In this document: positions 1-64,000 of the stretch, in pieces | How the letters are laid out: every line of letters starts with the position of its first letter | Numbering within the stretch: position 1 is the stretch's first letter | NCBI RefSeq assembly: GCF_900182615.1 | Contig: NZ_FXTE01000005.1 | Span: forward strand, 1-64,000 | DNA from: Ruegeria faecimaris | Lineage (GTDB): Bacteria; Pseudomonadota; Alphaproteobacteria; Rhodobacterales; Rhodobacteraceae | Reading direction: 5' to 3' | Length of the DNA: 64,000 bases | Made by a program: the position numbers and the translations under genes | The notes under the pieces: model-generated | Seen by the model: only the letters and a program-made list of their open reading frames with translations | What the model was told of the DNA's origin: nothing | Databases searched by the model: none

Positions 1-143
<143 letters not shown>

Positions 144-155
144 TCAAATTTTCGC

Positions 156-2273
156 TTATGCGTATTTCGCCTGGATCTCGTCCGAGATGTTCTGCGGAAC
201 CGGATCGTAGTGGTCGAACTGCATGGTGAACTGGGCACGGCCAGACGACATCGAACGCAAGGTGTTGATGTAGCCGAACATGTTGGCCAGCGGCACAAAC
301 GCGTCAATCGCGATGGCGTTGCCACGGTTTTCCTGCCCGGAAACCTGTCCCCGACGCGATGTCAGGTCACCAATGATGCCACCGGTATATTCTTCCGGTG
401 TGATCACTTCGACCTTCATGATCGGTTCAAGCAGTTTCGCACCCGCTTTGCGCATGCCTTCGCGCATACCCATACGAGCGGCGATTTCAAAGGCCAGAAC
501 CGAAGAGTCCACATCGTGGAATTTACCTTCGATCAGGGCAACCTTGAAGTCGATCACAGGGAAGCCAGCCAGCGGGCCGCTATCCATGACGGATCTGATG
601 CCTTTTTCAACGCCCGGGATGTATTCCTTGGGCACCGAACCACCAACAACACGAGATTCGAACGAATAACCTTCGCCCGGCTCTGTTGGGGTGATGATCA
701 TCTTCACCTCGGCGAACTGACCCGAACCACCCGACTGTTTCTTGTGGGTGTAAACGATCTCGGCTTCGTGACCGATGGTTTCGCGATAGGCCACCTGCGG
801 CGCACCAATATTCGCTTCAACCTTGAATTCACGCTTGAGACGGTCAATCAGGATGTCCAGGTGAAGTTCGCCCATGCCCTTCATGATGGTCTGACCCGAT
901 TCCAGATCAGTTTCCACACGGAAGGACGGGTCTTCGGCGGCCAAACGGCCCAGACCCTGGCTCATTTTTTCCTGGTCAGCCTTGGTTTTCGGCTCAACCG
1001 CGATCTCGATCACCGGATCGGGGAAGGTCATGGTTTCCAGAACCACCGGATCGCCGGTCGAACACAGAGTGTCGCCCGTGGTGGTGTCTTTCAGACCTGC
1101 CAGCGCAATGATGTCGCCCGCGAACGCTTCGGTGATTTCCTCACGTTCGTTCGAGTGCATCATCATCATCCGGCCGATACGCTCTTTCTTACCCTTGGTC
1201 GAGTTCAGAAGCGTGTCGCCCTTGGACAGAGTGCCCGAGTAGATGCGGGTAAAGGTCAGCGAGCCAACAAAGGGGTCGTTCATGATTTTGAACGCCAGAC
1301 CCGAGAACGCCATATCATCATCCGCACGGCGGGCGATGTTACGGGTTTCTTCTTCGTCACCAGGTTTGAAGCCCATGTAATCGACAACGTCCAGCGGGCT
1401 GGGCAGATAGTCGATCACAGCGTTCAGCAGCGGCTGAACACCTTTGTTTTTGAACGCCGAACCACCCAGAACCGGAACAAACGCGATTTCCAGAGTACCT
1501 TTGCGCAGCAGGGCGCGCAGGGTTGGAACGTCGGGCTCATTGCCTTCCAGGTATTCCATCATCGCGTCGTCGTCCATTTCGACGGCCGCTTCGACCATTT
1601 TACCGCGCCATTCGTCAGCCATGTCCTTCAGGCTGTCGCGGATCGGTGCTTTGACCCAGCTTGCGCCTAGGTCTTCGCCCTGCCACAGCCATTCTTCCAT
1701 GGTGACTAGGTCGATCAGGCCTTCCAATTCGGTCTCTGCGCCGATCGGAATACCAACCGGAACAGCGCGTGCGCCGGTACGGTCTTCGATCATTGCAACG
1801 CAGTTGAAGAAGTCCGCGCCGATCTTGTCCATCTTGTTGACGAACACCATCCGCGGAACCTTGTAGCGGTCAGCCTGACGCCACACCGTTTCGGTCTGAG
1901 GTTCAACACCGGCGTTTGCGTCCAGAACGCAGACGGCACCGTCGAGAACCGCCAGCGAGCGTTCAACTTCGATGGTGAAGTCAACGTGGCCGGGGGTGTC
2001 GATGATGTTCAGGCGGTGCTTGGGCGAGTCGGCAGTTACACCGTCTTCAGTGCGTTCCCAGAAAGTGGTGGTCGCAGCCGAAGTGATAGTGATTCCGCGT
2101 TCCTGCTCCTGCTCCATCCAGTCCATGGTGGCTGCACCGTCGTGCACCTCACCGATGTTGTGGGATTTGCCGGTGTAGTACAGGATGCGTTCCGAGCAGG
2201 TCGTTTTACCTGCATCGATATGCGCCATGATACCGAAGTTACGGTAATGGTTGAGTGTATATTCGCGTGCCAT
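156..2273 (-). CDS. fusA: Elongation factor G
   Basis: This is the canonical translocation GTPase, 705 residues, a normal EF-G length. The P-loop AHIDAGKTT is at residues 17-25, followed by the switch region, DTPGH, NKMD, and C-terminal domains III-V including the [10 protein letters not shown] segment typical of domain IV. All GTPase motifs are intact, in contrast to the paralog at 34456-36384. It lies 18 bp after rpsG and 60 bp before tuf, and is probably co-transcribed from the promoter upstream of rpsL. It acts in the cytoplasm on the ribosome, moving tRNA and mRNA after peptide-bond formation and taking part in ribosome recycling. Confidence 0.98.
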
Positions 2274-2291
2274 TTCAATAAGCCTCTGGAA

Positions 2292-2777
<486 letters not shown>

Positions 2778-3149
2778 TTATTTGGGACGCTTCGCGCCGT
2801 ATTTCGAACGACGTTGCTTACGGTCTTTGACGCCTTGGGTATCCAGAACACCGCGCAGGATGTGGTAACGGACACCGGGAAGGTCTTTTACACGGCCGCC
2901 ACGGATCAGAACAACCGAGTGTTCCTGCAGGTTGTGGCTTTCACCGGGGATGTACGAGATGACCTCGAACCCGTTTGTCAGGCGCACTTTGGCAACCTTA
3001 CGCATCGCCGAGTTCGGCTTTTTCGGTGTGGTTGTGTAAACACGTGTGCAGACGCCGCGTTTCTGCGGGCACTGCTCCAGGTGCATGGACTTCGAGCGTT
3101 TTACTTTCGGCTGCCGCGGCTTGCGGATCAGCTGTTGGATCGTTGGCAT
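2778..3149 (-). CDS. rpsL: 30S ribosomal protein S12
   Basis: This is the decoding-centre protein S12, 123 residues. I chose the ATG at 3149, giving [20 protein letters not shown], because the family starts exactly there; the reading frame stays open for 30 more codons upstream but that part is not S12-like. The conserved [20 protein letters not shown] loop, where streptomycin resistance maps, is present with lysine at the usual PKKPNSA position. It is the first gene of the str operon, with the promoter at 3377-3405. Confidence 0.98.
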
Positions 3150-3535
3150 TCCGGTTATATCCCCGTTTTGCAACACACATGACATGCACGCGTGATGCGT
3201 GCGGTTAAATTCGCTGCACTCGTGCGTCCACAAGCGCAAAACCCGCGAGCGTTCCCATTCCGAGGTGAACGTCGCGGTTTGTTATCAGAGGGCGCGAACG
3301 ATAAAAGAGTTCGGGCCTTGACCAGTTCATTACTGAAATCGGTTTTGGGGCGGCCCCCGGTACCGAGATGTGGCGCGTAATAGGGGGAGTCGGACCCAGT
3401 GTCAACAGTACAGCTGATCCGTTCCACATCAGGCCGTTTCGCGCTGGAACCAAAGCTCATCCAGTCTTACCGCCCGTTGCAGGAACAGGTCCGTGCAGGC
3501 ATAGTCAGCCCATTGGTCTGGACCACGGATGAATC
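3150..3535. other. Intergenic region: str-operon leader and promoter
   Basis: This 386 bp region lies between the start codons of the divergent rpsL and the rhamnosyltransferase-like gene. It contains the rpsL promoter at 3377-3405 and a leader of about 220 nt. Within the leader an inverted repeat GCACGC-N5-GCGTGC lies at 3186-3202. Short reading frames here do not resemble known proteins and overlap the promoter, so I treat the region as non-coding. Confidence 0.6.
3377..3405 (-). promoter_or_regulatory. Sigma-70 type promoter of the str operon
   Basis: On the minus strand there is a perfect -35 TTGACA (3405-3400), a 17 bp spacer and a -10 TATTAC (3382-3377). Transcription would start near 3370 and run into rpsL. 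The match and the position upstream of a ribosomal operon make this the best promoter visible in the window. Confidence 0.65.
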
Positions 3536-4342
3536 ATGCAAATACTTGGCCTGTGTCGTTTTTCCTATCCCGCCCATGGCGGCTTTCAGATCGAACACGA
3601 AACGATCGAGGACCGGCGCTCCTATCTGTATCAACCTGACCGGCTGGAAGAGCGGTTTCGCCTGTTTGAAACTACTAGCCTGCCCTGCATAAAAGAGCAA
3701 ACCGACGAGGATTTTCAGTTTCTCATCGTGATCGGTACATGCCTGCCAAACCCGGCACGCGAACGTCTTTACGACTTAACAGCGGGCATGCCTCAGGTAC
3801 AGATCATCGCACGCGAACCAAAGCGTCATCGCAGGGTCATGAAAGAAATCCTGAATTCAGCGCGCACCAAACCGGACGCCCCCTGCATCCAGTTCCGCCA
3901 CGATGATGACGATGCGGTTTCGGTCGATTTCGTTGAGCGCTTGCGCATCGCCGCAGATGAGGGTCAGGGCCTAATGCGGAATCACAGAACCGTTGCGATT
4001 GACTACAATCAGGGGTTCCTGGCCCGTTTCGGTGCAGATGGCATCAAGGCGGCACAGGTGTATCAACCTTTGCTGGGGGTGGGCTTTGCAATGTACTCCG
4101 CCGGCGGAAGTGACTTGACGATCATGAATTTCGCACATCACCGGATCGGAAATTTCATGCCCGTTATCAGCTATCCGGATGCACCTATGTGGGTCCGCAC
4201 GCTTAACCAGTTCAACGATTCTCCGCATGCGCGAAACAGTAAGACCGAGCTGTCCCCCCTAACCTCTGAACAGGAAGGCGAATTCATCGCACGGTTCGCC
4301 ATCGACCAGGACGCCGTTCGCCGCATTCATTCGGCAGATTGA
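3536..4342 (+). CDS. Putative rhamnosyltransferase family glycosyltransferase
   Basis: This 268-residue protein begins MQILGLCRFSYPAHGGFQIE and resembles the putative rhamnosyl transferase family (Pfam Rhamno_transf) common in Rhodobacteraceae. Its features are an N-terminal RFSY motif, an LPCIKEQTDEDFQFLIVIG stretch like the nucleotide-sugar domain of GT-A enzymes, and an acidic FRHDDDDAVS motif near residue 125 that could be the metal-binding DxD. No signal peptide or membrane segment is visible, so it is probably cytosolic or peripheral. Donor and acceptor sugars cannot be read from the sequence. It converges with the DMT transporter, their 3' ends overlapping by 16 bp. No polysaccharide genes are nearby. 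Confidence 0.7.
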   Translation: MQILGLCRFSYPAHGGFQIEHETIEDRRSYLYQPDRLEERFRLFETTSLPCIKEQTDEDFQFLIVIGTCLPNPARERLYDLTAGMPQVQIIAREPKRHRRVMKEILNSARTKPDAPCIQFRHDDDDAVSVDFVERLRIAADEGQGLMRNHRTVAIDYNQGFLARFGADGIKAAQVYQPLLGVGFAMYSAGGSDLTIMNFAHHRIGNFMPVISYPDAPMWVRTLNQFNDSPHARNSKTELSPLTSEQEGEFIARFAIDQDAVRRIHSAD

Positions 4343-5214
4343 CGCGTCCTTTCACGGAACAGCATGAACATTCCTGCCCCAACCACTAAGGCCGCGCCCG
4401 CCATCGTAATCCTGTCGGGCCAGTCCCCAAATACGGCCCAGCCCAAACCCAACGCCCAGATCAGACTGGAATAACGAAACGGCGCGATAAAGCCGATCTC
4501 ACCAGCGCGCATGACAATGACGCTGAACAAATATCCTGTCAGAACAAAGACCGCAGCAAACGCTACCATCGAACCGGCGGCTGCCGGAACCGGAACCCAG
4601 CCCGAGACAGAGGTGACAAGAACCGCCGTCAATGTAATCGTCGCGGTTGTTGCCAGCGTTACTGCAAGTGATGGCACATGCACCGACATGCGTCGCGTAA
4701 TCAAATCCCGGGCAGTTACCGAAGCAACTGCGATCAAAGCATATATCGCGTAGATGCTGAAACCATCCGTGCCCGGGCGAACAATCAGCAACATACCGGC
4801 GAACCCGAAAACGATGGCAAGAATCCGACGCCAACCGATATACTCTTGAAAAAACAACGCGGCTCCAAGTGTTACGGTTAATGGCAAGGCCAGCAGAATG
4901 GCCGTCACGTTTGCCAACGGCATATGCAGCAGCGCGACCAAAAAGAAAATTGTCGCCAACAATTCGGCGAGACAACGTGCCGCGACCAACCACTTGTCAT
5001 GCCGCGGAAAGTTCAGATGCAACGCCCCATAGTACCGTGCCAGAAGATACACCAGAATGGTCGCCAAAACCCCGCGGATGGCAACCATCTGAAACAGCGG
5101 TATCTGGGCTCCGGCGGCCTTGATCAAAGTGTCATTGATGGTGAAGGCAGCCATGCTGCCCATCATCAGCAAAGCACCCCTGAAATTCGGCGTCACTCTT
5201 TTTGAACTCCGCAT
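4327..5214 (-). CDS. DMT-superfamily (EamA/RhaT) transporter
   Basis: This 295-residue inner-membrane protein shows about ten hydrophobic segments arranged as two EamA repeats. It starts MRSSKRVTPNFRGALLMMGS, with a short basic cytoplasmic tail before the first helix. The family exports or imports small metabolites such as amino acids or nucleotide-related compounds; the substrate is not predictable. It lies downstream of rpoC and is separated from it by a strong terminator, so it is not part of the rpo operon. Its 3' end overlaps the convergent rhamnosyltransferase-like gene. Confidence 0.85.
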   Translation of the reverse strand: MRSSKRVTPNFRGALLMMGSMAAFTINDTLIKAAGAQIPLFQMVAIRGVLATILVYLLARYYGALHLNFPRHDKWLVAARCLAELLATIFFLVALLHMPLANVTAILLALPLTVTLGAALFFQEYIGWRRILAIVFGFAGMLLIVRPGTDGFSIYAIYALIAVASVTARDLITRRMSVHVPSLAVTLATTATITLTAVLVTSVSGWVPVPAAAGSMVAFAAVFVLTGYLFSVIVMRAGEIGFIAPFRYSSLIWALGLGWAVFGDWPDRITMAGAALVVGAGMFMLFRERTRQSAE

Positions 5215-5342
5215 TTGGCCACGAAGTGCATTTGGCGGCGTTCAAGAAAGAGATGTCAATATGGCTCCGCCCGCCAATGCTCTGCTAGCATGACATTTCC
5301 AATGGCGCTTCATGCAGAGCCACACCCGAGCCTGAAATGAAA

Positions 5343-5366
5343 AGGCCCCGCGAAATCGCGGGGCCT
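5343..5366 (-). terminator. Rho-independent terminator of rpoC
   Basis: This is an inverted repeat with an AGGCCCCGCG stem and a four-base loop, followed on the minus strand by a T-rich tract (TTTTCATTT). It lies 23 bp after the rpoC stop, so it ends the rplJL-rpoBC transcript. Confidence 0.85.
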
Positions 5367-5388
5367 GATCTTTGGAATGTAGGATCGC

Positions 5389-9630
<4,242 letters not shown>

Positions 9631-9679
9631 TTTGCGTCCTTACAAATTGGGATGGGATGAGTTTGGGGCGTTGCCGCCC

Positions 9680-13825
<4,146 letters not shown>

Positions 13826-13948
13826 CTTTCGATGTTCTCAGCGGACAAAGACACCGTCGGGCCCCGGTGCCTTGCACATTAGAGACAACACGTCCGGATC
13901 AATTCGTGGCCACCGTCCCGAATGGCGGCCTCCCGATCCATGAACCGC

Positions 13949-14052
13949 GTCTTAGAAAACACCCCAATCCATGAGGTCCTTTCTAAGACAGGTTCGGCTG
14001 GACCCGGATTTCTCCGGGACCAGCCAAATTTCCGGTGCATCTGCGATGCACC
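13949..14052 (-). promoter_or_regulatory. rplL-rpoB intergenic hairpin cluster (probable attenuator or processing site)
   Basis: Three inverted repeats lie between rplL and rpoB. They are a 10-bp-arm stem at 13949-13958/13980-13989 (GTCTTAGAAA), a GC-rich 12-bp-arm stem with one mismatch at 13996-14007/14014-14025, and a perfect 8-bp stem with a three-base loop at 14034-14052. In E. coli this interval holds a partial terminator and an RNase III site that lower rpoBC expression relative to rplJL. The position argues for the same role here, but no strong T-run follows the stems. Confidence 0.55.
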
Positions 14053-14063
14053 AAAAGACTGAC

Positions 14064-14438
14064 TTAGGCCAGTTCGACCTCGGCGCCAGCTGCTTCCAGC
14101 TTGCCTTTGATGTCTTCGGCTTCGTCTTTCGACACAGCTTCTTTGATCTTGCCGCCAGCTTCGACCAGCTCTTTGGCTTCTTTCAGGCCCAGACCGGTGA
14201 TGCCGCGAACTTCTTTGATCACGTTGATTTTCGAAGCGCCGGCGTTCTTCAGAACGACGTCGAATTCGGTTTTTTCTTCCTCAGCTGCGCCACCGGCGTC
14301 GCCACCGGCTGCCATGACAACCGCGCCGCCAGCTGCGGGCTCGATGCCATATTCGTCTTTGAGGATGGTTTTCAGTTCTTGTGCTTCCAGCAGGGTCAGA
14401 CCCACGATGCTTTCTGCGAGTGCTTTCAGATCAGCCAT
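14064..14438 (-). CDS. rplL: 50S ribosomal protein L7/L12
   Basis: This is the acidic stalk protein, 124 residues, with an N-terminal dimerisation domain ([20 protein letters not shown]), an Ala/Gly/Glu-rich hinge around residues 35-55, and a C-terminal factor-binding domain with the conserved [20 protein letters not shown] surface. It recruits translational GTPases to the ribosome. It lies 79 bp downstream of rplJ. The hairpin cluster after it probably uncouples its high expression from rpoBC. Confidence 0.98.
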
Positions 14439-14517
14439 TTTATCAGCTCTTTCCGTTTACAGTGTGTGTTCCAACGTCAGGGTGACTACCCTACGCAGAT
14501 CATTCAGTGCCAACCGC

Positions 14518-15036
14518 TTACGCAGCTTCCGCCTTCTCTTCGATGGTGGAAAGGATGCTTGCGATGTTGCTTGCAGGTGCGCCAATTGCGCCAGCGATGT
14601 TCGAAGCAGGTGCGCCCAGCATGCCCGCGATAGTAGCAATAAGCTCCTCGCGCGAAGGCATTTTGGACACGGCTTCGACGCCGGCACGATCCAGAGCGTT
14701 CTCACCCATTGCACCGCCAAGAATTTCGAACTTTTGGTTCTCTTTGGCGTAGTCCTGGGCCACTTTGGCTGCTGCCACAGGGTCCTCAGAATAGGTCAGA
14801 ACGGTCATCCCCGTCAGCAGGTCGGCAATGCTTTCACATGGCTTTCCGTCGAGGGCGATTTTGGCGAGCCTGTTCTTGGCAACACGCACGGCACCACCCG
14901 CGTCACGAGCACGTGCGCGAAGGTCCTGCATCTCGGCAACTGTCAGACCGGCGTAGTGTGCAACCACTACGACGCCAGAGCTTTCGAAGATTTGGCCGAG
15001 CTCGTCGACCACTTTCTCTTTCTGGGCTCTATCCAC
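14518..15036 (-). CDS. rplJ: 50S ribosomal protein L10
   Basis: This is the stalk-base protein that binds 23S rRNA and L7/L12 dimers, 172 residues when started at the GTG at 15036, giving (M)[20 protein letters not shown], the usual alphaproteobacterial N-terminus. An upstream in-frame TTG at 15048 would add four residues, but its following GAG codon forms the GGAG Shine-Dalgarno sequence sited six bases before the GTG, so I prefer GTG. The C-terminal helix that binds L12 is Ala/Glu-rich. L10 commonly represses its own translation through the leader upstream. Confidence 0.95.
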
Positions 15037-15287
15037 AGTTTTCTCCAAGTTAGGGGTGATATCTCACCCCGGCTCATATTTGCCGCAGCTTACGCTCCGG
15101 CGTTCAGGTCCGTTGTTACGGGATTAGCCAAAATTCGCCCGAGGATCGAAGCCCTCAGAATTCTTTGGTCTTACCCGTCTCAGGCAGGGAATTAAGGGGT
15201 CAGATGACACCACCCACCGTCTTGGACGAAACAAAATAAAGCGCACGACGAATCGCACGCTTTACTTCGCAGCTCTCTTTATGGCAG
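15037..15287 (-). promoter_or_regulatory. rplJ leader (L10-type autoregulatory leader) and candidate promoter
   Basis: This 400 bp gap upstream of rplJ contains a structured leader. A perfect GGGGTGA-loop-TCACCCC hairpin at 15053-15070 stands just before the ribosome-binding site. Further up, the minus strand reads GGGTAAGACCAAAGAATTC, resembling the conserved part of L10 leaders. A weak promoter candidate (CTGCCA, 17 bp, TAAAGC) lies at 15287-15259, giving a leader of about 215 nt. The L10-leader assignment comes from position and partial motif resemblance; a covariance search (Rfam L10_leader) would settle it. The remaining 15288-15437 holds nothing I recognise. Confidence 0.5.
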
Positions 15288-15437
15288 TTACGCCGGGTTT
15301 CCAAGGGGTAAATTGGGCAGAAACCGGAAATGATCGAGCAGCGCAGCTGGCATCGGAACAGTGTCCTAGATTGACATGTTCCATGCGCTGAGGTCCAGTC
15401 TGGTTAAGCCCCTTTCTTCTTAGGTATCCATCCCTGA

Positions 15438-16397
15438 ATGCTGACCCTCACCACAGACGAATACGAACGCGCGCGCGGCTTTGTTCAGGAGTTCCTGGAT
15501 CAAACGCCCGAGGATGGACCGGCGGGTTTCGAATGCGTCTATCGTTCTCATGATTTTGCGGGCTCGCGTATAGTGCTCAGGGTCCGGGGTGCGCGCCGGG
15601 ACTATGCCCTAAAGGTCGATACGGAATCGCCCGGGACGGGACGTTTGCGCGATGAGTTTGACATGCTCGGAAAGCTGACCGCCCATTTTGCACGATACGA
15701 ATCTGCGGGGGTTGTCGACCCGGTTTACATATCACCGGGTGATGCGTTTTTTGTGACGCAGTTTATTGACCGCCCCACCGCTGCGGATCTTATCCATAAC
15801 AGCCCGGATGACGACCAGATCGGCCGCATCTATCGCCGCGCCGGATCGTGGCTGAACGACCTGCACAGCTTTCAACCCATCAAGACCTATAGCTTCCGGC
15901 CCAGTTGGATGGTCGACAAGCTTCAGGCTTTGCTAGGCCTTGTCCCAGATACAGTGCAGCCTTGGGGGCAGAAGATGGTTCAGCACCTGACCCATGAGGC
16001 CGCACAGCTAAAGGGCATAACTGACTTGCTGATCCATGCGCACGGAGATTTTCACAGCCAAAACCTGATCGTCGGGCAAGGTGAGATGATCGGTCTGGAT
16101 TTAACCGAAGCACGCGAAAAGCTGGCAGTTTACGATATCGTCGACTTTCTGAAATCCGATATCTTTCGCGATGGCACTGAGGATCAAATTGATCAAAGCG
16201 GCATCCTGAAAACAAACAAGGACATGTTCTTTCGCAAATACCGCCATCCAATTCAGATGGACGTTCTGGATATGTGTATGCGCGCACGTCTGGTGATGGA
16301 TTGGCTGGACTTATGGCGATTGGACAGATCCTGCAGCGAATACGAGAGTTTTCGCAGAGACCGCCTGAACCTGCGCCTGCAAGCCGTGTATGAGTGA
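15438..16397 (+). CDS. Phosphotransferase of the APH/choline-kinase fold
   Basis: This 319-residue kinase-like protein has the APH-family catalytic loop HGDFHSQN at residues 202-209, followed by GLDLTEA (219-224), whose Asp221 would bind magnesium. A lysine in YALKVD (residue 59) could hold ATP phosphates. The family phosphorylates small hydroxylated molecules such as aminoglycosides, choline, ethanolamine or sugars; nothing points to one substrate. No signal peptide or membrane helix is seen. The gene sits on the plus strand between rplA and rplJ, interrupting an otherwise co-directional ribosomal block, which suggests insertion. It shares a bidirectional terminator with rplA. Confidence 0.75.
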   Translation: MLTLTTDEYERARGFVQEFLDQTPEDGPAGFECVYRSHDFAGSRIVLRVRGARRDYALKVDTESPGTGRLRDEFDMLGKLTAHFARYESAGVVDPVYISPGDAFFVTQFIDRPTAADLIHNSPDDDQIGRIYRRAGSWLNDLHSFQPIKTYSFRPSWMVDKLQALLGLVPDTVQPWGQKMVQHLTHEAAQLKGITDLLIHAHGDFHSQNLIVGQGEMIGLDLTEAREKLAVYDIVDFLKSDIFRDGTEDQIDQSGILKTNKDMFFRKYRHPIQMDVLDMCMRARLVMDWLDLWRLDRSCSEYESFRRDRLNLRLQAVYE

Positions 16398-16411
16398 GGC
16401 TGAAAAAGAAA

Positions 16412-16439
16412 GACCCGAACAGCCTTCACCGTTCGGGTC
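16412..16439. terminator. Bidirectional terminator between the phosphotransferase gene and rplA
   Basis: This is a perfect 9-bp stem GACCCGAAC/GTTCGGGTC with a ten-base loop. On the minus strand it is followed by TTTCTTTTTC, ending rplKA. On the plus strand the following bases are less T-rich. Confidence 0.8.
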
Positions 16440-16466
16440 CAATCATTTTAGCTGTAAGCTAGGGAC

Positions 16467-17165
16467 TTATTCGCCCGCAGCAGCAGCCACATCCAGAGTC
16501 ACGCCTGGGCCCATGGTCGAGCTCAGCGCGATTTTCTTCATGTAAGTGCCTTTGGCGCCTGTTGGCTTGGCTTTGGCAACAGCGGTCACAAATGCACGAA
16601 CGTTTTCTGCCAGTTTGGCTTCGTCGAAGGACGCTTTGCCAACGCCAGCGTGCACAACGCCGCCTTTTTCAGCTTTGAACTGAACTTCGCCGCCTTTGGC
16701 TGCTTCTACGGCCGCTTTCACGTCCATGGTCACAGTGCCAACCTTGGGGTTCGGCATCAGGTTGCGGGGGCCCAGAACTTTACCAAGACGACCAACGATG
16801 GGCATCATGTCCGGGGTTGCTATGCAACGATCGAATTCAATGGTGCCGCCCTGAATGGTTTCCATCAGATCTTCTGCACCAATGATATCCGCCCCTGCTT
16901 CTTTCGCTTCGTCAGCCTTGGGGCCACGAGCGAATACAGCAACGCGCATTGTTTTACCGGTGCCATTCGGCAGGCCAACAACGCCACGAACCATCTGGTC
17001 CGCGTGACGGGTGTCAACGCCCAGGTTCAGAGCGATTTCGATGGTCTCATCGAATTTCGAAGTTGCGTTGGCTTTGACCAGGGCAACTGCTTCTTCGACC
17101 GACAGGTTTTCCTTGCCAGCGACAGCTTCGCGCGCAGCGCGGGTACGTTTACCGAGTTTTGCCAT
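16467..17165 (-). CDS. rplA: 50S ribosomal protein L1
   Basis: This is the L1-stalk protein, 232 residues, starting [20 protein letters not shown]. The signature region around [20 protein letters not shown] and the [20 protein letters not shown] segment are typical. It moves deacylated tRNA through the E site and in many bacteria represses its own operon. The start codon lies one base after the rplK stop, so the two genes are translationally coupled. Confidence 0.98.
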
Positions 17166-17166
17166 C

Positions 17167-17616
17167 TTACTTCACCTCGATGCCCATAGAGCGGGCCGAG
17201 CCCAGGATGATCTGCATTGCGCCTTCGACGTCGTTGGCGTTCAGATCTTTCATTTTGGCTTCGGCGATTTCGCGAACCTGCTTCGAGGTCACGGATGCCA
17301 CGGTCTCACGACCTGGGTTTTCCGCACCACGGGGGCGATTACGCTTGCCAACCGGCTTCAGGCCAGCTGCTTTTTTCAGGTAATAAGACGCAGGAGGCGT
17401 CTTGATGTCCATGGTGAAGGACTTGTCCTGATAATAGGTGATCACGGTCGGGCAAGGCGCTCCTTGCTCCATGTCTGCGGTCTTGGCGTTGAACGCCTTG
17501 CAGAATTCCATGATGTTGATGCCGCGCTGACCCAGCGCCGGACCAACTGGCGGCGAGGGGTTCGCCTGACCTGCAGGAACCTGCAGTTTCATTGTACCAG
17601 CAAGCTTCTTGGCCAT
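17167..17616 (-). CDS. rplK: 50S ribosomal protein L11
   Basis: This is the GTPase-centre protein L11, 149 residues, with the N-terminal [20 protein letters not shown] motif and a C-terminal rRNA-binding domain ending [11 protein letters not shown]. It is involved in RelA-dependent stringent control and in factor binding. It is first in the rplKA operon, with a promoter at 17739-17767 and a leader of about 115 nt carrying a perfect palindrome. Confidence 0.98.
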
Positions 17617-17677
17617 TTGGTTTTCCTTTCAACTAAGGTGAAACGCGTTCCACCCGGTTTATGTTGCGTGGTCCGAT

Positions 17678-17695
17678 CCGGGATCGCGATCCCGG
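17678..17695. repeat. Perfect 18-bp palindrome in the rplK leader
   Basis: CCGGGATCG is followed directly by its reverse complement CGATCCCGG, with no spacer. It lies 62 bp before the rplK ATG, within the predicted transcript. It could be a protein-binding site or part of the L1-type leader structure. Only the palindrome itself is seen; the function is not known. Confidence 0.5.
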
Positions 17696-17738
17696 TAATC
17701 TCCCACGAGAGAATCTCGCCCAAAGACGATAGAGGCGG

Positions 17739-17767
17739 CATGTACAGGGGAACGGAAGTGTTGGCAA
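17739..17767 (-). promoter_or_regulatory. Candidate promoter of rplKA
   Basis: On the minus strand a -35 TTGCCA (17767-17762), a 17 bp spacer and a -10 TACATG (17744-17739) lie about 123 bp upstream of rplK. The spacing is optimal and the location fits. Confidence 0.45.
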
Positions 17768-17910
17768 GGGTTTGAATCACGGCTTGAAGCAGCCACATCG
17801 AACCCAAACCGACCCTCGCACAAAAGCTAAGCAACAGCAAACCAGCATCTGTCATCGCCCAATGAGATTGCACCCGCTACATGCACAACCTTGCGGGCTA
17901 TCAGAGCAAC

Positions 17911-18459
17911 TTAGCAGCCGCCATAGTTCTTGTTTCCACTCGCCGTGATTGTGTAGGTTCCGCCTCTTGGACCCGTGTAGCATCGTGAGGTCACGCGCCT
18001 AACGCTGGCAACCGGTCGGCGGTACGAAGATACTTTCCTGATCTGAGCACCCCACTCACACGCGAGACCATCGCCATCAAGATCCAAATTATGTGGATCA
18101 GATACAGGTCCACCAGACGCTAAGAAGAACCTTTGCGCTGCTGCGCCATTCGGAAAGTCATCACAATCATAGTCAACCCCTGCTGCCTCGGATGAAAACG
18201 GTCGCTCGTAGGATTTGGTCCCAGCTGTAGACAGGCTGTACTGACCATAATTGCTATTACCACATTGGTTTACTTTTCGAGCAGCCAGCTCTGCTTCGAT
18301 CATCAGTTTCCCCCGCAATGTCGTACTTGGGAGCCGATACGCGGAACACAGCTCTGCGGACGATGCGCGCGCTACTTTCGAGGACAACACTTCGGGTGAC
18401 AAAACATCAGCGGTACACGCAGCCAAAATCAAGAAAACAAAATAGATGAACGCACGCAT
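17911..18459 (-). CDS. Excalibur calcium-binding domain lipoprotein
   Basis: This is a 182-residue protein with the start at 18459 (MRAFIYFVFLILAAC), which gives a short lipoprotein signal peptide ending in LAAC with the acylated Cys at about residue 15. Around residues 97-136 is an Excalibur-type motif, DYDCDDFPNGAAAQRFF followed by the calcium-loop-like DLDGDGLACE. The C-terminus (CYTGPRGGTYTITASGNKNY, then GGC) resembles the small PBCV basic adaptor repeat. It is probably anchored in the outer or inner membrane facing the periplasm. The function is unknown. It lies in the interrupted nusG-rplK interval, next to the nusG remnant. Confidence 0.7.
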   Translation of the reverse strand: MRAFIYFVFLILAACTADVLSPEVLSSKVARASSAELCSAYRLPSTTLRGKLMIEAELAARKVNQCGNSNYGQYSLSTAGTKSYERPFSSEAAGVDYDCDDFPNGAAAQRFFLASGGPVSDPHNLDLDGDGLACEWGAQIRKVSSYRRPVASVRRVTSRCYTGPRGGTYTITASGNKNYGGC

Positions 18460-18536
18460 GAAAAACGCCTTGTGGTCACTTTTCGGAAAAAACATTCGGT
18501 CAAATCAATAGGGCAGTTATGTACCAACCCAGATCA

Positions 18537-18775
18537 TCAATGTAAACGTTCAGCCAGCCAAGATGCCGCACTGGCTAGGGCAATGCGGCCCCTCAAAATC
18601 CACCGAATAAATTTTGCCTCCTGCCTCTGGTCATCCACGCCCTCGACCATCCCGTCAAAATCCACGAATGGACCAGAGTAGGCCCTGACCTTCTCGCCGA
18701 TTTCGAACGAGATCATCAGCTTGGGCGCTTCGCCACCTCGCTGAGTGATGTAGAAAACCTGGTGCACCTCTGCCT
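18537..18775 (-). pseudogene. Decayed duplicate of the nusG 3' end
   Basis: The minus strand encodes EAPKLMISFEIGEKV followed by GPFVDFDGMVEGVDD, nearly identical to the linker and start of the KOW domain of NusG encoded at 20664-21197. After that, about 70 bp of the C-terminal coding sequence is missing. The reading frame runs on through a degenerate copy of the nusG terminator (CTAGGGCAATGCGGC at 18575-18589, matching CTAGGGCAACGCGGC at 20624-20638). The fragment lacks the NGN domain, so it is not a functional NusG. It lies in direct orientation to nusG with two complete genes between the copies. Confidence 0.85.
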
Positions 18776-18803
18776 TGCTTGCCAGTTGTCGCGCAAAGGC
18801 AAA

Positions 18804-19667
18804 TCAGGACTGTGTGATTGCCAATATCCCAAGCGCGATCAGGCTGGCCCAGCCGATGCGGTGGAGAAAGCGCGGCTCTTTCAGGACGAGCGCGGCAAGG
18901 ACTACGGATACCGGAATCGAGGCCTGCCGAACCGCGCTGACAGGTGCGGCCTCGGCGCCTAACTGGAAAGCTTTCAGGATAAAAAGATAAGATAGATAGG
19001 ACGCAACCCCCGCGAATACGATCCGCCACGGGGCGAGTGTCCAGCCTCGTACCACGCCTAGAAATGGGGTCGACATATGGCGATCTTCCCAGGCCCGGAT
19101 GCCGGCAAGGGTCAATGTCACCAGGATATAACAGTAGAACAGGAAAGGCGCGGGCGTTGTTTTTTGCATAGCGCCTGCATCGCTAAGCGAATAGGCGGCC
19201 GAGCCCAGCATCGCCATGACAGCCAGTGCAAAAGCCTTGTGATCATGCAGCAACCCGCCCGGCGATTTCTGGATCATCAGGCTGCCCATCAAGACCAGCG
19301 AAATCCCCACAAGGATGAGCCACGAATACTGCTGATCCAGCGCAAGCCAGCTAAAGGCAACGATGGCAATCGGCGAGGACCGGATGATCGGATAATACAC
19401 CGAAAGGTTGCCCCGGCGCAGGGCTGAAAGCGTGCCATAGTAATAAAAACTCAACCCCAGGGAAGAAACCAGCACCAGAGGCCAGACCTCGCGGCTGACG
19501 GTCAGGGGCTGGCCAACCAGTCGAGCGTGAAGCGCCGCAAGAATGACCCAGGTCAGCGCTACACCGACATAACAGGACACCGGATGCGCCGTGTCTTTCA
19601 ACAACAGATCCCGCAGCGGATGTGTCGCCGCCGAAATCAGAACCAGAACAATCAGGCCAAGTTCCAT
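18804..19667 (-). CDS. EamA/DMT-family transporter
   Basis: This 287-residue membrane protein has about ten hydrophobic helices in two halves; the start MELGLIVLVLISAATHPLRD and the RQASIPVSVVLAALVLKEP segment near the end are typical of EamA repeats. It probably moves a small metabolite across the inner membrane. It begins 3 bp after the metallophosphoesterase gene, so the two form an operon, possibly processing and transporting a phosphorylated compound. Both are bracketed by the nusG gene and its decayed 3' copy. It is not closely similar to the DMT protein at 4327-5214. Confidence 0.85.
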   Translation of the reverse strand: MELGLIVLVLISAATHPLRDLLLKDTAHPVSCYVGVALTWVILAALHARLVGQPLTVSREVWPLVLVSSLGLSFYYYGTLSALRRGNLSVYYPIIRSSPIAIVAFSWLALDQQYSWLILVGISLVLMGSLMIQKSPGGLLHDHKAFALAVMAMLGSAAYSLSDAGAMQKTTPAPFLFYCYILVTLTLAGIRAWEDRHMSTPFLGVVRGWTLAPWRIVFAGVASYLSYLFILKAFQLGAEAAPVSAVRQASIPVSVVLAALVLKEPRFLHRIGWASLIALGILAITQS

Positions 19668-19670
19668 ATC

Positions 19671-20456
19671 TCAGGTCTGATGAAGCGGATTGCGCTGCAG
19701 AAAGGTGTTATAGTGCACAGTCATCTGGTCGTCCGCAATCTGCACAACTCCATAGGCTGGCGGTTCATCACAGAATTCCCCGTCAACGCTGTCGGCAGTC
19801 AGAGGGATTTGGTGATTGAGGCTGGGCAGACTGGTGAACGGGATGCCACGCCAATTCACATAGGTCATGCGATGGACATGCCCATAGAAGACGTGGCGAA
19901 TGTTACGCCCGTGACCGAGTGTTTCAAAAAACACTTCGGCTTCGACCAGGCGGATGTCGTCCACATAGGGAATGCCGATGTCAAAAGGCGGGTGGTGCAT
20001 GAACAAATAGCAGGGCTTATCCCCCGCCGAGATCAGCTGTTCTTTCAGCCAATTCAAACGCAAGGCGCACAGCTGGCCTTCATGCATATCCGCACCGTCT
20101 TTTGTCGTATCCAGAAAGATAAACTTTCCCGCGTCGGTCTCGATGCTGTGCTGAACAAAGCCATTTGAATCCACATGGTCATCCGTAAAGACCGTTCTGA
20201 AAACCTGACGATCATCATGGTTGCCGATCATCAGGTGACAAGACAGCGGGAAACCGTCCAGATGTGACTTGAGCACCTGATAGGCTTCAGCCCTTCCAAA
20301 CTCGGCCAGGTCGCCGGATATCACGCAAAACGCTGCATCCGAATGCCATTTGGCGATGTCCTCTAGGCAACGGGAAAATTGGGTCGAAGGAACGCCGCCA
20401 TTCAGGTGCCCGTCTTGGTCAACAAGGTGTATATCTGTAATATGTATGAATTTCAT
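19671..20456 (-). CDS. Calcineurin-like metallophosphoesterase (CpdA/GpdQ type)
   Basis: This 261-residue cytosolic protein begins MKFIHITDIHLVDQDGHLNG. It carries the metal-ligand series D-x-H (TDIH), GDLAEFGR, GNHDD, a histidine in MHHPPFD, and GHVH, which together define class III cyclic-nucleotide and glycerophosphodiester phosphodiesterases. The substrate cannot be decided; cAMP, glycerophosphodiesters or phosphonate esters are possible. It is immediately followed by the EamA transporter gene. The nusG terminator separates it from nusG, so it probably has its own promoter in 20457-20610. Confidence 0.85.
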   Translation of the reverse strand: MKFIHITDIHLVDQDGHLNGGVPSTQFSRCLEDIAKWHSDAAFCVISGDLAEFGRAEAYQVLKSHLDGFPLSCHLMIGNHDDRQVFRTVFTDDHVDSNGFVQHSIETDAGKFIFLDTTKDGADMHEGQLCALRLNWLKEQLISAGDKPCYLFMHHPPFDIGIPYVDDIRLVEAEVFFETLGHGRNIRHVFYGHVHRMTYVNWRGIPFTSLPSLNHQIPLTADSVDGEFCDEPPAYGVVQIADDQMTVHYNTFLQRNPLHQT

Positions 20457-20610
20457 CTACCTGCCCACTTGCCTTGTATGGTTGTCCAAATATGCCAGGC
20501 GGCCGGGTTCCATCCCCATTGGTTACGACAAAGATTATCCCGATTTCGACAGATCAGTTCCGCCCTGATTTGCCCGGGTCTGATAACGGGCTGAAGGCTC
20601 CAAAACAAGA

Positions 20611-20641
20611 AACGCCGCAGTGCCTAGGGCAACGCGGCGTT
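20611..20641 (-). terminator. Terminator of secE-nusG
   Basis: The AACGCCGC/GCGGCGTT stem encloses a smaller TGCC-TAG-GGCA stem and is followed on the minus strand by TTCTTGTTTT. A degenerate copy lies at 18565-18589 within the nusG remnant. Confidence 0.75.
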
Positions 20642-20663
20642 GTCAAATTTCGCTAATTGGAAA

Positions 20664-21197
20664 TTAGCTTTGTTTGGTGACCTGAGTGAAGTCCAGCTCG
20701 ACCGGGGTTTCCCGACCAAAGATCGAGACCGAGACCTTCAGCTTCTGGTTATCGTCATCCACACCTTCGACCATGCCGTCGAAATCTTCGAACGGACCGT
20801 CATTCACCTTGACCTTCTCGCCAATTTCGAACGAGATCATCAGCTTGGGCGCTTCTTCGCCTTCCTGGACACGGTTGAGGATCTGGTTCACCTCGGCATC
20901 GCGCATCGGCATCGGGCGGCCTTGCGGACCCAGAAAACCAGTGACCCGGTTGATCGAGTTGACCAGGTGATACCCTTGATCCGACATTTCCATATGTACC
21001 AGCACGTAACCCGGCATAAAGCGACGTTCGGTTGTGACTTTCTTGCCCCGGCGCACTTCGATCACCTCTTCGGTGGGCACCAGAACTTCGTCAATGTCAT
21101 CCTCAAGGCCCTGCTCGGCCACCGACGTGCGGATCTGCTCTGCGATCTTCTTTTCGAAATTCGAAAGAACGCTGACCGAGTACCACCGTTTCGCCAT
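20664..21197 (-). CDS. nusG: Transcription termination/antitermination protein NusG
   Basis: This protein has 177 residues with the start at 21197 (MAKRWYSVSVLSNFEKKIAE), the usual NusG N-terminus; the frame is open for eleven more codons upstream, which I exclude. The NGN domain (RWYSV...PGYVLVHMEM...TGFLG) binds RNA polymerase beta', and the C-terminal KOW domain (FEIGEKVKVNDGPFEDFDG) binds S10 or Rho. It links transcription with translation and Rho termination. It is co-directional with secE 201 bp upstream. Its 3' end is duplicated at 18537-18775. Confidence 0.97.
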   Translation of the reverse strand: MAKRWYSVSVLSNFEKKIAEQIRTSVAEQGLEDDIDEVLVPTEEVIEVRRGKKVTTERRFMPGYVLVHMEMSDQGYHLVNSINRVTGFLGPQGRPMPMRDAEVNQILNRVQEGEEAPKLMISFEIGEKVKVNDGPFEDFDGMVEGVDDDNQKLKVSVSIFGRETPVELDFTQVTKQS

Positions 21198-21398
21198 GAA
21201 CCTGTCGTCCTTGTTTGCCTTCGGCTGCATTCCATGTACCGGAAAAGCCGTTATTAAAAATCTGTCGCGTCACCCGGAATAAAAAGCGGCGCACAGCCCG
21301 AATCGCCGCACGCCCATTCCGAATAGTACCGCGTCACCTACTCTGACATCGCAAGCTGTGCAAGGGGGCAGCGACGTTTCCGACCTGCCCGGCCCGGT

Positions 21399-21596
21399 TT
21401 AACCGAACATGCCCAGAATCAGCTGCAGGCCACCACGAATACCAAGATCGACCAGCGCAAAGAACACAGCCGTCAGTGCTGCCATGATGAACACCATGAC
21501 CGTGGTCAGCAACACCTCGCGGCGGGTTGGCCAGACGACCTTTGAAACCTCGGCACGGACCTGCTGAATAAACTGGATCGGATTCATAGTTGCCAT
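21399..21596 (-). CDS. secE: Preprotein translocase subunit SecE
   Basis: This is a short single-spanning SecE, 65 residues, with the conserved amphipathic FIQQVRAEVSKVVWPTRREV region before one transmembrane helix (about residues 33-55). It clamps SecY in the SecYEG channel of the inner membrane. The second methionine at residue 4 (MNPIQF) is an alternative start. It is first in the secE-nusG operon, with a promoter at 21630-21658. No tRNA-Trp gene is found upstream, although that gene often precedes secE. Confidence 0.95.
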   Translation of the reverse strand: MATMNPIQFIQQVRAEVSKVVWPTRREVLLTTVMVFIMAALTAVFFALVDLGIRGGLQLILGMFG

Positions 21597-21629
21597 TTGG
21601 CTTTGTTCTCTCTGCTAGCGGATGGGCCG

Positions 21630-21658
21630 GACATAACCGGGCATTGAGGCAATTTCAA
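21630..21658 (-). promoter_or_regulatory. Candidate promoter of secE-nusG
   Basis: On the minus strand -35 TTGAAA (21658-21653), a 17 bp spacer and -10 TATGTC (21635-21630) lie 34 bp upstream of secE, just after the ccoS stop codon. Confidence 0.45.
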
Positions 21659-21666
21659 GGGGGCCG

Positions 21667-21825
21667 TCAGGGCTTGGGCTTATCGTCCCATTCGTCGCTT
21701 AGAATGCGGCGCGCATCGCCTTCGGGGTCGTCATATTGGTTCGACCGAACGGTATAGATGAACGCAAACAGGCCAACCCCTCCCAAAAGCAGGGAAATCG
21801 GTATGAGATAGGCCAGAACTTCCAT
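21667..21825 (-). CDS. ccoS: cbb3-type cytochrome oxidase assembly protein CcoS
   Basis: This is a 52-residue single-span membrane protein read directly from the sequence: it begins MEVLAYLIPISLLLGGVGLF and ends EWDDKPKP. The N-terminal helix followed by a short acidic tail with a YDDPEGDARRIL motif is characteristic of CcoS. In Rhodobacter the protein is needed for insertion of heme b and CuB cofactors into the cbb3 oxidase. The start codon lies 5 bp after the ccoI stop, at the end of the ccoGHIS operon. Confidence 0.93.
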   Translation of the reverse strand: MEVLAYLIPISLLLGGVGLFAFIYTVRSNQYDDPEGDARRILSDEWDDKPKP

Positions 21826-21830
21826 TCAGA

Positions 21831-24008
21831 TCACCTTAGCCGCAGCGCGTTCAGAGAAACGGTAATGGACGAGGTCGACATTGCCAATGCCGCGATCAGC
21901 GGTGTGGCTAGGCCCGCAACCGCCAGTGGCACTGCAATGATATTATAGATGGTTGCAATACGGAAGTTCTCGCGAATCCGTTTCGTTGCCTTAACCGCGG
22001 TATCGCAGGCACCCGCAATCGGCGACATGTCATTACCCAACAGCACGATATCGGATGCCACTCGCGCAGCATCTAGCGCCGAGGCCGGTGAAATCGACAC
22101 ATGCGCCGCGGCCAGCGCCGCCGTGTCGTTCAGCCCGTCACCAACCATCAGGACGTGGCAGCCTTGATCCCGCAGGCTTTGCACATGGGTTGCCTTGTCC
22201 TGTGGCAGGGCCTGCGCAATCCATGTCTCAATCCCCAGCTTACCGGCCAGCATCTCAACCGCGCCTTGCGTATCGCCCGAGATCAAAATGACCTTTTTCC
22301 CCTCATCGCGAAACGCCTGAACCGCCTCAGCCGCACCGGCGCGCAATGTGTCCGAGAACAAGAACACTGAAGGCGCCCGCCCTGCTAACGACAGCCAGGC
22401 CGCAGTTTGTTCAGCCTCTTGCCCACCGGTCCATTCGGCGCGTCCCAGACGCACGGGATGGTCCTGAAAGATGCCTTCGGTGCCGTACCCCGGAACTTCA
22501 GAGATCCCCTCTACATTTGCAGGCGTGACCCCCGCTTGACGGGCAGCCTGCGCCAGCGCAACAGAGAGCGGGTGCGACGAGACCTCGGCCAGTGCCAGTG
22601 CAATTTCCAGATCGCCGGGCGCATGATCCGCAAGATTGGTCAGCTCCGGCGTTCCCGAAGTCAGTGTTCCCGTCTTGTCGAACACAACCGTATCCACCTC
22701 GGCCAGGCGTTCCAGCGCTGTGGCGTGTTTGATCAACATCCCCTTGCGGAACAACCGACCCGAGGCCGCCGTCGTCACCGCCGGTACGGCCAGACCCAGC
22801 GCACAGGGGCAGGTGATGATCAGCACCGCTGCTGCGATATTCAGCGCGGTGCGGATATCGCCGGAATAGATATACCAGCCCAGAAAGCTCAGCGCCGACA
22901 GGATATGCACGCCCGGTGCATAAAGCTTGGCTGCCTTATCCGCCAGCGAAGTATAACGCGACCGCCCAGATTCCGCGATGGCCACAAGATCGGCCATGCG
23001 GTGCAGCGAGGTATCCTCACCCACGGCTGTCGCCCGTACGGTCAATGGACCCGTTAGATTTACCTCGCCAGCACTGACCGTCAGACCGGTTTCCGCAAAT
23101 ACCGGCAAGGTTTCACCCGTCAGCAGCGATCGGTCGAGCTCGGATTGCCCGGAAACGATTTCGCCATCCACCGGCATTCGGCCGCCGGGACGTACCAGGA
23201 TCAGATCACCCACGCTCAGCGTTGCGACGGGCACCTCAACTTCTTGACCATCGGCCAGCCTGATCGCGCGCGGAACTTCCAACGCGGTCAACTCCTCGGC
23301 TGCGGATCGGGCGGCGGCGCGGGTACGGTAATCCAGATAGCGACCGGCCAGCAGAAAGAACGTCAGGGTCAGGGCGGCGTCAAAATAGGCGTGCTCACCA
23401 CTCAGCGCGGTTTCCCACAGCGATGTGGCCAATGCCAACAGGATTGCCAACACGATCGGCACATCCATATTCAGGCGACCGACGCGCAAGGCGCTCCAGG
23501 CATTAGCAAAGAAGGGCTGCGCCGAAAACGCGATCGCAGGCAAAGCAATCGCTGCCGAAATCCAGTGGAACATGTCCCGCGTTGCATCGGTTGCCCCTGA
23601 CCAGACAGAGACAGACAGCAACATTACATTCATCGAGGCAAAACCAGCCACCGCCAACCGCATCAACAGGTCGCGACCAGCCTTGTCGGACTGCGTGGCA
23701 GACAGGGATCCAGGGTCCAGCTCGTGCGCCTCAAAGCCTGCGCGTTCAAGCACCGGGATCAGATCGGCGGCCCGCAGATCGGGCGCGGCTTTGACCATCG
23801 CGCGTTTCAAGGTCAGGTTCACGCGTGCGTCCTCGACCCCTGGCTGGGCATTCAATTCACGCTCGACCGTGGCAATACAGGCCGAGCAGTGAATTCCCGG
23901 CAATGACAGCGCGATCTGCACTTCCTGCGGGATCGGCCTTGCGGGCTCTGCCGGGGCGGCGATACAGCCGGGGCAAGCTGCGGTGCCAGAGGACATCTGC
24001 GTAGACAT
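21831..24008 (-). CDS. ccoI: Copper-transporting P1B-type ATPase CcoI (FixI)
   Basis: This is a 725-residue copper pump that supplies copper for cbb3 oxidase assembly. It has an N-terminal heavy-metal domain with CSAC at residues 41-44, an additional CPGC at residues 12-15, the membrane CPC motif (ITCPCALGLAVP), the phosphorylation site DKTGTLT, and MVGDGLNDTAAL in the ATP-binding domain. It lies between ccoH and ccoS with gaps of 3 and 5 bp. It belongs to the slow-export CcoI/CopA2 type because of this operon context. It acts in the inner membrane. Confidence 0.96.
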   Translation of the reverse strand: MSTQMSSGTAACPGCIAAPAEPARPIPQEVQIALSLPGIHCSACIATVERELNAQPGVEDARVNLTLKRAMVKAAPDLRAADLIPVLERAGFEAHELDPGSLSATQSDKAGRDLLMRLAVAGFASMNVMLLSVSVWSGATDATRDMFHWISAAIALPAIAFSAQPFFANAWSALRVGRLNMDVPIVLAILLALATSLWETALSGEHAYFDAALTLTFFLLAGRYLDYRTRAAARSAAEELTALEVPRAIRLADGQEVEVPVATLSVGDLILVRPGGRMPVDGEIVSGQSELDRSLLTGETLPVFAETGLTVSAGEVNLTGPLTVRATAVGEDTSLHRMADLVAIAESGRSRYTSLADKAAKLYAPGVHILSALSFLGWYIYSGDIRTALNIAAAVLIITCPCALGLAVPAVTTAASGRLFRKGMLIKHATALERLAEVDTVVFDKTGTLTSGTPELTNLADHAPGDLEIALALAEVSSHPLSVALAQAARQAGVTPANVEGISEVPGYGTEGIFQDHPVRLGRAEWTGGQEAEQTAAWLSLAGRAPSVFLFSDTLRAGAAEAVQAFRDEGKKVILISGDTQGAVEMLAGKLGIETWIAQALPQDKATHVQSLRDQGCHVLMVGDGLNDTAALAAAHVSISPASALDAARVASDIVLLGNDMSPIAGACDTAVKATKRIRENFRIATIYNIIAVPLAVAGLATPLIAALAMSTSSITVSLNALRLR

Positions 24009-24011
24009 CCC

Positions 24012-24470
24012 CTAGCCCTTCACATAAAGCGGCACGCGCTGTGCAAACTCGGCCCCGCTGTGATCTTTGGCAACCAGCCGAATGTTCCAGTTGCCTGGAC
24101 CCAGCGATGCCGGAGTCGCATATGCAGTCCCGTCGAATGTAAAACCGGGAGCGAAATCATCTTTGACATGGGTCGCGCGGCCCACAACGGCCTGCAGGTC
24201 AGCCACCTTGACCGGTGCGCCCGTCTGATCGGTTATATGCAGGATCAGCAAGCCGCCCGAAATCTCGGCGCGGATAAACCAGCCCAGCGCCTGATGTTCC
24301 TTCAGGCGTTCGTTGAATTCCTGGCTGGCGACATAGGAATTCTTGACCTCGAGCCCCGGAAAGGTCTTCACCGCGCTATAGGCCAGAACCAGGTTCACCG
24401 TGATGATCACGCCAAAGGATGCAACGAACACAGCCAGCGCATGTTTGCCGGTGAATTTACGTTCAGCCAT
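24012..24470 (-). CDS. ccoH: Cbb3 oxidase maturation protein CcoH (FixH)
   Basis: This is a 152-residue protein with an N-terminal basic stretch, one transmembrane helix (about residues 10-30, ALAVFVASFGVIITVNLVLA) and a periplasmic FixH domain (SQEFNERLKEHQALGW). It interacts with CcoN and other subunits during assembly of the oxidase. It is tightly spaced between ccoG (2 bp) and ccoI (3 bp), so it is translated as part of one message. Confidence 0.93.
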   Translation of the reverse strand: MAERKFTGKHALAVFVASFGVIITVNLVLAYSAVKTFPGLEVKNSYVASQEFNERLKEHQALGWFIRAEISGGLLILHITDQTGAPVKVADLQAVVGRATHVKDDFAPGFTFDGTAYATPASLGPGNWNIRLVAKDHSGAEFAQRVPLYVKG

Positions 24471-24472
24471 GT

Positions 24473-25900
24473 TCAGTTCCCTCGTCCGTTAAACGTGGTG
24501 TCCTTATAGGCGCGCTCACCGCTTTGCAGGTCTTCGACCCAGATGCGGACCGGCGTCGTATCCAAAGTTGCTGGCCCGGTGTCGCCCGATGCGACGATGT
24601 AAACACGGGTCAACTGTGCCGTATCCGCCGTCACATTGACAGTCTCACCTTCAACCCCCTCGATCTGTATCTTCAGGGCCGGATCACCGGACAGGGTCAG
24701 CTGGAATGGGCGGTCCTCGCCATGTTTGTTCCGCAGTCGTACATCATAAGTGTTACGAATAGTGCCGTCAGAAAGGGTTACAAATGTCGGGTTTCGCACC
24801 GGCGCTACGGTCAGATCAATGTCAGACCGGATGAACAGGGCGAACAAAAGCGCGAAGCCAACCGCAGACCACATACCCGTATACATGATGGTCCGAGGCC
24901 GCAGGATGTGTTTCCAGACATTCTTGGGCGGATGACCGGCGCGTTCACTCGATTCGTCGCTCAACGCCATGTAGTCGATCAAGCCACGCGGCTTGCCAAT
25001 TTTGGCCATCATGTCATCGCAGGCGTCGATGCACAGCGCACAGGTGATACATTCAAGCTGCTGACCGTCGCGGATGTCGATACCGACAGGGCAGACATTC
25101 ACACAGGCCATGCAATCAATGCAGTCCCCAAGATCGGAATCCGCGCTCCGCTTGCCTTTGCCGCGCGGTTCACCGCGCCATTCGCGATACCCAACCACCA
25201 GAGTATCCTCGTCCATCATCGCGGCCTGAATGCGCGGCCAGGGACAGGCGTAAATACAGATCTGCTCGCGTGCGAACCCACCAAACAAAAAGGTCGTCCC
25301 CGTCAGGATCAATATGGTTGTATAGGCGACCGGATGTGCATCTCCGGTCACTAGGTCACGGACCAGCGTTGGCGCATCCGCGAAATAGAACACCCAGGCA
25401 CCACCCGTTGCCAGACCAATAAACAGCCAAGCGACCCATTTGGTGACACGCAGCCTTGCTTTGTGGAAATCCATCTTTTTCTGACGATGCAGGCGCAGAC
25501 GGGCGTTTCGATCACCTTCGATCCAGCGCTCGACCAAGATATACAAATCAGTCCAGACGGTCTGCGGGCAGGCATAGCCGCACCACACGCGCCCCAGCGC
25601 CGATGTAAACAGAAACAGGCCCAGACCGGCCATGATCAGCAACCCGGCCACGAAATAGAACTCGTGCGGCCAGATCTCGATCCAGAAAAAGTAAAAGCGC
25701 CGGTTGGCCAGATCCAGCAGCACCGCCTGGTCCGGGAGGCTGGGACCGCGATCCCATCTGATCCAGGGTGTGACGTAATAGATCCCCAGCGTGACCGCCA
25801 TGATGAACCATTTCAGGTTGCGAAACGGGCCGGACACGCGGCGGGGAAAGATCGGTTCGCGCGCTGCGTATAGGCTGGGGGCGGGGTCGGAATCGCTCAC
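24473..25900 (-). CDS. ccoG: Cbb3 oxidase accessory iron-sulfur protein CcoG (FixG/RdxA)
   Basis: This is a 475-residue membrane protein with several helices in the first 200 residues and a pair of 4Fe-4S ferredoxin motifs (CIDCMACVNVCPVGID and CITCALCIDACDD), then a C-terminal immunoglobulin-like domain. CcoG works as a cupric reductase, providing copper(I) for CcoI and the oxidase. The start is a GTG at 25900 preceded by GGAG; no ATG fits better. The FNR-type site at 25962-25975 lies upstream and probably controls the whole ccoGHIS operon. Confidence 0.95.
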   Translation of the reverse strand: MSDSDPAPSLYAAREPIFPRRVSGPFRNLKWFIMAVTLGIYYVTPWIRWDRGPSLPDQAVLLDLANRRFYFFWIEIWPHEFYFVAGLLIMAGLGLFLFTSALGRVWCGYACPQTVWTDLYILVERWIEGDRNARLRLHRQKKMDFHKARLRVTKWVAWLFIGLATGGAWVFYFADAPTLVRDLVTGDAHPVAYTTILILTGTTFLFGGFAREQICIYACPWPRIQAAMMDEDTLVVGYREWRGEPRGKGKRSADSDLGDCIDCMACVNVCPVGIDIRDGQQLECITCALCIDACDDMMAKIGKPRGLIDYMALSDESSERAGHPPKNVWKHILRPRTIMYTGMWSAVGFALLFALFIRSDIDLTVAPVRNPTFVTLSDGTIRNTYDVRLRNKHGEDRPFQLTLSGDPALKIQIEGVEGETVNVTADTAQLTRVYIVASGDTGPATLDTTPVRIWVEDLQSGERAYKDTTFNGRGN

Positions 25901-25961
25901 GGGCTGGCTCCAGATGTAGCTGTTCTACGGCGTCTTCTTCCAGATCATACGGGCAGCCACT

Positions 25962-25975
25962 TTGACATGGGTCAA
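25962..25975. promoter_or_regulatory. FNR-type operator upstream of ccoG
   Basis: TTGAC-ATGG-GTCAA is a perfect palindrome that differs from the FNR consensus TTGAT-N4-ATCAA only at the inner half-site base. Its centre is 68 bp before the ccoG GTG. fnrL lies in the same window. Confidence 0.7.
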
Positions 25976-26000
25976 AAGCGCATCGTAAAGACACCTTTTG

Positions 26001-26876
26001 TCACATCTTACCAGCTTGCCGCCTGAGCCACCTGATAAATATCTTCACCCCAGGACGAAGCGGCATATTCCCGGTGACAATATGGTATCCGCGCCCGTCG
26101 GGTTCGCGGAACAGTTCGACCAATCGACCCGCAATGATATCCGCTTCGACAAAATGCCGCACGGTGGCCGTCACACCCTGCCCGGCGCGCACTCCCTCAA
26201 GCAGCAGGTTTCCCGGCAAGGCGATGCGGCCAGCGCCGGGGCTGTGGTCCACGCCGTGACGGGCCAGCCATTGCGTTGCCTCCGTTGTGCCGAACTCCTC
26301 AAGCCAGGGCAGACGGCTGAGTGCTTTAGGTGTCACAGGTGCCCGCCCAGTCAACAGGGATGGCGCAGCGACAATCACGATCGGACTTTGCAACAGCAGT
26401 TCGGCCGTCACATCGGGCCAGTCCCCTGCCCCATATCTGATCGCCAGATCCACGCCGCCCGGGTGCAGATCGACCAACCGGGGCGAAGGATCCAGCGCAA
26501 GGTGAATGCCTGGATGCTCGGCCTGAAATGCGGGCAAGCGCGGCATAAGCCACGAAGCTGCGAAAGAGGCCGTCAGCGATACGTGGACCGGGCGATCCTC
26601 GGTTGCACGCTTCAGGTCAGTGACCGCCGCACCTATGGCCCCAAATCCCAAATGCAGGGCACGCGCCAGAACCTTGCCCTCGGCCGTCAGGGTCATGGAT
26701 TTACCGGATCGGTCCAGAAGGGCCAGATCCAGGTGTTTTTCAAGCGCACGCAGTTGTTGGCTGATCGCTGCGTGACTGACATTCAGCGACGCCCCTGCCT
26801 GAACAACATTTCCAGTCTCAGCAAAGGCAGAAAAGGCGCGCAAAGCCGCAAGCGGCGGCATATCCATCCAGTTCAT
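26001..26876 (-). CDS. LysR-family transcriptional regulator (GcvA-like)
   Basis: This 291-residue protein has an N-terminal winged helix (PPLAALRAFSAFAETGNVVQ, then AGASLNVSHAAISQQLRALE, residues about 7-65) and a periplasmic-binding-like effector domain (FAASWLMPRLPAFQAEHPGI). The ASWLMPRL segment is typical of the GcvA/AmpR subgroup. It is divergent from the small ORF at 26977, with 100 bp between the starts, the usual arrangement of a LysR regulator and its target. The effector is unknown. It lies between the two cco operons but is not a known cco regulator. Confidence 0.9.
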   Translation of the reverse strand: MNWMDMPPLAALRAFSAFAETGNVVQAGASLNVSHAAISQQLRALEKHLDLALLDRSGKSMTLTAEGKVLARALHLGFGAIGAAVTDLKRATEDRPVHVSLTASFAASWLMPRLPAFQAEHPGIHLALDPSPRLVDLHPGGVDLAIRYGAGDWPDVTAELLLQSPIVIVAAPSLLTGRAPVTPKALSRLPWLEEFGTTEATQWLARHGVDHSPGAGRIALPGNLLLEGVRAGQGVTATVRHFVEADIIAGRLVELFREPDGRGYHIVTGNMPLRPGVKIFIRWLRRQAGKM

Positions 26877-26976
26877 CTGTAAGCCCTACTTACATATTGG
26901 AATGGTAATTGAGTCGCATTTATCAGGCTAAAGATCAATCCTGATAACAGCGGCAACACAATCCAGGAGGGATCAG

Positions 26977-27159
26977 ATGCTTGCGATACTGGCACGAAGT
27001 TTCATGGTAGCCACCAAAACAGAGGCTAACGGCAAAGGCACTGGCACAGATAGCCGCGACCTTGCGCGCGGCAGTTGGCTGCCGGACCATCACTGGTGGA
27101 TTGAAAAGTCTGGCCCGCGCGAAAAGGCGCATCTGGACTGCACCAATGGGGGCCTGTAG
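26977..27159 (+). CDS. Small unknown protein, 60 residues
   Basis: The open frame begins MLAILARSFMVATKTEANGK and is preceded by a strong Shine-Dalgarno (CCAGGAGGGATCAG-ATG), which is the main reason to believe it is real. The protein is hydrophilic, with a hydrophobic first ten residues, a GTGTDSRDLARGSW segment, a DHHWW cluster and one cysteine near the end. I do not recognise a family. It is divergent from the LysR gene and followed by two hairpins, the second with a T-rich tract, as expected for a short independent transcript. It could be a LysR-controlled small protein or a leader. Confidence 0.5.
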   Translation: MLAILARSFMVATKTEANGKGTGTDSRDLARGSWLPDHHWWIEKSGPREKAHLDCTNGGL

Positions 27160-27172
27160 TCTGAAAATAGTA

Positions 27173-27218
27173 GCACCGGCTGTTCAGGAAACGCGCGAAC
27201 AGAGAGAACAGCCGGTGC
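27173..27218. repeat. 13-bp inverted repeat between the small ORF and ccoP
   Basis: GCACCGGCTGTTC (27173-27185) and its exact complement GAACAGCCGGTGC (27206-27218) flank a 20-base loop. On the minus strand it lies 45 bp beyond the ccoP stop and is followed by TACTATTTTC, so it may serve as the ccoNOQP terminator or protect the transcript end. Confidence 0.65.
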
Positions 27219-27222
27219 CTTA

Positions 27223-27250
27223 ACCTTCGGGCGGCGAACCGTCCGAAGGT
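27223..27250 (+). terminator. Terminator hairpin after the 60-residue ORF
   Basis: The ACCTTCGG/CCGAAGGT stem extends through GCGG/CCGT (one G-T pair) to a CGAA tetraloop, about 12 bp in all. It is followed on the plus strand by ATTCTTTT. Confidence 0.65.
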
Positions 27251-27262
27251 ATTCTTTTGGCC

Positions 27263-28126
27263 TTACTGACCGCCACCCAACTGGTGGACATAGGCCGTCA
27301 CAGCGCGGATCTGCGCGTCCGTAAGGCGGTTTTCCCAAGCAGGCATTACACCGAAACGGCTATTGGTCACGGTCTCAGTCAATGCCTCTGCGTCGCCACC
27401 ATAGAGCCAGATCGCATCGGTCAGGTTGGGTGCGCCCTGAAAGACGTCACCAGTGCCATCCTCGCCATGACAGGACGAACAGTTATCTTCGAAGACGACC
27501 TTGCCTGCCTGCGCAGCTACGTCATCAGTCTGCGCATTGGTCAGGGACATCACGTATTGAACCACTTGGGTGATCTCGTCATGTTCCAGGATTTCGCCAA
27601 ATGCAGGCATTTCGGAATAGCGCGCATCGTCGCTTTCCTCGTTGCGAATGCCATAGGCGATTGTGGTCTCGATATCCTCAAGCGAACCGCCCCACAGCCA
27701 GGCGTCATCCAGCAGGTTCGGGAATCCTGGTGCACCCTGCGCGCCTGAGCCGTGGCATTGCGCACACCAGGTACGGAACACCGCGCCCCCGGCATTCGCC
27801 GCGTATTGCTGCAGTTCGGGATCTGCCGAGATATCTTCAAGCGATGTTTCCACAAGCTTGGCGTTCCAAGGGGCATTCGCCTCTTCAAACGCAATCATCT
27901 CTTCTTGTACCAGAGCGCGAGAGGACCAGCCCAAAACGCCAGCAGTGGCGGATTGAACCAAGGGCCATGCGGGATACATGATCGTATAGATCACCGCCCA
28001 GAAGATGGTGGCGTAGAATGTCCACAACCACCAGCGCGGCATCGGGTTTTCGAATTCTTCGATACCATCCCAGCTGTGGCCGGTTGTACTCGGATCACCC
28101 GGCTGTTTTTCAGGTGTCTTGCTCAT
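27263..28126 (-). CDS. ccoP: Cytochrome c oxidase cbb3-type subunit III (diheme)
   Basis: This 287-residue protein has one membrane helix near residues 33-55 and two c-type heme sites, CAQCH at 121-125 and CSSCH at 216-220. It passes electrons from soluble or membrane cytochrome c to CcoO and CcoN. The periplasmic heme domains each carry a distal methionine ([16 protein letters not shown]). Its start overlaps the ccoQ stop by 4 bp (ATGA). It is the last gene of ccoNOQP. Confidence 0.97.
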
Positions 28127-28335
28127 TGCCGCGCCTCCTTGGATGTGGCGGGATTGTCGTCGCCCCGCAGGGGCGCTGGTGCATCATCATGCCGAAACGG
28201 GATATTCGCGGTGTCCTTGTATTCCTTGCTGGAACCCGGGCGAAAAACCCAGATTATGATCCCAACAAAGAAAACAAAGAGCAGCAGCAACATCCAGCTA
28301 TCCGCGAATTGCCGTAAGAGTGTATATTCTTCCAT
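28123..28335 (-). CDS. ccoQ: Cbb3-type oxidase subunit CcoQ
   Basis: This 70-residue protein has a single transmembrane helix (about residues 14-33, [20 protein letters not shown]) and a polar cytoplasmic tail. The ATG at 28335 is preceded by AGGAGGGTGTG; the codon before it is GTG and would give one extra residue. CcoQ stabilises the assembled oxidase and in Rhodobacter is involved in redox signalling. It lies between ccoO (11 bp) and ccoP (4 bp overlap). Confidence 0.93.
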
Positions 28336-28346
28336 CACACCCTCCT

Positions 28347-29075
28347 TTACCGGTTCGCGTCTGGGGTGAAGGTCGAGAAATCGACCAGCGTTCCCAGCAT
28401 CTGCAGATAAGCGACCATCGCATCCGCTTCGGTCAGCTCGGGCTGACCATCGAAGTTCCGCACGCTGACCTTGTCACCATAGCGTTCCAGCAGGCCGTCA
28501 TAGTCACTGTCGGGATCGGCCTGCGCCCGGAAATCCGCCACGGCGTTCTCCAGCATCTCTTCGGTATAGGGCGTGCCTACCAGCGCATTCGCCTTCATGA
28601 CATCACCGATATACTTACCGTCAATCTTGCGATGCTCGAGGAAGCCGTATTTCGGCATTACAGATTCAGGCACCACCGACTGCGGGTTGCGCAGGTGATC
28701 CACATGCCACTGGTCAGAATAACGACCACCGACACGGGCCAGATCAGGGCCGGTGCGTTTGGACCCCCACTGGAACGGATGATCATACATTGATTCAGCC
28801 GCCAGCGAGTAGTGGCCATAGCGCTCGACCTCATCCCGCATCGGGCGGATCATCTGACTGTGGCAGACATAGCAGCCTTCGCGGATATAGATGTCACGGC
28901 CCGCCATTTCCAAGGGGGTGTAAGGGCGCATGCCCTCCACCTTTTCGATGGTGTTCTCAAGATAGAACAGCGGGGTGATCTGCACGATGCCACCGATGGT
29001 CACGACCAGGAAGCTGAAGATCAGCAGGAGGGTCGCGTTGGTCTCGAGGATCTTATGTTTGTCGAGAATTGCCAT
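28347..29075 (-). CDS. ccoO: Cytochrome c oxidase cbb3-type subunit II (monoheme)
   Basis: This 242-residue protein has an N-terminal membrane anchor (residues about 15-36) and one heme c site, CYVCH at 68-72, followed by SQMIRPM. The heme relays electrons between CcoP and the binuclear centre in CcoN. The start is at 29075, 14 bp after the ccoN stop, with a good GGAGG. Length and motifs match the CcoO family. Confidence 0.97.
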
Positions 29076-29089
29076 TGCTCCGGCCCTCC

Positions 29090-30697
29090 TTATTCAGCCG
29101 GGACCGCGACGGTCAGGCTGGCCTCTTTGGCCGGCGCTTTCCGCACAGTCATCCACAGGTTGTAGCACATGATCAGCGCCCCAGCGAGGAACATGACCCC
29201 ACCCAGAGCTCGCACCACATACATCGGGAACTTGGCAGCCACGGTGTCGGCGAACGAGTTCACAAGGAAACCGTTGGCATCCACTTCGCGCCACATCAGG
29301 CCTTCCATGATACCTGTCACCCACATCGACGCGGCGTAGAGCACGATGCCGATAGTGGCGAGCCAGAAGTGCCAGCTGACCATTTGCAACGAATACAGAC
29401 GCTCACGCTTCCACAAGACAGGAACCAGGAAGTACAGAGCACCAAAGGTGATCATGCCGTTCCAGCCCAGCGCACCCGAATGCACGTGACCAATGGTCCA
29501 GTCGGTATAGTGGCTCAAAGAGTTAACCGCTCGGATCGACATCATCGGGCCCTCAAAAGTGGACATGCCATAGAAGCCGACCGAAATCACCATCATCCGG
29601 ATCACCGGGTCCGTACGCAGCTTGTCCCACGCACCCGATAGGGTCATCAGGCCGTTGATCATGCCACCCCAGGACGGCATCCACAGCACGATCGAGAACA
29701 CCATGCCCAGTGTCGAGGCCCAGTCGGGCAGCGCTGTATAGTGCAAATGGTGCGGACCAGCCCAGATATACAGGAAGATCAGCGCCCAGAAGTGGATGAT
29801 CGACAGCTTGTAACTGAACACCGGACGTTCGGCCTGTTTCGGGATGAAATAGTACATCATGCCCAGGAAACCGGCAGTCAGGAAAAAGCCCACAGCATTG
29901 TGGCCGTACCACCACTGGATCATTGCGTCCTGAACGCCTGACCAGACGATGACAGATTTCGAACCCCAGATGCTGACAGGGATAGTCATGTTGTTGACCA
30001 GATGCAGCATGGCGACGGTAACGATAAAGGCCAGGTAGAACCAGTTCGCCACATAGATATGAGGCTCTTTCCGCCTGACGATTGTTCCCAGGAACACGGC
30101 AAGATAGGCCACCCAGACGATGGTCAGCCACAGATCGACATACCACTCCGGCTCGGCGTATTCCTTGGACTGGGTTCCGCCCAGCACATACCCGGTCGCA
30201 GCCAGCACAATGAACAGCTGATAGCCCCAGAAAACGAACCATGCCAGATTGCCGCCCCACAGGCGCGCGGCGCTGGTCCGCTGGACGACGTAGAAGGACG
30301 TTGCGATTAGTGCGTTGCCGCCAAAGGCAAAGATAACCGCCGATGTATGCAGCGGACGCAATCGGCCAAAATTCAGATATCCTTGTGCCCATTCAAAGTT
30401 CAGCACCGGATAGGCCAGCTGAAAGGCGATGAATGTCCCGGCAAGAAAACCAACCACGCCCCAAAAGGCCGTCGCGATTACGCCGTAACGGACCACATCG
30501 TCCATGTACTCGCCTGAACGATCTATGAGGATATCTGGCTCATCCGTGTTTCTAAGCGTCCAGATGAACAATCCCGCGGCGATCAACATCACCAGAATTG
30601 CATGCACCTGATACGCCAAATCGCGTGCATAATTGGTCCCGATCGCTGCAAACAGCACGATCAGACCAAGCACGATCAGCTTGATGTAATTTGACAT
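29090..30697 (-). CDS. ccoN: Cytochrome c oxidase cbb3-type subunit I
   Basis: This is the catalytic subunit of the high-affinity oxidase. I chose the ATG at 30697 ([20 protein letters not shown]), giving 535 residues; the frame is open for 62 more codons upstream but crosses the promoter and FNR site. About twelve to fourteen membrane helices are present, with the heme and CuB histidines in [33 protein letters not shown] and [13 protein letters not shown]. It reduces oxygen to water with proton pumping at low oxygen. It is first in ccoNOQP, controlled by the site at 30791-30804. Confidence 0.97.
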
Positions 30698-30790
30698 ATT
30701 GCGTCCCTTTGCCATGCTCCGCGCGATTCTTTTTTGTCGCGGAACCCATTTGACTGGTCGTTGTTTTGTCCGAGGACAGCCCAAACTGCT

Positions 30791-30804
30791 TTGATCTGTA
30801 TCAA
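30791..30804. promoter_or_regulatory. FNR-type operator between ccoN and usp
   Basis: TTGAT-CTGT-ATCAA matches the FNR consensus at every defined base. Its centre is 100 bp upstream of the ccoN start and 95 bp upstream of the divergent usp start, so one site could activate both genes. Confidence 0.9.
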
Positions 30805-30892
30805 GACAGAATAGCGAATATTGTGACAAGGCTACAGAAATGATTTGGCCGGAATGTCGCAGACGGAACGGCCCTAGAGGCAAGAGGTCAAG

Positions 30893-31732
30893 ATGGCGTA
30901 TAAGTCCCTTCTCACAGTTCTAACGGAAACGGAACAATCGGCCCCGGCGCTGGCACAGATGGCAGCCCTGGCCACAGCCCAGGATGCGCATGCCGAAGCC
31001 CTGTGCCTGGGGGTCGATCGCAGTCAGACCGGCTATTACTATGCTGGCGCCAACGCGCTGATTCTGCAGGAGACCCTGTCCCGCGCCAAAGCAGAGGCCG
31101 AGGACACCCTGCACTATGCAGAGACCTATCTGAACAGTTCCGGCGTACGCTGGTCTGCGGAAAGCGGCGTGGCCCAGATTGCCGATATTGGTCGCCACGT
31201 TGCCCATCGGGCGCGGTTCTCGGACCTTGTTATTTTGCCGCAACCTTACGGAAAAGACCGCAGCGTCGAAGCAGAGCCTATCGTCGAGGCAGCCATGTTC
31301 GAAGGTCACGCTCCGGTTCTGGTCATACCCGAAAACACGACGCCTTTTGACAAGCCCGGTACTGTCTTGGTCGGCTGGAACGAAAGCGTCGAAGCCATGC
31401 GCGCAATTCGCTGCGCCCTACCCTTCCTGATCGGGGCCGATCAGGTGCGGATCGTGGTGATCGACCCACCAACGCATGGGCCGGATCGCTCGGACCCCGG
31501 TGGGTTGTTGTCCCAGATGCTGTCGCGCCACGGAGTTAAGTGCGAAATCGACGTGCTCAGCAAAACAATGTCGCGTGTATCGGACATCCTGAACCGCCAT
31601 GCGACGGATACCGAAACAGATATGATCGTCATGGGCGCCTATGGGCATTCCCGATTCCGAGAAGCCATCCTGGGCGGCGCGACACGTAATATGCTGGAAC
31701 AATCGACTGTTCCGGTGTTCATGGCACATTGA
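30893..31732 (+). CDS. Universal stress protein, UspA family, two-domain
   Basis: This is a 279-residue cytosolic protein. The C-terminal half carries the ATP-binding Usp motif [20 protein letters not shown]; the N-terminal half, beginning [20 protein letters not shown], is a weaker Usp repeat. Members of this type are induced in stationary phase or under low oxygen and support survival. It is divergent from ccoN, sharing the FNR-type site, which supports low-oxygen induction. A terminator follows immediately. Confidence 0.9.
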
Positions 31733-31738
31733 AACGGC

Positions 31739-31761
31739 AGAGCCGCCCAGCGGGCGGCTCT
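31739..31761. terminator. Bidirectional terminator between usp and the GlsB-like gene
   Basis: This is a perfect 10-bp stem AGAGCCGCCC/GGGCGGCTCT with a three-base loop, placed between two convergent stop codons; its end touches the stop codon of the gene at 31761. Confidence 0.8.
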
Positions 31762-32015
31762 TATCCGCGTTTCACAAGGCCGATCAGGAAAAGCAGAATG
31801 ATTGCCCCAATGGTGGCGAAAATAATTGACGAGACCAGACCGCCGCCAACGGCAAAACCAAGGGCTGGGAAAATCAGCCCGGCCAGAAATGCCCCGACAA
31901 CGCCAACGATGATGTTACCAATCAAGCCGAATCCCCGGCCTTCCATGATCTTTCCGGACAACCATCCCGCGATGGCACCAATAAGCAGCATGGCCAAAAG
32001 GCTGCTGAATCCCAT
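31761..32015 (-). CDS. GlsB/YeaQ/YmgE family small membrane protein
   Basis: This is an 84-residue protein with three hydrophobic segments and the glycine-rich family signature GAIAGWLSGKIMEGRGFGLI and GNIIVGVVGAFLAG. The family, formerly called transglycosylase-associated, occurs in stress regulons of many bacteria; its biochemical role is unknown. It is an inner-membrane protein. It lies alone between usp and fnrL and may belong to the same low-oxygen response, but no FNR-type site is seen directly before it. Confidence 0.88.
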   Translation of the reverse strand: MGFSSLLAMLLIGAIAGWLSGKIMEGRGFGLIGNIIVGVVGAFLAGLIFPALGFAVGGGLVSSIIFATIGAIILLFLIGLVKRG

Positions 32016-32087
32016 GACTTACTCCTGACGCAGTTTCACTGGTCCCACTAAACCACGGTTAAGACAACGGGTCACGCCGTATGTGAA

Positions 32088-32831
32088 TCACACCAGATAT
32101 CCGCCATCGGAATCGTCGCCTGCCTCTTCCATCAACCGGCCCATGTCCGGAACAGATACACGGCGCTTGCCTTCTAGCAAGATGATCTCGTCTTTCTTCA
32201 GGGCGGATATCTGACGGCTGACGGTTTCCAGTGTAAGGCCAAGGTAGTCTGCCATCGCCTCGCGCGTCAGCGGAAGATCAAAAACGATTGGGCTGGAACT
32301 CCCGTTCTGCCCAATCGACGCATCCCGGCGCGCGATGATGGACAACAGGCTTGCGATTTTTTCGCGCGCAGTCTTGCGCCCCAGCACCAGCATCCATTCA
32401 CGGGCAGCGTCCAGCTCATCCAATGTCATCTGAAGCAAACGATGCGCGATATGCGGAGTCGCACCCATCAGTTCTTCGAACGGCTTCTTACGGAAACAGC
32501 ACATGACAATGTCAGTCGTTGCCACGACGTCGTAAGGCGCTGAATCTCGACCTGGACGACCGACGAAATCGCTGGGCAGCAAAAGGCCAACCATCTGCGT
32601 GCGCCCATCTTCCATGGTCTGAGTCAAAGAAGCGATCCCCGACACGACCGAGCCCACGAAATTCATCTGATCACCGGACCAGATGATTGTCTGCCCAGCC
32701 TCGAAGCTGCGATAATATTTAATACCTTCAAGAAGCTCCAGCTCATGAACATCGCAATTCGCACAGACTGCTCTGTGGCGGATTGGACAATCTTCACAGT
32801 TTGTATGATCGATTTTGAAAATCTGTGTCAT
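32088..32831 (-). CDS. fnrL: Oxygen-sensing transcriptional regulator FnrL
   Basis: This is a 247-residue CRP/FNR-family regulator started at 32831 (MTQIFKIDHTNCEDCPIRHR). Cysteines 12, 15, 23 and 26 at the N-terminus and 111/112 in the effector domain supply the ligands of the oxygen-labile 4Fe-4S cluster. The C-terminal helix-turn-helix includes LTREAMADYLGLTLETVSRQ, with the E-xx-SR recognition residues typical of FNR. It activates microaerobic genes including cco and hemN. The 14-bp site at 32844-32857 is so close to its own start codon that autorepression is likely. Confidence 0.96.
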   Translation of the reverse strand: MTQIFKIDHTNCEDCPIRHRAVCANCDVHELELLEGIKYYRSFEAGQTIIWSGDQMNFVGSVVSGIASLTQTMEDGRTQMVGLLLPSDFVGRPGRDSAPYDVVATTDIVMCCFRKKPFEELMGATPHIAHRLLQMTLDELDAAREWMLVLGRKTAREKIASLLSIIARRDASIGQNGSSSPIVFDLPLTREAMADYLGLTLETVSRQISALKKDEIILLEGKRRVSVPDMGRLMEEAGDDSDGGYLV

Positions 32832-32843
32832 GCGCGTTCCCAC

Positions 32844-32857
32844 TTGATCTCTATCAA
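32844..32857. promoter_or_regulatory. FNR-type operator between fnrL and hemN
   Basis: TTGAT-CTCT-ATCAA is a perfect FNR consensus. Its centre lies about 20 bp before the fnrL ATG and about 42 bp before the hemN ATG. For hemN this corresponds to the usual -41.5 activator position only if the transcript begins at or very near the start codon. Confidence 0.9.
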
Positions 32858-32892
32858 GGTTGCTAGGCGTGCCGTCCTCTAACGGTATCGCC

Positions 32893-34248
32893 ATGATAGT
32901 TAAACCACAACTTGCAAAGCTTGGACTATTTGACGCGAAAGTACCGCGCTACACAAGCTATCCAACAGCCCCTCACTTCAACAATGATGTGGGGGTAAAC
33001 CTTTACGAAAACTGGATTACCGGCATTAAACCCGGAAGCTCCGTCTCGTTGTACATACACGTGCCCTTCTGCCGCAGGCTGTGTTGGTTTTGTGCCTGCC
33101 GAACACAGGGGACGCAAACTGACAACCCGGTCATCGCCTATGTCGATGTCCTCAAGGCCGAGCTTGATCTGCTGGCCGCGCGCCTGCCTCAAGGCGTCAC
33201 CCTCTCGCGTCTGCACTGGGGCGGCGGCACACCAACGCTGTTGAATCCCGATCTGATGCGAGATCTGGCCACACGCATTCTGGATGTTATCCCGCTGGGC
33301 CCGGGTGCTGAATTCTCGGTCGAAATCGACCCGAACGAGATTGACCAAGCCCGACTGGACGCGCTGGCCGAAGCGGGCATGAACCGTGCCTCGATCGGCG
33401 TGCAGGATTTCGACGATGAGATTCAGAAAACTATCGGTCGCGTCCAAAGCTATGACACCACGCGCGCAGCTGTGGACATGATCCGTGCCCACGGCATTAC
33501 CAGCCTGAACGCTGATATCCTGTACGGTCTGCCGCATCAGACCAAATCAAGGATGACAGAAAGCGTACAGAAACTGCTGTCACTGAACCCCGACCGCGTT
33601 GCGCTGTACGGATACGCCCACGTGCCGTGGATGGCCAAGCGGCAACAGTTGATTCCTTCGGACGCATTGCCCACGCCCGAGCAACGTCTGGAGCTGTTCG
33701 AGACGGCGCGTCGACTGTTCCTCTGGGATGATTACGCCGAGATCGGAATTGACCACTTTGCCACGCAGGATGATGGTCTGACACATGCGCTCAGGACCGG
33801 GCGACTGAAACGGAACTTTCAGGGTTATACGGATGATCAGGCCGAGGTGCTGATCGGTGTGGGCGCAAGCTCGATCTCGCGATTTCCTCAGGGCTACGCC
33901 CAGAACGCACCGGCAACATCGGCCTATACGAAAGCCATCCGCGAGGGGCGCTTTGCAACCTCGCGCGGACATTTGTTCAAAGGGCAGGACATTTTGCGCG
34001 CACGTCTGATCGAAGCGCTGATGTGTGATTTTCAGATCAATTCGGCTGAGATTCTGCGTGACCACAACATATCCGCCCAAGAGCTGAACGAGATGTACCA
34101 GAGGGCCAATGCCGACTTCAACAATCTGCTACACGTCACCAAGGATGGCCTGTTCATTCCACCCGAGGCCCGGCCGCTGACCCGAATGATTGCCCGCAGC
34201 TTTGACGCCTATGACCTGAGCAAAGCTGGCCACAGCTCGGCGATCTGA
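32893..34248 (+). CDS. hemN: Oxygen-independent coproporphyrinogen III oxidase
   Basis: This is a 451-residue radical SAM enzyme that decarboxylates coproporphyrinogen III without oxygen, for heme and (bacterio)chlorophyll synthesis. The cluster motif CRRLCWFC lies at residues 60-67, preceded by the family N-terminus GLFDAKVPRYTSYPTAPHF. I chose the ATG at 32893; the frame is open to a TTG at 32860, but that part lies next to the FNR-type site and has no HemN similarity. It is divergent from fnrL, with 61 bp between start codons, and is probably activated by FnrL. Confidence 0.96.
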   Translation: MIVKPQLAKLGLFDAKVPRYTSYPTAPHFNNDVGVNLYENWITGIKPGSSVSLYIHVPFCRRLCWFCACRTQGTQTDNPVIAYVDVLKAELDLLAARLPQGVTLSRLHWGGGTPTLLNPDLMRDLATRILDVIPLGPGAEFSVEIDPNEIDQARLDALAEAGMNRASIGVQDFDDEIQKTIGRVQSYDTTRAAVDMIRAHGITSLNADILYGLPHQTKSRMTESVQKLLSLNPDRVALYGYAHVPWMAKRQQLIPSDALPTPEQRLELFETARRLFLWDDYAEIGIDHFATQDDGLTHALRTGRLKRNFQGYTDDQAEVLIGVGASSISRFPQGYAQNAPATSAYTKAIREGRFATSRGHLFKGQDILRARLIEALMCDFQINSAEILRDHNISAQELNEMYQRANADFNNLLHVTKDGLFIPPEARPLTRMIARSFDAYDLSKAGHSSAI

Positions 34249-34455
34249 TTGCTTACAGGTGGGCCCGGTTGTGCGGCCTGCCGCTTAGATACCAGTACAG
34301 GGGCTTGACGCGAGCCTCTGGTTGTCTTCACACTTGGGCGGAACGATCCGAACCCTGAGGCAGGTGAATTCGCAGTCAGTCCTCGCCCACGCAGCCGTGT
34401 GGGTCGGCCCTTTTCGTGCAGGTATTACTGCAACCTGAAAAGAGGGACATCACTC

Positions 34456-36384
34456 ATGCGCGTATTCACCGTCCTCGGCCCCAGCCAATCTGGCAAGACA
34501 ACCCTGGTCGAGGCCATAAGCCGCCTCGACAACCGACCCACCACATTCGATGTCTCCGGAACCGTGCACTTGCACGGTTTTTCTTACTTGGACGAGCCCT
34601 GGTGCGCGATCGATGTGGACGGGGGCAGCGACAATCTGGGTTATGTCGGACCAGCCATGGCGATTTCGGATGCGGCGGTTGTGGTTGTCCCGCCGGACCC
34701 AGACGCGGCTGTCTTGTGCGCGCCCTATCTGCGGCTGGTTGAAGAGGCGGGCATTCCCTGTTTCCTGTTCATCAATCGGATGGATGCCCCAAATGGCCGT
34801 ATCCGGGATATCATCGCCGCGCTACAGACCTACTGCACCCACCACATCGCCCTACGTCAGGTCCCTATTCGCGACGGTGAGACAATAGTCGGCGCGGTCG
34901 ACCTGATCTCGGAGCGGGCTTGGAAATATCAGGAAGGCCAGCCCTCGGCCCTGATCGAACTGCCGCACTCGGTCGAGGACCGCGAACAAGAAGCCCGCAC
35001 CGAGCTGCTAGAGACGCTGTCGGACTTTGACGATCACCTGTTAGAGCAGCTGATCGAAGACAAACAGCCCGCAAGTGCCGAGATCTACGATCTGGCCGCG
35101 CAGGTTTTGCAGAACCACCAGTTGATCCCCGCCTGTCTGGGCGCGGCCAGCCATGGCAATGGCCTGACCCGCCTGATGAAAGCCCTGCGGCACGAAGCCC
35201 CTGAGTTCAACATTGCCGCCAACCGCGATGAGGCCACCGAGACTGCCCGCGCCATTGCGGGATTCGCGGACGTGAAGAAACATATCGGCAAGATCATCGT
35301 CCTTCGTGGCCTGGGAGATGGCGTGCGTGCGCATGAAGCTTTGGGAGGTGAGACAGTCGGCAATCTGACGACACTTGACGCCAAGACCCAGATTTCCGGG
35401 CTGGAGGCAGGTCAGATCGGGCTGGCCGTGAAATCCGATCACCTGATCCCCGGCAATATTTACGACAGCAAATCCGAATCTCCGTTGCCGGAATGGGCAT
35501 CATCACATCCAGTCGCCCAACGTCAGATCGTATCACCCGCGCATGAGCGAGATGACGTGCGCCTGTCGAACGCTCTGACCCGTCTGGTCGAGATCGACCC
35601 CGGTCTCCATCTGGAGCAGGATGAGCTGAGCGGCCATGCGGTGCTGGGCTCTCAAGGCCCGCAGCACATGCGCCGGATCACCGCCAAACTGGCCGAAGAT
35701 TTCGGGATCGAAATCGTGGCCGACCCGATCGAGACCGCCTATCGCGAAACCATCCGTGCGCCCATCGAACACCGCCACCGTCACCGCAAGCAATCCGGTG
35801 GTGCGGGTCAGTTTGCAGATGTCGTGATCTCGGTCACGCCCATGCCGCGCGGATCAGGGTTTCAGTTCGAAGAGATCGTGAAAGGCGGTTCGGTGCCGCG
35901 CAACTATATTCCCTCAGTTGAACACGGGGCCAAGGACGCGCTGGAGCAGGGGCCTGAGGGCTTCCCTGTTGTTGATGTCAAAATCACGCTGAGTGACGGC
36001 AAACACCACAATGTGGACAGTTCCGATTATGCTTTCCGCACCGCAGGCAAGAACGCCGTACGCGAGGCGCTGCCTCAGGCCAAACCGGTGGTCCTGCAAC
36101 CCATTCTGAACGCAGAGATTCACCTGCCATCCGATTTCGTCGGTGATCTTGTCCCGACGATCAGTTCCTTACAGGGTCAAGTGCTGGGATTCGAAGGCAA
36201 CCCCAACGCTTCGGGCTGGGAGATTTTCAATGCCCAACTTCCTGCCGTGGCCGAGGATGAGTTGCATCGCACCCTGGCCAGCGCCACACGCGGCACCGGT
36301 TGGGTAAAGTTAAGCTTTGATCACTATGAAGAACTGCGCGGCCCGATACCGAAAGCGGCAACACGGGAAACCGCAAACGCGTGA
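34456..36384 (+). CDS. EF-G-like translational GTPase paralog with altered GTPase motifs
   Basis: This 642-residue protein aligns with EF-G over domains I-V, including the RHRKQSGGAGQFADVVISVT segment in domain IV, but is about 60 residues shorter than the true EF-G at 156-2273. The P-loop is GPSQSGKT (residues 8-15) instead of AHIDAGKT, the DTPGH element reads DVDGGSD (53-59), so the catalytic histidine is lost, and NKMD has become NRMD (107-110). It may bind GTP without normal hydrolysis. The ATG at 34456 follows AAAGAGGGA. The 207 bp upstream contains hairpins but no gene. Its function is unknown; members occur in many alphaproteobacteria. Confidence 0.88.
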   Translation: MRVFTVLGPSQSGKTTLVEAISRLDNRPTTFDVSGTVHLHGFSYLDEPWCAIDVDGGSDNLGYVGPAMAISDAAVVVVPPDPDAAVLCAPYLRLVEEAGIPCFLFINRMDAPNGRIRDIIAALQTYCTHHIALRQVPIRDGETIVGAVDLISERAWKYQEGQPSALIELPHSVEDREQEARTELLETLSDFDDHLLEQLIEDKQPASAEIYDLAAQVLQNHQLIPACLGAASHGNGLTRLMKALRHEAPEFNIAANRDEATETARAIAGFADVKKHIGKIIVLRGLGDGVRAHEALGGETVGNLTTLDAKTQISGLEAGQIGLAVKSDHLIPGNIYDSKSESPLPEWASSHPVAQRQIVSPAHERDDVRLSNALTRLVEIDPGLHLEQDELSGHAVLGSQGPQHMRRITAKLAEDFGIEIVADPIETAYRETIRAPIEHRHRHRKQSGGAGQFADVVISVTPMPRGSGFQFEEIVKGGSVPRNYIPSVEHGAKDALEQGPEGFPVVDVKITLSDGKHHNVDSSDYAFRTAGKNAVREALPQAKPVVLQPILNAEIHLPSDFVGDLVPTISSLQGQVLGFEGNPNASGWEIFNAQLPAVAEDELHRTLASATRGTGWVKLSFDHYEELRGPIPKAATRETANA

Positions 36385-36395
36385 AAAACACGGCG

Positions 36396-36413
36396 AGCGG
36401 GCTTCAGCCCGCT
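36396..36413. terminator. Hairpin between the EF-G-like gene and yejF
   Basis: A 7-bp perfect stem AGCGGGC-TTCA-GCCCGCT lies 11 bp after the EF-G-like stop. It overlaps the last codons of the convergent yejF. No strong T-run follows on either strand, so termination is uncertain. Confidence 0.5.
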
Positions 36414-37981
36414 GCCGCAATCAATTCGCGGGTGTAATCTGTCTGCGCGTTTTCGAACAGGTCTTCGGCAGCGCCCATTTCAATCACGTCACCGTTCCGC
36501 ATAACGATGACATTATGTGACATCGCCCGGACCACTTTTAGGTCATGGCTGATGAACAGATATGCCAACCCGTATTTCCGCTGCAGATCTCGCAGCAAGT
36601 CTACGATCTGCACCTGAACCGTCATGTCCAGCGCGCTTGTCGGCTCATCCAGCACCAGAAGTTTGGGACGGAGCACCATCGCCCGTGCGATGGCGATACG
36701 CTGCCGCTGCCCGCCCGAGAACTCGTGCGGATACCGGTCCATCGACGCCGGGTCCAGCCCCACTTCGGTCATCACATCCGCCACCAGATCACGCGGGGAG
36801 CGGTGTGGATCAACCTTGTGGATTGCCAGACCTTCGGCGATGATTTGCATACAGGTCATGCGCGGGCTCAGGCTGCCAAACGGGTCCTGAAACACAATCT
36901 GCATATCCTTGCGCAAACGGCGCAATTCGCGTGTGGACCAACGGCGCACATCCTGGTCGCGAAAGGTGATACCACCCTCGGACGCGATCAGCCGCATGAT
37001 GGCCAGCGCCAACGTGGTCTTGCCCGACCCGCTTTCGCCCACGATCCCCACGGTTTCGCCGGCGCGCACGCTGAGGCTGGCGTCATTCACCGCCTTAACA
37101 TGGCCGACAGTTCGCTTGAGAAAGCCGCGCTGGATCGGGAACCAGACTTTCAGATGATCAGTGCGGGCGACCTCTTCTGCATCCGCGGCGACCGGATCGG
37201 GTTGGCCCGACGGTTCGGCCGCCAGCAATTTCCGGGTATAGGGATGCTGAGGGTTCTCGAAGATGTCCGCGGTTGCACCGGCTTCGACAATCTCTCCGTC
37301 CTTCATGACGCAAACTCGATCGGCGATCCGGCGCACGATGCCAAGGTCATGGGTGATGAACAGCATCCCCATGTTTTCGGCTTTCTGCAGGTCTGCCAGC
37401 AACTCGAGTATCTGTGCCTGAATGGTCACGTCCAGCGCCGTGGTCGGTTCATCTGCGATCAGTATGTCCGGCTTATTGGCAAGCGCCATGGCGATCATGA
37501 CGCGCTGCCGTTGTCCGCCCGAAAGTTGGTGCGGATAGCTGTCCAACCGATCCTTCGGGTCCCGGATACCAACCTTCGTCAGCAACTCGACAATCCGATC
37601 ACGGGCCGCGTCGCCCACCACCCCCTGATGCAGCGCCAGCGACTCTGCCATCTGCTTCTGGATCGTGTGCAACGGGTTCAACGATGTCATCGGTTCTTGA
37701 AAGATGAAACTGATGTCGTTGCCGCGCACATCCATCAGATGTTGCTCGGACGTCCCGATCATCTCTTGCCCGTCATATTTCACCGAACCTTCGACAATCG
37801 CACTGTCTCCCAACAGCGAGACGGTCGACAAGGCGGTCACAGATTTTCCGGACCCGGATTCCCCTACCAAAGCCACGGTTTCCCCACGATCCACGGTGAA
37901 GGACACGCCCTTGACCGCCGCACTGACCTGCCCGTCCTGCCGGAACGAAACCTTGAGGTTGTTTACATCCAGCAGGCTCAT
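36404..37981 (-). CDS. yejF: Peptide ABC transporter ATP-binding protein, fused double NBD (YejF type)
   Basis: This is a 525-residue cytosolic ATPase with two complete nucleotide-binding domains fused in one chain, each with a Walker A (GESGSGKS near residue 36, GESGSGKT near residue 315) and an ABC signature (LSGGQRQRV and FSGGQRQRI). The fusion is typical of YejF, which energises import of oligopeptides and microcin C-like compounds. Its ATG overlaps the yejE stop by 4 bp. It is last in yejABEF. Confidence 0.92.
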
Positions 37982-39084
37982 GAGAAGGTCTTTCTGGGAT
38001 CAAACGCATCGCGGACGCCTTCGAAAATGAAGACCAGAAGCGACAGCATGATGGCAAAGGTGAAAAAGGCGGTAAAGGCCAGCCAAGGGGCCTGCAAGTT
38101 CTGTTTTGCCTGCAAGGTCAGCTCGCCAAGTGACGGGGCCGAGGACGGCAGGCCGAAGCCCAGAAAATCCAGCGAGGCCAGCCCGCCAATCGTTCCGGTG
38201 ACGATGAAGGGCATGAAGGTCAGCGTGGCGACCATTGCATTGGGCAGCATGTGGCGAAACATGATCGTCCTGTTGCTGACGCCCAACGCCCGCGCCGCCC
38301 GGACATATTCCAGGTTTCGCGCCCGCAGGAACTCAGCTCGAACAACGCCAACCAATCCGGTCCAGCTGAACAGGATCATGAGCAACACCAGCAACCAGAA
38401 ACTGCGCCCTAGAATAGCGAACATGATGATGATCACATAAAGCGATGGGGTGGCCGACCAAATCTCGATAATCCGTTGAAAGATCAAATCCAGCCAGCCG
38501 CCGAAAAAACCCTGAATGGCGCCTGCGAAGATACCGATCAGGCTGGCAACACCTGTGACCATCAGCGTGAACAGAATGGACAGACGGAACCCATAGATCA
38601 CCCGTGCAAGCACATCGCGCTTGGTGTCATCGGTGCCAAGCAGGTTCTGACCATTGGGCGGCAGTGGGGCTGCGCCCGGCCGATCAACGCTGGTTTTGAA
38701 AGAGTATGGGATCAGCGGCCAGATGGCCCAGCCGCGCTCGAACCCGTCGGCGGCAAAGGATCCGGCCTCGATCTGTTCGATAATGCCGTCAGGATCGTCA
38801 AAGCACTGATCCAAACCACCACTGTCTATCAGACAACGCACTTCGGGGTCGCGATAGATTGCTTCGGTTTGGAAATCACCGCCAAACTCGGTCTCTGGGT
38901 AGAAATTGAAGATCGGCGTATAAAGCTCACCGCGGTATTTCACGAGGATCGGTTTGTCATTTGCGATGAATTCAGCAAATAGCGACAGGCCGAACAGGAT
39001 CGAGAAGATGATCAGCGACCAGAACGCCCGGCCATTCCGGCGGAAGTTGCGCCACCGGCGCTGATTCAGGGGGGAAAGCGCCAT
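37978..39084 (-). CDS. yejE: Peptide ABC transporter permease YejE
   Basis: This is a 368-residue inner-membrane permease with an N-terminal helix (WSLIIFSILFGLSLFAEFIA), a long periplasmic insert (residues about 50-140) typical of YejE, and a C-terminal BPD transport domain with the EAA-like motif EYVRAARALGVSNRTIMFRH. It pairs with YejB to form the channel. Its start directly abuts the yejB stop, showing tight operon packing. Confidence 0.92.
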   Translation of the reverse strand: MALSPLNQRRWRNFRRNGRAFWSLIIFSILFGLSLFAEFIANDKPILVKYRGELYTPIFNFYPETEFGGDFQTEAIYRDPEVRCLIDSGGLDQCFDDPDGIIEQIEAGSFAADGFERGWAIWPLIPYSFKTSVDRPGAAPLPPNGQNLLGTDDTKRDVLARVIYGFRLSILFTLMVTGVASLIGIFAGAIQGFFGGWLDLIFQRIIEIWSATPSLYVIIIMFAILGRSFWLLVLLMILFSWTGLVGVVRAEFLRARNLEYVRAARALGVSNRTIMFRHMLPNAMVATLTFMPFIVTGTIGGLASLDFLGFGLPSSAPSLGELTLQAKQNLQAPWLAFTAFFTFAIMLSLLVFIFEGVRDAFDPRKTFS

Positions 39085-40170
39085 TTACCCCTCCCGCTTT
39101 TCAAAGTCGATGCGCGGATCAACCAGCACATACATCAGATCACTGATGATGCCGACCACCAGCCCCATCAGGCCAAAGATGAACAGCGTTCCAAAGATAA
39201 CCGGGTAATCGCGTGCGACCGCCGCCTCGAACCCAAGGCGACCCAATCCATCCAGCGAAAAGATGGTTTCGATGATGATTGACCCTCCGAAAAACACACC
39301 GATGAAGACGGCCGGAAAACCTGCGATTACGATCAGCATCGCATTGCGGAACACGTGGCCATACAGCACCCGGCTTTCGCTCAGGCCCTTGGCGCGGGCG
39401 GTCATGACATATTGCTTTTTAATCTCGTCCAGAAACGAGTTTTTGGTCAGCAAGGTGAGCGTTGCGAAGGCCGAGATGGTCAGCGCCAGGATCGGCAACG
39501 CGATATGCCAGAAGTAATCGGCAATCTTGCCAAATACACTCAGGCTGTCCCAGTTGTCCGAGGTAAGCCCCCGCAACGGAAAGATCTGCCAATAGGACCC
39601 ACCGGCAAATAGCACCAGCAGCAAAATGGCGAACAGAAATCCCGGGATGGCATAGGCCACGATGATGGCGCCACTGGTCCAGGTGTCAAAGCTTGATCCG
39701 TCCCTGATCGCCTTGCGAATACCCAGAGGGATCGACACCAGATAGGCAATCAGCGTCGACCAAAGCCCCAGCGAAATAGACACCGGCATCTTTTCCAGCA
39801 CCAGATCGGTCACACTGATCGACCGGAAATAGCTCTCGCCAAAATCCAGCGTCAGGTAATTACCCATCATATTCAGAAACCGTTCCAAGGGCGGTTTGTC
39901 GAACCCGAATTCTTTTTCCAGTTCTTCGATGAATTCAGGCGGCAAGCCACGCCCGCCGATATAGCGATCATTTGTTCCGCCGGTCTGCTGCTCAATATCG
40001 CCACCACCGCCAGCGATACCTTCAAATACATCTCCACCACCCTCCATCTGGGCGATGATCTGTTCAATCGGGCCGCCTGGAACAAACTGCACAAGGGTGA
40101 AGTTGACGATCATGATTCCCAGCAATGTGGGAATGACCAGCAGCAGGCGTCTTAGAATATATGCTCCCAT
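39085..40170 (-). CDS. yejB: Peptide ABC transporter permease YejB
   Basis: This is a 361-residue inner-membrane permease of the DppB type, starting [20 protein letters not shown], which forms the first helix. It has a periplasmic loop around residues 35-100 and the EAA-like [20 protein letters not shown] motif near residue 250 that docks onto YejF. It lies 9 bp downstream of yejA. Confidence 0.93.
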
Positions 40171-40179
40171 TTGGGCGGA

Positions 40180-42084
40180 TTACCTCAAGGCGCCGGAGGA
40201 TTTCAACTGGGCTTCCTGCTCGGCGTTGATCCACCACAGGTCTTCGACACCCAATGAATAAGGCGGCAGGTTTTCCGGGTATTCATACATGTCCCAATAG
40301 GCAACCCAGTATTTGCCCAAATACCAAGTGGGCACCATGATCCGCTTGGCCCGCAGAACACGGTCCAGGGCGCGGACATTGGCAAACAACTCTTCGCTGT
40401 TGGTTGCTGCCACGATGTTGTCGATCAGTGGCTCAATATCCGGGCCGTGCGCACCGGACGGGTTGAATACGGAATACGATGCCGCCTCGGTTCCGAATTG
40501 CTGGTACAGTCCCGTCGAAGGTTGCAGCGAACTTGGGTACCCGCCGAAAATCATGTCGAAATCCCGGTCACGGCGGCGCAGGGTGAATTGCGCATTGTCC
40601 ACACGATTGTAGGTCGCATCGATACCCATCGTCCTCAGGTTAGCGACAAATGGCTGGATTATACGATCAAGAGTCGGCTGGTCTGACAGAAATTCTATGG
40701 CTAGTACTTCACCGTTTTGATTGCGGCGGATACCGTCTTCGCCCACCTGCCAACCGGCCTCATCCAGCAGCTTCATCGCGGCGCGCAGATTGCGACGATC
40801 GTTCTGACGCTCGGCGCGGGATTCATGGGCAACGACCGGTTGGTCGGTCAGTACCGCAGGGTCCAGCGCATCGCCCAGGCTTTGCAGAACCTCCAGTTCA
40901 CGCCCCTCGGGCAGCCCCGTCGCCTCTAGGTGAGTTCCCTGCCAGAATGAGTCGCGCTGCTGAAACAGGCCATATTGCAAGCTTTCATTCGTCCATTCGA
41001 AGTTGAACCCTAACTGGACGGCTTCGCGCACCTTGGGATCCTGAAATTGCGGCCGGTCCAGGTTCATGACAAAGCCCGAAGCGTTGGGGACATCCCCGTC
41101 TTCCAGCTCTACCCGAACCACTGTTCCGTTTGCTATGGCAGGAAAATCATAGGCCGTTGCCCAGCTTTTCGAGTTGTTTTCCTGGCGCAGTGTGAACGTG
41201 CCCGCCTTGAACCCTTCCATCGCAGCAATCGAGTCCGCGAAATATTCGATCCGGATGGAGTCATAGTTGTTGCGGCCAACATTCACATTAACGTGGTCGC
41301 CCCAATAGTCCGGGTTGCGCTTGTAGACGATGCGCCGGTTGATGTCATAGCTGTCCAAAACATAAGGTCCGGATCCGATACCGGGCTCAAGCCGGGATTT
41401 GTCGAGCCGCCGGTTTTCGGGGTCTGCCTCAAACCAGGCCTTAGAAAACACAGATGTCCCGGCAACCTGACTTATTAGGCCACGGCGCGGGATATCCGGT
41501 GCGAAGTAGAATTTAACCCGATGATCATCCAGCGCTTCGGCACGCGGAATCATCTCGCGGACGGCGTCGGCATAGGATTTTAACCCCTGTTCCAGCAGCA
41601 GATTATGCGAAAACACAACATCTTCGGCAGTCACCGGGGTTCCATCGGAAAACCGCGCCTCAGGTCGCATGTTGAAGATGACCCAATCCTGGCTTTCCGG
41701 GTATTCAAGGCTTTCTGCCAGCAGACCGTAGTAAGTGGCCGTTTCATCATAGGACGCGACCATCAGGGATTCATACTGATCCGCCGAACGCGCACCCGCG
41801 CGGCCCTGCCGCGTGTAGGGGTTGAAACTGTCAAATGTCCCTTGCGCTGCATAAGACAACTCTCCGCCGCGCGGCGCATCAGGATTTACATAATCGAAAT
41901 GGGCAAACCCTTCAGGGTATTTCAAATCGCCAAATTCCGAGAATCCGTGGCTTTTGATGATGGTCTCTTCGGCAAACAGTTGAGAGGTCATGAGCGCAAG
42001 CAGCAAAAAGCCGGTAATCGGTATGGTCAACCAACCTCTGAAATCCAATGCACGTGCCTGAACAATCTGTCGGTTGGATTCCAT
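40180..42084 (-). CDS. yejA: Periplasmic peptide-binding protein YejA
   Basis: This is a 634-residue solute-binding protein of family 5. With the ATG at 42084 (MESNRQIVQARALDFRGWLT) it has a long N-region, a hydrophobic core (IPITGFLLLALMTSQLFA) and a likely signal-peptidase site before EETI. An ATG three codons upstream and a GTG at 42108 are alternatives, but the GGGG sequence is best spaced for 42084. The mature domain carries the YEGF/FNPYT-type features of YejA (RGGELSYAAQGTFDSFNPYT). It supplies peptides to the YejBEF importer. Confidence 0.92.
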   Translation of the reverse strand: MESNRQIVQARALDFRGWLTIPITGFLLLALMTSQLFAEETIIKSHGFSEFGDLKYPEGFAHFDYVNPDAPRGGELSYAAQGTFDSFNPYTRQGRAGARSADQYESLMVASYDETATYYGLLAESLEYPESQDWVIFNMRPEARFSDGTPVTAEDVVFSHNLLLEQGLKSYADAVREMIPRAEALDDHRVKFYFAPDIPRRGLISQVAGTSVFSKAWFEADPENRRLDKSRLEPGIGSGPYVLDSYDINRRIVYKRNPDYWGDHVNVNVGRNNYDSIRIEYFADSIAAMEGFKAGTFTLRQENNSKSWATAYDFPAIANGTVVRVELEDGDVPNASGFVMNLDRPQFQDPKVREAVQLGFNFEWTNESLQYGLFQQRDSFWQGTHLEATGLPEGRELEVLQSLGDALDPAVLTDQPVVAHESRAERQNDRRNLRAAMKLLDEAGWQVGEDGIRRNQNGEVLAIEFLSDQPTLDRIIQPFVANLRTMGIDATYNRVDNAQFTLRRRDRDFDMIFGGYPSSLQPSTGLYQQFGTEAASYSVFNPSGAHGPDIEPLIDNIVAATNSEELFANVRALDRVLRAKRIMVPTWYLGKYWVAYWDMYEYPENLPPYSLGVEDLWWINAEQEAQLKSSGALR

Positions 42085-42206
42085 TTGGCTCATCCCCTGT
42101 TGCGTCACTTCTTATAGTCTTGCGCCTGAACGAAGCTAAAGGTCCAGCGTTGACTGATTCAAGTTTAGAATGCGTGAGCGCATTGTGAAGGTTTCTTCAT
42201 ACAAAA

Positions 42207-42233
42207 AAAGCCGCTGCACGGGGCAGCGGCTTT
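42207..42233 (-). terminator. Terminator of the membrane cytochrome c gene
   Basis: This is a perfect 11-bp stem AAAGCCGCTGC/GCAGCGGCTTT with a five-base loop. On the minus strand it is followed by a T-run, 25 bp beyond the cytochrome stop codon. Confidence 0.9.
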
Positions 42234-42258
42234 GAATTTCAGATGTGCCGGTCTGGCA

Positions 42259-42768
42259 TCAGTTGCCGATTGTCTGCAGATAGGCAATCAGATCGGCACG
42301 GTCCTGCGGTTTTTTCAGGCCAGCAAAACTCATGGATGTGCCCGAGATATAGCTGCTTGGCTTGGTCAGGAAGGCATCCAGTGCTTCGGGTGTCCAGTTG
42401 CCGCCATGGGCCTGCATCGGTGCCGAATAGCCGGTAAAACCGCTGGCCGTTGCGACAGGGCGGTCAACGACACCATACAGATAGGGGCCTGTGCCGTTTG
42501 CACCGTCTTCCAGCTTGTGACACGCGGTACACTTGCGGAAAACTTTGGCGCCTTTTTCAACGTCGGCGGCGGCCAGCAGCTCTTCAAATACTACCTCTTC
42601 ACCGTTGGCGCTTTCGCCTGCGCTTTCGGTTTCGATGATGTACGAAGCCGTCTCGCCATGGGCATCGGCGTGGTAAAGCTCTTCTGCGGCCCATTTGGCC
42701 AGAAGCAGCACCAGGAAGGTGCCAAACAGGCCTGCTGCGGCCTTGGTAACTGTCATCGTGTCGAACAT
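42259..42768 (-). CDS. Membrane-anchored cytochrome c (cy/c552 type)
   Basis: This is a 169-residue protein starting MFDTMTVTKAAAGLFGTFLV, an uncleaved signal anchor as in Rhodobacter cytochrome cy, then an acidic Ala/Glu-rich linker (about 40-70), a heme c site CTACH at 80-84, and a methionine ligand in GTSMSFAGLKKP. It carries electrons from the bc1 complex to terminal oxidases while staying tethered to the membrane, so it is a likely partner of the cbb3 oxidase. An ATG five codons upstream (42783) is an alternative start. Confidence 0.9.
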   Translation of the reverse strand: MFDTMTVTKAAAGLFGTFLVLLLAKWAAEELYHADAHGETASYIIETESAGESANGEEVVFEELLAAADVEKGAKVFRKCTACHKLEDGANGTGPYLYGVVDRPVATASGFTGYSAPMQAHGGNWTPEALDAFLTKPSSYISGTSMSFAGLKKPQDRADLIAYLQTIGN

Positions 42769-42887
42769 TGATCGCGAGTCCATTTCAGCTGTCTGCGGGG
42801 TGTCTAAGGCTTCCCCTTACAAGAGGCAAGGTATAGACACCGCGACTAAACGCCCAATTCTGGAACTTGTTGCACGGAATCGACCAA

Positions 42888-43721
42888 ATGACAAAACGTA
42901 TCGCATTTCAGGGAGAACCCGGTGCCTATAGCCACGAGGCATGCCGAAACGCTCGTCCCGATATGGAGGCCCTGCCCTGCCGCACATTTGAGGATGTGAT
43001 CGAATCAGTTCGGTCCGGCAAAGCAGACCTGGCGATGCTTCCGGTCGAAAATACGACCTATGGGCGGGTGGCCGATATTCACCGCCTGCTGCCCCATAGC
43101 GGGTTGCATATCATCGATGAAGCTTTTGTTCGCGTACACATCAATTTGTTGGCCGTCCCCGGTGCCAAGCTGAGCGACATCACCGAAGCGCATTCGCATC
43201 TGGTGCTGCTGCCACAATGCGCTGGGTTCCTGAAGCAGCACGGCATTCAGGGACGCGTCAGCCCGGACAATGCCCGCGCCGCGCGCGAGGTTTCCGAGGC
43301 CGCCGAACTGCATTCTGCTGCGCTGGCCAGCGAGTTGGCCGGAGAGATCTATAACCTGAACGTCCTGGCCCGCCATATCGAGGACAGCGACGACAACACC
43401 ACGCGCTTTTTGATCATGTCACGCGACGCGGATCTGTCGCGGCGCGGGGCGCATGGGATGATCACCAGTTTTGTGTTTCAGGTCCGCAACATCCCGGCCG
43501 CGCTGTATAAGGCGATGGGCGGCTTCGCCACCAATGGTGTCAACATGACCAAGCTGGAAAGCTATATGGTCGACGGGTCGTTCACGGCCACGCAGTTCTA
43601 TGCGGATATTGTCGGGCACCCGGATGACCGCAATGTACAACTGGCCCTGGAAGAGCTGGAACATTTCACCACCAATGTTGAGATTCTGGGCGTGTATCCA
43701 GCCGTCCAGCCGCGCGGCTAG
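42888..43721 (+). CDS. pheA: Prephenate dehydratase
   Basis: This is a 277-residue monofunctional enzyme converting prephenate to phenylpyruvate in phenylalanine synthesis. It starts MTKRIAFQGEPGAYSHEACR, the usual GxxGAYS N-terminus. The catalytic region DDNTTRFLIM is present, followed by a C-terminal ACT domain with the KLESYMVDG motif for allosteric phenylalanine binding. The frame is open seven codons upstream to a TTG, which I reject. It is divergent from the cytochrome gene and its stop is one base from the convergent acetyltransferase stop. Confidence 0.96.
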   Translation: MTKRIAFQGEPGAYSHEACRNARPDMEALPCRTFEDVIESVRSGKADLAMLPVENTTYGRVADIHRLLPHSGLHIIDEAFVRVHINLLAVPGAKLSDITEAHSHLVLLPQCAGFLKQHGIQGRVSPDNARAAREVSEAAELHSAALASELAGEIYNLNVLARHIEDSDDNTTRFLIMSRDADLSRRGAHGMITSFVFQVRNIPAALYKAMGGFATNGVNMTKLESYMVDGSFTATQFYADIVGHPDDRNVQLALEELEHFTTNVEILGVYPAVQPRG

Positions 43722-43722
43722 C

Positions 43723-44190
43723 TCAGGCTAACTGGTATTTCTTGCACACCGCACCTTCATGTGACCGGTAACCGACAAATCCCATGGCCGCGTAATAGGC
43801 CAGGCCTTCGGCATTATGCGCTCCAATGGTCGCGTCTATTGCAGGCAGACCTGCGGCTCGGGCCGCCAGCAGCGTTTTCTGAAACAGGGCCCGCCCGACC
43901 CCCATACGCGCGGCTGACGGGCGTATATGTGTTCCGATGATGCCCCAACCGGCTGTTACGCCATAAGTGTTTCCGTCGACGGCCAGTATCAGCGCCTGAA
44001 AGCCCAATACCTGTGAACCCTGCACCGCCACGGTGCATTGGATGCTGCCGCAGTGGCTGATGTAATGCTCTTTGGCAAAACTCTCATCGCTGGGTTTGGT
44101 GCGCTTACCGGCGGTCACGATCTCTTGCAGGACCTCGGAAATACCTTTGGCGTCATCCACAACAGCGCTGCGCAATATCACATCAGACAT
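43723..44190 (-). CDS. GNAT-family N-acetyltransferase
   Basis: This is a 155-residue cytosolic enzyme with the acetyl-CoA-binding pattern THIRPSAARMGVGRALFQKT (motif A, near residue 88) and a C-terminal N-AEGLAYYAAMGFV segment typical of the GNAT fold. The substrate is unknown; its relatives acetylate amino groups of metabolites or toxins. It is separated by 24 bp from the SRPBCC gene upstream and probably transcribed with it. Confidence 0.85.
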   Translation of the reverse strand: MSDVILRSAVVDDAKGISEVLQEIVTAGKRTKPSDESFAKEHYISHCGSIQCTVAVQGSQVLGFQALILAVDGNTYGVTAGWGIIGTHIRPSAARMGVGRALFQKTLLAARAAGLPAIDATIGAHNAEGLAYYAAMGFVGYRSHEGAVCKKYQLA

Positions 44191-44214
44191 TCAGGGCCTC
44201 TTGTCTCGGAATTC

Positions 44215-44682
44215 TCAAGAACCGTGCAGATGACGTTCTTCCATTTCCCGCGCGAATTCGCTGAGGCGGGCCTGAAACTGTCGCCGGAACCGCGACTGAC
44301 CCAATCTGAGCGATTGCAGCAACAGCCGTGCAGGCAGGGATTTGGCCGATAGCGACATATCCACGGTCAGCCGGGTTCTACGTTGCGACAGGGCCAGAAA
44401 CTCGACCCTGGTTGAGCCATTCATTCCCTTGCTTGCCGCCTCGAACCGCATATGGGTCGGTGGATCACATTCGGCCATATTGATTTCCACGCGCCGGGGC
44501 TTTCCGCGCATACGGAACTCGGTCTCCCAGGATGTACCGGGCACAACGCCCATATGCCCTGACAAACGCCGGACCTCGATCCCGCGGCGCATTGCCATCC
44601 GCTCGAACCGTTCGAAATCCGCAAACATTTCGAACACGGCGTTGACAGGGGCCTGAATATCTTCACGTGCGGAGAATTGCAT
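44215..44682 (-). CDS. SRPBCC-fold (polyketide cyclase-like) protein
   Basis: This is a 155-residue protein with the START/SRPBCC pattern: an N-terminal beta strand and helix (REDIQAPVNAVFEMFADFER), a middle set of strands, and a long C-terminal helix rich in Arg and Glu. Such proteins bind hydrophobic ligands; no catalytic residue or ligand can be named. It lies between nudC and the GNAT gene, all on the minus strand with short gaps (24 and 40 bp). Confidence 0.75.
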   Translation of the reverse strand: MQFSAREDIQAPVNAVFEMFADFERFERMAMRRGIEVRRLSGHMGVVPGTSWETEFRMRGKPRRVEINMAECDPPTHMRFEAASKGMNGSTRVEFLALSQRRTRLTVDMSLSAKSLPARLLLQSLRLGQSRFRRQFQARLSEFAREMEERHLHGS

Positions 44683-44722
44683 GGTGGGTTATCGTTCTCT
44701 TGCCTATTCGCCCAGTATTTTG

Positions 44723-45703
44723 TCAGTCGAGCGTATCTGCAAGCCAGTTTTGCAGCAGAAAATGCGCAATCGCGCCTTTGCGCGCTGGCAGAAGGCTGGG
44801 ATGTTCCCCAGCAAAGACCTGCATCATTTCAGCCTTATTCACCCATATCGCGTCTTCGATTTCAACCGGGTCTATAGTGATTTCTTGCGACAATGCCTCG
44901 CCTGCACAGCCAAACATCAGTGACGCCGGAAAGGGCCAGGGCTGGCTGGAAAGATAGGTTACTTGCCCGACGGGGACACCGGCCTCTTCCATCACCTCTC
45001 TGCGCACCGCCGCTTCCAGCGTTTCTCCGGGTTCGACAAATCCGGCCAGTAGCGAATACATCCCTTCAGGCCATCCCGGGGATCGCCCCATCAGCACCGA
45101 ATTCCTATATGTGATCAACATGATGACCACCGGGTCGGTGCGTGGGAAATGCTGCCCCCCACACGACGGGCAACTGCGTTGCCATCCTGCTTGCGCCATA
45201 TCGCTGGCGGCGCCGCAACGAGCGCAAAACCTATGGGTTTCATGCCAGGCGATGACCGCCTTGGCGGAAGCCGAAAGTTCGGCATCACGTGGGGAAAGGC
45301 GCGCCATGATGCGGCGCAATTCGACAAAAACCTGACCTTCAGGCAAATCCGGGTGCTGTTGCTCTGATCGGTCGAAGAATGCTCCAAGCTCGGACAGGTC
45401 AACGCCCTCGGGCATCCAATCGGATATATCAAAGGCAAAAACCGGAACCTCATCCGAGAGACCAAGCAATACTGGCGCTGGGACGATCCCACCGGGACCA
45501 TTTGCGATCAGCTCGTGCAAGACAGGTAACAAGCAGAGTTGATCAAGGGCCTCTCCTTGAACCAGCAGCTTTCCGCGCCACAGCAACAGGCATTTCGCTT
45601 TCGGATGTGCTCGCGCTGCTGCCATCGCGTCGACGTCTCCACGAAGATGTGCGGCACGATCCAGCCCTGATCCACCAAACGTTACCTGTTCCGCGTTCTT
45701 CAT
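44723..45703 (-). CDS. nudC: NAD+ diphosphatase (Nudix)
   Basis: This is a 326-residue enzyme hydrolysing NADH to NMNH and AMP, and in some bacteria removing NAD caps from RNA. Zinc ligands C160, C163, C178 and C181 (CARCG and CPSCG) precede the Nudix box at residues 221-243 (GFVEPGETLEAAVRREVMEE followed by AGV), and the SQPWPFPASLM motif typical of the NudC group follows. It is the first gene of a minus-strand trio with the SRPBCC and GNAT genes. Confidence 0.95.
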   Translation of the reverse strand: MKNAEQVTFGGSGLDRAAHLRGDVDAMAAARAHPKAKCLLLWRGKLLVQGEALDQLCLLPVLHELIANGPGGIVPAPVLLGLSDEVPVFAFDISDWMPEGVDLSELGAFFDRSEQQHPDLPEGQVFVELRRIMARLSPRDAELSASAKAVIAWHETHRFCARCGAASDMAQAGWQRSCPSCGGQHFPRTDPVVIMLITYRNSVLMGRSPGWPEGMYSLLAGFVEPGETLEAAVRREVMEEAGVPVGQVTYLSSQPWPFPASLMFGCAGEALSQEITIDPVEIEDAIWVNKAEMMQVFAGEHPSLLPARKGAIAHFLLQNWLADTLD

Positions 45704-45832
45704 TTAAATTCCTCTGGTTCGCCTGCACAGGGCTGCCATGACAGCTTCGGTGTTGCAACGACAATTCCACGACCGAAAACCGAGGCGATCCTGTCAAATT
45801 ACCGCAAGTGCATAAAAAAATTTGCACTTACT

Positions 45833-47740
45833 ATGCTTTTTGTTGAAGTTGTTATTCATAAAACTGCCAAAAGTAGAGTATTGAAAACAATTTCGCATTT
45901 GTCTGATCAGTCTGTAGGTATCCGGATTTTGGCGACCACCGATCTGCACATGAACCTGTGCAGTTTTGATTATTACGCGGATCAAGACGAACCTACGATC
46001 GGATTGACCCGAACGGCCAGCCTGATCCGGCAGGCGCGGAACGAGGCTGAGGCAGACGGAGATATCGTCTTGCTCTTCGACAACGGAGACGCTCTGCAGG
46101 GTACACCGTTGGGGGATTGGGCTGCCGATCCCGCCAATGCGCCGCACATCCTGATGCAGGCCTTCGGCAGCCTGGGATATGACGCGATTGGCCTGGGAAA
46201 TCACGACTTCGGATTCGGGCTTCATTTCTTACAGCACGTTATCTCTGACGCCCCCTGCCCTGTGCTCAGCAGCAATGCCTTGCGCACGAATGGGCCACAG
46301 ATCTGGCAAGATCATGTCATTTTGCACAAAGAGATCCCTGGCGCGCCGACACCTATGGCCCTGAAGATTGGTGTATTTTCGGTCCTTCCCCCTCAGACAG
46401 CGCAATGGGAGGCGCACAAGCTGCACGACACCCTTACCACTCAGGACATCCTGACTTGTGCGGCAAACAAAGTCAGAAAGCTCAAAGACGAAAATTGCGA
46501 CCTGATCATCGCGCTGGCCCATACCGGTTTCGGACCGGACAGGTCACAACGGAATATGGAAAACGCGATTATTCCGCTGGCCGAAATCGAAGGTATCGAC
46601 GCAATAATTGCTGGTCATTCCCATTTGACCTATCCCGTCAAGGCCGGCTCTGAAAACACTCTGGTGCATGGCAAACCAGTTGTCTTACCCGGAACGGCCG
46701 GATCACATCTGGGGGTGATCGACTTGAAACTTCACTCGGCAGAGCGCGGCGGCTGGACCGTTGGCGAAGCCCGGGCGGCGCTACGACCGATATCTGCAGG
46801 GCGTCCCGACGAAATGGTATCACTGGCGCCCGAAGATCCGGAATTGTTGCATCTGTTTTCCTCTGGTCATGCCGAAACCCGCAGGCGAGCGGGCCAGCCG
46901 GTCGGCCGCACCCCGCACCATCTGCACAGCTATTTCAGCTTTTGCGCCGAGGACCGTGGGCTGAGGCTGGTCGCCGCCGCCCAGGCTGCCGCGTTACGTC
47001 TGTGTATGTCCGATACCGACCTGGCAGATATTCCGATTTTATCGGCGGTTTCACCTTCGAAATTCGGCGGTCGGGCCGGGCCGCGATTCTATACGGATGT
47101 TAAGCCTGGCGAGATATTCCTGCGTAACGTGGTTGACCTGCATGTTTTTCCAAACGAATTGCAGGGTGTCATTGTATCCGGTGACCAAATCGTGGACTGG
47201 CTTGAGATGTCCGCAGCTGTTTTCAACCAGATTTCGACCGGATCTGCATCCGAACTTATTTGCGAAAATCGGGTGGGTCACAACTTTGATGTGCTATACG
47301 GGCTGTCCTGCAGAATTGATCTGACACAACCTCCGCGTTTCGACGATATGGGCACCTTGATCAACGCCGAAAACCGGCGCGTTTCAGAAGTTCTGGTCGG
47401 TGCCACCCCCATTGCACCGGATCAGCAATTTGCCGTCGCGCTTAACAATTATCGCGCCAGCGGGGGCGGGCATTTCCCATTTGCGGGTAATGCGCAACGT
47501 ATCGACATGCCCATCCTGCCGGTCCAGCAAGCCCTGCTGGATTATCTGTCAGGCACCTTGGTCAGCGATCCGCTGGAAGAGGCCCAGAAACCCTTCAGAA
47601 TCACCAGTAACACTGGTACGCAGGCGATCTTACGCACCGGTCCAAATGCCCACCGACTTCTGCAGGACATTCAGGAATTTGATCCACAAGTCCTTGGAAC
47701 CGACGAAAATGGCTTTTTACGGATTCTTCTGACCTTCTGA
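45833..47740 (+). CDS. Bifunctional 2',3'-cyclic phosphodiesterase / 5'-nucleotidase-like enzyme
   Basis: This is a 635-residue protein with an N-terminal metallophosphatase domain (TDLHMN, LLFDNGDALQG, GLGNHDFGFGLHF, AGHSHL) and a C-terminal 5'-nucleotidase domain with the ligand-binding NNYRASGGGHFP. CpdB and UshA relatives are usually exported, yet here no signal peptide is visible at the first ATG (MLFVEVVIHKTAKSRVLKTI), and the conserved part begins at RILATTDLHM about residue 31. The true start may be one of the TTG codons inside those 30 residues. It probably acts on nucleotides or cyclic nucleotides in the cytoplasm, or uses an unrecognised export route. Confidence 0.85.
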   Translation: MLFVEVVIHKTAKSRVLKTISHLSDQSVGIRILATTDLHMNLCSFDYYADQDEPTIGLTRTASLIRQARNEAEADGDIVLLFDNGDALQGTPLGDWAADPANAPHILMQAFGSLGYDAIGLGNHDFGFGLHFLQHVISDAPCPVLSSNALRTNGPQIWQDHVILHKEIPGAPTPMALKIGVFSVLPPQTAQWEAHKLHDTLTTQDILTCAANKVRKLKDENCDLIIALAHTGFGPDRSQRNMENAIIPLAEIEGIDAIIAGHSHLTYPVKAGSENTLVHGKPVVLPGTAGSHLGVIDLKLHSAERGGWTVGEARAALRPISAGRPDEMVSLAPEDPELLHLFSSGHAETRRRAGQPVGRTPHHLHSYFSFCAEDRGLRLVAAAQAAALRLCMSDTDLADIPILSAVSPSKFGGRAGPRFYTDVKPGEIFLRNVVDLHVFPNELQGVIVSGDQIVDWLEMSAAVFNQISTGSASELICENRVGHNFDVLYGLSCRIDLTQPPRFDDMGTLINAENRRVSEVLVGATPIAPDQQFAVALNNYRASGGGHFPFAGNAQRIDMPILPVQQALLDYLSGTLVSDPLEEAQKPFRITSNTGTQAILRTGPNAHRLLQDIQEFDPQVLGTDENGFLRILLTF

Positions 47741-47744
47741 CGGG

Positions 47745-47773
47745 TTGTGTTTTTCCGGCCAACTGCCTATATC
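47745..47773 (+). promoter_or_regulatory. Promoter of the SRP RNA
   Basis: The -35 TTGTGT (47745-47750), a 17 bp spacer and the -10 TATATC (47768-47773) would start transcription about 47780, exactly where the SRP RNA outer stem begins. Confidence 0.65.
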
Positions 47774-47780
47774 CACCCTC

Positions 47781-47874
47781 GAGAGGTTGGCGCGGGCGAG
47801 CGCCTCGCCAACCTGGTCAGATCCGGAAGGAAGCAGCCACAACGAGCCCCGCTTGGGTCGATGTCCAACCTCTC
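47781..47874 (+). ncRNA. ffs: Signal recognition particle RNA, small (4.5S) type
   Basis: The diagnostic SRP domain GGTCAGATCCGGAAGGAAGC followed by AGCC lies at 47815-47838, with the Ffh-binding GGAA and tetraloop-like elements. An outer stem GAGAGGTTGG (47781-47790) pairs exactly with CCAACCTCTC (47865-47874). It works with Ffh and FtsY to target nascent membrane proteins to SecYEG. It lies between the nucleotidase gene and rsgA and has its own promoter; exact ends may extend a few bases. Confidence 0.95.
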
Positions 47875-48036
47875 ACTTACGCGCAACGACTGCCGCAGGA
47901 GGGACTTTATGATTGTAGCAATGACCCTTCGGGCAGAGCGTTTCCGGGACTAACCCCCGCTCTTGCCTGAACACGTTACCGATGGGTGCGCGTCTGCCAC
48001 CCTGATGGTTTCCTGTATCTGAACACAGGCAGAACA

Positions 48037-49065
48037 ATGTCCAAAACACTTTCGGACCTGGGATGGTCCTCTCATTTTGCAGCCCAACATGCTGTGAACC
48101 CTACCTGCACACCGCATCGCATCAACGCCGTCCATCGTGATCGCCTGATCGGCCTGAATGCGCTGGGCGACACATCTGATCTGACCCCTGACCGATCAAC
48201 CGGTGAATTTGCGGTTGGCGATTGGATCCTTGCGGATGATCAAAACCGCATTCGGCATCTTTTGGAGCGCAAAAGCCTCTTGCAACGCCGGGCCGCAGGC
48301 ACCGGTGCGCAGGTTCAGCTGATCGCGGCGAATGTGGACGTGCTGTATATCGTCAGTTCCTGCAATGCCGATTTCAATCTGGCCCGGCTTGAACGTTATC
48401 TGGCACTGGCGCATCAGGCCGGGTGCTATCCGGTTGTTGTCCTGACCAAGGCCGACAGCTGCCCTGACCCAGAGAACTATGCCAGTCAGGCCAGTTCGCT
48501 GGTTCGGTTTCTGACCGTTCTAACCGTCAACGCGCTGGAGGCGTCAGAGATTGATCCGATCCTGTCCTGGTGCCCTGCCGGGCAAACTGCTGCTTTGGTC
48601 GGCTCATCCGGTGTCGGCAAAACCACATTGGCGAACGCCATGACTGGTCAGGCCGGGACAACGGCGGGGATCCGCGAGGATGACGCACGGGGTCGCCACA
48701 CCACGACCCATCGTGCGCTTCATCCGATGCGAAACGGGGGGTGGCTGATTGATACGCCAGGAATGCGCGCCCTGCGTTTGATGGATGCCCAAAACGGCGT
48801 GGATGAGGTTTTCTCCGACCTTCTGGAATTGGCTGCAAGGTGCCGGTTCTCAGATTGCCAGCACCAGGCCGAACCCGGTTGTGCTGTACAGGAGGCGATT
48901 GCCAATGGCGTGATCGAGCCCGACCGGCTGGCGCGCTGGCACAAGCTTCGGCGCGAAGATCAGAGGAATTCCGAAACCCTCGCGCAGTCACGGGCACGTG
49001 ACAAAGCCTTTGGCAAAATGGTGCGATCCGTCATGCACGACAAAAAGTCCCGCAGCAGACACTGA
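48037..49065 (+). CDS. rsgA: Ribosome small subunit-dependent GTPase A
   Basis: This is a 342-residue circularly permuted GTPase that matures and checks the 30S decoding centre. The order of motifs is G4 (TKAD) before G1 (GSSGVGKTT) and G3 (DTPG), which defines the family. An OB-fold precedes them and a zinc finger follows (CRFSDCQHQAEPGC). The ATG at 48037 (MSKTLSDLGWSSHF) is chosen; an upstream in-frame start at 47986 adds 17 residues without similarity. It is convergent with the hydrolase gene. Confidence 0.95.
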   Translation: MSKTLSDLGWSSHFAAQHAVNPTCTPHRINAVHRDRLIGLNALGDTSDLTPDRSTGEFAVGDWILADDQNRIRHLLERKSLLQRRAAGTGAQVQLIAANVDVLYIVSSCNADFNLARLERYLALAHQAGCYPVVVLTKADSCPDPENYASQASSLVRFLTVLTVNALEASEIDPILSWCPAGQTAALVGSSGVGKTTLANAMTGQAGTTAGIREDDARGRHTTTHRALHPMRNGGWLIDTPGMRALRLMDAQNGVDEVFSDLLELAARCRFSDCQHQAEPGCAVQEAIANGVIEPDRLARWHKLRREDQRNSETLAQSRARDKAFGKMVRSVMHDKKSRSRH

Positions 49066-49090
49066 GTGTGACAGAAAAGGCGCCTCGTTT

Positions 49091-49948
49091 TCAGGCAATC
49101 AACCGAGGCCAAACCGCCCAGTTTCTGCGGGCAAAAGCGCCAATATGACCGATCTCAGGCGCTCCGAATTCATTCGGAGACAACAGATGTCGCCGCGCCT
49201 TCGGCCCATACAGATCGGCAAGCCGCCAGACTGCGTCTGGCGGCACCATCTGGTCGTCCTCGAAGGTGAACAGGTCCACCGGCGTATTCGATTGCGCCCA
49301 TCTCGCTTCGGGCAGAGCATCACCGATCTGCGGCACATAATTCTGCGGCGCCGTGCACCAGCTGCGCCATTGCCAATAGACCGGGCCCGGCAAATCGGCA
49401 CCGATCCCCACAGCTTTGCCCGGCAGATACCCCAGTGCATTCACTGCCAGACGCCCGTGGCCGTGCCAGAACAACCACGCCAGCCCGCGATAGGGCCAGG
49501 GATGGTCGGACAGAGTAACCAGCCCCGAACATACACAGATCATCCGGTCGATCTGATCAATGTCTGGCTGCACCGGCCCCAGCAAACCGCCAAGGGAATG
49601 ACCGATGCTCCACTGCAAAGCGTCCGGGAACCGCCTGCGCATCTCAGCCCGTGCGGCGGGCATGTCGACCAAGGCCCAATCCGCCATGGTCACCTCGGAG
49701 GTTTTGAGTTTGTCGCGCAGCGAATGCCCGAAATCGCTGTAGTCATAGGTCAGACAAGCAATACCCTGTTCGGCGGCCAGCCAACGGGCAAAATGCTGGT
49801 AATATTCGCGCGGCACTGCAGTTGCGCTGTGAATCACCACGGCGACCTTCGGCTCGGTTTCAGGCAGATACAGCCGCGCCGACAGGCTGGCAGAGCCTGA
49901 GGCAAAATCAAAGTCCTTAGTCTGGACGCAGGGCGTGGTATCAAGCAT
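49091..49948 (-). CDS. Alpha/beta hydrolase
   Basis: This is a 285-residue predicted serine hydrolase with the nucleophile elbow GHSLGG near residue 113 and an oxyanion-type VVIHSATAVPREYY stretch near residue 35. The candidate acid is in FEDDQMVPPDA, with a catalytic histidine in EIGHIGAF. The ATG at 49948 is preceded by CCGGAAG; the frame extends to a TTG at 49990, which I reject. No signal peptide is visible. It resembles uncharacterised hydrolases sometimes annotated as YheT-like; the substrate is unknown. Confidence 0.82.
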   Translation of the reverse strand: MLDTTPCVQTKDFDFASGSASLSARLYLPETEPKVAVVIHSATAVPREYYQHFARWLAAEQGIACLTYDYSDFGHSLRDKLKTSEVTMADWALVDMPAARAEMRRRFPDALQWSIGHSLGGLLGPVQPDIDQIDRMICVCSGLVTLSDHPWPYRGLAWLFWHGHGRLAVNALGYLPGKAVGIGADLPGPVYWQWRSWCTAPQNYVPQIGDALPEARWAQSNTPVDLFTFEDDQMVPPDAVWRLADLYGPKARRHLLSPNEFGAPEIGHIGAFARRNWAVWPRLIA

Positions 49949-50103
49949 GGCGCTTCCGGCAATTTCTGAACTACTCGGTTCACTCAACAATCGGCCCGAT
50001 TTCGGCCACCAGAGTCAAGATTTCATCAAGATGACCAAACGTCCGGTTTGCACCCCAACAGGTGGCTTGACTCGGGGTCTGCATAGCCGCTAGCGATGTG
50101 ATG

Positions 50104-50292
50104 ATGGTTCTTGCCCCGGAATTGGGGCGGGATGAAAAGGGAACACGGTGCGGTCTGCCCCGGCGATGCCGGAAAGGGCCAACTCCGCGACTGCCCCCGC
50201 AACTGTAAGCGGTGAGCAATGCCGAAATACCACTGGCCCCAGGGCTGGGAAGGTCGGCAAAGCGACGACCCGCAAGTCAGGAGACCTGCCAT
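50104..50292 (+). promoter_or_regulatory. Cobalamin (B12) riboswitch
   Basis: The sequence holds the characteristic B12 element: GGGAACACGGTGCGG, GACTGCCCCCGCAACTGTAA followed by GCGG (the B12 box), and AAGTCAGGAGACCTGCC at the 3' end, in the right order over about 190 nt. When adenosylcobalamin or methylcobalamin binds, such elements usually shut off the downstream gene. Here it precedes the Cys-rich gene at 50391 by 98 nt, with an RBS hairpin between them. Confidence 0.95.
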
Positions 50293-50361
50293 CGTATCGA
50301 AACCGAAACTCGGGCGGGGTGTCCGGGCAGGTCGTCAGCGCGCTGTCACACCTGATCCTCA

Positions 50362-50384
50362 CCCTCCGTCCTGCGCGCGGAGGG
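50362..50384 (+). promoter_or_regulatory. RBS-sequestering hairpin (riboswitch expression platform)
   Basis: CCCTCCG (50362-50368) pairs perfectly with CGGAGGG (50378-50384), enclosing a nine-base loop. The right arm contains the GGAGGG Shine-Dalgarno sequence of the gene starting at 50391. A stem that hides the ribosome-binding site is the expected output device of a translational B12 riboswitch. Confidence 0.7.
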
Positions 50385-50390
50385 CGCATT

Positions 50391-50795
50391 ATGATCTGGA
50401 AGACAAAAACACACGAATTCACCGCGTCCGTCTGTCAGAGGACCGGGAAACCCTGCCCCGCCCTTGCCCAAATGGCACGCGCCATGGCCGAGGCGATGGC
50501 GACGGCAACGCCTGCGACATCCAAAACATTCGAGGTCGAAGGCACTAGCGATCTGACCCATTGCACCGAAGGCTGCACGGCCCGTTTTCGGGCCCAATCA
50601 GAACAGATCAGGGTCTATTGCGGCACCAGCACGGACACGCCGACAGAAAAGCTGGACGCCTATGGCGACATGATGTTCGGGCCGGAGTTCATCCAGAAAT
50701 CCGCTGGTTTTCTGTCAGAACCACCCTGTGCGATGCTCGACGTTTCGACCCTGCCGCCGCGCAGCGACAGTATTCCGTATCAAGTGTCTGCCTGA
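50391..50795 (+). CDS. Riboswitch-controlled small Cys-rich protein (DUF1636-like)
   Basis: This is a 134-residue protein with cysteines at residues 15, 22, 58, 62, 77 and 113. The arrangement CQRTGKPC, then HCTEGCTARFRAQSEQIRVYCG, recalls the DUF1636 group of ferredoxin-like metal-binding proteins found near cobalamin genes, but the match is by eye. The ATG at 50391 has GGAGGG six bases upstream, which also rules out the long upstream frame through the riboswitch. No membrane segment is visible. Its riboswitch suggests a role in B12 acquisition, cobalt handling or a B12-sparing function. It is followed by a terminator at 50811-50828. Confidence 0.75.
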   Translation: MIWKTKTHEFTASVCQRTGKPCPALAQMARAMAEAMATATPATSKTFEVEGTSDLTHCTEGCTARFRAQSEQIRVYCGTSTDTPTEKLDAYGDMMFGPEFIQKSAGFLSEPPCAMLDVSTLPPRSDSIPYQVSA

Positions 50796-50796
50796 T

Positions 50797-51297
50797 TCAG
50801 GGAAGGGTTCGGGCCGGCAACCCGGCCCAGTCCTTTTGCGCGTTGGTTTCCACCGCGCAGGGCCGCACTGCACGCAACCGCCGAAGCGCTTGGCCAGGCG
50901 CTTCGCCGCATTCCACCATTAGCCGCATCACAACCATCCCCGAGCGTCCGCACCCACCGCGGCAATGCACCAGCACCTTGCCGCCACTGGCAAGGACATG
51001 TTGGGCGGCGGCGCTGGCTTGCGGCCAAAGCGCCTCAACCTCAGGCGTGGGGGCGCCGAAATCGCGGATTGGAAGGTGGACCCAGGCAATCCGTTCGCAC
51101 TGCAGGTCCGCGTCGAATGACAGCCCGCCAGAATGCTGGAACTCATCCAGAGTAGTCATCGAGATGACCAGGTCCGGCGCCCAATCCCGGATTACTGCGA
51201 AATCCCCAGCATAATCGCCCGTGACACCCGGCAGTGGGCACAGAGCGATCTGCCCTTTGCCCAATCCAAGAGGGTGAATTACAAAACTCTCCAACAC
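50797..51297 (-). CDS. Cys-based protein/dual-specificity phosphatase family
   Basis: This is a 166-residue cytosolic protein with the phosphatase signature HCRGGCGRSG (Cys112 nucleophile, Arg118) and a likely general acid Asp79 in LPIRDFGAP. It is related to DSP/tyrosine phosphatases; the substrate could be a protein or a phosphoinositide-like or nucleotide ligand. The start is uncertain: a TTG at 51297 lies five bases after AGGAG, and I see no better ATG. It is convergent with the riboswitch-controlled gene, and the end of its frame overlaps that gene's terminator. Confidence 0.75.
   Translation of the reverse strand: MLESFVIHPLGLGKGQIALCPLPGVTGDYAGDFAVIRDWAPDLVISMTTLDEFQHSGGLSFDADLQCERIAWVHLPIRDFGAPTPEVEALWPQASAAAQHVLASGGKVLVHCRGGCGRSGMVVMRLMVECGEAPGQALRRLRAVRPCAVETNAQKDWAGLPARTLP
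50811..50828 (+). terminator. Terminator of the riboswitch-controlled gene
   Basis: This is a perfect GGGCCGG-CAAC-CCGGCCC stem followed by AGTCCTTTT on the plus strand. It lies inside the 3' end of the convergent phosphatase gene. Confidence 0.65.
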
Positions 51298-51453
51298 AGC
51301 TCCTTTTCCTGCATCACCACATGGGGCTGAAGCCCCTCATGATTTACCGGCTCTGATGCACCTTGCCAAAACGAAATTCCTTTTCGCGCGCGGTGGACGC
51401 GGGCGGCGGGGGTCTCTACGCTGCAAGCCTGACACGAATCCAACAGAGCAGAC

Positions 51454-53205
51454 ATGACCGACACGCCCAGCCCCGCCTATCAGGTTCTCGCGCGAAAATA
51501 CCGCCCGGAAACTTTTGCTGACCTCGTCGGTCAGGACGCAATGGTGCGCACGCTGAAAAACGCGTTCGAGGCCGACCGGATTGCACAAGCCTTCATCATG
51601 ACCGGCATCCGCGGTACGGGTAAGACAACCACGGCCCGGATCATCGCCAAGGGCATGAATTGCATTGGCCCCGATGGCGAAGGCAAGCCCACGACCGAAC
51701 CCTGCGGCCAGTGCGAACATTGCGTCGCTATCATGGAAGGCCGCCACGTTGATGTGATGGAAATGGACGCCGCCAGCCGAACCGGCGTGAATGATATCCG
51801 CGAAATCATCGACTCGGTCCGATACCGCGCCGCCAGTGCGCGCTATAAGATCTACATCATCGACGAGGTTCACATGCTTTCGACCAGCGCATTCAACGCG
51901 CTGCTCAAGACGTTGGAAGAACCTCCTGCGCATGTGAAGTTCATCTTTGCCACGACCGAAATCCGCAAAGTCCCGGTGACTGTTCTGTCGCGGTGCCAAC
52001 GATTTGACCTGCGCCGGATCGAACCCGAGGACATGATTGGCCTGCTCAATAAGATCGCAGCGGCTGAGAAGGCGCAGATCGCGGATGATGCCCTGGCGCT
52101 GATCACCCGCGCGGCCGAGGGGTCGGCGCGGGACGCAACATCGCTGCTTGACCAGGCAATCAGCCATGGGGCCGGTGAAACCAGCGCCGATCAGGTGCGC
52201 GCGATGCTGGGTCTGGCCGACCGGGGCCGGGTATTGGACTTGATGGAAATGATCCTGCGAGGGGATGCAGCAAGCGCGCTGACTGAATTGGGCGGGCAAT
52301 ATGCCGAAGGGGCCGATCCGCTATCCGTGCTGCGCGATCTGGCCGAAATCACGCACTGGGTTTCGGTTGTGAAGATCACGCCAGACGCAGCCGAGGACCC
52401 GACGGTTTCCCCTGATGAACGTGCTCGTGGTCAGCAAATGGCCGAGGCCCTGCCAATGCGCGTTTTGACCCGGATGTGGCAGATGTTGCTGAAAGCGCTG
52501 GAAGAGGTATCGGCCGCGCCAAATGCCATGATGGCTGCTGAAATGGCCGTTATCCGCCTGACCCATGTTGCCGACTTGCCCAGCCCCGAAGAGCTGATCA
52601 AGCGCCTGCAGGACAACCCGCCACCGCCTCCGAATGGTGGTCCGGGCGGTGGTATGGCCGTGCCCTCTCAGGCTCCGGTACCAGCGGCATCATCTTCTTA
52701 CGTGTCCGCAACCAGCAGCCCCGCCGGCGCGCCGTCGGCCGCTCTGGCCCATGATATCCAATCGGCGCTGGCACGGTATCCGAGTTTTGACCACGTGGTT
52801 GAATTGATCCGCACCAATCGGGATGTGAAACTTCTGGTCGAGGTCGAAAACGGGGTGCGGCTGGTTTCTTACCAACCGGGGCGGATCGAATTCACCCCGA
52901 CACAGAACGCACCCACAGATCTGGCAGCGAGACTGGGTTCGTCGCTGCAACGATGGACTGGCAACCGCTGGGCTGTGTCGATTGTGGCCGATGGTGAGGT
53001 TGCGACCATCGCCGAGATTCGAGACGCCGCCGAGCTGGCGTTGAAAGCAGAGGCTGAGAAACACCCGTTGGTTCAGGCGGTGCTCATGCAATTTCCGAAG
53101 GCACGCATCAAGCGGATTGAAACACCGGAAGAACGTGCCGCCAAAGTGGAAACCGAGGCGCTGCCCGAGGTCGAAGACGAATGGGACCCGTTCGAGGAAG
53201 ACTGA
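51454..53205 (+). CDS. dnaX: DNA polymerase III subunits gamma and tau
   Basis: This is a 583-residue clamp-loader ATPase. The N-terminal third has Walker A (GIRGTGKTT), the zinc-module cysteines (C-x8-C-x2-C-x2-C style, EPCGQCEHC) and the DEVH Walker B. The SRC motif (VLSRCQRFD) supports sensor function. A Pro/Gly/Ala-rich linker near residues 385-425 separates the DnaB/alpha-binding C-terminus, which ends in an acidic tail (EDEWDPFEED). No slippery A-run for a programmed gamma frameshift is evident. It is followed by ybaB and recR, as in most bacteria. Confidence 0.97.
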   Translation: MTDTPSPAYQVLARKYRPETFADLVGQDAMVRTLKNAFEADRIAQAFIMTGIRGTGKTTTARIIAKGMNCIGPDGEGKPTTEPCGQCEHCVAIMEGRHVDVMEMDAASRTGVNDIREIIDSVRYRAASARYKIYIIDEVHMLSTSAFNALLKTLEEPPAHVKFIFATTEIRKVPVTVLSRCQRFDLRRIEPEDMIGLLNKIAAAEKAQIADDALALITRAAEGSARDATSLLDQAISHGAGETSADQVRAMLGLADRGRVLDLMEMILRGDAASALTELGGQYAEGADPLSVLRDLAEITHWVSVVKITPDAAEDPTVSPDERARGQQMAEALPMRVLTRMWQMLLKALEEVSAAPNAMMAAEMAVIRLTHVADLPSPEELIKRLQDNPPPPPNGGPGGGMAVPSQAPVPAASSSYVSATSSPAGAPSAALAHDIQSALARYPSFDHVVELIRTNRDVKLLVEVENGVRLVSYQPGRIEFTPTQNAPTDLAARLGSSLQRWTGNRWAVSIVADGEVATIAEIRDAAELALKAEAEKHPLVQAVLMQFPKARIKRIETPEERAAKVETEALPEVEDEWDPFEED

Positions 53206-53286
53206 AACCGTCCCATCTTACCCAACTGGAAACCTCCCGCGCCCGCCGCGGGCCATCGGCTGACGCCGATACCCCTGAGCGGCCTT

Positions 53287-53324
53287 GGGCCCGGCAGCGC
53301 GGGCTTGCCCGCGCTGCCGGGCCC
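53287..53324. repeat. Long perfect hairpin in the dnaX-ybaB gap (REP-like)
   Basis: An 18-base arm, GGGCCCGGCAGCGCGGGC, is followed after two bases by its exact complement. The stem is far longer than needed for a terminator and has no T-run. It lies in a 223 bp GC-rich gap that also has shorter complementary elements (CCGCGGGCC, ATCGGCTGACGCCGAT). It may be a dispersed intergenic repeat; only one copy is in this window. Confidence 0.7.
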
Positions 53325-53428
53325 AACGAGAGGAAAGGTCTTGACGACGGGCGGGAGCCAGCTCGGCCCTTGTGCCGCGCCGACCGCGCCCGTATTTAGG
53401 CGTCAAACCGGATATTAGGAGAATACCG

Positions 53429-53773
53429 ATGCTCAAAGGACTCGGCGGCCTGGGTGACATGGCCAAGATGATGAAATCCGCACAGGATCTACAGACCAAG
53501 ATGACGGATATGCAGGAAGAGCTGAATACCATCATGGTTGTCGGCGAATCCGGTGCAGGGCTGGTAAAGGCAACAGCCACGGCCAAGGGAGAGCTGAAAG
53601 GTCTCGATATCGACCCGTCAATCTTTAACGGCGACGACAAGGAAGTGGTCGAAGATCTGATCCTGGCCGCCGTCAAAGATGCTCAGGCCAAGGCCGCAGA
53701 ACGGTCGCAGGCTGAGATGGCTAAGCTGACCGAAGGCATGGGCCTGCCCGCAGACATCAAGCTGCCGTTCTGA
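53429..53773 (+). CDS. YbaB/EbfC-family nucleoid-associated protein
   Basis: This 114-residue protein begins MLKGLGGLGDMAKMMKSAQD and is preceded by AGGAG eight bases from the ATG at 53429. The Met/Lys-rich N-terminal helix and central VVGESGAGLVKATATAKGEL are typical of YbaB, a dimeric DNA-binding protein. It is regularly found between dnaX and recR, as here. The frame extends 19 codons upstream, which I exclude. Confidence 0.95.
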   Translation: MLKGLGGLGDMAKMMKSAQDLQTKMTDMQEELNTIMVVGESGAGLVKATATAKGELKGLDIDPSIFNGDDKEVVEDLILAAVKDAQAKAAERSQAEMAKLTEGMGLPADIKLPF

Positions 53774-53795
53774 TAGGCACTCCTGACGAAATACC

Positions 53796-53817
53796 GGCCG
53801 GGCCCAACTGCCCGGCC
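53796..53817 (+). terminator. Hairpin between ybaB and recR
   Basis: This is a perfect 8-bp stem GGCCGGGC/GCCCGGCC with a six-base loop, followed by CTTATG. It lies just before the recR ribosome-binding site, so it could act as a weak attenuator. Confidence 0.5.
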
Positions 53818-53837
53818 CTTATGCAGGAGCAAGCGCA

Positions 53838-54431
53838 GTGAGTTCGAACAGCGATATCGACAATCTGATCGACCTGATGGCCAAACTGCCGGGCCTCGGC
53901 CCACGTTCGGCCCGTCGCGCAGTGCTGCATTTGATCCGCAAACGCGCCCTTCTGCTGACACCGCTTGCGGACGCGATGCAACAGGTTGCCATCACTGCCC
54001 GTGAGTGCCTGAATTGCGGCAATGTAGGCACTTCGGATATCTGCGACATCTGCGATAGCGAAGTCCGCGCGACCGGAGAGCTGTGCGTCGTCGAAGACGT
54101 CGCCGACCTTTGGGCGATGGAACGCGCCGCAGTTTTCAAAGGCCGCTATCATGTTCTGGGTGGCACCTTGTCAGCATTAGATGGAGTCGGCCCGGATGAG
54201 CTGCGCATTCCTCGCCTCAAGGATCGGGTCACAGCCGAGGGGATCACCGAAGTCATTCTGGCGCTGAACGCCACTGTCGATGGCCAGACCACCGCGCACT
54301 ATATAGCCGATCAACTGGACGGGCAGGTGCGCCTGACCTCGCTGGCGCAGGGTGTGCCGATTGGCGGCGAGCTGGACTATTTGGATGACGGGACGATCAC
54401 AGCGGCGCTTAGGGCGCGGAAGGAGTTGTAG
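53838..54431 (+). CDS. recR: Recombination protein RecR
   Basis: This is a 197-residue protein acting with RecF and RecO to load RecA at gaps. It has an N-terminal helix-hairpin-helix ([15 protein letters not shown]), a four-cysteine zinc motif ([16 protein letters not shown]) and a Toprim domain ([15 protein letters not shown]). The start is a GTG at 53838, nine bases after AGGAG, giving [13 protein letters not shown], a normal family N-terminus. It is last in dnaX-ybaB-recR. Confidence 0.96.
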
Positions 54432-54623
54432 TGTAGCCCATGACGCGCTTCAAAAGGAGTTCGAAACTCAATCTCCGATGATATTGCAGCTTACCAACCA
54501 TTCCGATGGAAGGACATTCACTGCAACGTTGTTAGGCAATTGAAAATACGACACTCGCCTATAGCTCCACGCAAATGGAACGCAATCTTTAAGAGCCGCG
54601 CCGTGCAAAAAGAACTGCCCCTC

Positions 54624-55013
54624 TTAGAGCGCATGTTTAAGTGATTGGTAGAATGAGTTCTGAATTTCCACATCTGCATTAAAGCTTCTGGTGGCTATTG
54701 CGCGCAACAACTCAGCATATGTTGCAACAAACACCGTAGAAAAACTCATCGACAAGGCCAAAAAATCGGAACCGAGAGAAGTTCCTTCAAGCCCTTCTTT
54801 GCTAAGAAGGCGGCAACCAAATAGCTCGTCGCGGTACCGAACTACAGCAATATCGGCCAAAACGGTGCGCCAAGCCTGTCGTTCCAGAGCGTTATCAGGG
54901 CAATTGGCTGGAGTGAGCTTCCAAACAACAGCTTTGCCGTAGTCGCGTAGGCAACTAAGCTCAGAAAAATAGTCAGCAACATTTTCATGAATTTGGACCT
55001 TCAACCGCCGCAA
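54624..55013 (-). CDS. Hypothetical protein, 129 residues, possibly frameshifted
   Basis: The frame is open from a TTG at 55013 and contains DNALERQAWRTVLADIAVVR and VFVATYAELLRAIATRSFNA. I recognise no family. Base composition is more AT-rich than the neighbours. There is no good ATG in frame, but one base-frame over, an ATG at 54988 begins MKMLLTIFLSLVAYATTA, a convincing signal peptide. A single shift near 54933 would join it to KAVVWKLTPANCPDNALERQ, giving a secreted protein of about 120 residues. It may be a recently frameshifted or mis-sequenced gene. The flanking stretches 54432-54623 and 55014-55203 hold nothing I recognise. Confidence 0.45.
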   Translation of the reverse strand: MRRLKVQIHENVADYFSELSCLRDYGKAVVWKLTPANCPDNALERQAWRTVLADIAVVRYRDELFGCRLLSKEGLEGTSLGSDFLALSMSFSTVFVATYAELLRAIATRSFNADVEIQNSFYQSLKHAL

Positions 55014-55203
55014 TTTGCAGGAACGTAACGACTAGGGCGATCTCAACGTCAGGAACCTCAAAATGGTCCCCACGCTCGACAACATGTACCTGACCCGGAC
55101 TGTGCATCTGGGCCTTCGGCGGTGCTCAGCGGTTATGACACGCTGGACGTGACCCTGTTTTCAAGACGTGCAGCTTTGGTACCGCGACTGCCATCCGGAC
55201 CCT

Positions 55204-55833
55204 CTAACGAATCGGATCAAAAAGCGCGTCTTTGGCCGCGCAGTCCTTGATCACATCCCGGCCACAAGGCACCGGTTCAAGATCGCGGGACAGGCACAGG
55301 CGCACCTCTTCGATATAGCCTTGTTTGCAGGTGACGGTGATCATGTCGCGCTCCAGCCCCGGATTGACCTTTAGAAACGCTTCTTCCACGACAGATGCGG
55401 GCAGTTTCACAGATGCGTCCAACTGGCGGAACACCTTTGGACGCTCGACCGACCCATAGGCCTGCCGCGACAAGGTGTAATAGTCCGAAGCGCTTAGGCC
55501 CGAGCAGGTGCCGTGCTTCTTCCATTGATGCCAGGCAAGGCCGGAACTGCCTTGAATATCTTCCATTTCACGGGTCATAGTCCGCGTCGGCGAGGCCTCG
55601 GCCGTGCGGCAATAAGATGGCCAGCCCTGATGGAATTGCGGCCAAAGCCCGTGTAGAATCCAGCCGTGATCATGCCGTACATCACACTGATCCGACCCAC
55701 GCGCGTCGCCTTCGCGCGCGCACCAGTTCGGCGACCAGCTCAGCGCCAGGACATAGTAGTCGAACTCACCCGGTTTTTCACCCTCGGCCAGCGCCGTCAT
55801 TGCACTGAAAACCCATAGAACCAGCCAGCGCAT
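55204..55833 (-). CDS. Ribonuclease T2 family protein
   Basis: This is a 209-residue secreted RNase with a signal peptide at the start MRWLVLWVFSAMTALAEGEK. The two catalytic sequences are present: HGLWPQ at residues 61-66 and WHQWKKHGTC at 101-110. Six or more cysteines suit periplasmic disulfides. It would cleave RNA without strong base preference in the periplasm or outside. The ATG at 55833 has GGGAAGAGG upstream; the frame extends far upstream but without similarity. It is divergent from trcR. Confidence 0.93.
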   Translation of the reverse strand: MRWLVLWVFSAMTALAEGEKPGEFDYYVLALSWSPNWCAREGDARGSDQCDVRHDHGWILHGLWPQFHQGWPSYCRTAEASPTRTMTREMEDIQGSSGLAWHQWKKHGTCSGLSASDYYTLSRQAYGSVERPKVFRQLDASVKLPASVVEEAFLKVNPGLERDMITVTCKQGYIEEVRLCLSRDLEPVPCGRDVIKDCAAKDALFDPIR

Positions 55834-55963
55834 TCGCCTCTTCCCTTCTTGCCCTGCCGCGACTATATACAGCCCAAGTTCCCCGACAACGGAAACCTGC
55901 CCCAAGATCACGGGGCCGCCGAATTCCGGCGACGGGAAAGATGTATGCATAGGAGACGGGCTG

Positions 55964-56722
55964 ATGGCAAAACCGCTTATGGCCAAGGCAACAGCCGTAT
56001 GGCTAGTAGACAACACGACGATCAGCTTCAAGCAGATCGCGGATTTCGTAGGAATGCACGAGTTGGAAGTGCAGGGCATCGCCGATGGCGACGTGGCCGC
56101 TGGCGTCAAAGGGTTCGACCCGATCGCCAACAACCAGCTTACGCAGGAAGAGATTGACGTGGCGCAGGGCAACCCGCTGCACAAGCTGAAGCTCAAGTTC
56201 AACCCCGCCGCCAGTGGCGAGGAAAAACGTCGTGGCCCGCGCTATACCCCGCTGTCCAAGCGTCAGGACCGTCCGAACTCGATCCTGTGGCTGGTCAAGT
56301 TCCACCCCGAACTCAGCGACGGTCAGATTGCCAAGCTGGTCGGCACCACCAAGCCGACCATCCAGTCGATCCGCGAGCGGACGCACTGGAACATCTCGAA
56401 CATGCAACCGATTGACCCCGTCGCTCTGGGCTTGTGTAAACAGTCCGAGCTGGACGCAATCGTGCAGAAAGCCGCCGCCAAGAAAGCCGCTGAAGGTGGC
56501 GTCATGAGCGATGATGAGCGCCGCAAGCTGGTTTCGACCGAGCAGTCACTGGAAATGGACGCAGCGCCCAAAATTCCAACGGCGATCGAGGGTCTCGAGA
56601 CCTTCTCGTTGTCTGATGACTCCCCCGAGGAGAAAGAAGAGCCGATCATCGACGCCGACAGTTTCTTCAACTTGCCCAAAGGCGAGGCCGAGGATGAAGA
56701 CGAAAGCGATCCGCGTTTCTGA
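55964..56722 (+). CDS. trcR: Cell cycle transcriptional regulator TrcR (DUF1013)
   Basis: This is a 252-residue protein of the DUF1013/TrcR family, confined to alphaproteobacteria. The N-terminal helix-turn-helix-like part is ISFKQIADFVGMHELEVQGI; a second similar part is SDGQIAKLVGTTKPTIQSIR near residue 120. The C-terminus is acidic and ends ...EDEDESDPRF. It begins MAKPLMAKATAVWLVDNTT. A strong terminator follows within 10 bp. Confidence 0.92.
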   Translation: MAKPLMAKATAVWLVDNTTISFKQIADFVGMHELEVQGIADGDVAAGVKGFDPIANNQLTQEEIDVAQGNPLHKLKLKFNPAASGEEKRRGPRYTPLSKRQDRPNSILWLVKFHPELSDGQIAKLVGTTKPTIQSIRERTHWNISNMQPIDPVALGLCKQSELDAIVQKAAAKKAAEGGVMSDDERRKLVSTEQSLEMDAAPKIPTAIEGLETFSLSDDSPEEKEEPIIDADSFFNLPKGEAEDEDESDPRF

Positions 56723-56731
56723 TACGCAGAC

Positions 56732-56756
56732 AGCCCCGGTCAGACTGGCCGGGGCT
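56732..56756 (+). terminator. Terminator of trcR
   Basis: An 8-bp stem AGCCCCGG/CCGGGGCT with a nine-base loop is followed by a run of six T. Confidence 0.92.
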
Positions 56757-56773
56757 TTTTTGACGAGACTCTG

Positions 56774-57163
56774 ATGCTGAACATATTGTCTGCCATTTTT
56801 GGCCCACACCGCGCCGTGACAATCTATGCCTTCCTGAGAACCTGGGGCCTGCTCGTGTTCGGTGTCGTAGGCGTTATCGCGGTTGCCGCAGCCCTGCTGT
56901 TGCTGAACGACGACGGCACGCATGAACACGAAGCCTTCATGACCGTCCCGGTTCTGTCCGCCACCGCTATCAACGGCGACCTCAAGAACGGGGTGATTGC
57001 CTCGGTACGTTTACCCGACGGGTCCGCGACGTCGATCACTTCGACCGAGGCCCCGATTTCCCAGACCGTCGGCCAAAGCGCCTGTGTCGAAAAGCGGGTC
57101 TATGTGGAAAGTGGCGAACCAAGGTATCGCTTCAAACTTCCGCGTTATTGCGAAGCAAGCTGA
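56774..57163 (+). CDS. Hypothetical single-span membrane protein
   Basis: This is a 129-residue protein with one transmembrane helix near residues 24-45 (TWGLLVFGVVGVIAVAAALL) after a short N-terminal segment, and a soluble C-terminal part with a T/S-rich domain and two cysteines (SACVEKR, RYCEAS). The orientation is probably N-in with the C-terminal domain periplasmic. I do not recognise the family. It is separated from trcR by a terminator and is followed by its own, so it is transcribed alone. Confidence 0.7.
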   Translation: MLNILSAIFGPHRAVTIYAFLRTWGLLVFGVVGVIAVAAALLLLNDDGTHEHEAFMTVPVLSATAINGDLKNGVIASVRLPDGSATSITSTEAPISQTVGQSACVEKRVYVESGEPRYRFKLPRYCEAS

Positions 57164-57170
57164 CAAAGCA

Positions 57171-57200
57171 AAACCGCCCGGTGTCCACACCGGGCGGTTT
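57171..57200. terminator. Bidirectional terminator between the membrane protein and permease genes
   Basis: This is a perfect 14-bp stem AAACCGCCCGGTGT/ACACCGGGCGGTTT with a two-base loop. It is T-rich on the plus strand (TTTTTCC) and ends convergent genes on both sides. Confidence 0.92.
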
Positions 57201-57205
57201 TTCCT

Positions 57206-58237
57206 TCAGATCATCTGAAAGATGATTCCTGCGATCACTGCGCCGACTATCCCCAGGCCCAGATAGGTCGCAAACACTTTCGGCCTGACCAGCGACCATA
57301 CCGCAGCCATGGCCGGGATCGAGCTGACCGCACCCGCGATCATAAAGGACATTGCTGCCCCGGCGCTCATCCCCTGCTCCATCAGACCTGCCAATAGCGG
57401 CGGCGCGACATATGAGTTCAGATAGGCTGGCATCCCAACAAGTGCCGCGATGATTATGGGCAACACGCCGTCTCCTCCGACCGCGCGTGCGATCAGATCA
57501 GCGGGTACATAATTGATCAGCAACGCCTCGAGAACATAGGCAAGCGCCAGCCATTTCAACAAGAACAGGCCGTTTCGAAAGAACTCGCTACGAAATCTTT
57601 TCCGGCGCGCAGGGTCATGCCAAAAATTCCAGACCGGTTTGTCCTCTTGCTTAGGTCCACAACTGCCGCATCCAGTTGGTTGGTAGTTCCGCAAAGGTTG
57701 GGTCAACACACCGCTGCGCGTCATGGTGCGCACGACGAATCCGCCAAACAGGCCAAGTGCCACTGCGGCTACGGCTTTTCCGATAGCAAAGGGCCATCCC
57801 AATGCGCCAGCCGTAATCAACAGCGTCGGCGGGTCGATCAGCGGAGAGCTGAGCCAGAACGCCATAACCGCAGACAGTGGCGCCCCAAGCGCCAGTAAAC
57901 CAGCAATGAACGGGATGACCTCGCAGGAACAGAATGGGGCCAACCCGCCAAACAGAGCAGCCAAAAGGATCATCCGCGTTTCGCGGCCTTCAAAGGCTCG
58001 GGCCACCATGACTTCGGCACCGGTGGCCTTGAGGTATGACAACAGCAGCACAGCAAACAGAATATATTGGCCGGTATGGGCCAGTGCCTTGCCGGCAAAT
58101 GTTATCACCTCCGTTAGATTCCCTGGGTCGAGTATCGCCACCGCGATCAGAATGGCGACAATCACCGCCCATGGGGTTTTGATCAGGTCGAAGACAGCTT
58201 TGAACGGGGCCCGAGGGCTCTGAGTAAGGTCAGCCAT
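57206..58237 (-). CDS. Permease of the ArsP/DUF318 (PF03773) type
   Basis: This is a 343-residue membrane protein with about eight to ten helices. The APFCSCEVIPFIAGLLA motif and the repeat-like ALVGMPAYLNSYVAPPLLAG are hallmarks of the family, whose members export metals, metalloids or organoarsenicals. A cytoplasmic loop contains GCGSCGPKQEDKP, a likely thiol-based metal-binding site. The start MADLTQSPRAPFKA at 58237 overlaps the ArsR stop by 8 bp, so the pair is one operon. The substrate is not settled. Confidence 0.88.
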   Translation of the reverse strand: MADLTQSPRAPFKAVFDLIKTPWAVIVAILIAVAILDPGNLTEVITFAGKALAHTGQYILFAVLLLSYLKATGAEVMVARAFEGRETRMILLAALFGGLAPFCSCEVIPFIAGLLALGAPLSAVMAFWLSSPLIDPPTLLITAGALGWPFAIGKAVAAVALGLFGGFVVRTMTRSGVLTQPLRNYQPTGCGSCGPKQEDKPVWNFWHDPARRKRFRSEFFRNGLFLLKWLALAYVLEALLINYVPADLIARAVGGDGVLPIIIAALVGMPAYLNSYVAPPLLAGLMEQGMSAGAAMSFMIAGAVSSIPAMAAVWSLVRPKVFATYLGLGIVGAVIAGIIFQMI

Positions 58238-58538
58238 CGTTTGCCGCCTTTCCAGTTTCGTCCGCACAACATTCCGACAGAATGAACTGCGCGAGGTTTC
58301 TGAGATGGTCATACCGGGCACGGTTGATCGTGGTGCGCCCGATCTTTTCCTGTTCGACAACATCACCGGCCGCAAGAAACCGGAGGTGATGGGCCAGCGT
58401 CGACGGGGCAATGCCGGTTCTCTCCTGGATTTCACCTACGGTGAGCCCGGCCTCTCCGGCGCGAACGAGTGTCTTGAGGACTTTCAGTCGCGCCTCTGAC
58501 CCCATCGCCGAAAATCCTGCTGCAGCGGTTTCCCACAT
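58230..58538 (-). CDS. ArsR-family transcriptional regulator
   Basis: This is a 102-residue winged-helix repressor beginning MWETAAAGFSAMGSEARLKV; the ATG at 58538 has GGAG about nine bases upstream, while the GTG two codons earlier is too close. The recognition helix is APSTLAHHLRFLAAG. The C-terminus has a SECCADE vicinal cysteine pair that could sense thiophilic metals or arsenite. It probably represses its own operon through the palindrome at 58555-58570, and metal binding would relieve this to express the permease. Confidence 0.9.
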   Translation of the reverse strand: MWETAAAGFSAMGSEARLKVLKTLVRAGEAGLTVGEIQERTGIAPSTLAHHLRFLAAGDVVEQEKIGRTTINRARYDHLRNLAQFILSECCADETGKAANDG

Positions 58539-58554
58539 ATCCACAACTCCAATA

Positions 58555-58570
58555 AACTAGTTTTCTAGTT
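58555..58570. promoter_or_regulatory. Candidate ArsR operator
   Basis: AACTAG-TTTT-CTAGTT is a perfect inverted repeat in an AT-rich stretch 17 bp upstream of the arsR start, the usual site for autorepression by this family. Confidence 0.55.
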
Positions 58571-58673
58571 ATATAGAGGTATTGAAAGCTACCGTCAACA
58601 AATTCTGATCAGAATTCGTGAAAAGAGCGTGAGTCCAGATTGCTCAATCAATAAGGCCACTCTATAAGGTCTT

Positions 58674-60134
58674 ATGGGGATTTCAGTAGATACGTTCTTT
58701 CTAGAGCTGAATGGGCAAGGCACCTTGCAGGCCCAGATTCAGCAGATGATTGCAGAAGGCATCCTGTCAGGCCGGTTCCATGTCGGAGAAAAGCTGCCCT
58801 CGTCGCGTAAACTGGCCTCGCATCTGGGTGTCAGCCGGATCACCGTGACATTGGCTTATACCGAGCTGTTGGCCAATGACTACCTGACCGCCCGGGGCCG
58901 ATCTGGGTATTATGTGTCGGAAAATGCGCCAGTACCGCCTAAATACACGCCCATCCAACGGGGCACTGAGACCGTGGATTGGGACAAGGCGCTGGCCCGC
59001 CGGTTTGTAGATTCGGATGTGTTGCCCAAGCCCTGGAATTGGCGGGACTATACCTATCCTTTTATCTATGGTCAGGCGGACCGAACCCTGTTCGATCATG
59101 CCAACTGGCGACTATGCGCAGTGCGGGCATTGGGGCACAAGGATTTCGAATCGCTGACCCGCGACTATGTCGATCAGGACGATCCGTTGCTGATCGAGTT
59201 CATCGCCCGCCACACTCTGCCCCGCCGTGGAATCTCGGCACGCCCCGAAGAAATATTGATCACACTGGGGGCGCAGAACGCACTTTGGCTGGCGTCGCGC
59301 ATTCTGCTGACTCACAATCACACCGCCGTCATCGAAGACCCCTGTTACTATGCGCTGCGCAGCCTGTTGAACCATTGGGACTGCGCGGTCGTACCCATTG
59401 GCGTGGACAAGGATGGCCTGCCACCCGAGGCGCTGCCCGATGAAACGGATGTCATCTTCACCACGCCCAGCCATCAGAGCCCGACAACCGCAACCATGCC
59501 GATCACCCGTCGCCGCCAACTTTTGGATCGTGCCCGGGATCTGGACGCAATGGTGGTCGAGGATGACTATGAATTCGAAATGGCGTTTCTGGGGGCGCCC
59601 TCACCCGCGCTGAAGTCCATGGACCGGGATGGACGTGTCATCTATGTGGGCAGCTTCTCAAAATCGCTGTTCCCTGGATTGCGCCTTGGTTACATGGTTG
59701 GATCCGAGCCGTTTATCCGCGAGGCGCGCGCGCTGCGCTCTTTGGTGCTGCGCCACCCGCCGGGCCACATTCAGCGCACTGCAGCGTATTTTCTGTCTCT
59801 GGGACATTACGATGCTCAGATCAGGCGCATGTCCAAAGAGCTGTCCAAGCGGCGGGATGCAATGGACAAGGCTATCGACGAATACGGGCTGTCGGTGGCG
59901 GGGCGCGGTGTGATGGGCGGATCTTCGATGTGGATGTCCGCCCCTGAACATGTCGACATGTCCCAGCTGGCGCGCAGCCTGCAAATCCAAAGCGTTCACA
60001 TCGAGCCTGGTGCACCGTTTTTCGCAGGGCCAGATAGGCCACAGAACTTCTACCGGCTCGGATACTCATCCATCGCGCCCGACCGCATCGCTCCGGGCGT
60101 GAAGCTGATCGCGGATGCCATCCAAACGCAGTAG
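58674..60134 (+). CDS. tauR: MocR-type regulator of taurine/sulfonate catabolism, TauR
   Basis: This is a 486-residue MocR/PdxR protein: an N-terminal GntR winged helix (residues about 15-85, with LPSSRKLASHLGVSRITVTL) is fused to an aminotransferase-like domain with the PLP lysine at residue 330 in SFSKSLFPGLRLG. Such regulators use PLP to sense amino compounds. The position directly before xsc, and the TauR-like direct repeats behind it, support TauR. The start ATG is at 58674; no strong Shine-Dalgarno is seen. It is expected to activate the sulfonate genes when taurine is present. Confidence 0.88.
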   Translation: MGISVDTFFLELNGQGTLQAQIQQMIAEGILSGRFHVGEKLPSSRKLASHLGVSRITVTLAYTELLANDYLTARGRSGYYVSENAPVPPKYTPIQRGTETVDWDKALARRFVDSDVLPKPWNWRDYTYPFIYGQADRTLFDHANWRLCAVRALGHKDFESLTRDYVDQDDPLLIEFIARHTLPRRGISARPEEILITLGAQNALWLASRILLTHNHTAVIEDPCYYALRSLLNHWDCAVVPIGVDKDGLPPEALPDETDVIFTTPSHQSPTTATMPITRRRQLLDRARDLDAMVVEDDYEFEMAFLGAPSPALKSMDRDGRVIYVGSFSKSLFPGLRLGYMVGSEPFIREARALRSLVLRHPPGHIQRTAAYFLSLGHYDAQIRRMSKELSKRRDAMDKAIDEYGLSVAGRGVMGGSSMWMSAPEHVDMSQLARSLQIQSVHIEPGAPFFAGPDRPQNFYRLGYSSIAPDRIAPGVKLIADAIQTQ

Positions 60135-60141
60135 CCCGCGT

Positions 60142-60174
60142 CTGGACCTAATCCGCATTTCGTTTTGGACCTAA
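60142..60174 (+). promoter_or_regulatory. Direct-repeat TauR operator upstream of xsc
   Basis: CTGGACCTAA at 60142-60151 and TTGGACCTAA at 60165-60174 are direct repeats offset by 23 bp, a spacing that places both on nearly the same DNA face. CTGGAC direct repeats are the reported TauR binding pattern in Rhodobacter, from memory. They lie about 90-120 bp before xsc. Confidence 0.75.
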
Positions 60175-60260
60175 CGCCATTCCGTCCCTTGGGCCACAAC
60201 CGTACCCAAAGGCTGGGCTGATCGTCCGGCTTCATCCACAAATCCGCGGAGACAAATCAG

Positions 60261-62039
60261 ATGAAAATGACCACCGAAGAGGCCTTTGTTAAAGTTCTGC
60301 AGATGCACGGGATCGAGCATGCGTTTGGGATCATCGGTTCGGCGATGATGCCGATCTCGGATATTTTTGGAAAAGCTGGCATTACGTTCTGGGATTGCGC
60401 ACACGAAGGCTCGGGCGGGATGATGGCTGACGGGTACACACGCGCCACCGGCAAAATGTCGATGATGATCGCGCAGAACGGACCCGGGATCACCAACTTT
60501 GTTACTGCCGTCAAAACCGCCTACTGGAACCACACCCCGCTGCTGCTGGTGACCCCTCAGGCCGCAAACAAGACCATGGGTCAGGGCGGTTTCCAGGAGA
60601 TGGAACAAATGCGCATGTTCGCGGACTGCGTCTGCTACCAGGAAGAAGTACGCGACCCTTCGCGGATGGCCGAAGTTCTGAGCCGCGTTATCACCAAAGC
60701 CAAGCGCGCCTCGGCACCGGCACAGATCAATGTTCCACGTGATTTCTTCACTCAGGTTGTCGATATCGAACTGCCTGCCGTAGTTGAATTTGAACTGCCT
60801 TCTGGCGGCGCATCAGCCGTTACCGAAGCCGCCGCGCTGCTGTCGGATGCCAAGAACCCTGTCATCCTGAACGGCGCGGGCACGGTTCTGTCCGCTGGCG
60901 GCATCGAAGCCTCGAAAGCACTGGCCGAGCGTCTGGACGCCCCGGTTTGTGTTGGCTACCAGCACAATGACGCCTTCCCGGGCTCGCACCCGCTGTTTGC
61001 TGGCCCGTTGGGTTACAATGGCTCGAAAGCCGGTATGGAGCTGATAAAAGAAGCAGACGTGGTTCTGTGTCTCGGCACTCGCCTGAACCCGTTCTCGACT
61101 CTTCCTGGCTATGGTATGGAATACTGGCCGGCGAATGCAAAGATCATTCAGGTTGACATTAACCCCGACCGCATTGGCCTGACCAAGAAGGTATCTGTCG
61201 GTATTGTTGGCGACGCAGCCACCGTTGCAACCAATATCCTGGCACAGCTGTCGGACACCGCAGGTGACGAAGGACGCGATGCACGCAAAGCGAAGATTGC
61301 GGAAACCAAGTCACGCTGGGCGCAGGAACTGACTTCGATGGACCACGAGCAGGACGATCCGGGTACCACCTGGAACGAACGCGCCCGTGCAGCCAAGCCC
61401 GACTGGATGAGCCCGCGCATGGCGTGGCGCGCCATTCAGGCAGCCCTGCCGAAAGAGGCGATCATCTCGTCCGACATCGGCAATAACTGTGCTATCGGCA
61501 ACGCCTACCCATCCTTTGAAGCGGGCCGCAAATATCTGGCCCCCGGGCTGTTCGGCCCCTGTGGATACGGATTGCCATCTGTCATGGGTGCCAAGATCGG
61601 TTGCCCGGATGTGCCTGTCGTTGGGTTCTCGGGTGACGGCGCCTTTGGTATTGCTGTAACCGAACTGACCGCAATCGGCCGCGATGAATGGCCCGCAGTC
61701 ACCCAGATCGTTTTCCGCAACTATCAGTGGGGTGCTGAAAAGCGCAACTCGACCCTGTGGTTCGACGACAATTTTGTCGGAACCGAACTGGACACCAAAG
61801 TGTCCTATGCCGGTATCGCTCAGGCCTGTGGCCTGAAAGGTGTCGTGGCCCGCACACAGGATGAGCTGACTGCAGCCCTGAATCAGGCCATTGAGGATCA
61901 GAAGAATGGGATCACCACGCTGATCGAAGCCATGATCAACCAGGAACTGGGCGAGCCGTTCCGTCGGGACGCAATGAAGAAACCGGTCGCGGTGGCAGGC
62001 ATCAGCAATGACGACATGGAACCGCAGGCCGGGGTATAA
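60261..62039 (+). CDS. xsc: Sulfoacetaldehyde acetyltransferase
   Basis: This is a 592-residue thiamine diphosphate enzyme that converts sulfoacetaldehyde and phosphate to acetyl phosphate and sulfite, the C-S bond-cleaving step of taurine and other C2 sulfonate degradation. It begins MKMTTEEAFVKVLQMHGIEH and has the glutamate-containing HEGSGGMMADGYTRATGK region that activates ThDP and the GDGAFGIAVTEL...N cofactor motif near residue 460. GGAGACAAATCAG precedes the ATG. It is five bases from pta and downstream of TauR sites, so it is co-regulated. Confidence 0.96.
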   Translation: MKMTTEEAFVKVLQMHGIEHAFGIIGSAMMPISDIFGKAGITFWDCAHEGSGGMMADGYTRATGKMSMMIAQNGPGITNFVTAVKTAYWNHTPLLLVTPQAANKTMGQGGFQEMEQMRMFADCVCYQEEVRDPSRMAEVLSRVITKAKRASAPAQINVPRDFFTQVVDIELPAVVEFELPSGGASAVTEAAALLSDAKNPVILNGAGTVLSAGGIEASKALAERLDAPVCVGYQHNDAFPGSHPLFAGPLGYNGSKAGMELIKEADVVLCLGTRLNPFSTLPGYGMEYWPANAKIIQVDINPDRIGLTKKVSVGIVGDAATVATNILAQLSDTAGDEGRDARKAKIAETKSRWAQELTSMDHEQDDPGTTWNERARAAKPDWMSPRMAWRAIQAALPKEAIISSDIGNNCAIGNAYPSFEAGRKYLAPGLFGPCGYGLPSVMGAKIGCPDVPVVGFSGDGAFGIAVTELTAIGRDEWPAVTQIVFRNYQWGAEKRNSTLWFDDNFVGTELDTKVSYAGIAQACGLKGVVARTQDELTAALNQAIEDQKNGITTLIEAMINQELGEPFRRDAMKKPVAVAGISNDDMEPQAGV

Positions 62040-62044
62040 TCCGC

Positions 62045-63058
62045 GTGAAACCGCTGCGCGCCATTCTCGGGACGGCCAGCGCGTCGGACAAGATCATCGC
62101 CCTGTCAGAGGGCGATGATCCCCGCGTCGTGGAAGGTGCGGTCAGGGCCGTAAAAGAGGACGTTGCACGGATCATCCTGATCGGCGACGGGGCCAAAATT
62201 TCGGCCCTTCTGGATGCGCATGAAGGATTTGATCCCACTCGGATAGACATTCTTGACCCGGCGCATTCCTCAATTACCACGGAACTGGCTGAAGCGCTGT
62301 TTAATCGCCGCAAGCACAAGGGCATGACCCTTGAAGAGGCAGGGCAACAGATCACCAACCGGCTGACCTTTGCCGCCATGCTGGTGCATCAGGGTATCGC
62401 TGACGGCACCTTGGGCGGAGCGGTTGAAACCACCTCTGACACAGTTCGCGCGGCGTTGCAGATCATCGGAACAGCGCCGGGTACAACAATGGTATCCAGC
62501 TTTTTTCTCATGCTGTTCTGTCAGGATCATCACGAGGTCAAAGGCGCGCGCATCTTTGCCGATTGTGGCCTGGTGGTGGATCCAAACGCCGAAGAAATGG
62601 CGGAAATTGCCCGCGCATCGGCCGCATCCTATTCAGCTTTGACTGGAAACACGGCGCGTGTGGCGATGCTGTCTTTTTCCACCTCGGGAAGCGCCGAACA
62701 TCCAAAAGTATCCAAGGTCGTCGAGGCAACCCGGATCGCACGCGAAAAAGATCCGAACCTTCTGATCGACGGAGAGCTGCAGTTCGATGCCGCCTTTGTC
62801 CCCGAGGTTGCGGCGCAAAAGGCGACGGATTCGCCACTGAAGGGCGAAGCGAATGTCTTTGTCTTCCCCAGCCTGAATGCGGGCAATCTGGGCTATAAGA
62901 TCGCACAGCGCATCGGAGGGGTTGAGGCAATCGGGCCAGTCCTACAAGGCCTGGCCAAGCCGGCAAATGATCTATCGCGCGGCTGTACGGCAGAGGACAT
63001 CCTTCACATGATCGCCGTGACTGCTGTTCAAGCACAACATGGCGAAAACGGAATATAA
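62045..63058 (+). CDS. pta: Phosphate acetyltransferase
   Basis: This is a 337-residue short-form Pta converting acetyl phosphate from Xsc to acetyl-CoA for central metabolism. The start is a GTG at 62045, five bases after xsc; KPLRAILGTASASDKIIALS fits the family. The PTA_PTB domain shows the substrate-binding FSTSGSAEHPKV and the final GPVLQGLAKPANDLSRGCTA signature. No CobB/CbiP-like N-terminal domain is present, as in other xsc-linked Pta enzymes. Confidence 0.95.
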   Translation: MKPLRAILGTASASDKIIALSEGDDPRVVEGAVRAVKEDVARIILIGDGAKISALLDAHEGFDPTRIDILDPAHSSITTELAEALFNRRKHKGMTLEEAGQQITNRLTFAAMLVHQGIADGTLGGAVETTSDTVRAALQIIGTAPGTTMVSSFFLMLFCQDHHEVKGARIFADCGLVVDPNAEEMAEIARASAASYSALTGNTARVAMLSFSTSGSAEHPKVSKVVEATRIAREKDPNLLIDGELQFDAAFVPEVAAQKATDSPLKGEANVFVFPSLNAGNLGYKIAQRIGGVEAIGPVLQGLAKPANDLSRGCTAEDILHMIAVTAVQAQHGENGI

Positions 63059-63145
63059 GTCTCGACAAGTCCGTGAAAAACAAATTTTATTCCGGTTCCC
63101 GGCAATACTCGGGGGAATACCGGTCTGCAAACTACAGGGGCGCCT

Positions 63146-64000
63146 ATGAACCAGCCAGTGATTGACACCTCGCCCAAAGTCTCGGACGAGATCCGGCAGA
63201 CCACCTGTTACATGTGCGCCTGTCGCTGTGGCATCAACGTTCACATGAAAGACGGCAAGGTCGCCTATATCGAGGGCAACCGAGACCACCCGGTGAACAA
63301 AGGCGTTCTGTGCGCCAAAGGGTCCGCGGGCATTATGCAGGTTAACGCGCCGTCGCGCCTACGCAAACCGCTGCGCCGTGTCGGCCCGCGCGGATCGGGC
63401 GAGTTCCGCGAGATCGAGTGGGACGAAGCGATCAGCACAGCCGTCGGCTGGATGAATGAGCTGCACGAGACAGCGCCGCAAAAGCTGGCCTTCTTTACCG
63501 GTCGCGACCAAAGCCAAAGCTTCACCAGCTTCTGGGCTCAGAATTTCGGCACCCCAAACTATGCGGCCCATGGCGGCTTCTGTTCCGTCAACATGGCCGC
63601 AGGCGGCATCTACACCATGGGCGGCGCGTTTTGGGAGTTTGGCCAGCCCGACTGGGACCACACCAAACTGTTCATGCTGTTCGGCGTGGCCGAAGACCAC
63701 GACAGCAACCCGATCAAGATGGGGATCGGCAAGATCAAGGCACGCGGCGCACGGGTGATCGGTGTGAACCCGATTCGATCAGGCTATAACGCCGTCGCCG
63801 ATGACTGGGTCGGGATCACCCCCGGCACCGATGGGTTATTCATCCTATCGCTGATCCATGTGTTGATGAAGGCGGGCAAGATCGACCTGGATTACCTCAG
63901 CCGTTATACTAACGCGCCTGTTCTGGTGAACGCATCCGAAGGCCCCGAGAAGGGTCTGTTCTTGCGCGATAGTGACGGCAAACCGCTGGTGATCGACCGG
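63146..64000 (+). CDS. soeA: Sulfite dehydrogenase SoeA-type molybdopterin subunit, truncated by window edge
   Basis: These are the first 285 residues of a molybdopterin oxidoreductase. The N-terminal 4Fe-4S site is C21-x2-C24-x3-C28, with a fourth cysteine at residue 56. The start MNQPVIDTSPKVSDEIRQTT at 63146 follows AGGGG. No twin-arginine signal is visible, so the enzyme is cytoplasmic, as reported for SoeABC. It would oxidise the sulfite released by Xsc to sulfate. Assignment as soeA rests mainly on the xsc-pta neighbourhood known from Ruegeria; it could otherwise be named as a formate dehydrogenase-like protein. The rest lies beyond the window. Confidence 0.8.
   Translation, partial: MNQPVIDTSPKVSDEIRQTTCYMCACRCGINVHMKDGKVAYIEGNRDHPVNKGVLCAKGSAGIMQVNAPSRLRKPLRRVGPRGSGEFREIEWDEAISTAVGWMNELHETAPQKLAFFTGRDQSQSFTSFWAQNFGTPNYAAHGGFCSVNMAAGGIYTMGGAFWEFGQPDWDHTKLFMLFGVAEDHDSNPIKMGIGKIKARGARVIGVNPIRSGYNAVADDWVGITPGTDGLFILSLIHVLMKAGKIDLDYLSRYTNAPVLVNASEGPEKGLFLRDSDGKPLVIDR

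Follow-up and report, generated by a model that had tools for sequence, protein, structure and literature searches.

In the window, the 64,000-nt stretch of Ruegeria faecimaris DNA analysed here, a cobalamin (B12) riboswitch stands upstream of a single gene coding for a divergent, cysteine-shifted relative of the DUF1636 proteins. As the best explanation of the whole, with a probability of about 0.5, we propose that this single gene forms a B12-regulon unit of its own, in which a kissing-loop switch would hide the Shine-Dalgarno (SD) sequence and the gene product would act as a ferredoxin-like redox partner. The identity of the riboswitch is well supported, as is, at the level of sequence comparison, the family link to DUF1636.

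The covariance model of the cobalamin riboswitch aptamer (RF00174, gathering score 31.5) matched positions 50088-50307 (+) with 129.7 bits (E = 2.5e-32) over its full length (model positions 1-189 of 189). A 134-aa open reading frame (ORF; 50391-50795, +) with six cysteines (C15, C22, C58, C62, C77, and C113) started with ATG 83 nt downstream of the aptamer, and its SD sequence, GGAGG, was located at 50379-50383, 7 nt upstream of the start codon. An earlier note on this DNA, made from the letters alone, had described a complete cobalamin riboswitch followed by a stand-alone, unnamed Cys-rich protein of 134 residues with six cysteines, and all of this was borne out. Compared with seven relatives, the nucleotide differences in the ORF clustered at codon position 3 (e.g. 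39/20/66); this bias, together with the presence of copies of the same type (window type) in 23 of 196 genomes, indicates that the gene is real. That no other cobalamin gene is near holds for the neighbours identified within about 5 kb, two of which were typed by Pfam/NCBIfam and among which RsgA-like, DnaX-like, and RecR-like ones were recognised by eye. The gene had also been credited with its own terminator. A terminator-like hairpin of 7 GC pairs followed by AGTCCTTTTG was indeed present at 50811-50828 (+), within the 3' end of an ORF that is phosphatase-like and convergent (50797-51297, -), but it is weak evidence, as a stretch of 1.2 kb contained two such sites and 1.2 would be expected from shuffled sequences. 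The window also contained a Rhodo-rpoB RNA (RF03074; 13846-13939, -, 83.6 bits) and a bacterial small SRP RNA (RF00169; 47780-47878, +), the latter about 2.2 kb 5' of the riboswitch and found in several related loci as well. In Ruegeria pomeroyi DSS-3, a 188-nt cobalamin riboswitch homologue detected by RNA sequencing is listed as antisense to SPO1974 (PMC4809877).

The unit was conserved well beyond the window. A single-sequence search matched 32 of the 196 genomes of the order (Rhodobacterales), and one match, in G086 (L029), was dropped as spurious, since it had two internal stops, its locus lacked a riboswitch, and the stretch read as other genes. This search was superseded by that with a profile of 27 family members (A2), which matched 54 of the 196 genomes at one place each. 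Of these, 23 were window-type genomes (E < 1e-20, among them the genome of the window) and 30 had a second type of protein (ABC-type, described below), with G094 as a single divergent case. RF00174 was present in all 54 loci (the window plus 28, 20, and 5 loci); the gene lay downstream of it on the same strand in 28 loci and in 25 more, in which the profile match started 107-150 nt past the aptamer. Because the riboswitch lies just upstream in 54 of 54 loci, the protein can be regarded as a member of the B12 regulon, and control of the window gene by B12 is very probable. The link to B12 or cobalt economy that the earlier note had surmised is thus a strong one, all the more so as relatives of the gene head B12-biosynthesis and ABC-transporter operons. 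Named relatives in public genomes came from Ruegeria (16 of 17) and from Rhodobacteraceae bacterium KLH11 (1 of 17). At the level of the class, 8 of 385 genomes were matched, five of them outside the family; G342, from another family of the class, had a match at E = 1.2e-24 together with the riboswitch and the window-type cysteine motif, and three other, weak matches outside the family were without RF00174. A weak class-level match in G526 (L135) was accompanied by two RF00174 matches of 129.9 and 37.5 bits, arranged in tandem on the same strand. In G016 (L105 9031-9232, -), the window-type gene was located 36 nt past the aptamer, without the GGAGG stem-loop considered below.

The window protein gave no significant match in Pfam, NCBIfam, or the PDB sequences; IalB and alcohol dehydrogenase, the best lines, were below significance and were rejected as identities. 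The comparison with DUF1636 (PF07845, gathering score 31.6) that had been suggested earlier gave no match for the window protein at E values up to 1, and the protein is accordingly not a member of PF07845. Its relatives came closer: 17 of 41 aligned relatives matched DUF1636 at E up to 1, the best at 6.6e-31, and four looser members (L017, L020, L025, and L026) scored 14.5 to 18.8 bits. When alignments were compared with hhalign, the window type matched five riboswitch-linked ABC-type DUF1636 proteins (A4) with a probability of 98.1 (E = 8.7e-14). One of these five (L028), tested individually, passed the Pfam DUF1636 cut-off of 31.6 with 50.3 bits. With the canonical DUF1636 proteins alone (A3, 18 proteins drawn from 30 loci plus L051 and L052), the match was weak (probability 60, E = 8.5e-5), which counts against the family reading. 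L023 was omitted from the alignment A1 on account of long insertions. In an unrooted tree of 79 rows, built on few columns and with some long branches, the window type and four looser members formed one side of a 100/99 branch and the canonical proteins one side of another, with the ABC-type in between. Furthermore, G004 carried both a window-type gene and a separate riboswitch-DUF1636-ABC operon, so that the two types are separate paralogues in that genome. The picture of a protein without relatives therefore gave way to that of a divergent DUF1636-like paralogue, and on these comparisons its descent from DUF1636 stock appears highly likely.

Aligning 27 window-type rows jointly with 27 of the ABC-type and 18 canonical ones, in window numbering, revealed how the cysteines differ. 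The canonical rows had C12, C15, C54, and C58 throughout (18 of 18) and C62 in 15; the ABC-type rows had C12, C15, C22, C58, and C62 in all 27 and C54 in 24; and the window-type rows had C15, C22, C58, C62, and C77 in all 27 and C113 in 24. Neither C12 nor C54 occurred in any of the 27 window-type rows, so that the canonical set of four is incomplete there, and the loss of these two residues counts against a ferredoxin reading. On the other hand, C15, C22, C58, and C62 (C-x6-C ... C-x3-C) were invariant in 41 aligned rows, which gives the window family four conserved cysteines in two pairs, the second of the form C-x3-C, as in thioredoxin-like ferredoxins. Since the ABC-type bears both cysteine sets, it offers a path for a shift of the ligands. 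In a DUF1636 protein of G058 (L109), the cysteine motif was tandemly duplicated (VACMAGCDRPCTVACMAGCDRPCTVAY).

An earlier prediction placed DUF1636 among the thioredoxin-like [2Fe-2S] ferredoxins (PMC4520260). The structural model of the canonical paralogue agreed with this: it matched the R. capsulatus thioredoxin-like ferredoxin 9JN8 with a Z score of 20.0 (rmsd 1.9, 115 aligned) and 1M2A from Aquifex with a Z score of 9.9 (rmsd 3.1, 91 aligned). 9JN8 was also the PDB sequence match of the canonical paralogue (E = 7.2e-32); a literature search found no paper on 9JN8. For the window protein, AlphaFold2 gave from a 41-row alignment a model with a pLDDT of 88.5 and a similar order of strands and helices. 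Against the PDB, this 41-row model gave no Foldseek match under E = 0.001, and the best VIA match was a pseudopilin with a Z score of 4.7. No thioredoxin-like ferredoxin was among the structural matches listed for the window model, which, for a model from 41 rows, counts tentatively against the ferredoxin reading.

The genomic contexts of the relatives pointed to B12 synthesis and transport. Three cobalamin riboswitches were found in the genome of the window. One precedes DUF1636, cobW, cobN, and cobG, the products of the last three scoring above the NCBIfam cut-offs, with further cob genes recognised by eye. Another precedes a small cbtB-like ORF (by eye), and another DUF1636 gene lies on the other strand about 1.5 kb from that riboswitch. 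Near this second riboswitch, G000:C1:54670-55164 (-; L053 14671-15165) encodes a 164-aa His-containing protein of no Pfam family, convergent with a divergent DUF1636 gene. Among 20 loci of canonical DUF1636 scanned (L055-L074), 18 had the riboswitch, the exceptions being L064 and L067. The presence of DUF1636 and that of CobN agreed in 195 of 196 genomes (158 with both, 37 with neither, and 1 with DUF1636 only), although the Fisher value of this association overstates independence because the genomes are related. CobN shares its profile with BchH, and 21 genomes whose best E values were about 1e-81 to 1e-93 were counted as CobN-negative, these matches probably representing BchH; the CobN-positive count is 158 by that rule and 157 by the cut-off of the tool itself.

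The ABC-type genes were followed in 28 of 30 cases by a same-strand ORF with the P-loop motif of an ABC ATPase, and no such ORF was found in the approximately 1.4-1.9 kb inspected at the 23 window-type loci. For L114, the only operon to be fully typed, the partners were ABC_tran, Peripla_BP_2, and FecCD, encoded by genes with 4-nt overlaps; in NCBIfam, F420-0, siderophore, and B12 transporters were ranked for it, all below the cut-off. The binding protein of this transporter had matches at 1e-10 in 12 of 20 genomes and none in the genome of the window. In G097, a transposase-like ORF (by eye; L125 2391-3206) occupied the place expected for the riboswitch and DUF1636 gene of the ABC operon, and RF00174 was absent from that stretch.

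Next, the leaders were compared with regard to the element that hides the SD sequence. The earlier note had assigned this function to a hairpin whose right arm is the ribosome-binding site. Such a hairpin does exist at 50362-50384 (+), with the arms CCCTCCG (50362-50368) and CGGAGGG (50378-50384) forming 7 perfect base pairs, and it was favoured when the window leader was folded alone (P = 0.81). It was not, however, the conserved element: an exact CCTCC 3' of the aptamer occurred in only 7 of 35 leaders, whereas an unbroken 4-bp stem that exposes the SD sequence as its loop was found in 45 of 46 leaders, one with a G-T pair and a few from near-identical strains. In the window, this stem (GCGC-GGAGG-GCGC, the proposed P13/L13) occupies 50375-50387 (+). 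With 22 further leaders, GGAGG was present at the stem-loop position in 67 of 71; its absence from the other 4 counts against this reading. Over these 67 leaders, pairs 1-4 were kept in 66, 67, 64, and 58, respectively, and the exchanges included, at pair 3, C-G to G-C (6) or T-A (1) and, at pair 4, G-C to T-A (15) or A-T (1). When the register was slid by +1 or +3, the pairs were kept in 0, 10, 8, and 17 or in 3, 20, 16, and 35 leaders; the high values at +2 (56, 46, 9, and 31) are due to the GCGC repeat. The stem-loop after the aptamer is thus conserved as a structure with compensatory changes, in the manner of a P13. When folded alone, the window-type leaders gave a probability above 0.5 for upstream pairing of the SD sequence in 6 of 28 and for the SD-in-loop stem in 19 of 28. 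In the ABC-type leaders, those outside the window type, upstream pairing prevailed in 21 of 28 and the stem in 2 of 28, which counts against the SD-in-loop reading.

In published cobalamin riboswitches, L5 of the aptamer and L13 of the platform are joined by a kissing loop (PMC9600662). The corresponding L5 region of the window, CTGCCCCCGC (50191-50200, +), is a candidate partner of the SD loop by virtue of its invariance and of this published contact; it was identical in all 34 aptamers listed and, on visual inspection, complementary to that loop. Because L5 is invariant, covariation lends no support to the contact. Judging from conservation, the SD-in-loop stem is probably the switch element, as in an L5-L13 kissing-loop switch. 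Plentiful adenosylcobalamin would bind the aptamer, L5 would then pair with the GGAGG loop of the downstream stem, and the SD sequence would be hidden and translation stopped; when B12 is scarce, the SD sequence would be free and the protein made. A different arrangement, in which the CCCTCCG arm sequesters the SD sequence in this lineage and a helix of GACCTGCC (50283-50290) with GGCAGGTC (50326-50333) provides the alternative fold with no kissing loop, draws on the pairing probability of 0.81 in the window leader and on that helix, whose 8 bp were reached by none of 50 shuffles. We nevertheless consider it unlikely, given the rarity of CCTCC among relatives and the compensatory changes that preserve the SD-loop stem. 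Among window-type leaders, 13 of 29 had this helix with at least 7 bp, against 1 of 30 of the ABC-type, so that it is lineage-limited; it possibly forms without the ligand, in competition with closure of the aptamer.

As regards function, the protein presumably descends from DUF1636, a stock of putative thioredoxin-like ferredoxins, other members of which are found at the head of riboswitch-controlled cobW-cobN-cobG or ABC-transporter operons. A metal centre, most likely [2Fe-2S], might be held on the shifted set C15-x6-C22 ... C58-x3-C62, and the protein might serve as a redox partner when corrinoids or cobalt are acquired or activated, for example by reducing corrinoid cobalt ahead of adenosylation. 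That it handles corrinoids or cobalt in a redox or metal-related role is, in our estimate, slightly favoured. To our knowledge, no reductase activity or partner of the window protein has been described, which counts against the redox reading. The protein could instead be a cobalt or zinc metallochaperone or buffer, binding a single Co(II) or Zn(II), made at low B12, and routing cobalt to CobW/CobN. The loss of the canonical C12 and C54 with the gain of C77 and C113 would suit such a protein, as would the DUF1636 gene close to the riboswitch of the cbtB-like cobalt transporter gene and the neighbour that follows canonical DUF1636, CobW, a cobalt-delivery protein (PMC7689651). The four cysteines in the order C-x6-C ... 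C-x3-C are nevertheless still invariant, and G016 keeps the window-type protein and its riboswitch although CobN and DUF1636 were not found there. This one genome suggests that the protein works beyond cobalt insertion, and on balance we regard a metallochaperone as improbable.

Lone genes under B12 riboswitches often encode B12-independent isozymes. The protein might accordingly support a B12-independent process at B12 depletion, such as class I ribonucleotide reductase or MetE-type methionine synthesis. In the 23 window-type genomes, however, MetE exceeded the cut-off in none and class I NrdA in only 4, which indicates that these genomes depend on B12, and the genome of the window encodes two B12-dependent ribonucleotide reductases. 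This pattern fits a protein that helps the cell to acquire or activate B12, not to do without it; as the relatives also accompany genes of B12 synthesis and transport, a bypass function is very improbable. Returning to the redox reading, a more specific form of it is a dedicated B12-scarcity protein with slid ligands and its own B12 switch, a protein that activates corrinoid, whether scavenged or newly made, by reduction. In this form, which is tentative and rather doubtful, C12/C54 would have been traded for C22/C62, C77 and C113 newly acquired, and the gene freed from operons in B12-requiring hosts; we hold this account of its origin to be equally speculative.

If true, such a protein would fill the place of an electron donor that is missing from aerobic B12 metabolism. 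Within the order, the occurrence of canonical DUF1636 follows that of the aerobic cobaltochelatase CobN almost perfectly, and it usually comes first behind a B12 riboswitch, and a search of the open-licence literature found no report tying DUF1636 to cobalamin. In the window type, this uncharacterised partner is set apart as one gene behind one B12 switch, in a marine bacterium that depends on B12; therefore, a role in B12 metabolism can be tested by one deletion and one purification.

The unit resembles several known systems. With published L5-L13 kissing-loop riboswitches it has in common the full aptamer above the gathering score, the L5 sequence, and the short stem-loop afterwards; unlike in those, the loop is the SD sequence itself, the output is a lone gene, and the contact and the ligand response are putative. 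With 9JN8 and 1M2A, the window family shares two cysteine pairs, the second C-x3-C, a likeness that runs through the canonical paralogue; unlike that paralogue, the window protein's own model matched neither structure, and its [2Fe-2S] centre is putative. With canonical DUF1636 (PF07845), the window protein shares riboswitch control, length, the C15 and C58 columns, and profile similarity through the ABC-type, whereas it lacks C12 and C54, has C22, C77, and C113, is without a Pfam match, and stands alone. The ABC-type DUF1636 shares with it the riboswitch, the SD-loop stem in many leaders, and the cysteines C15, C22, C58, and C62.
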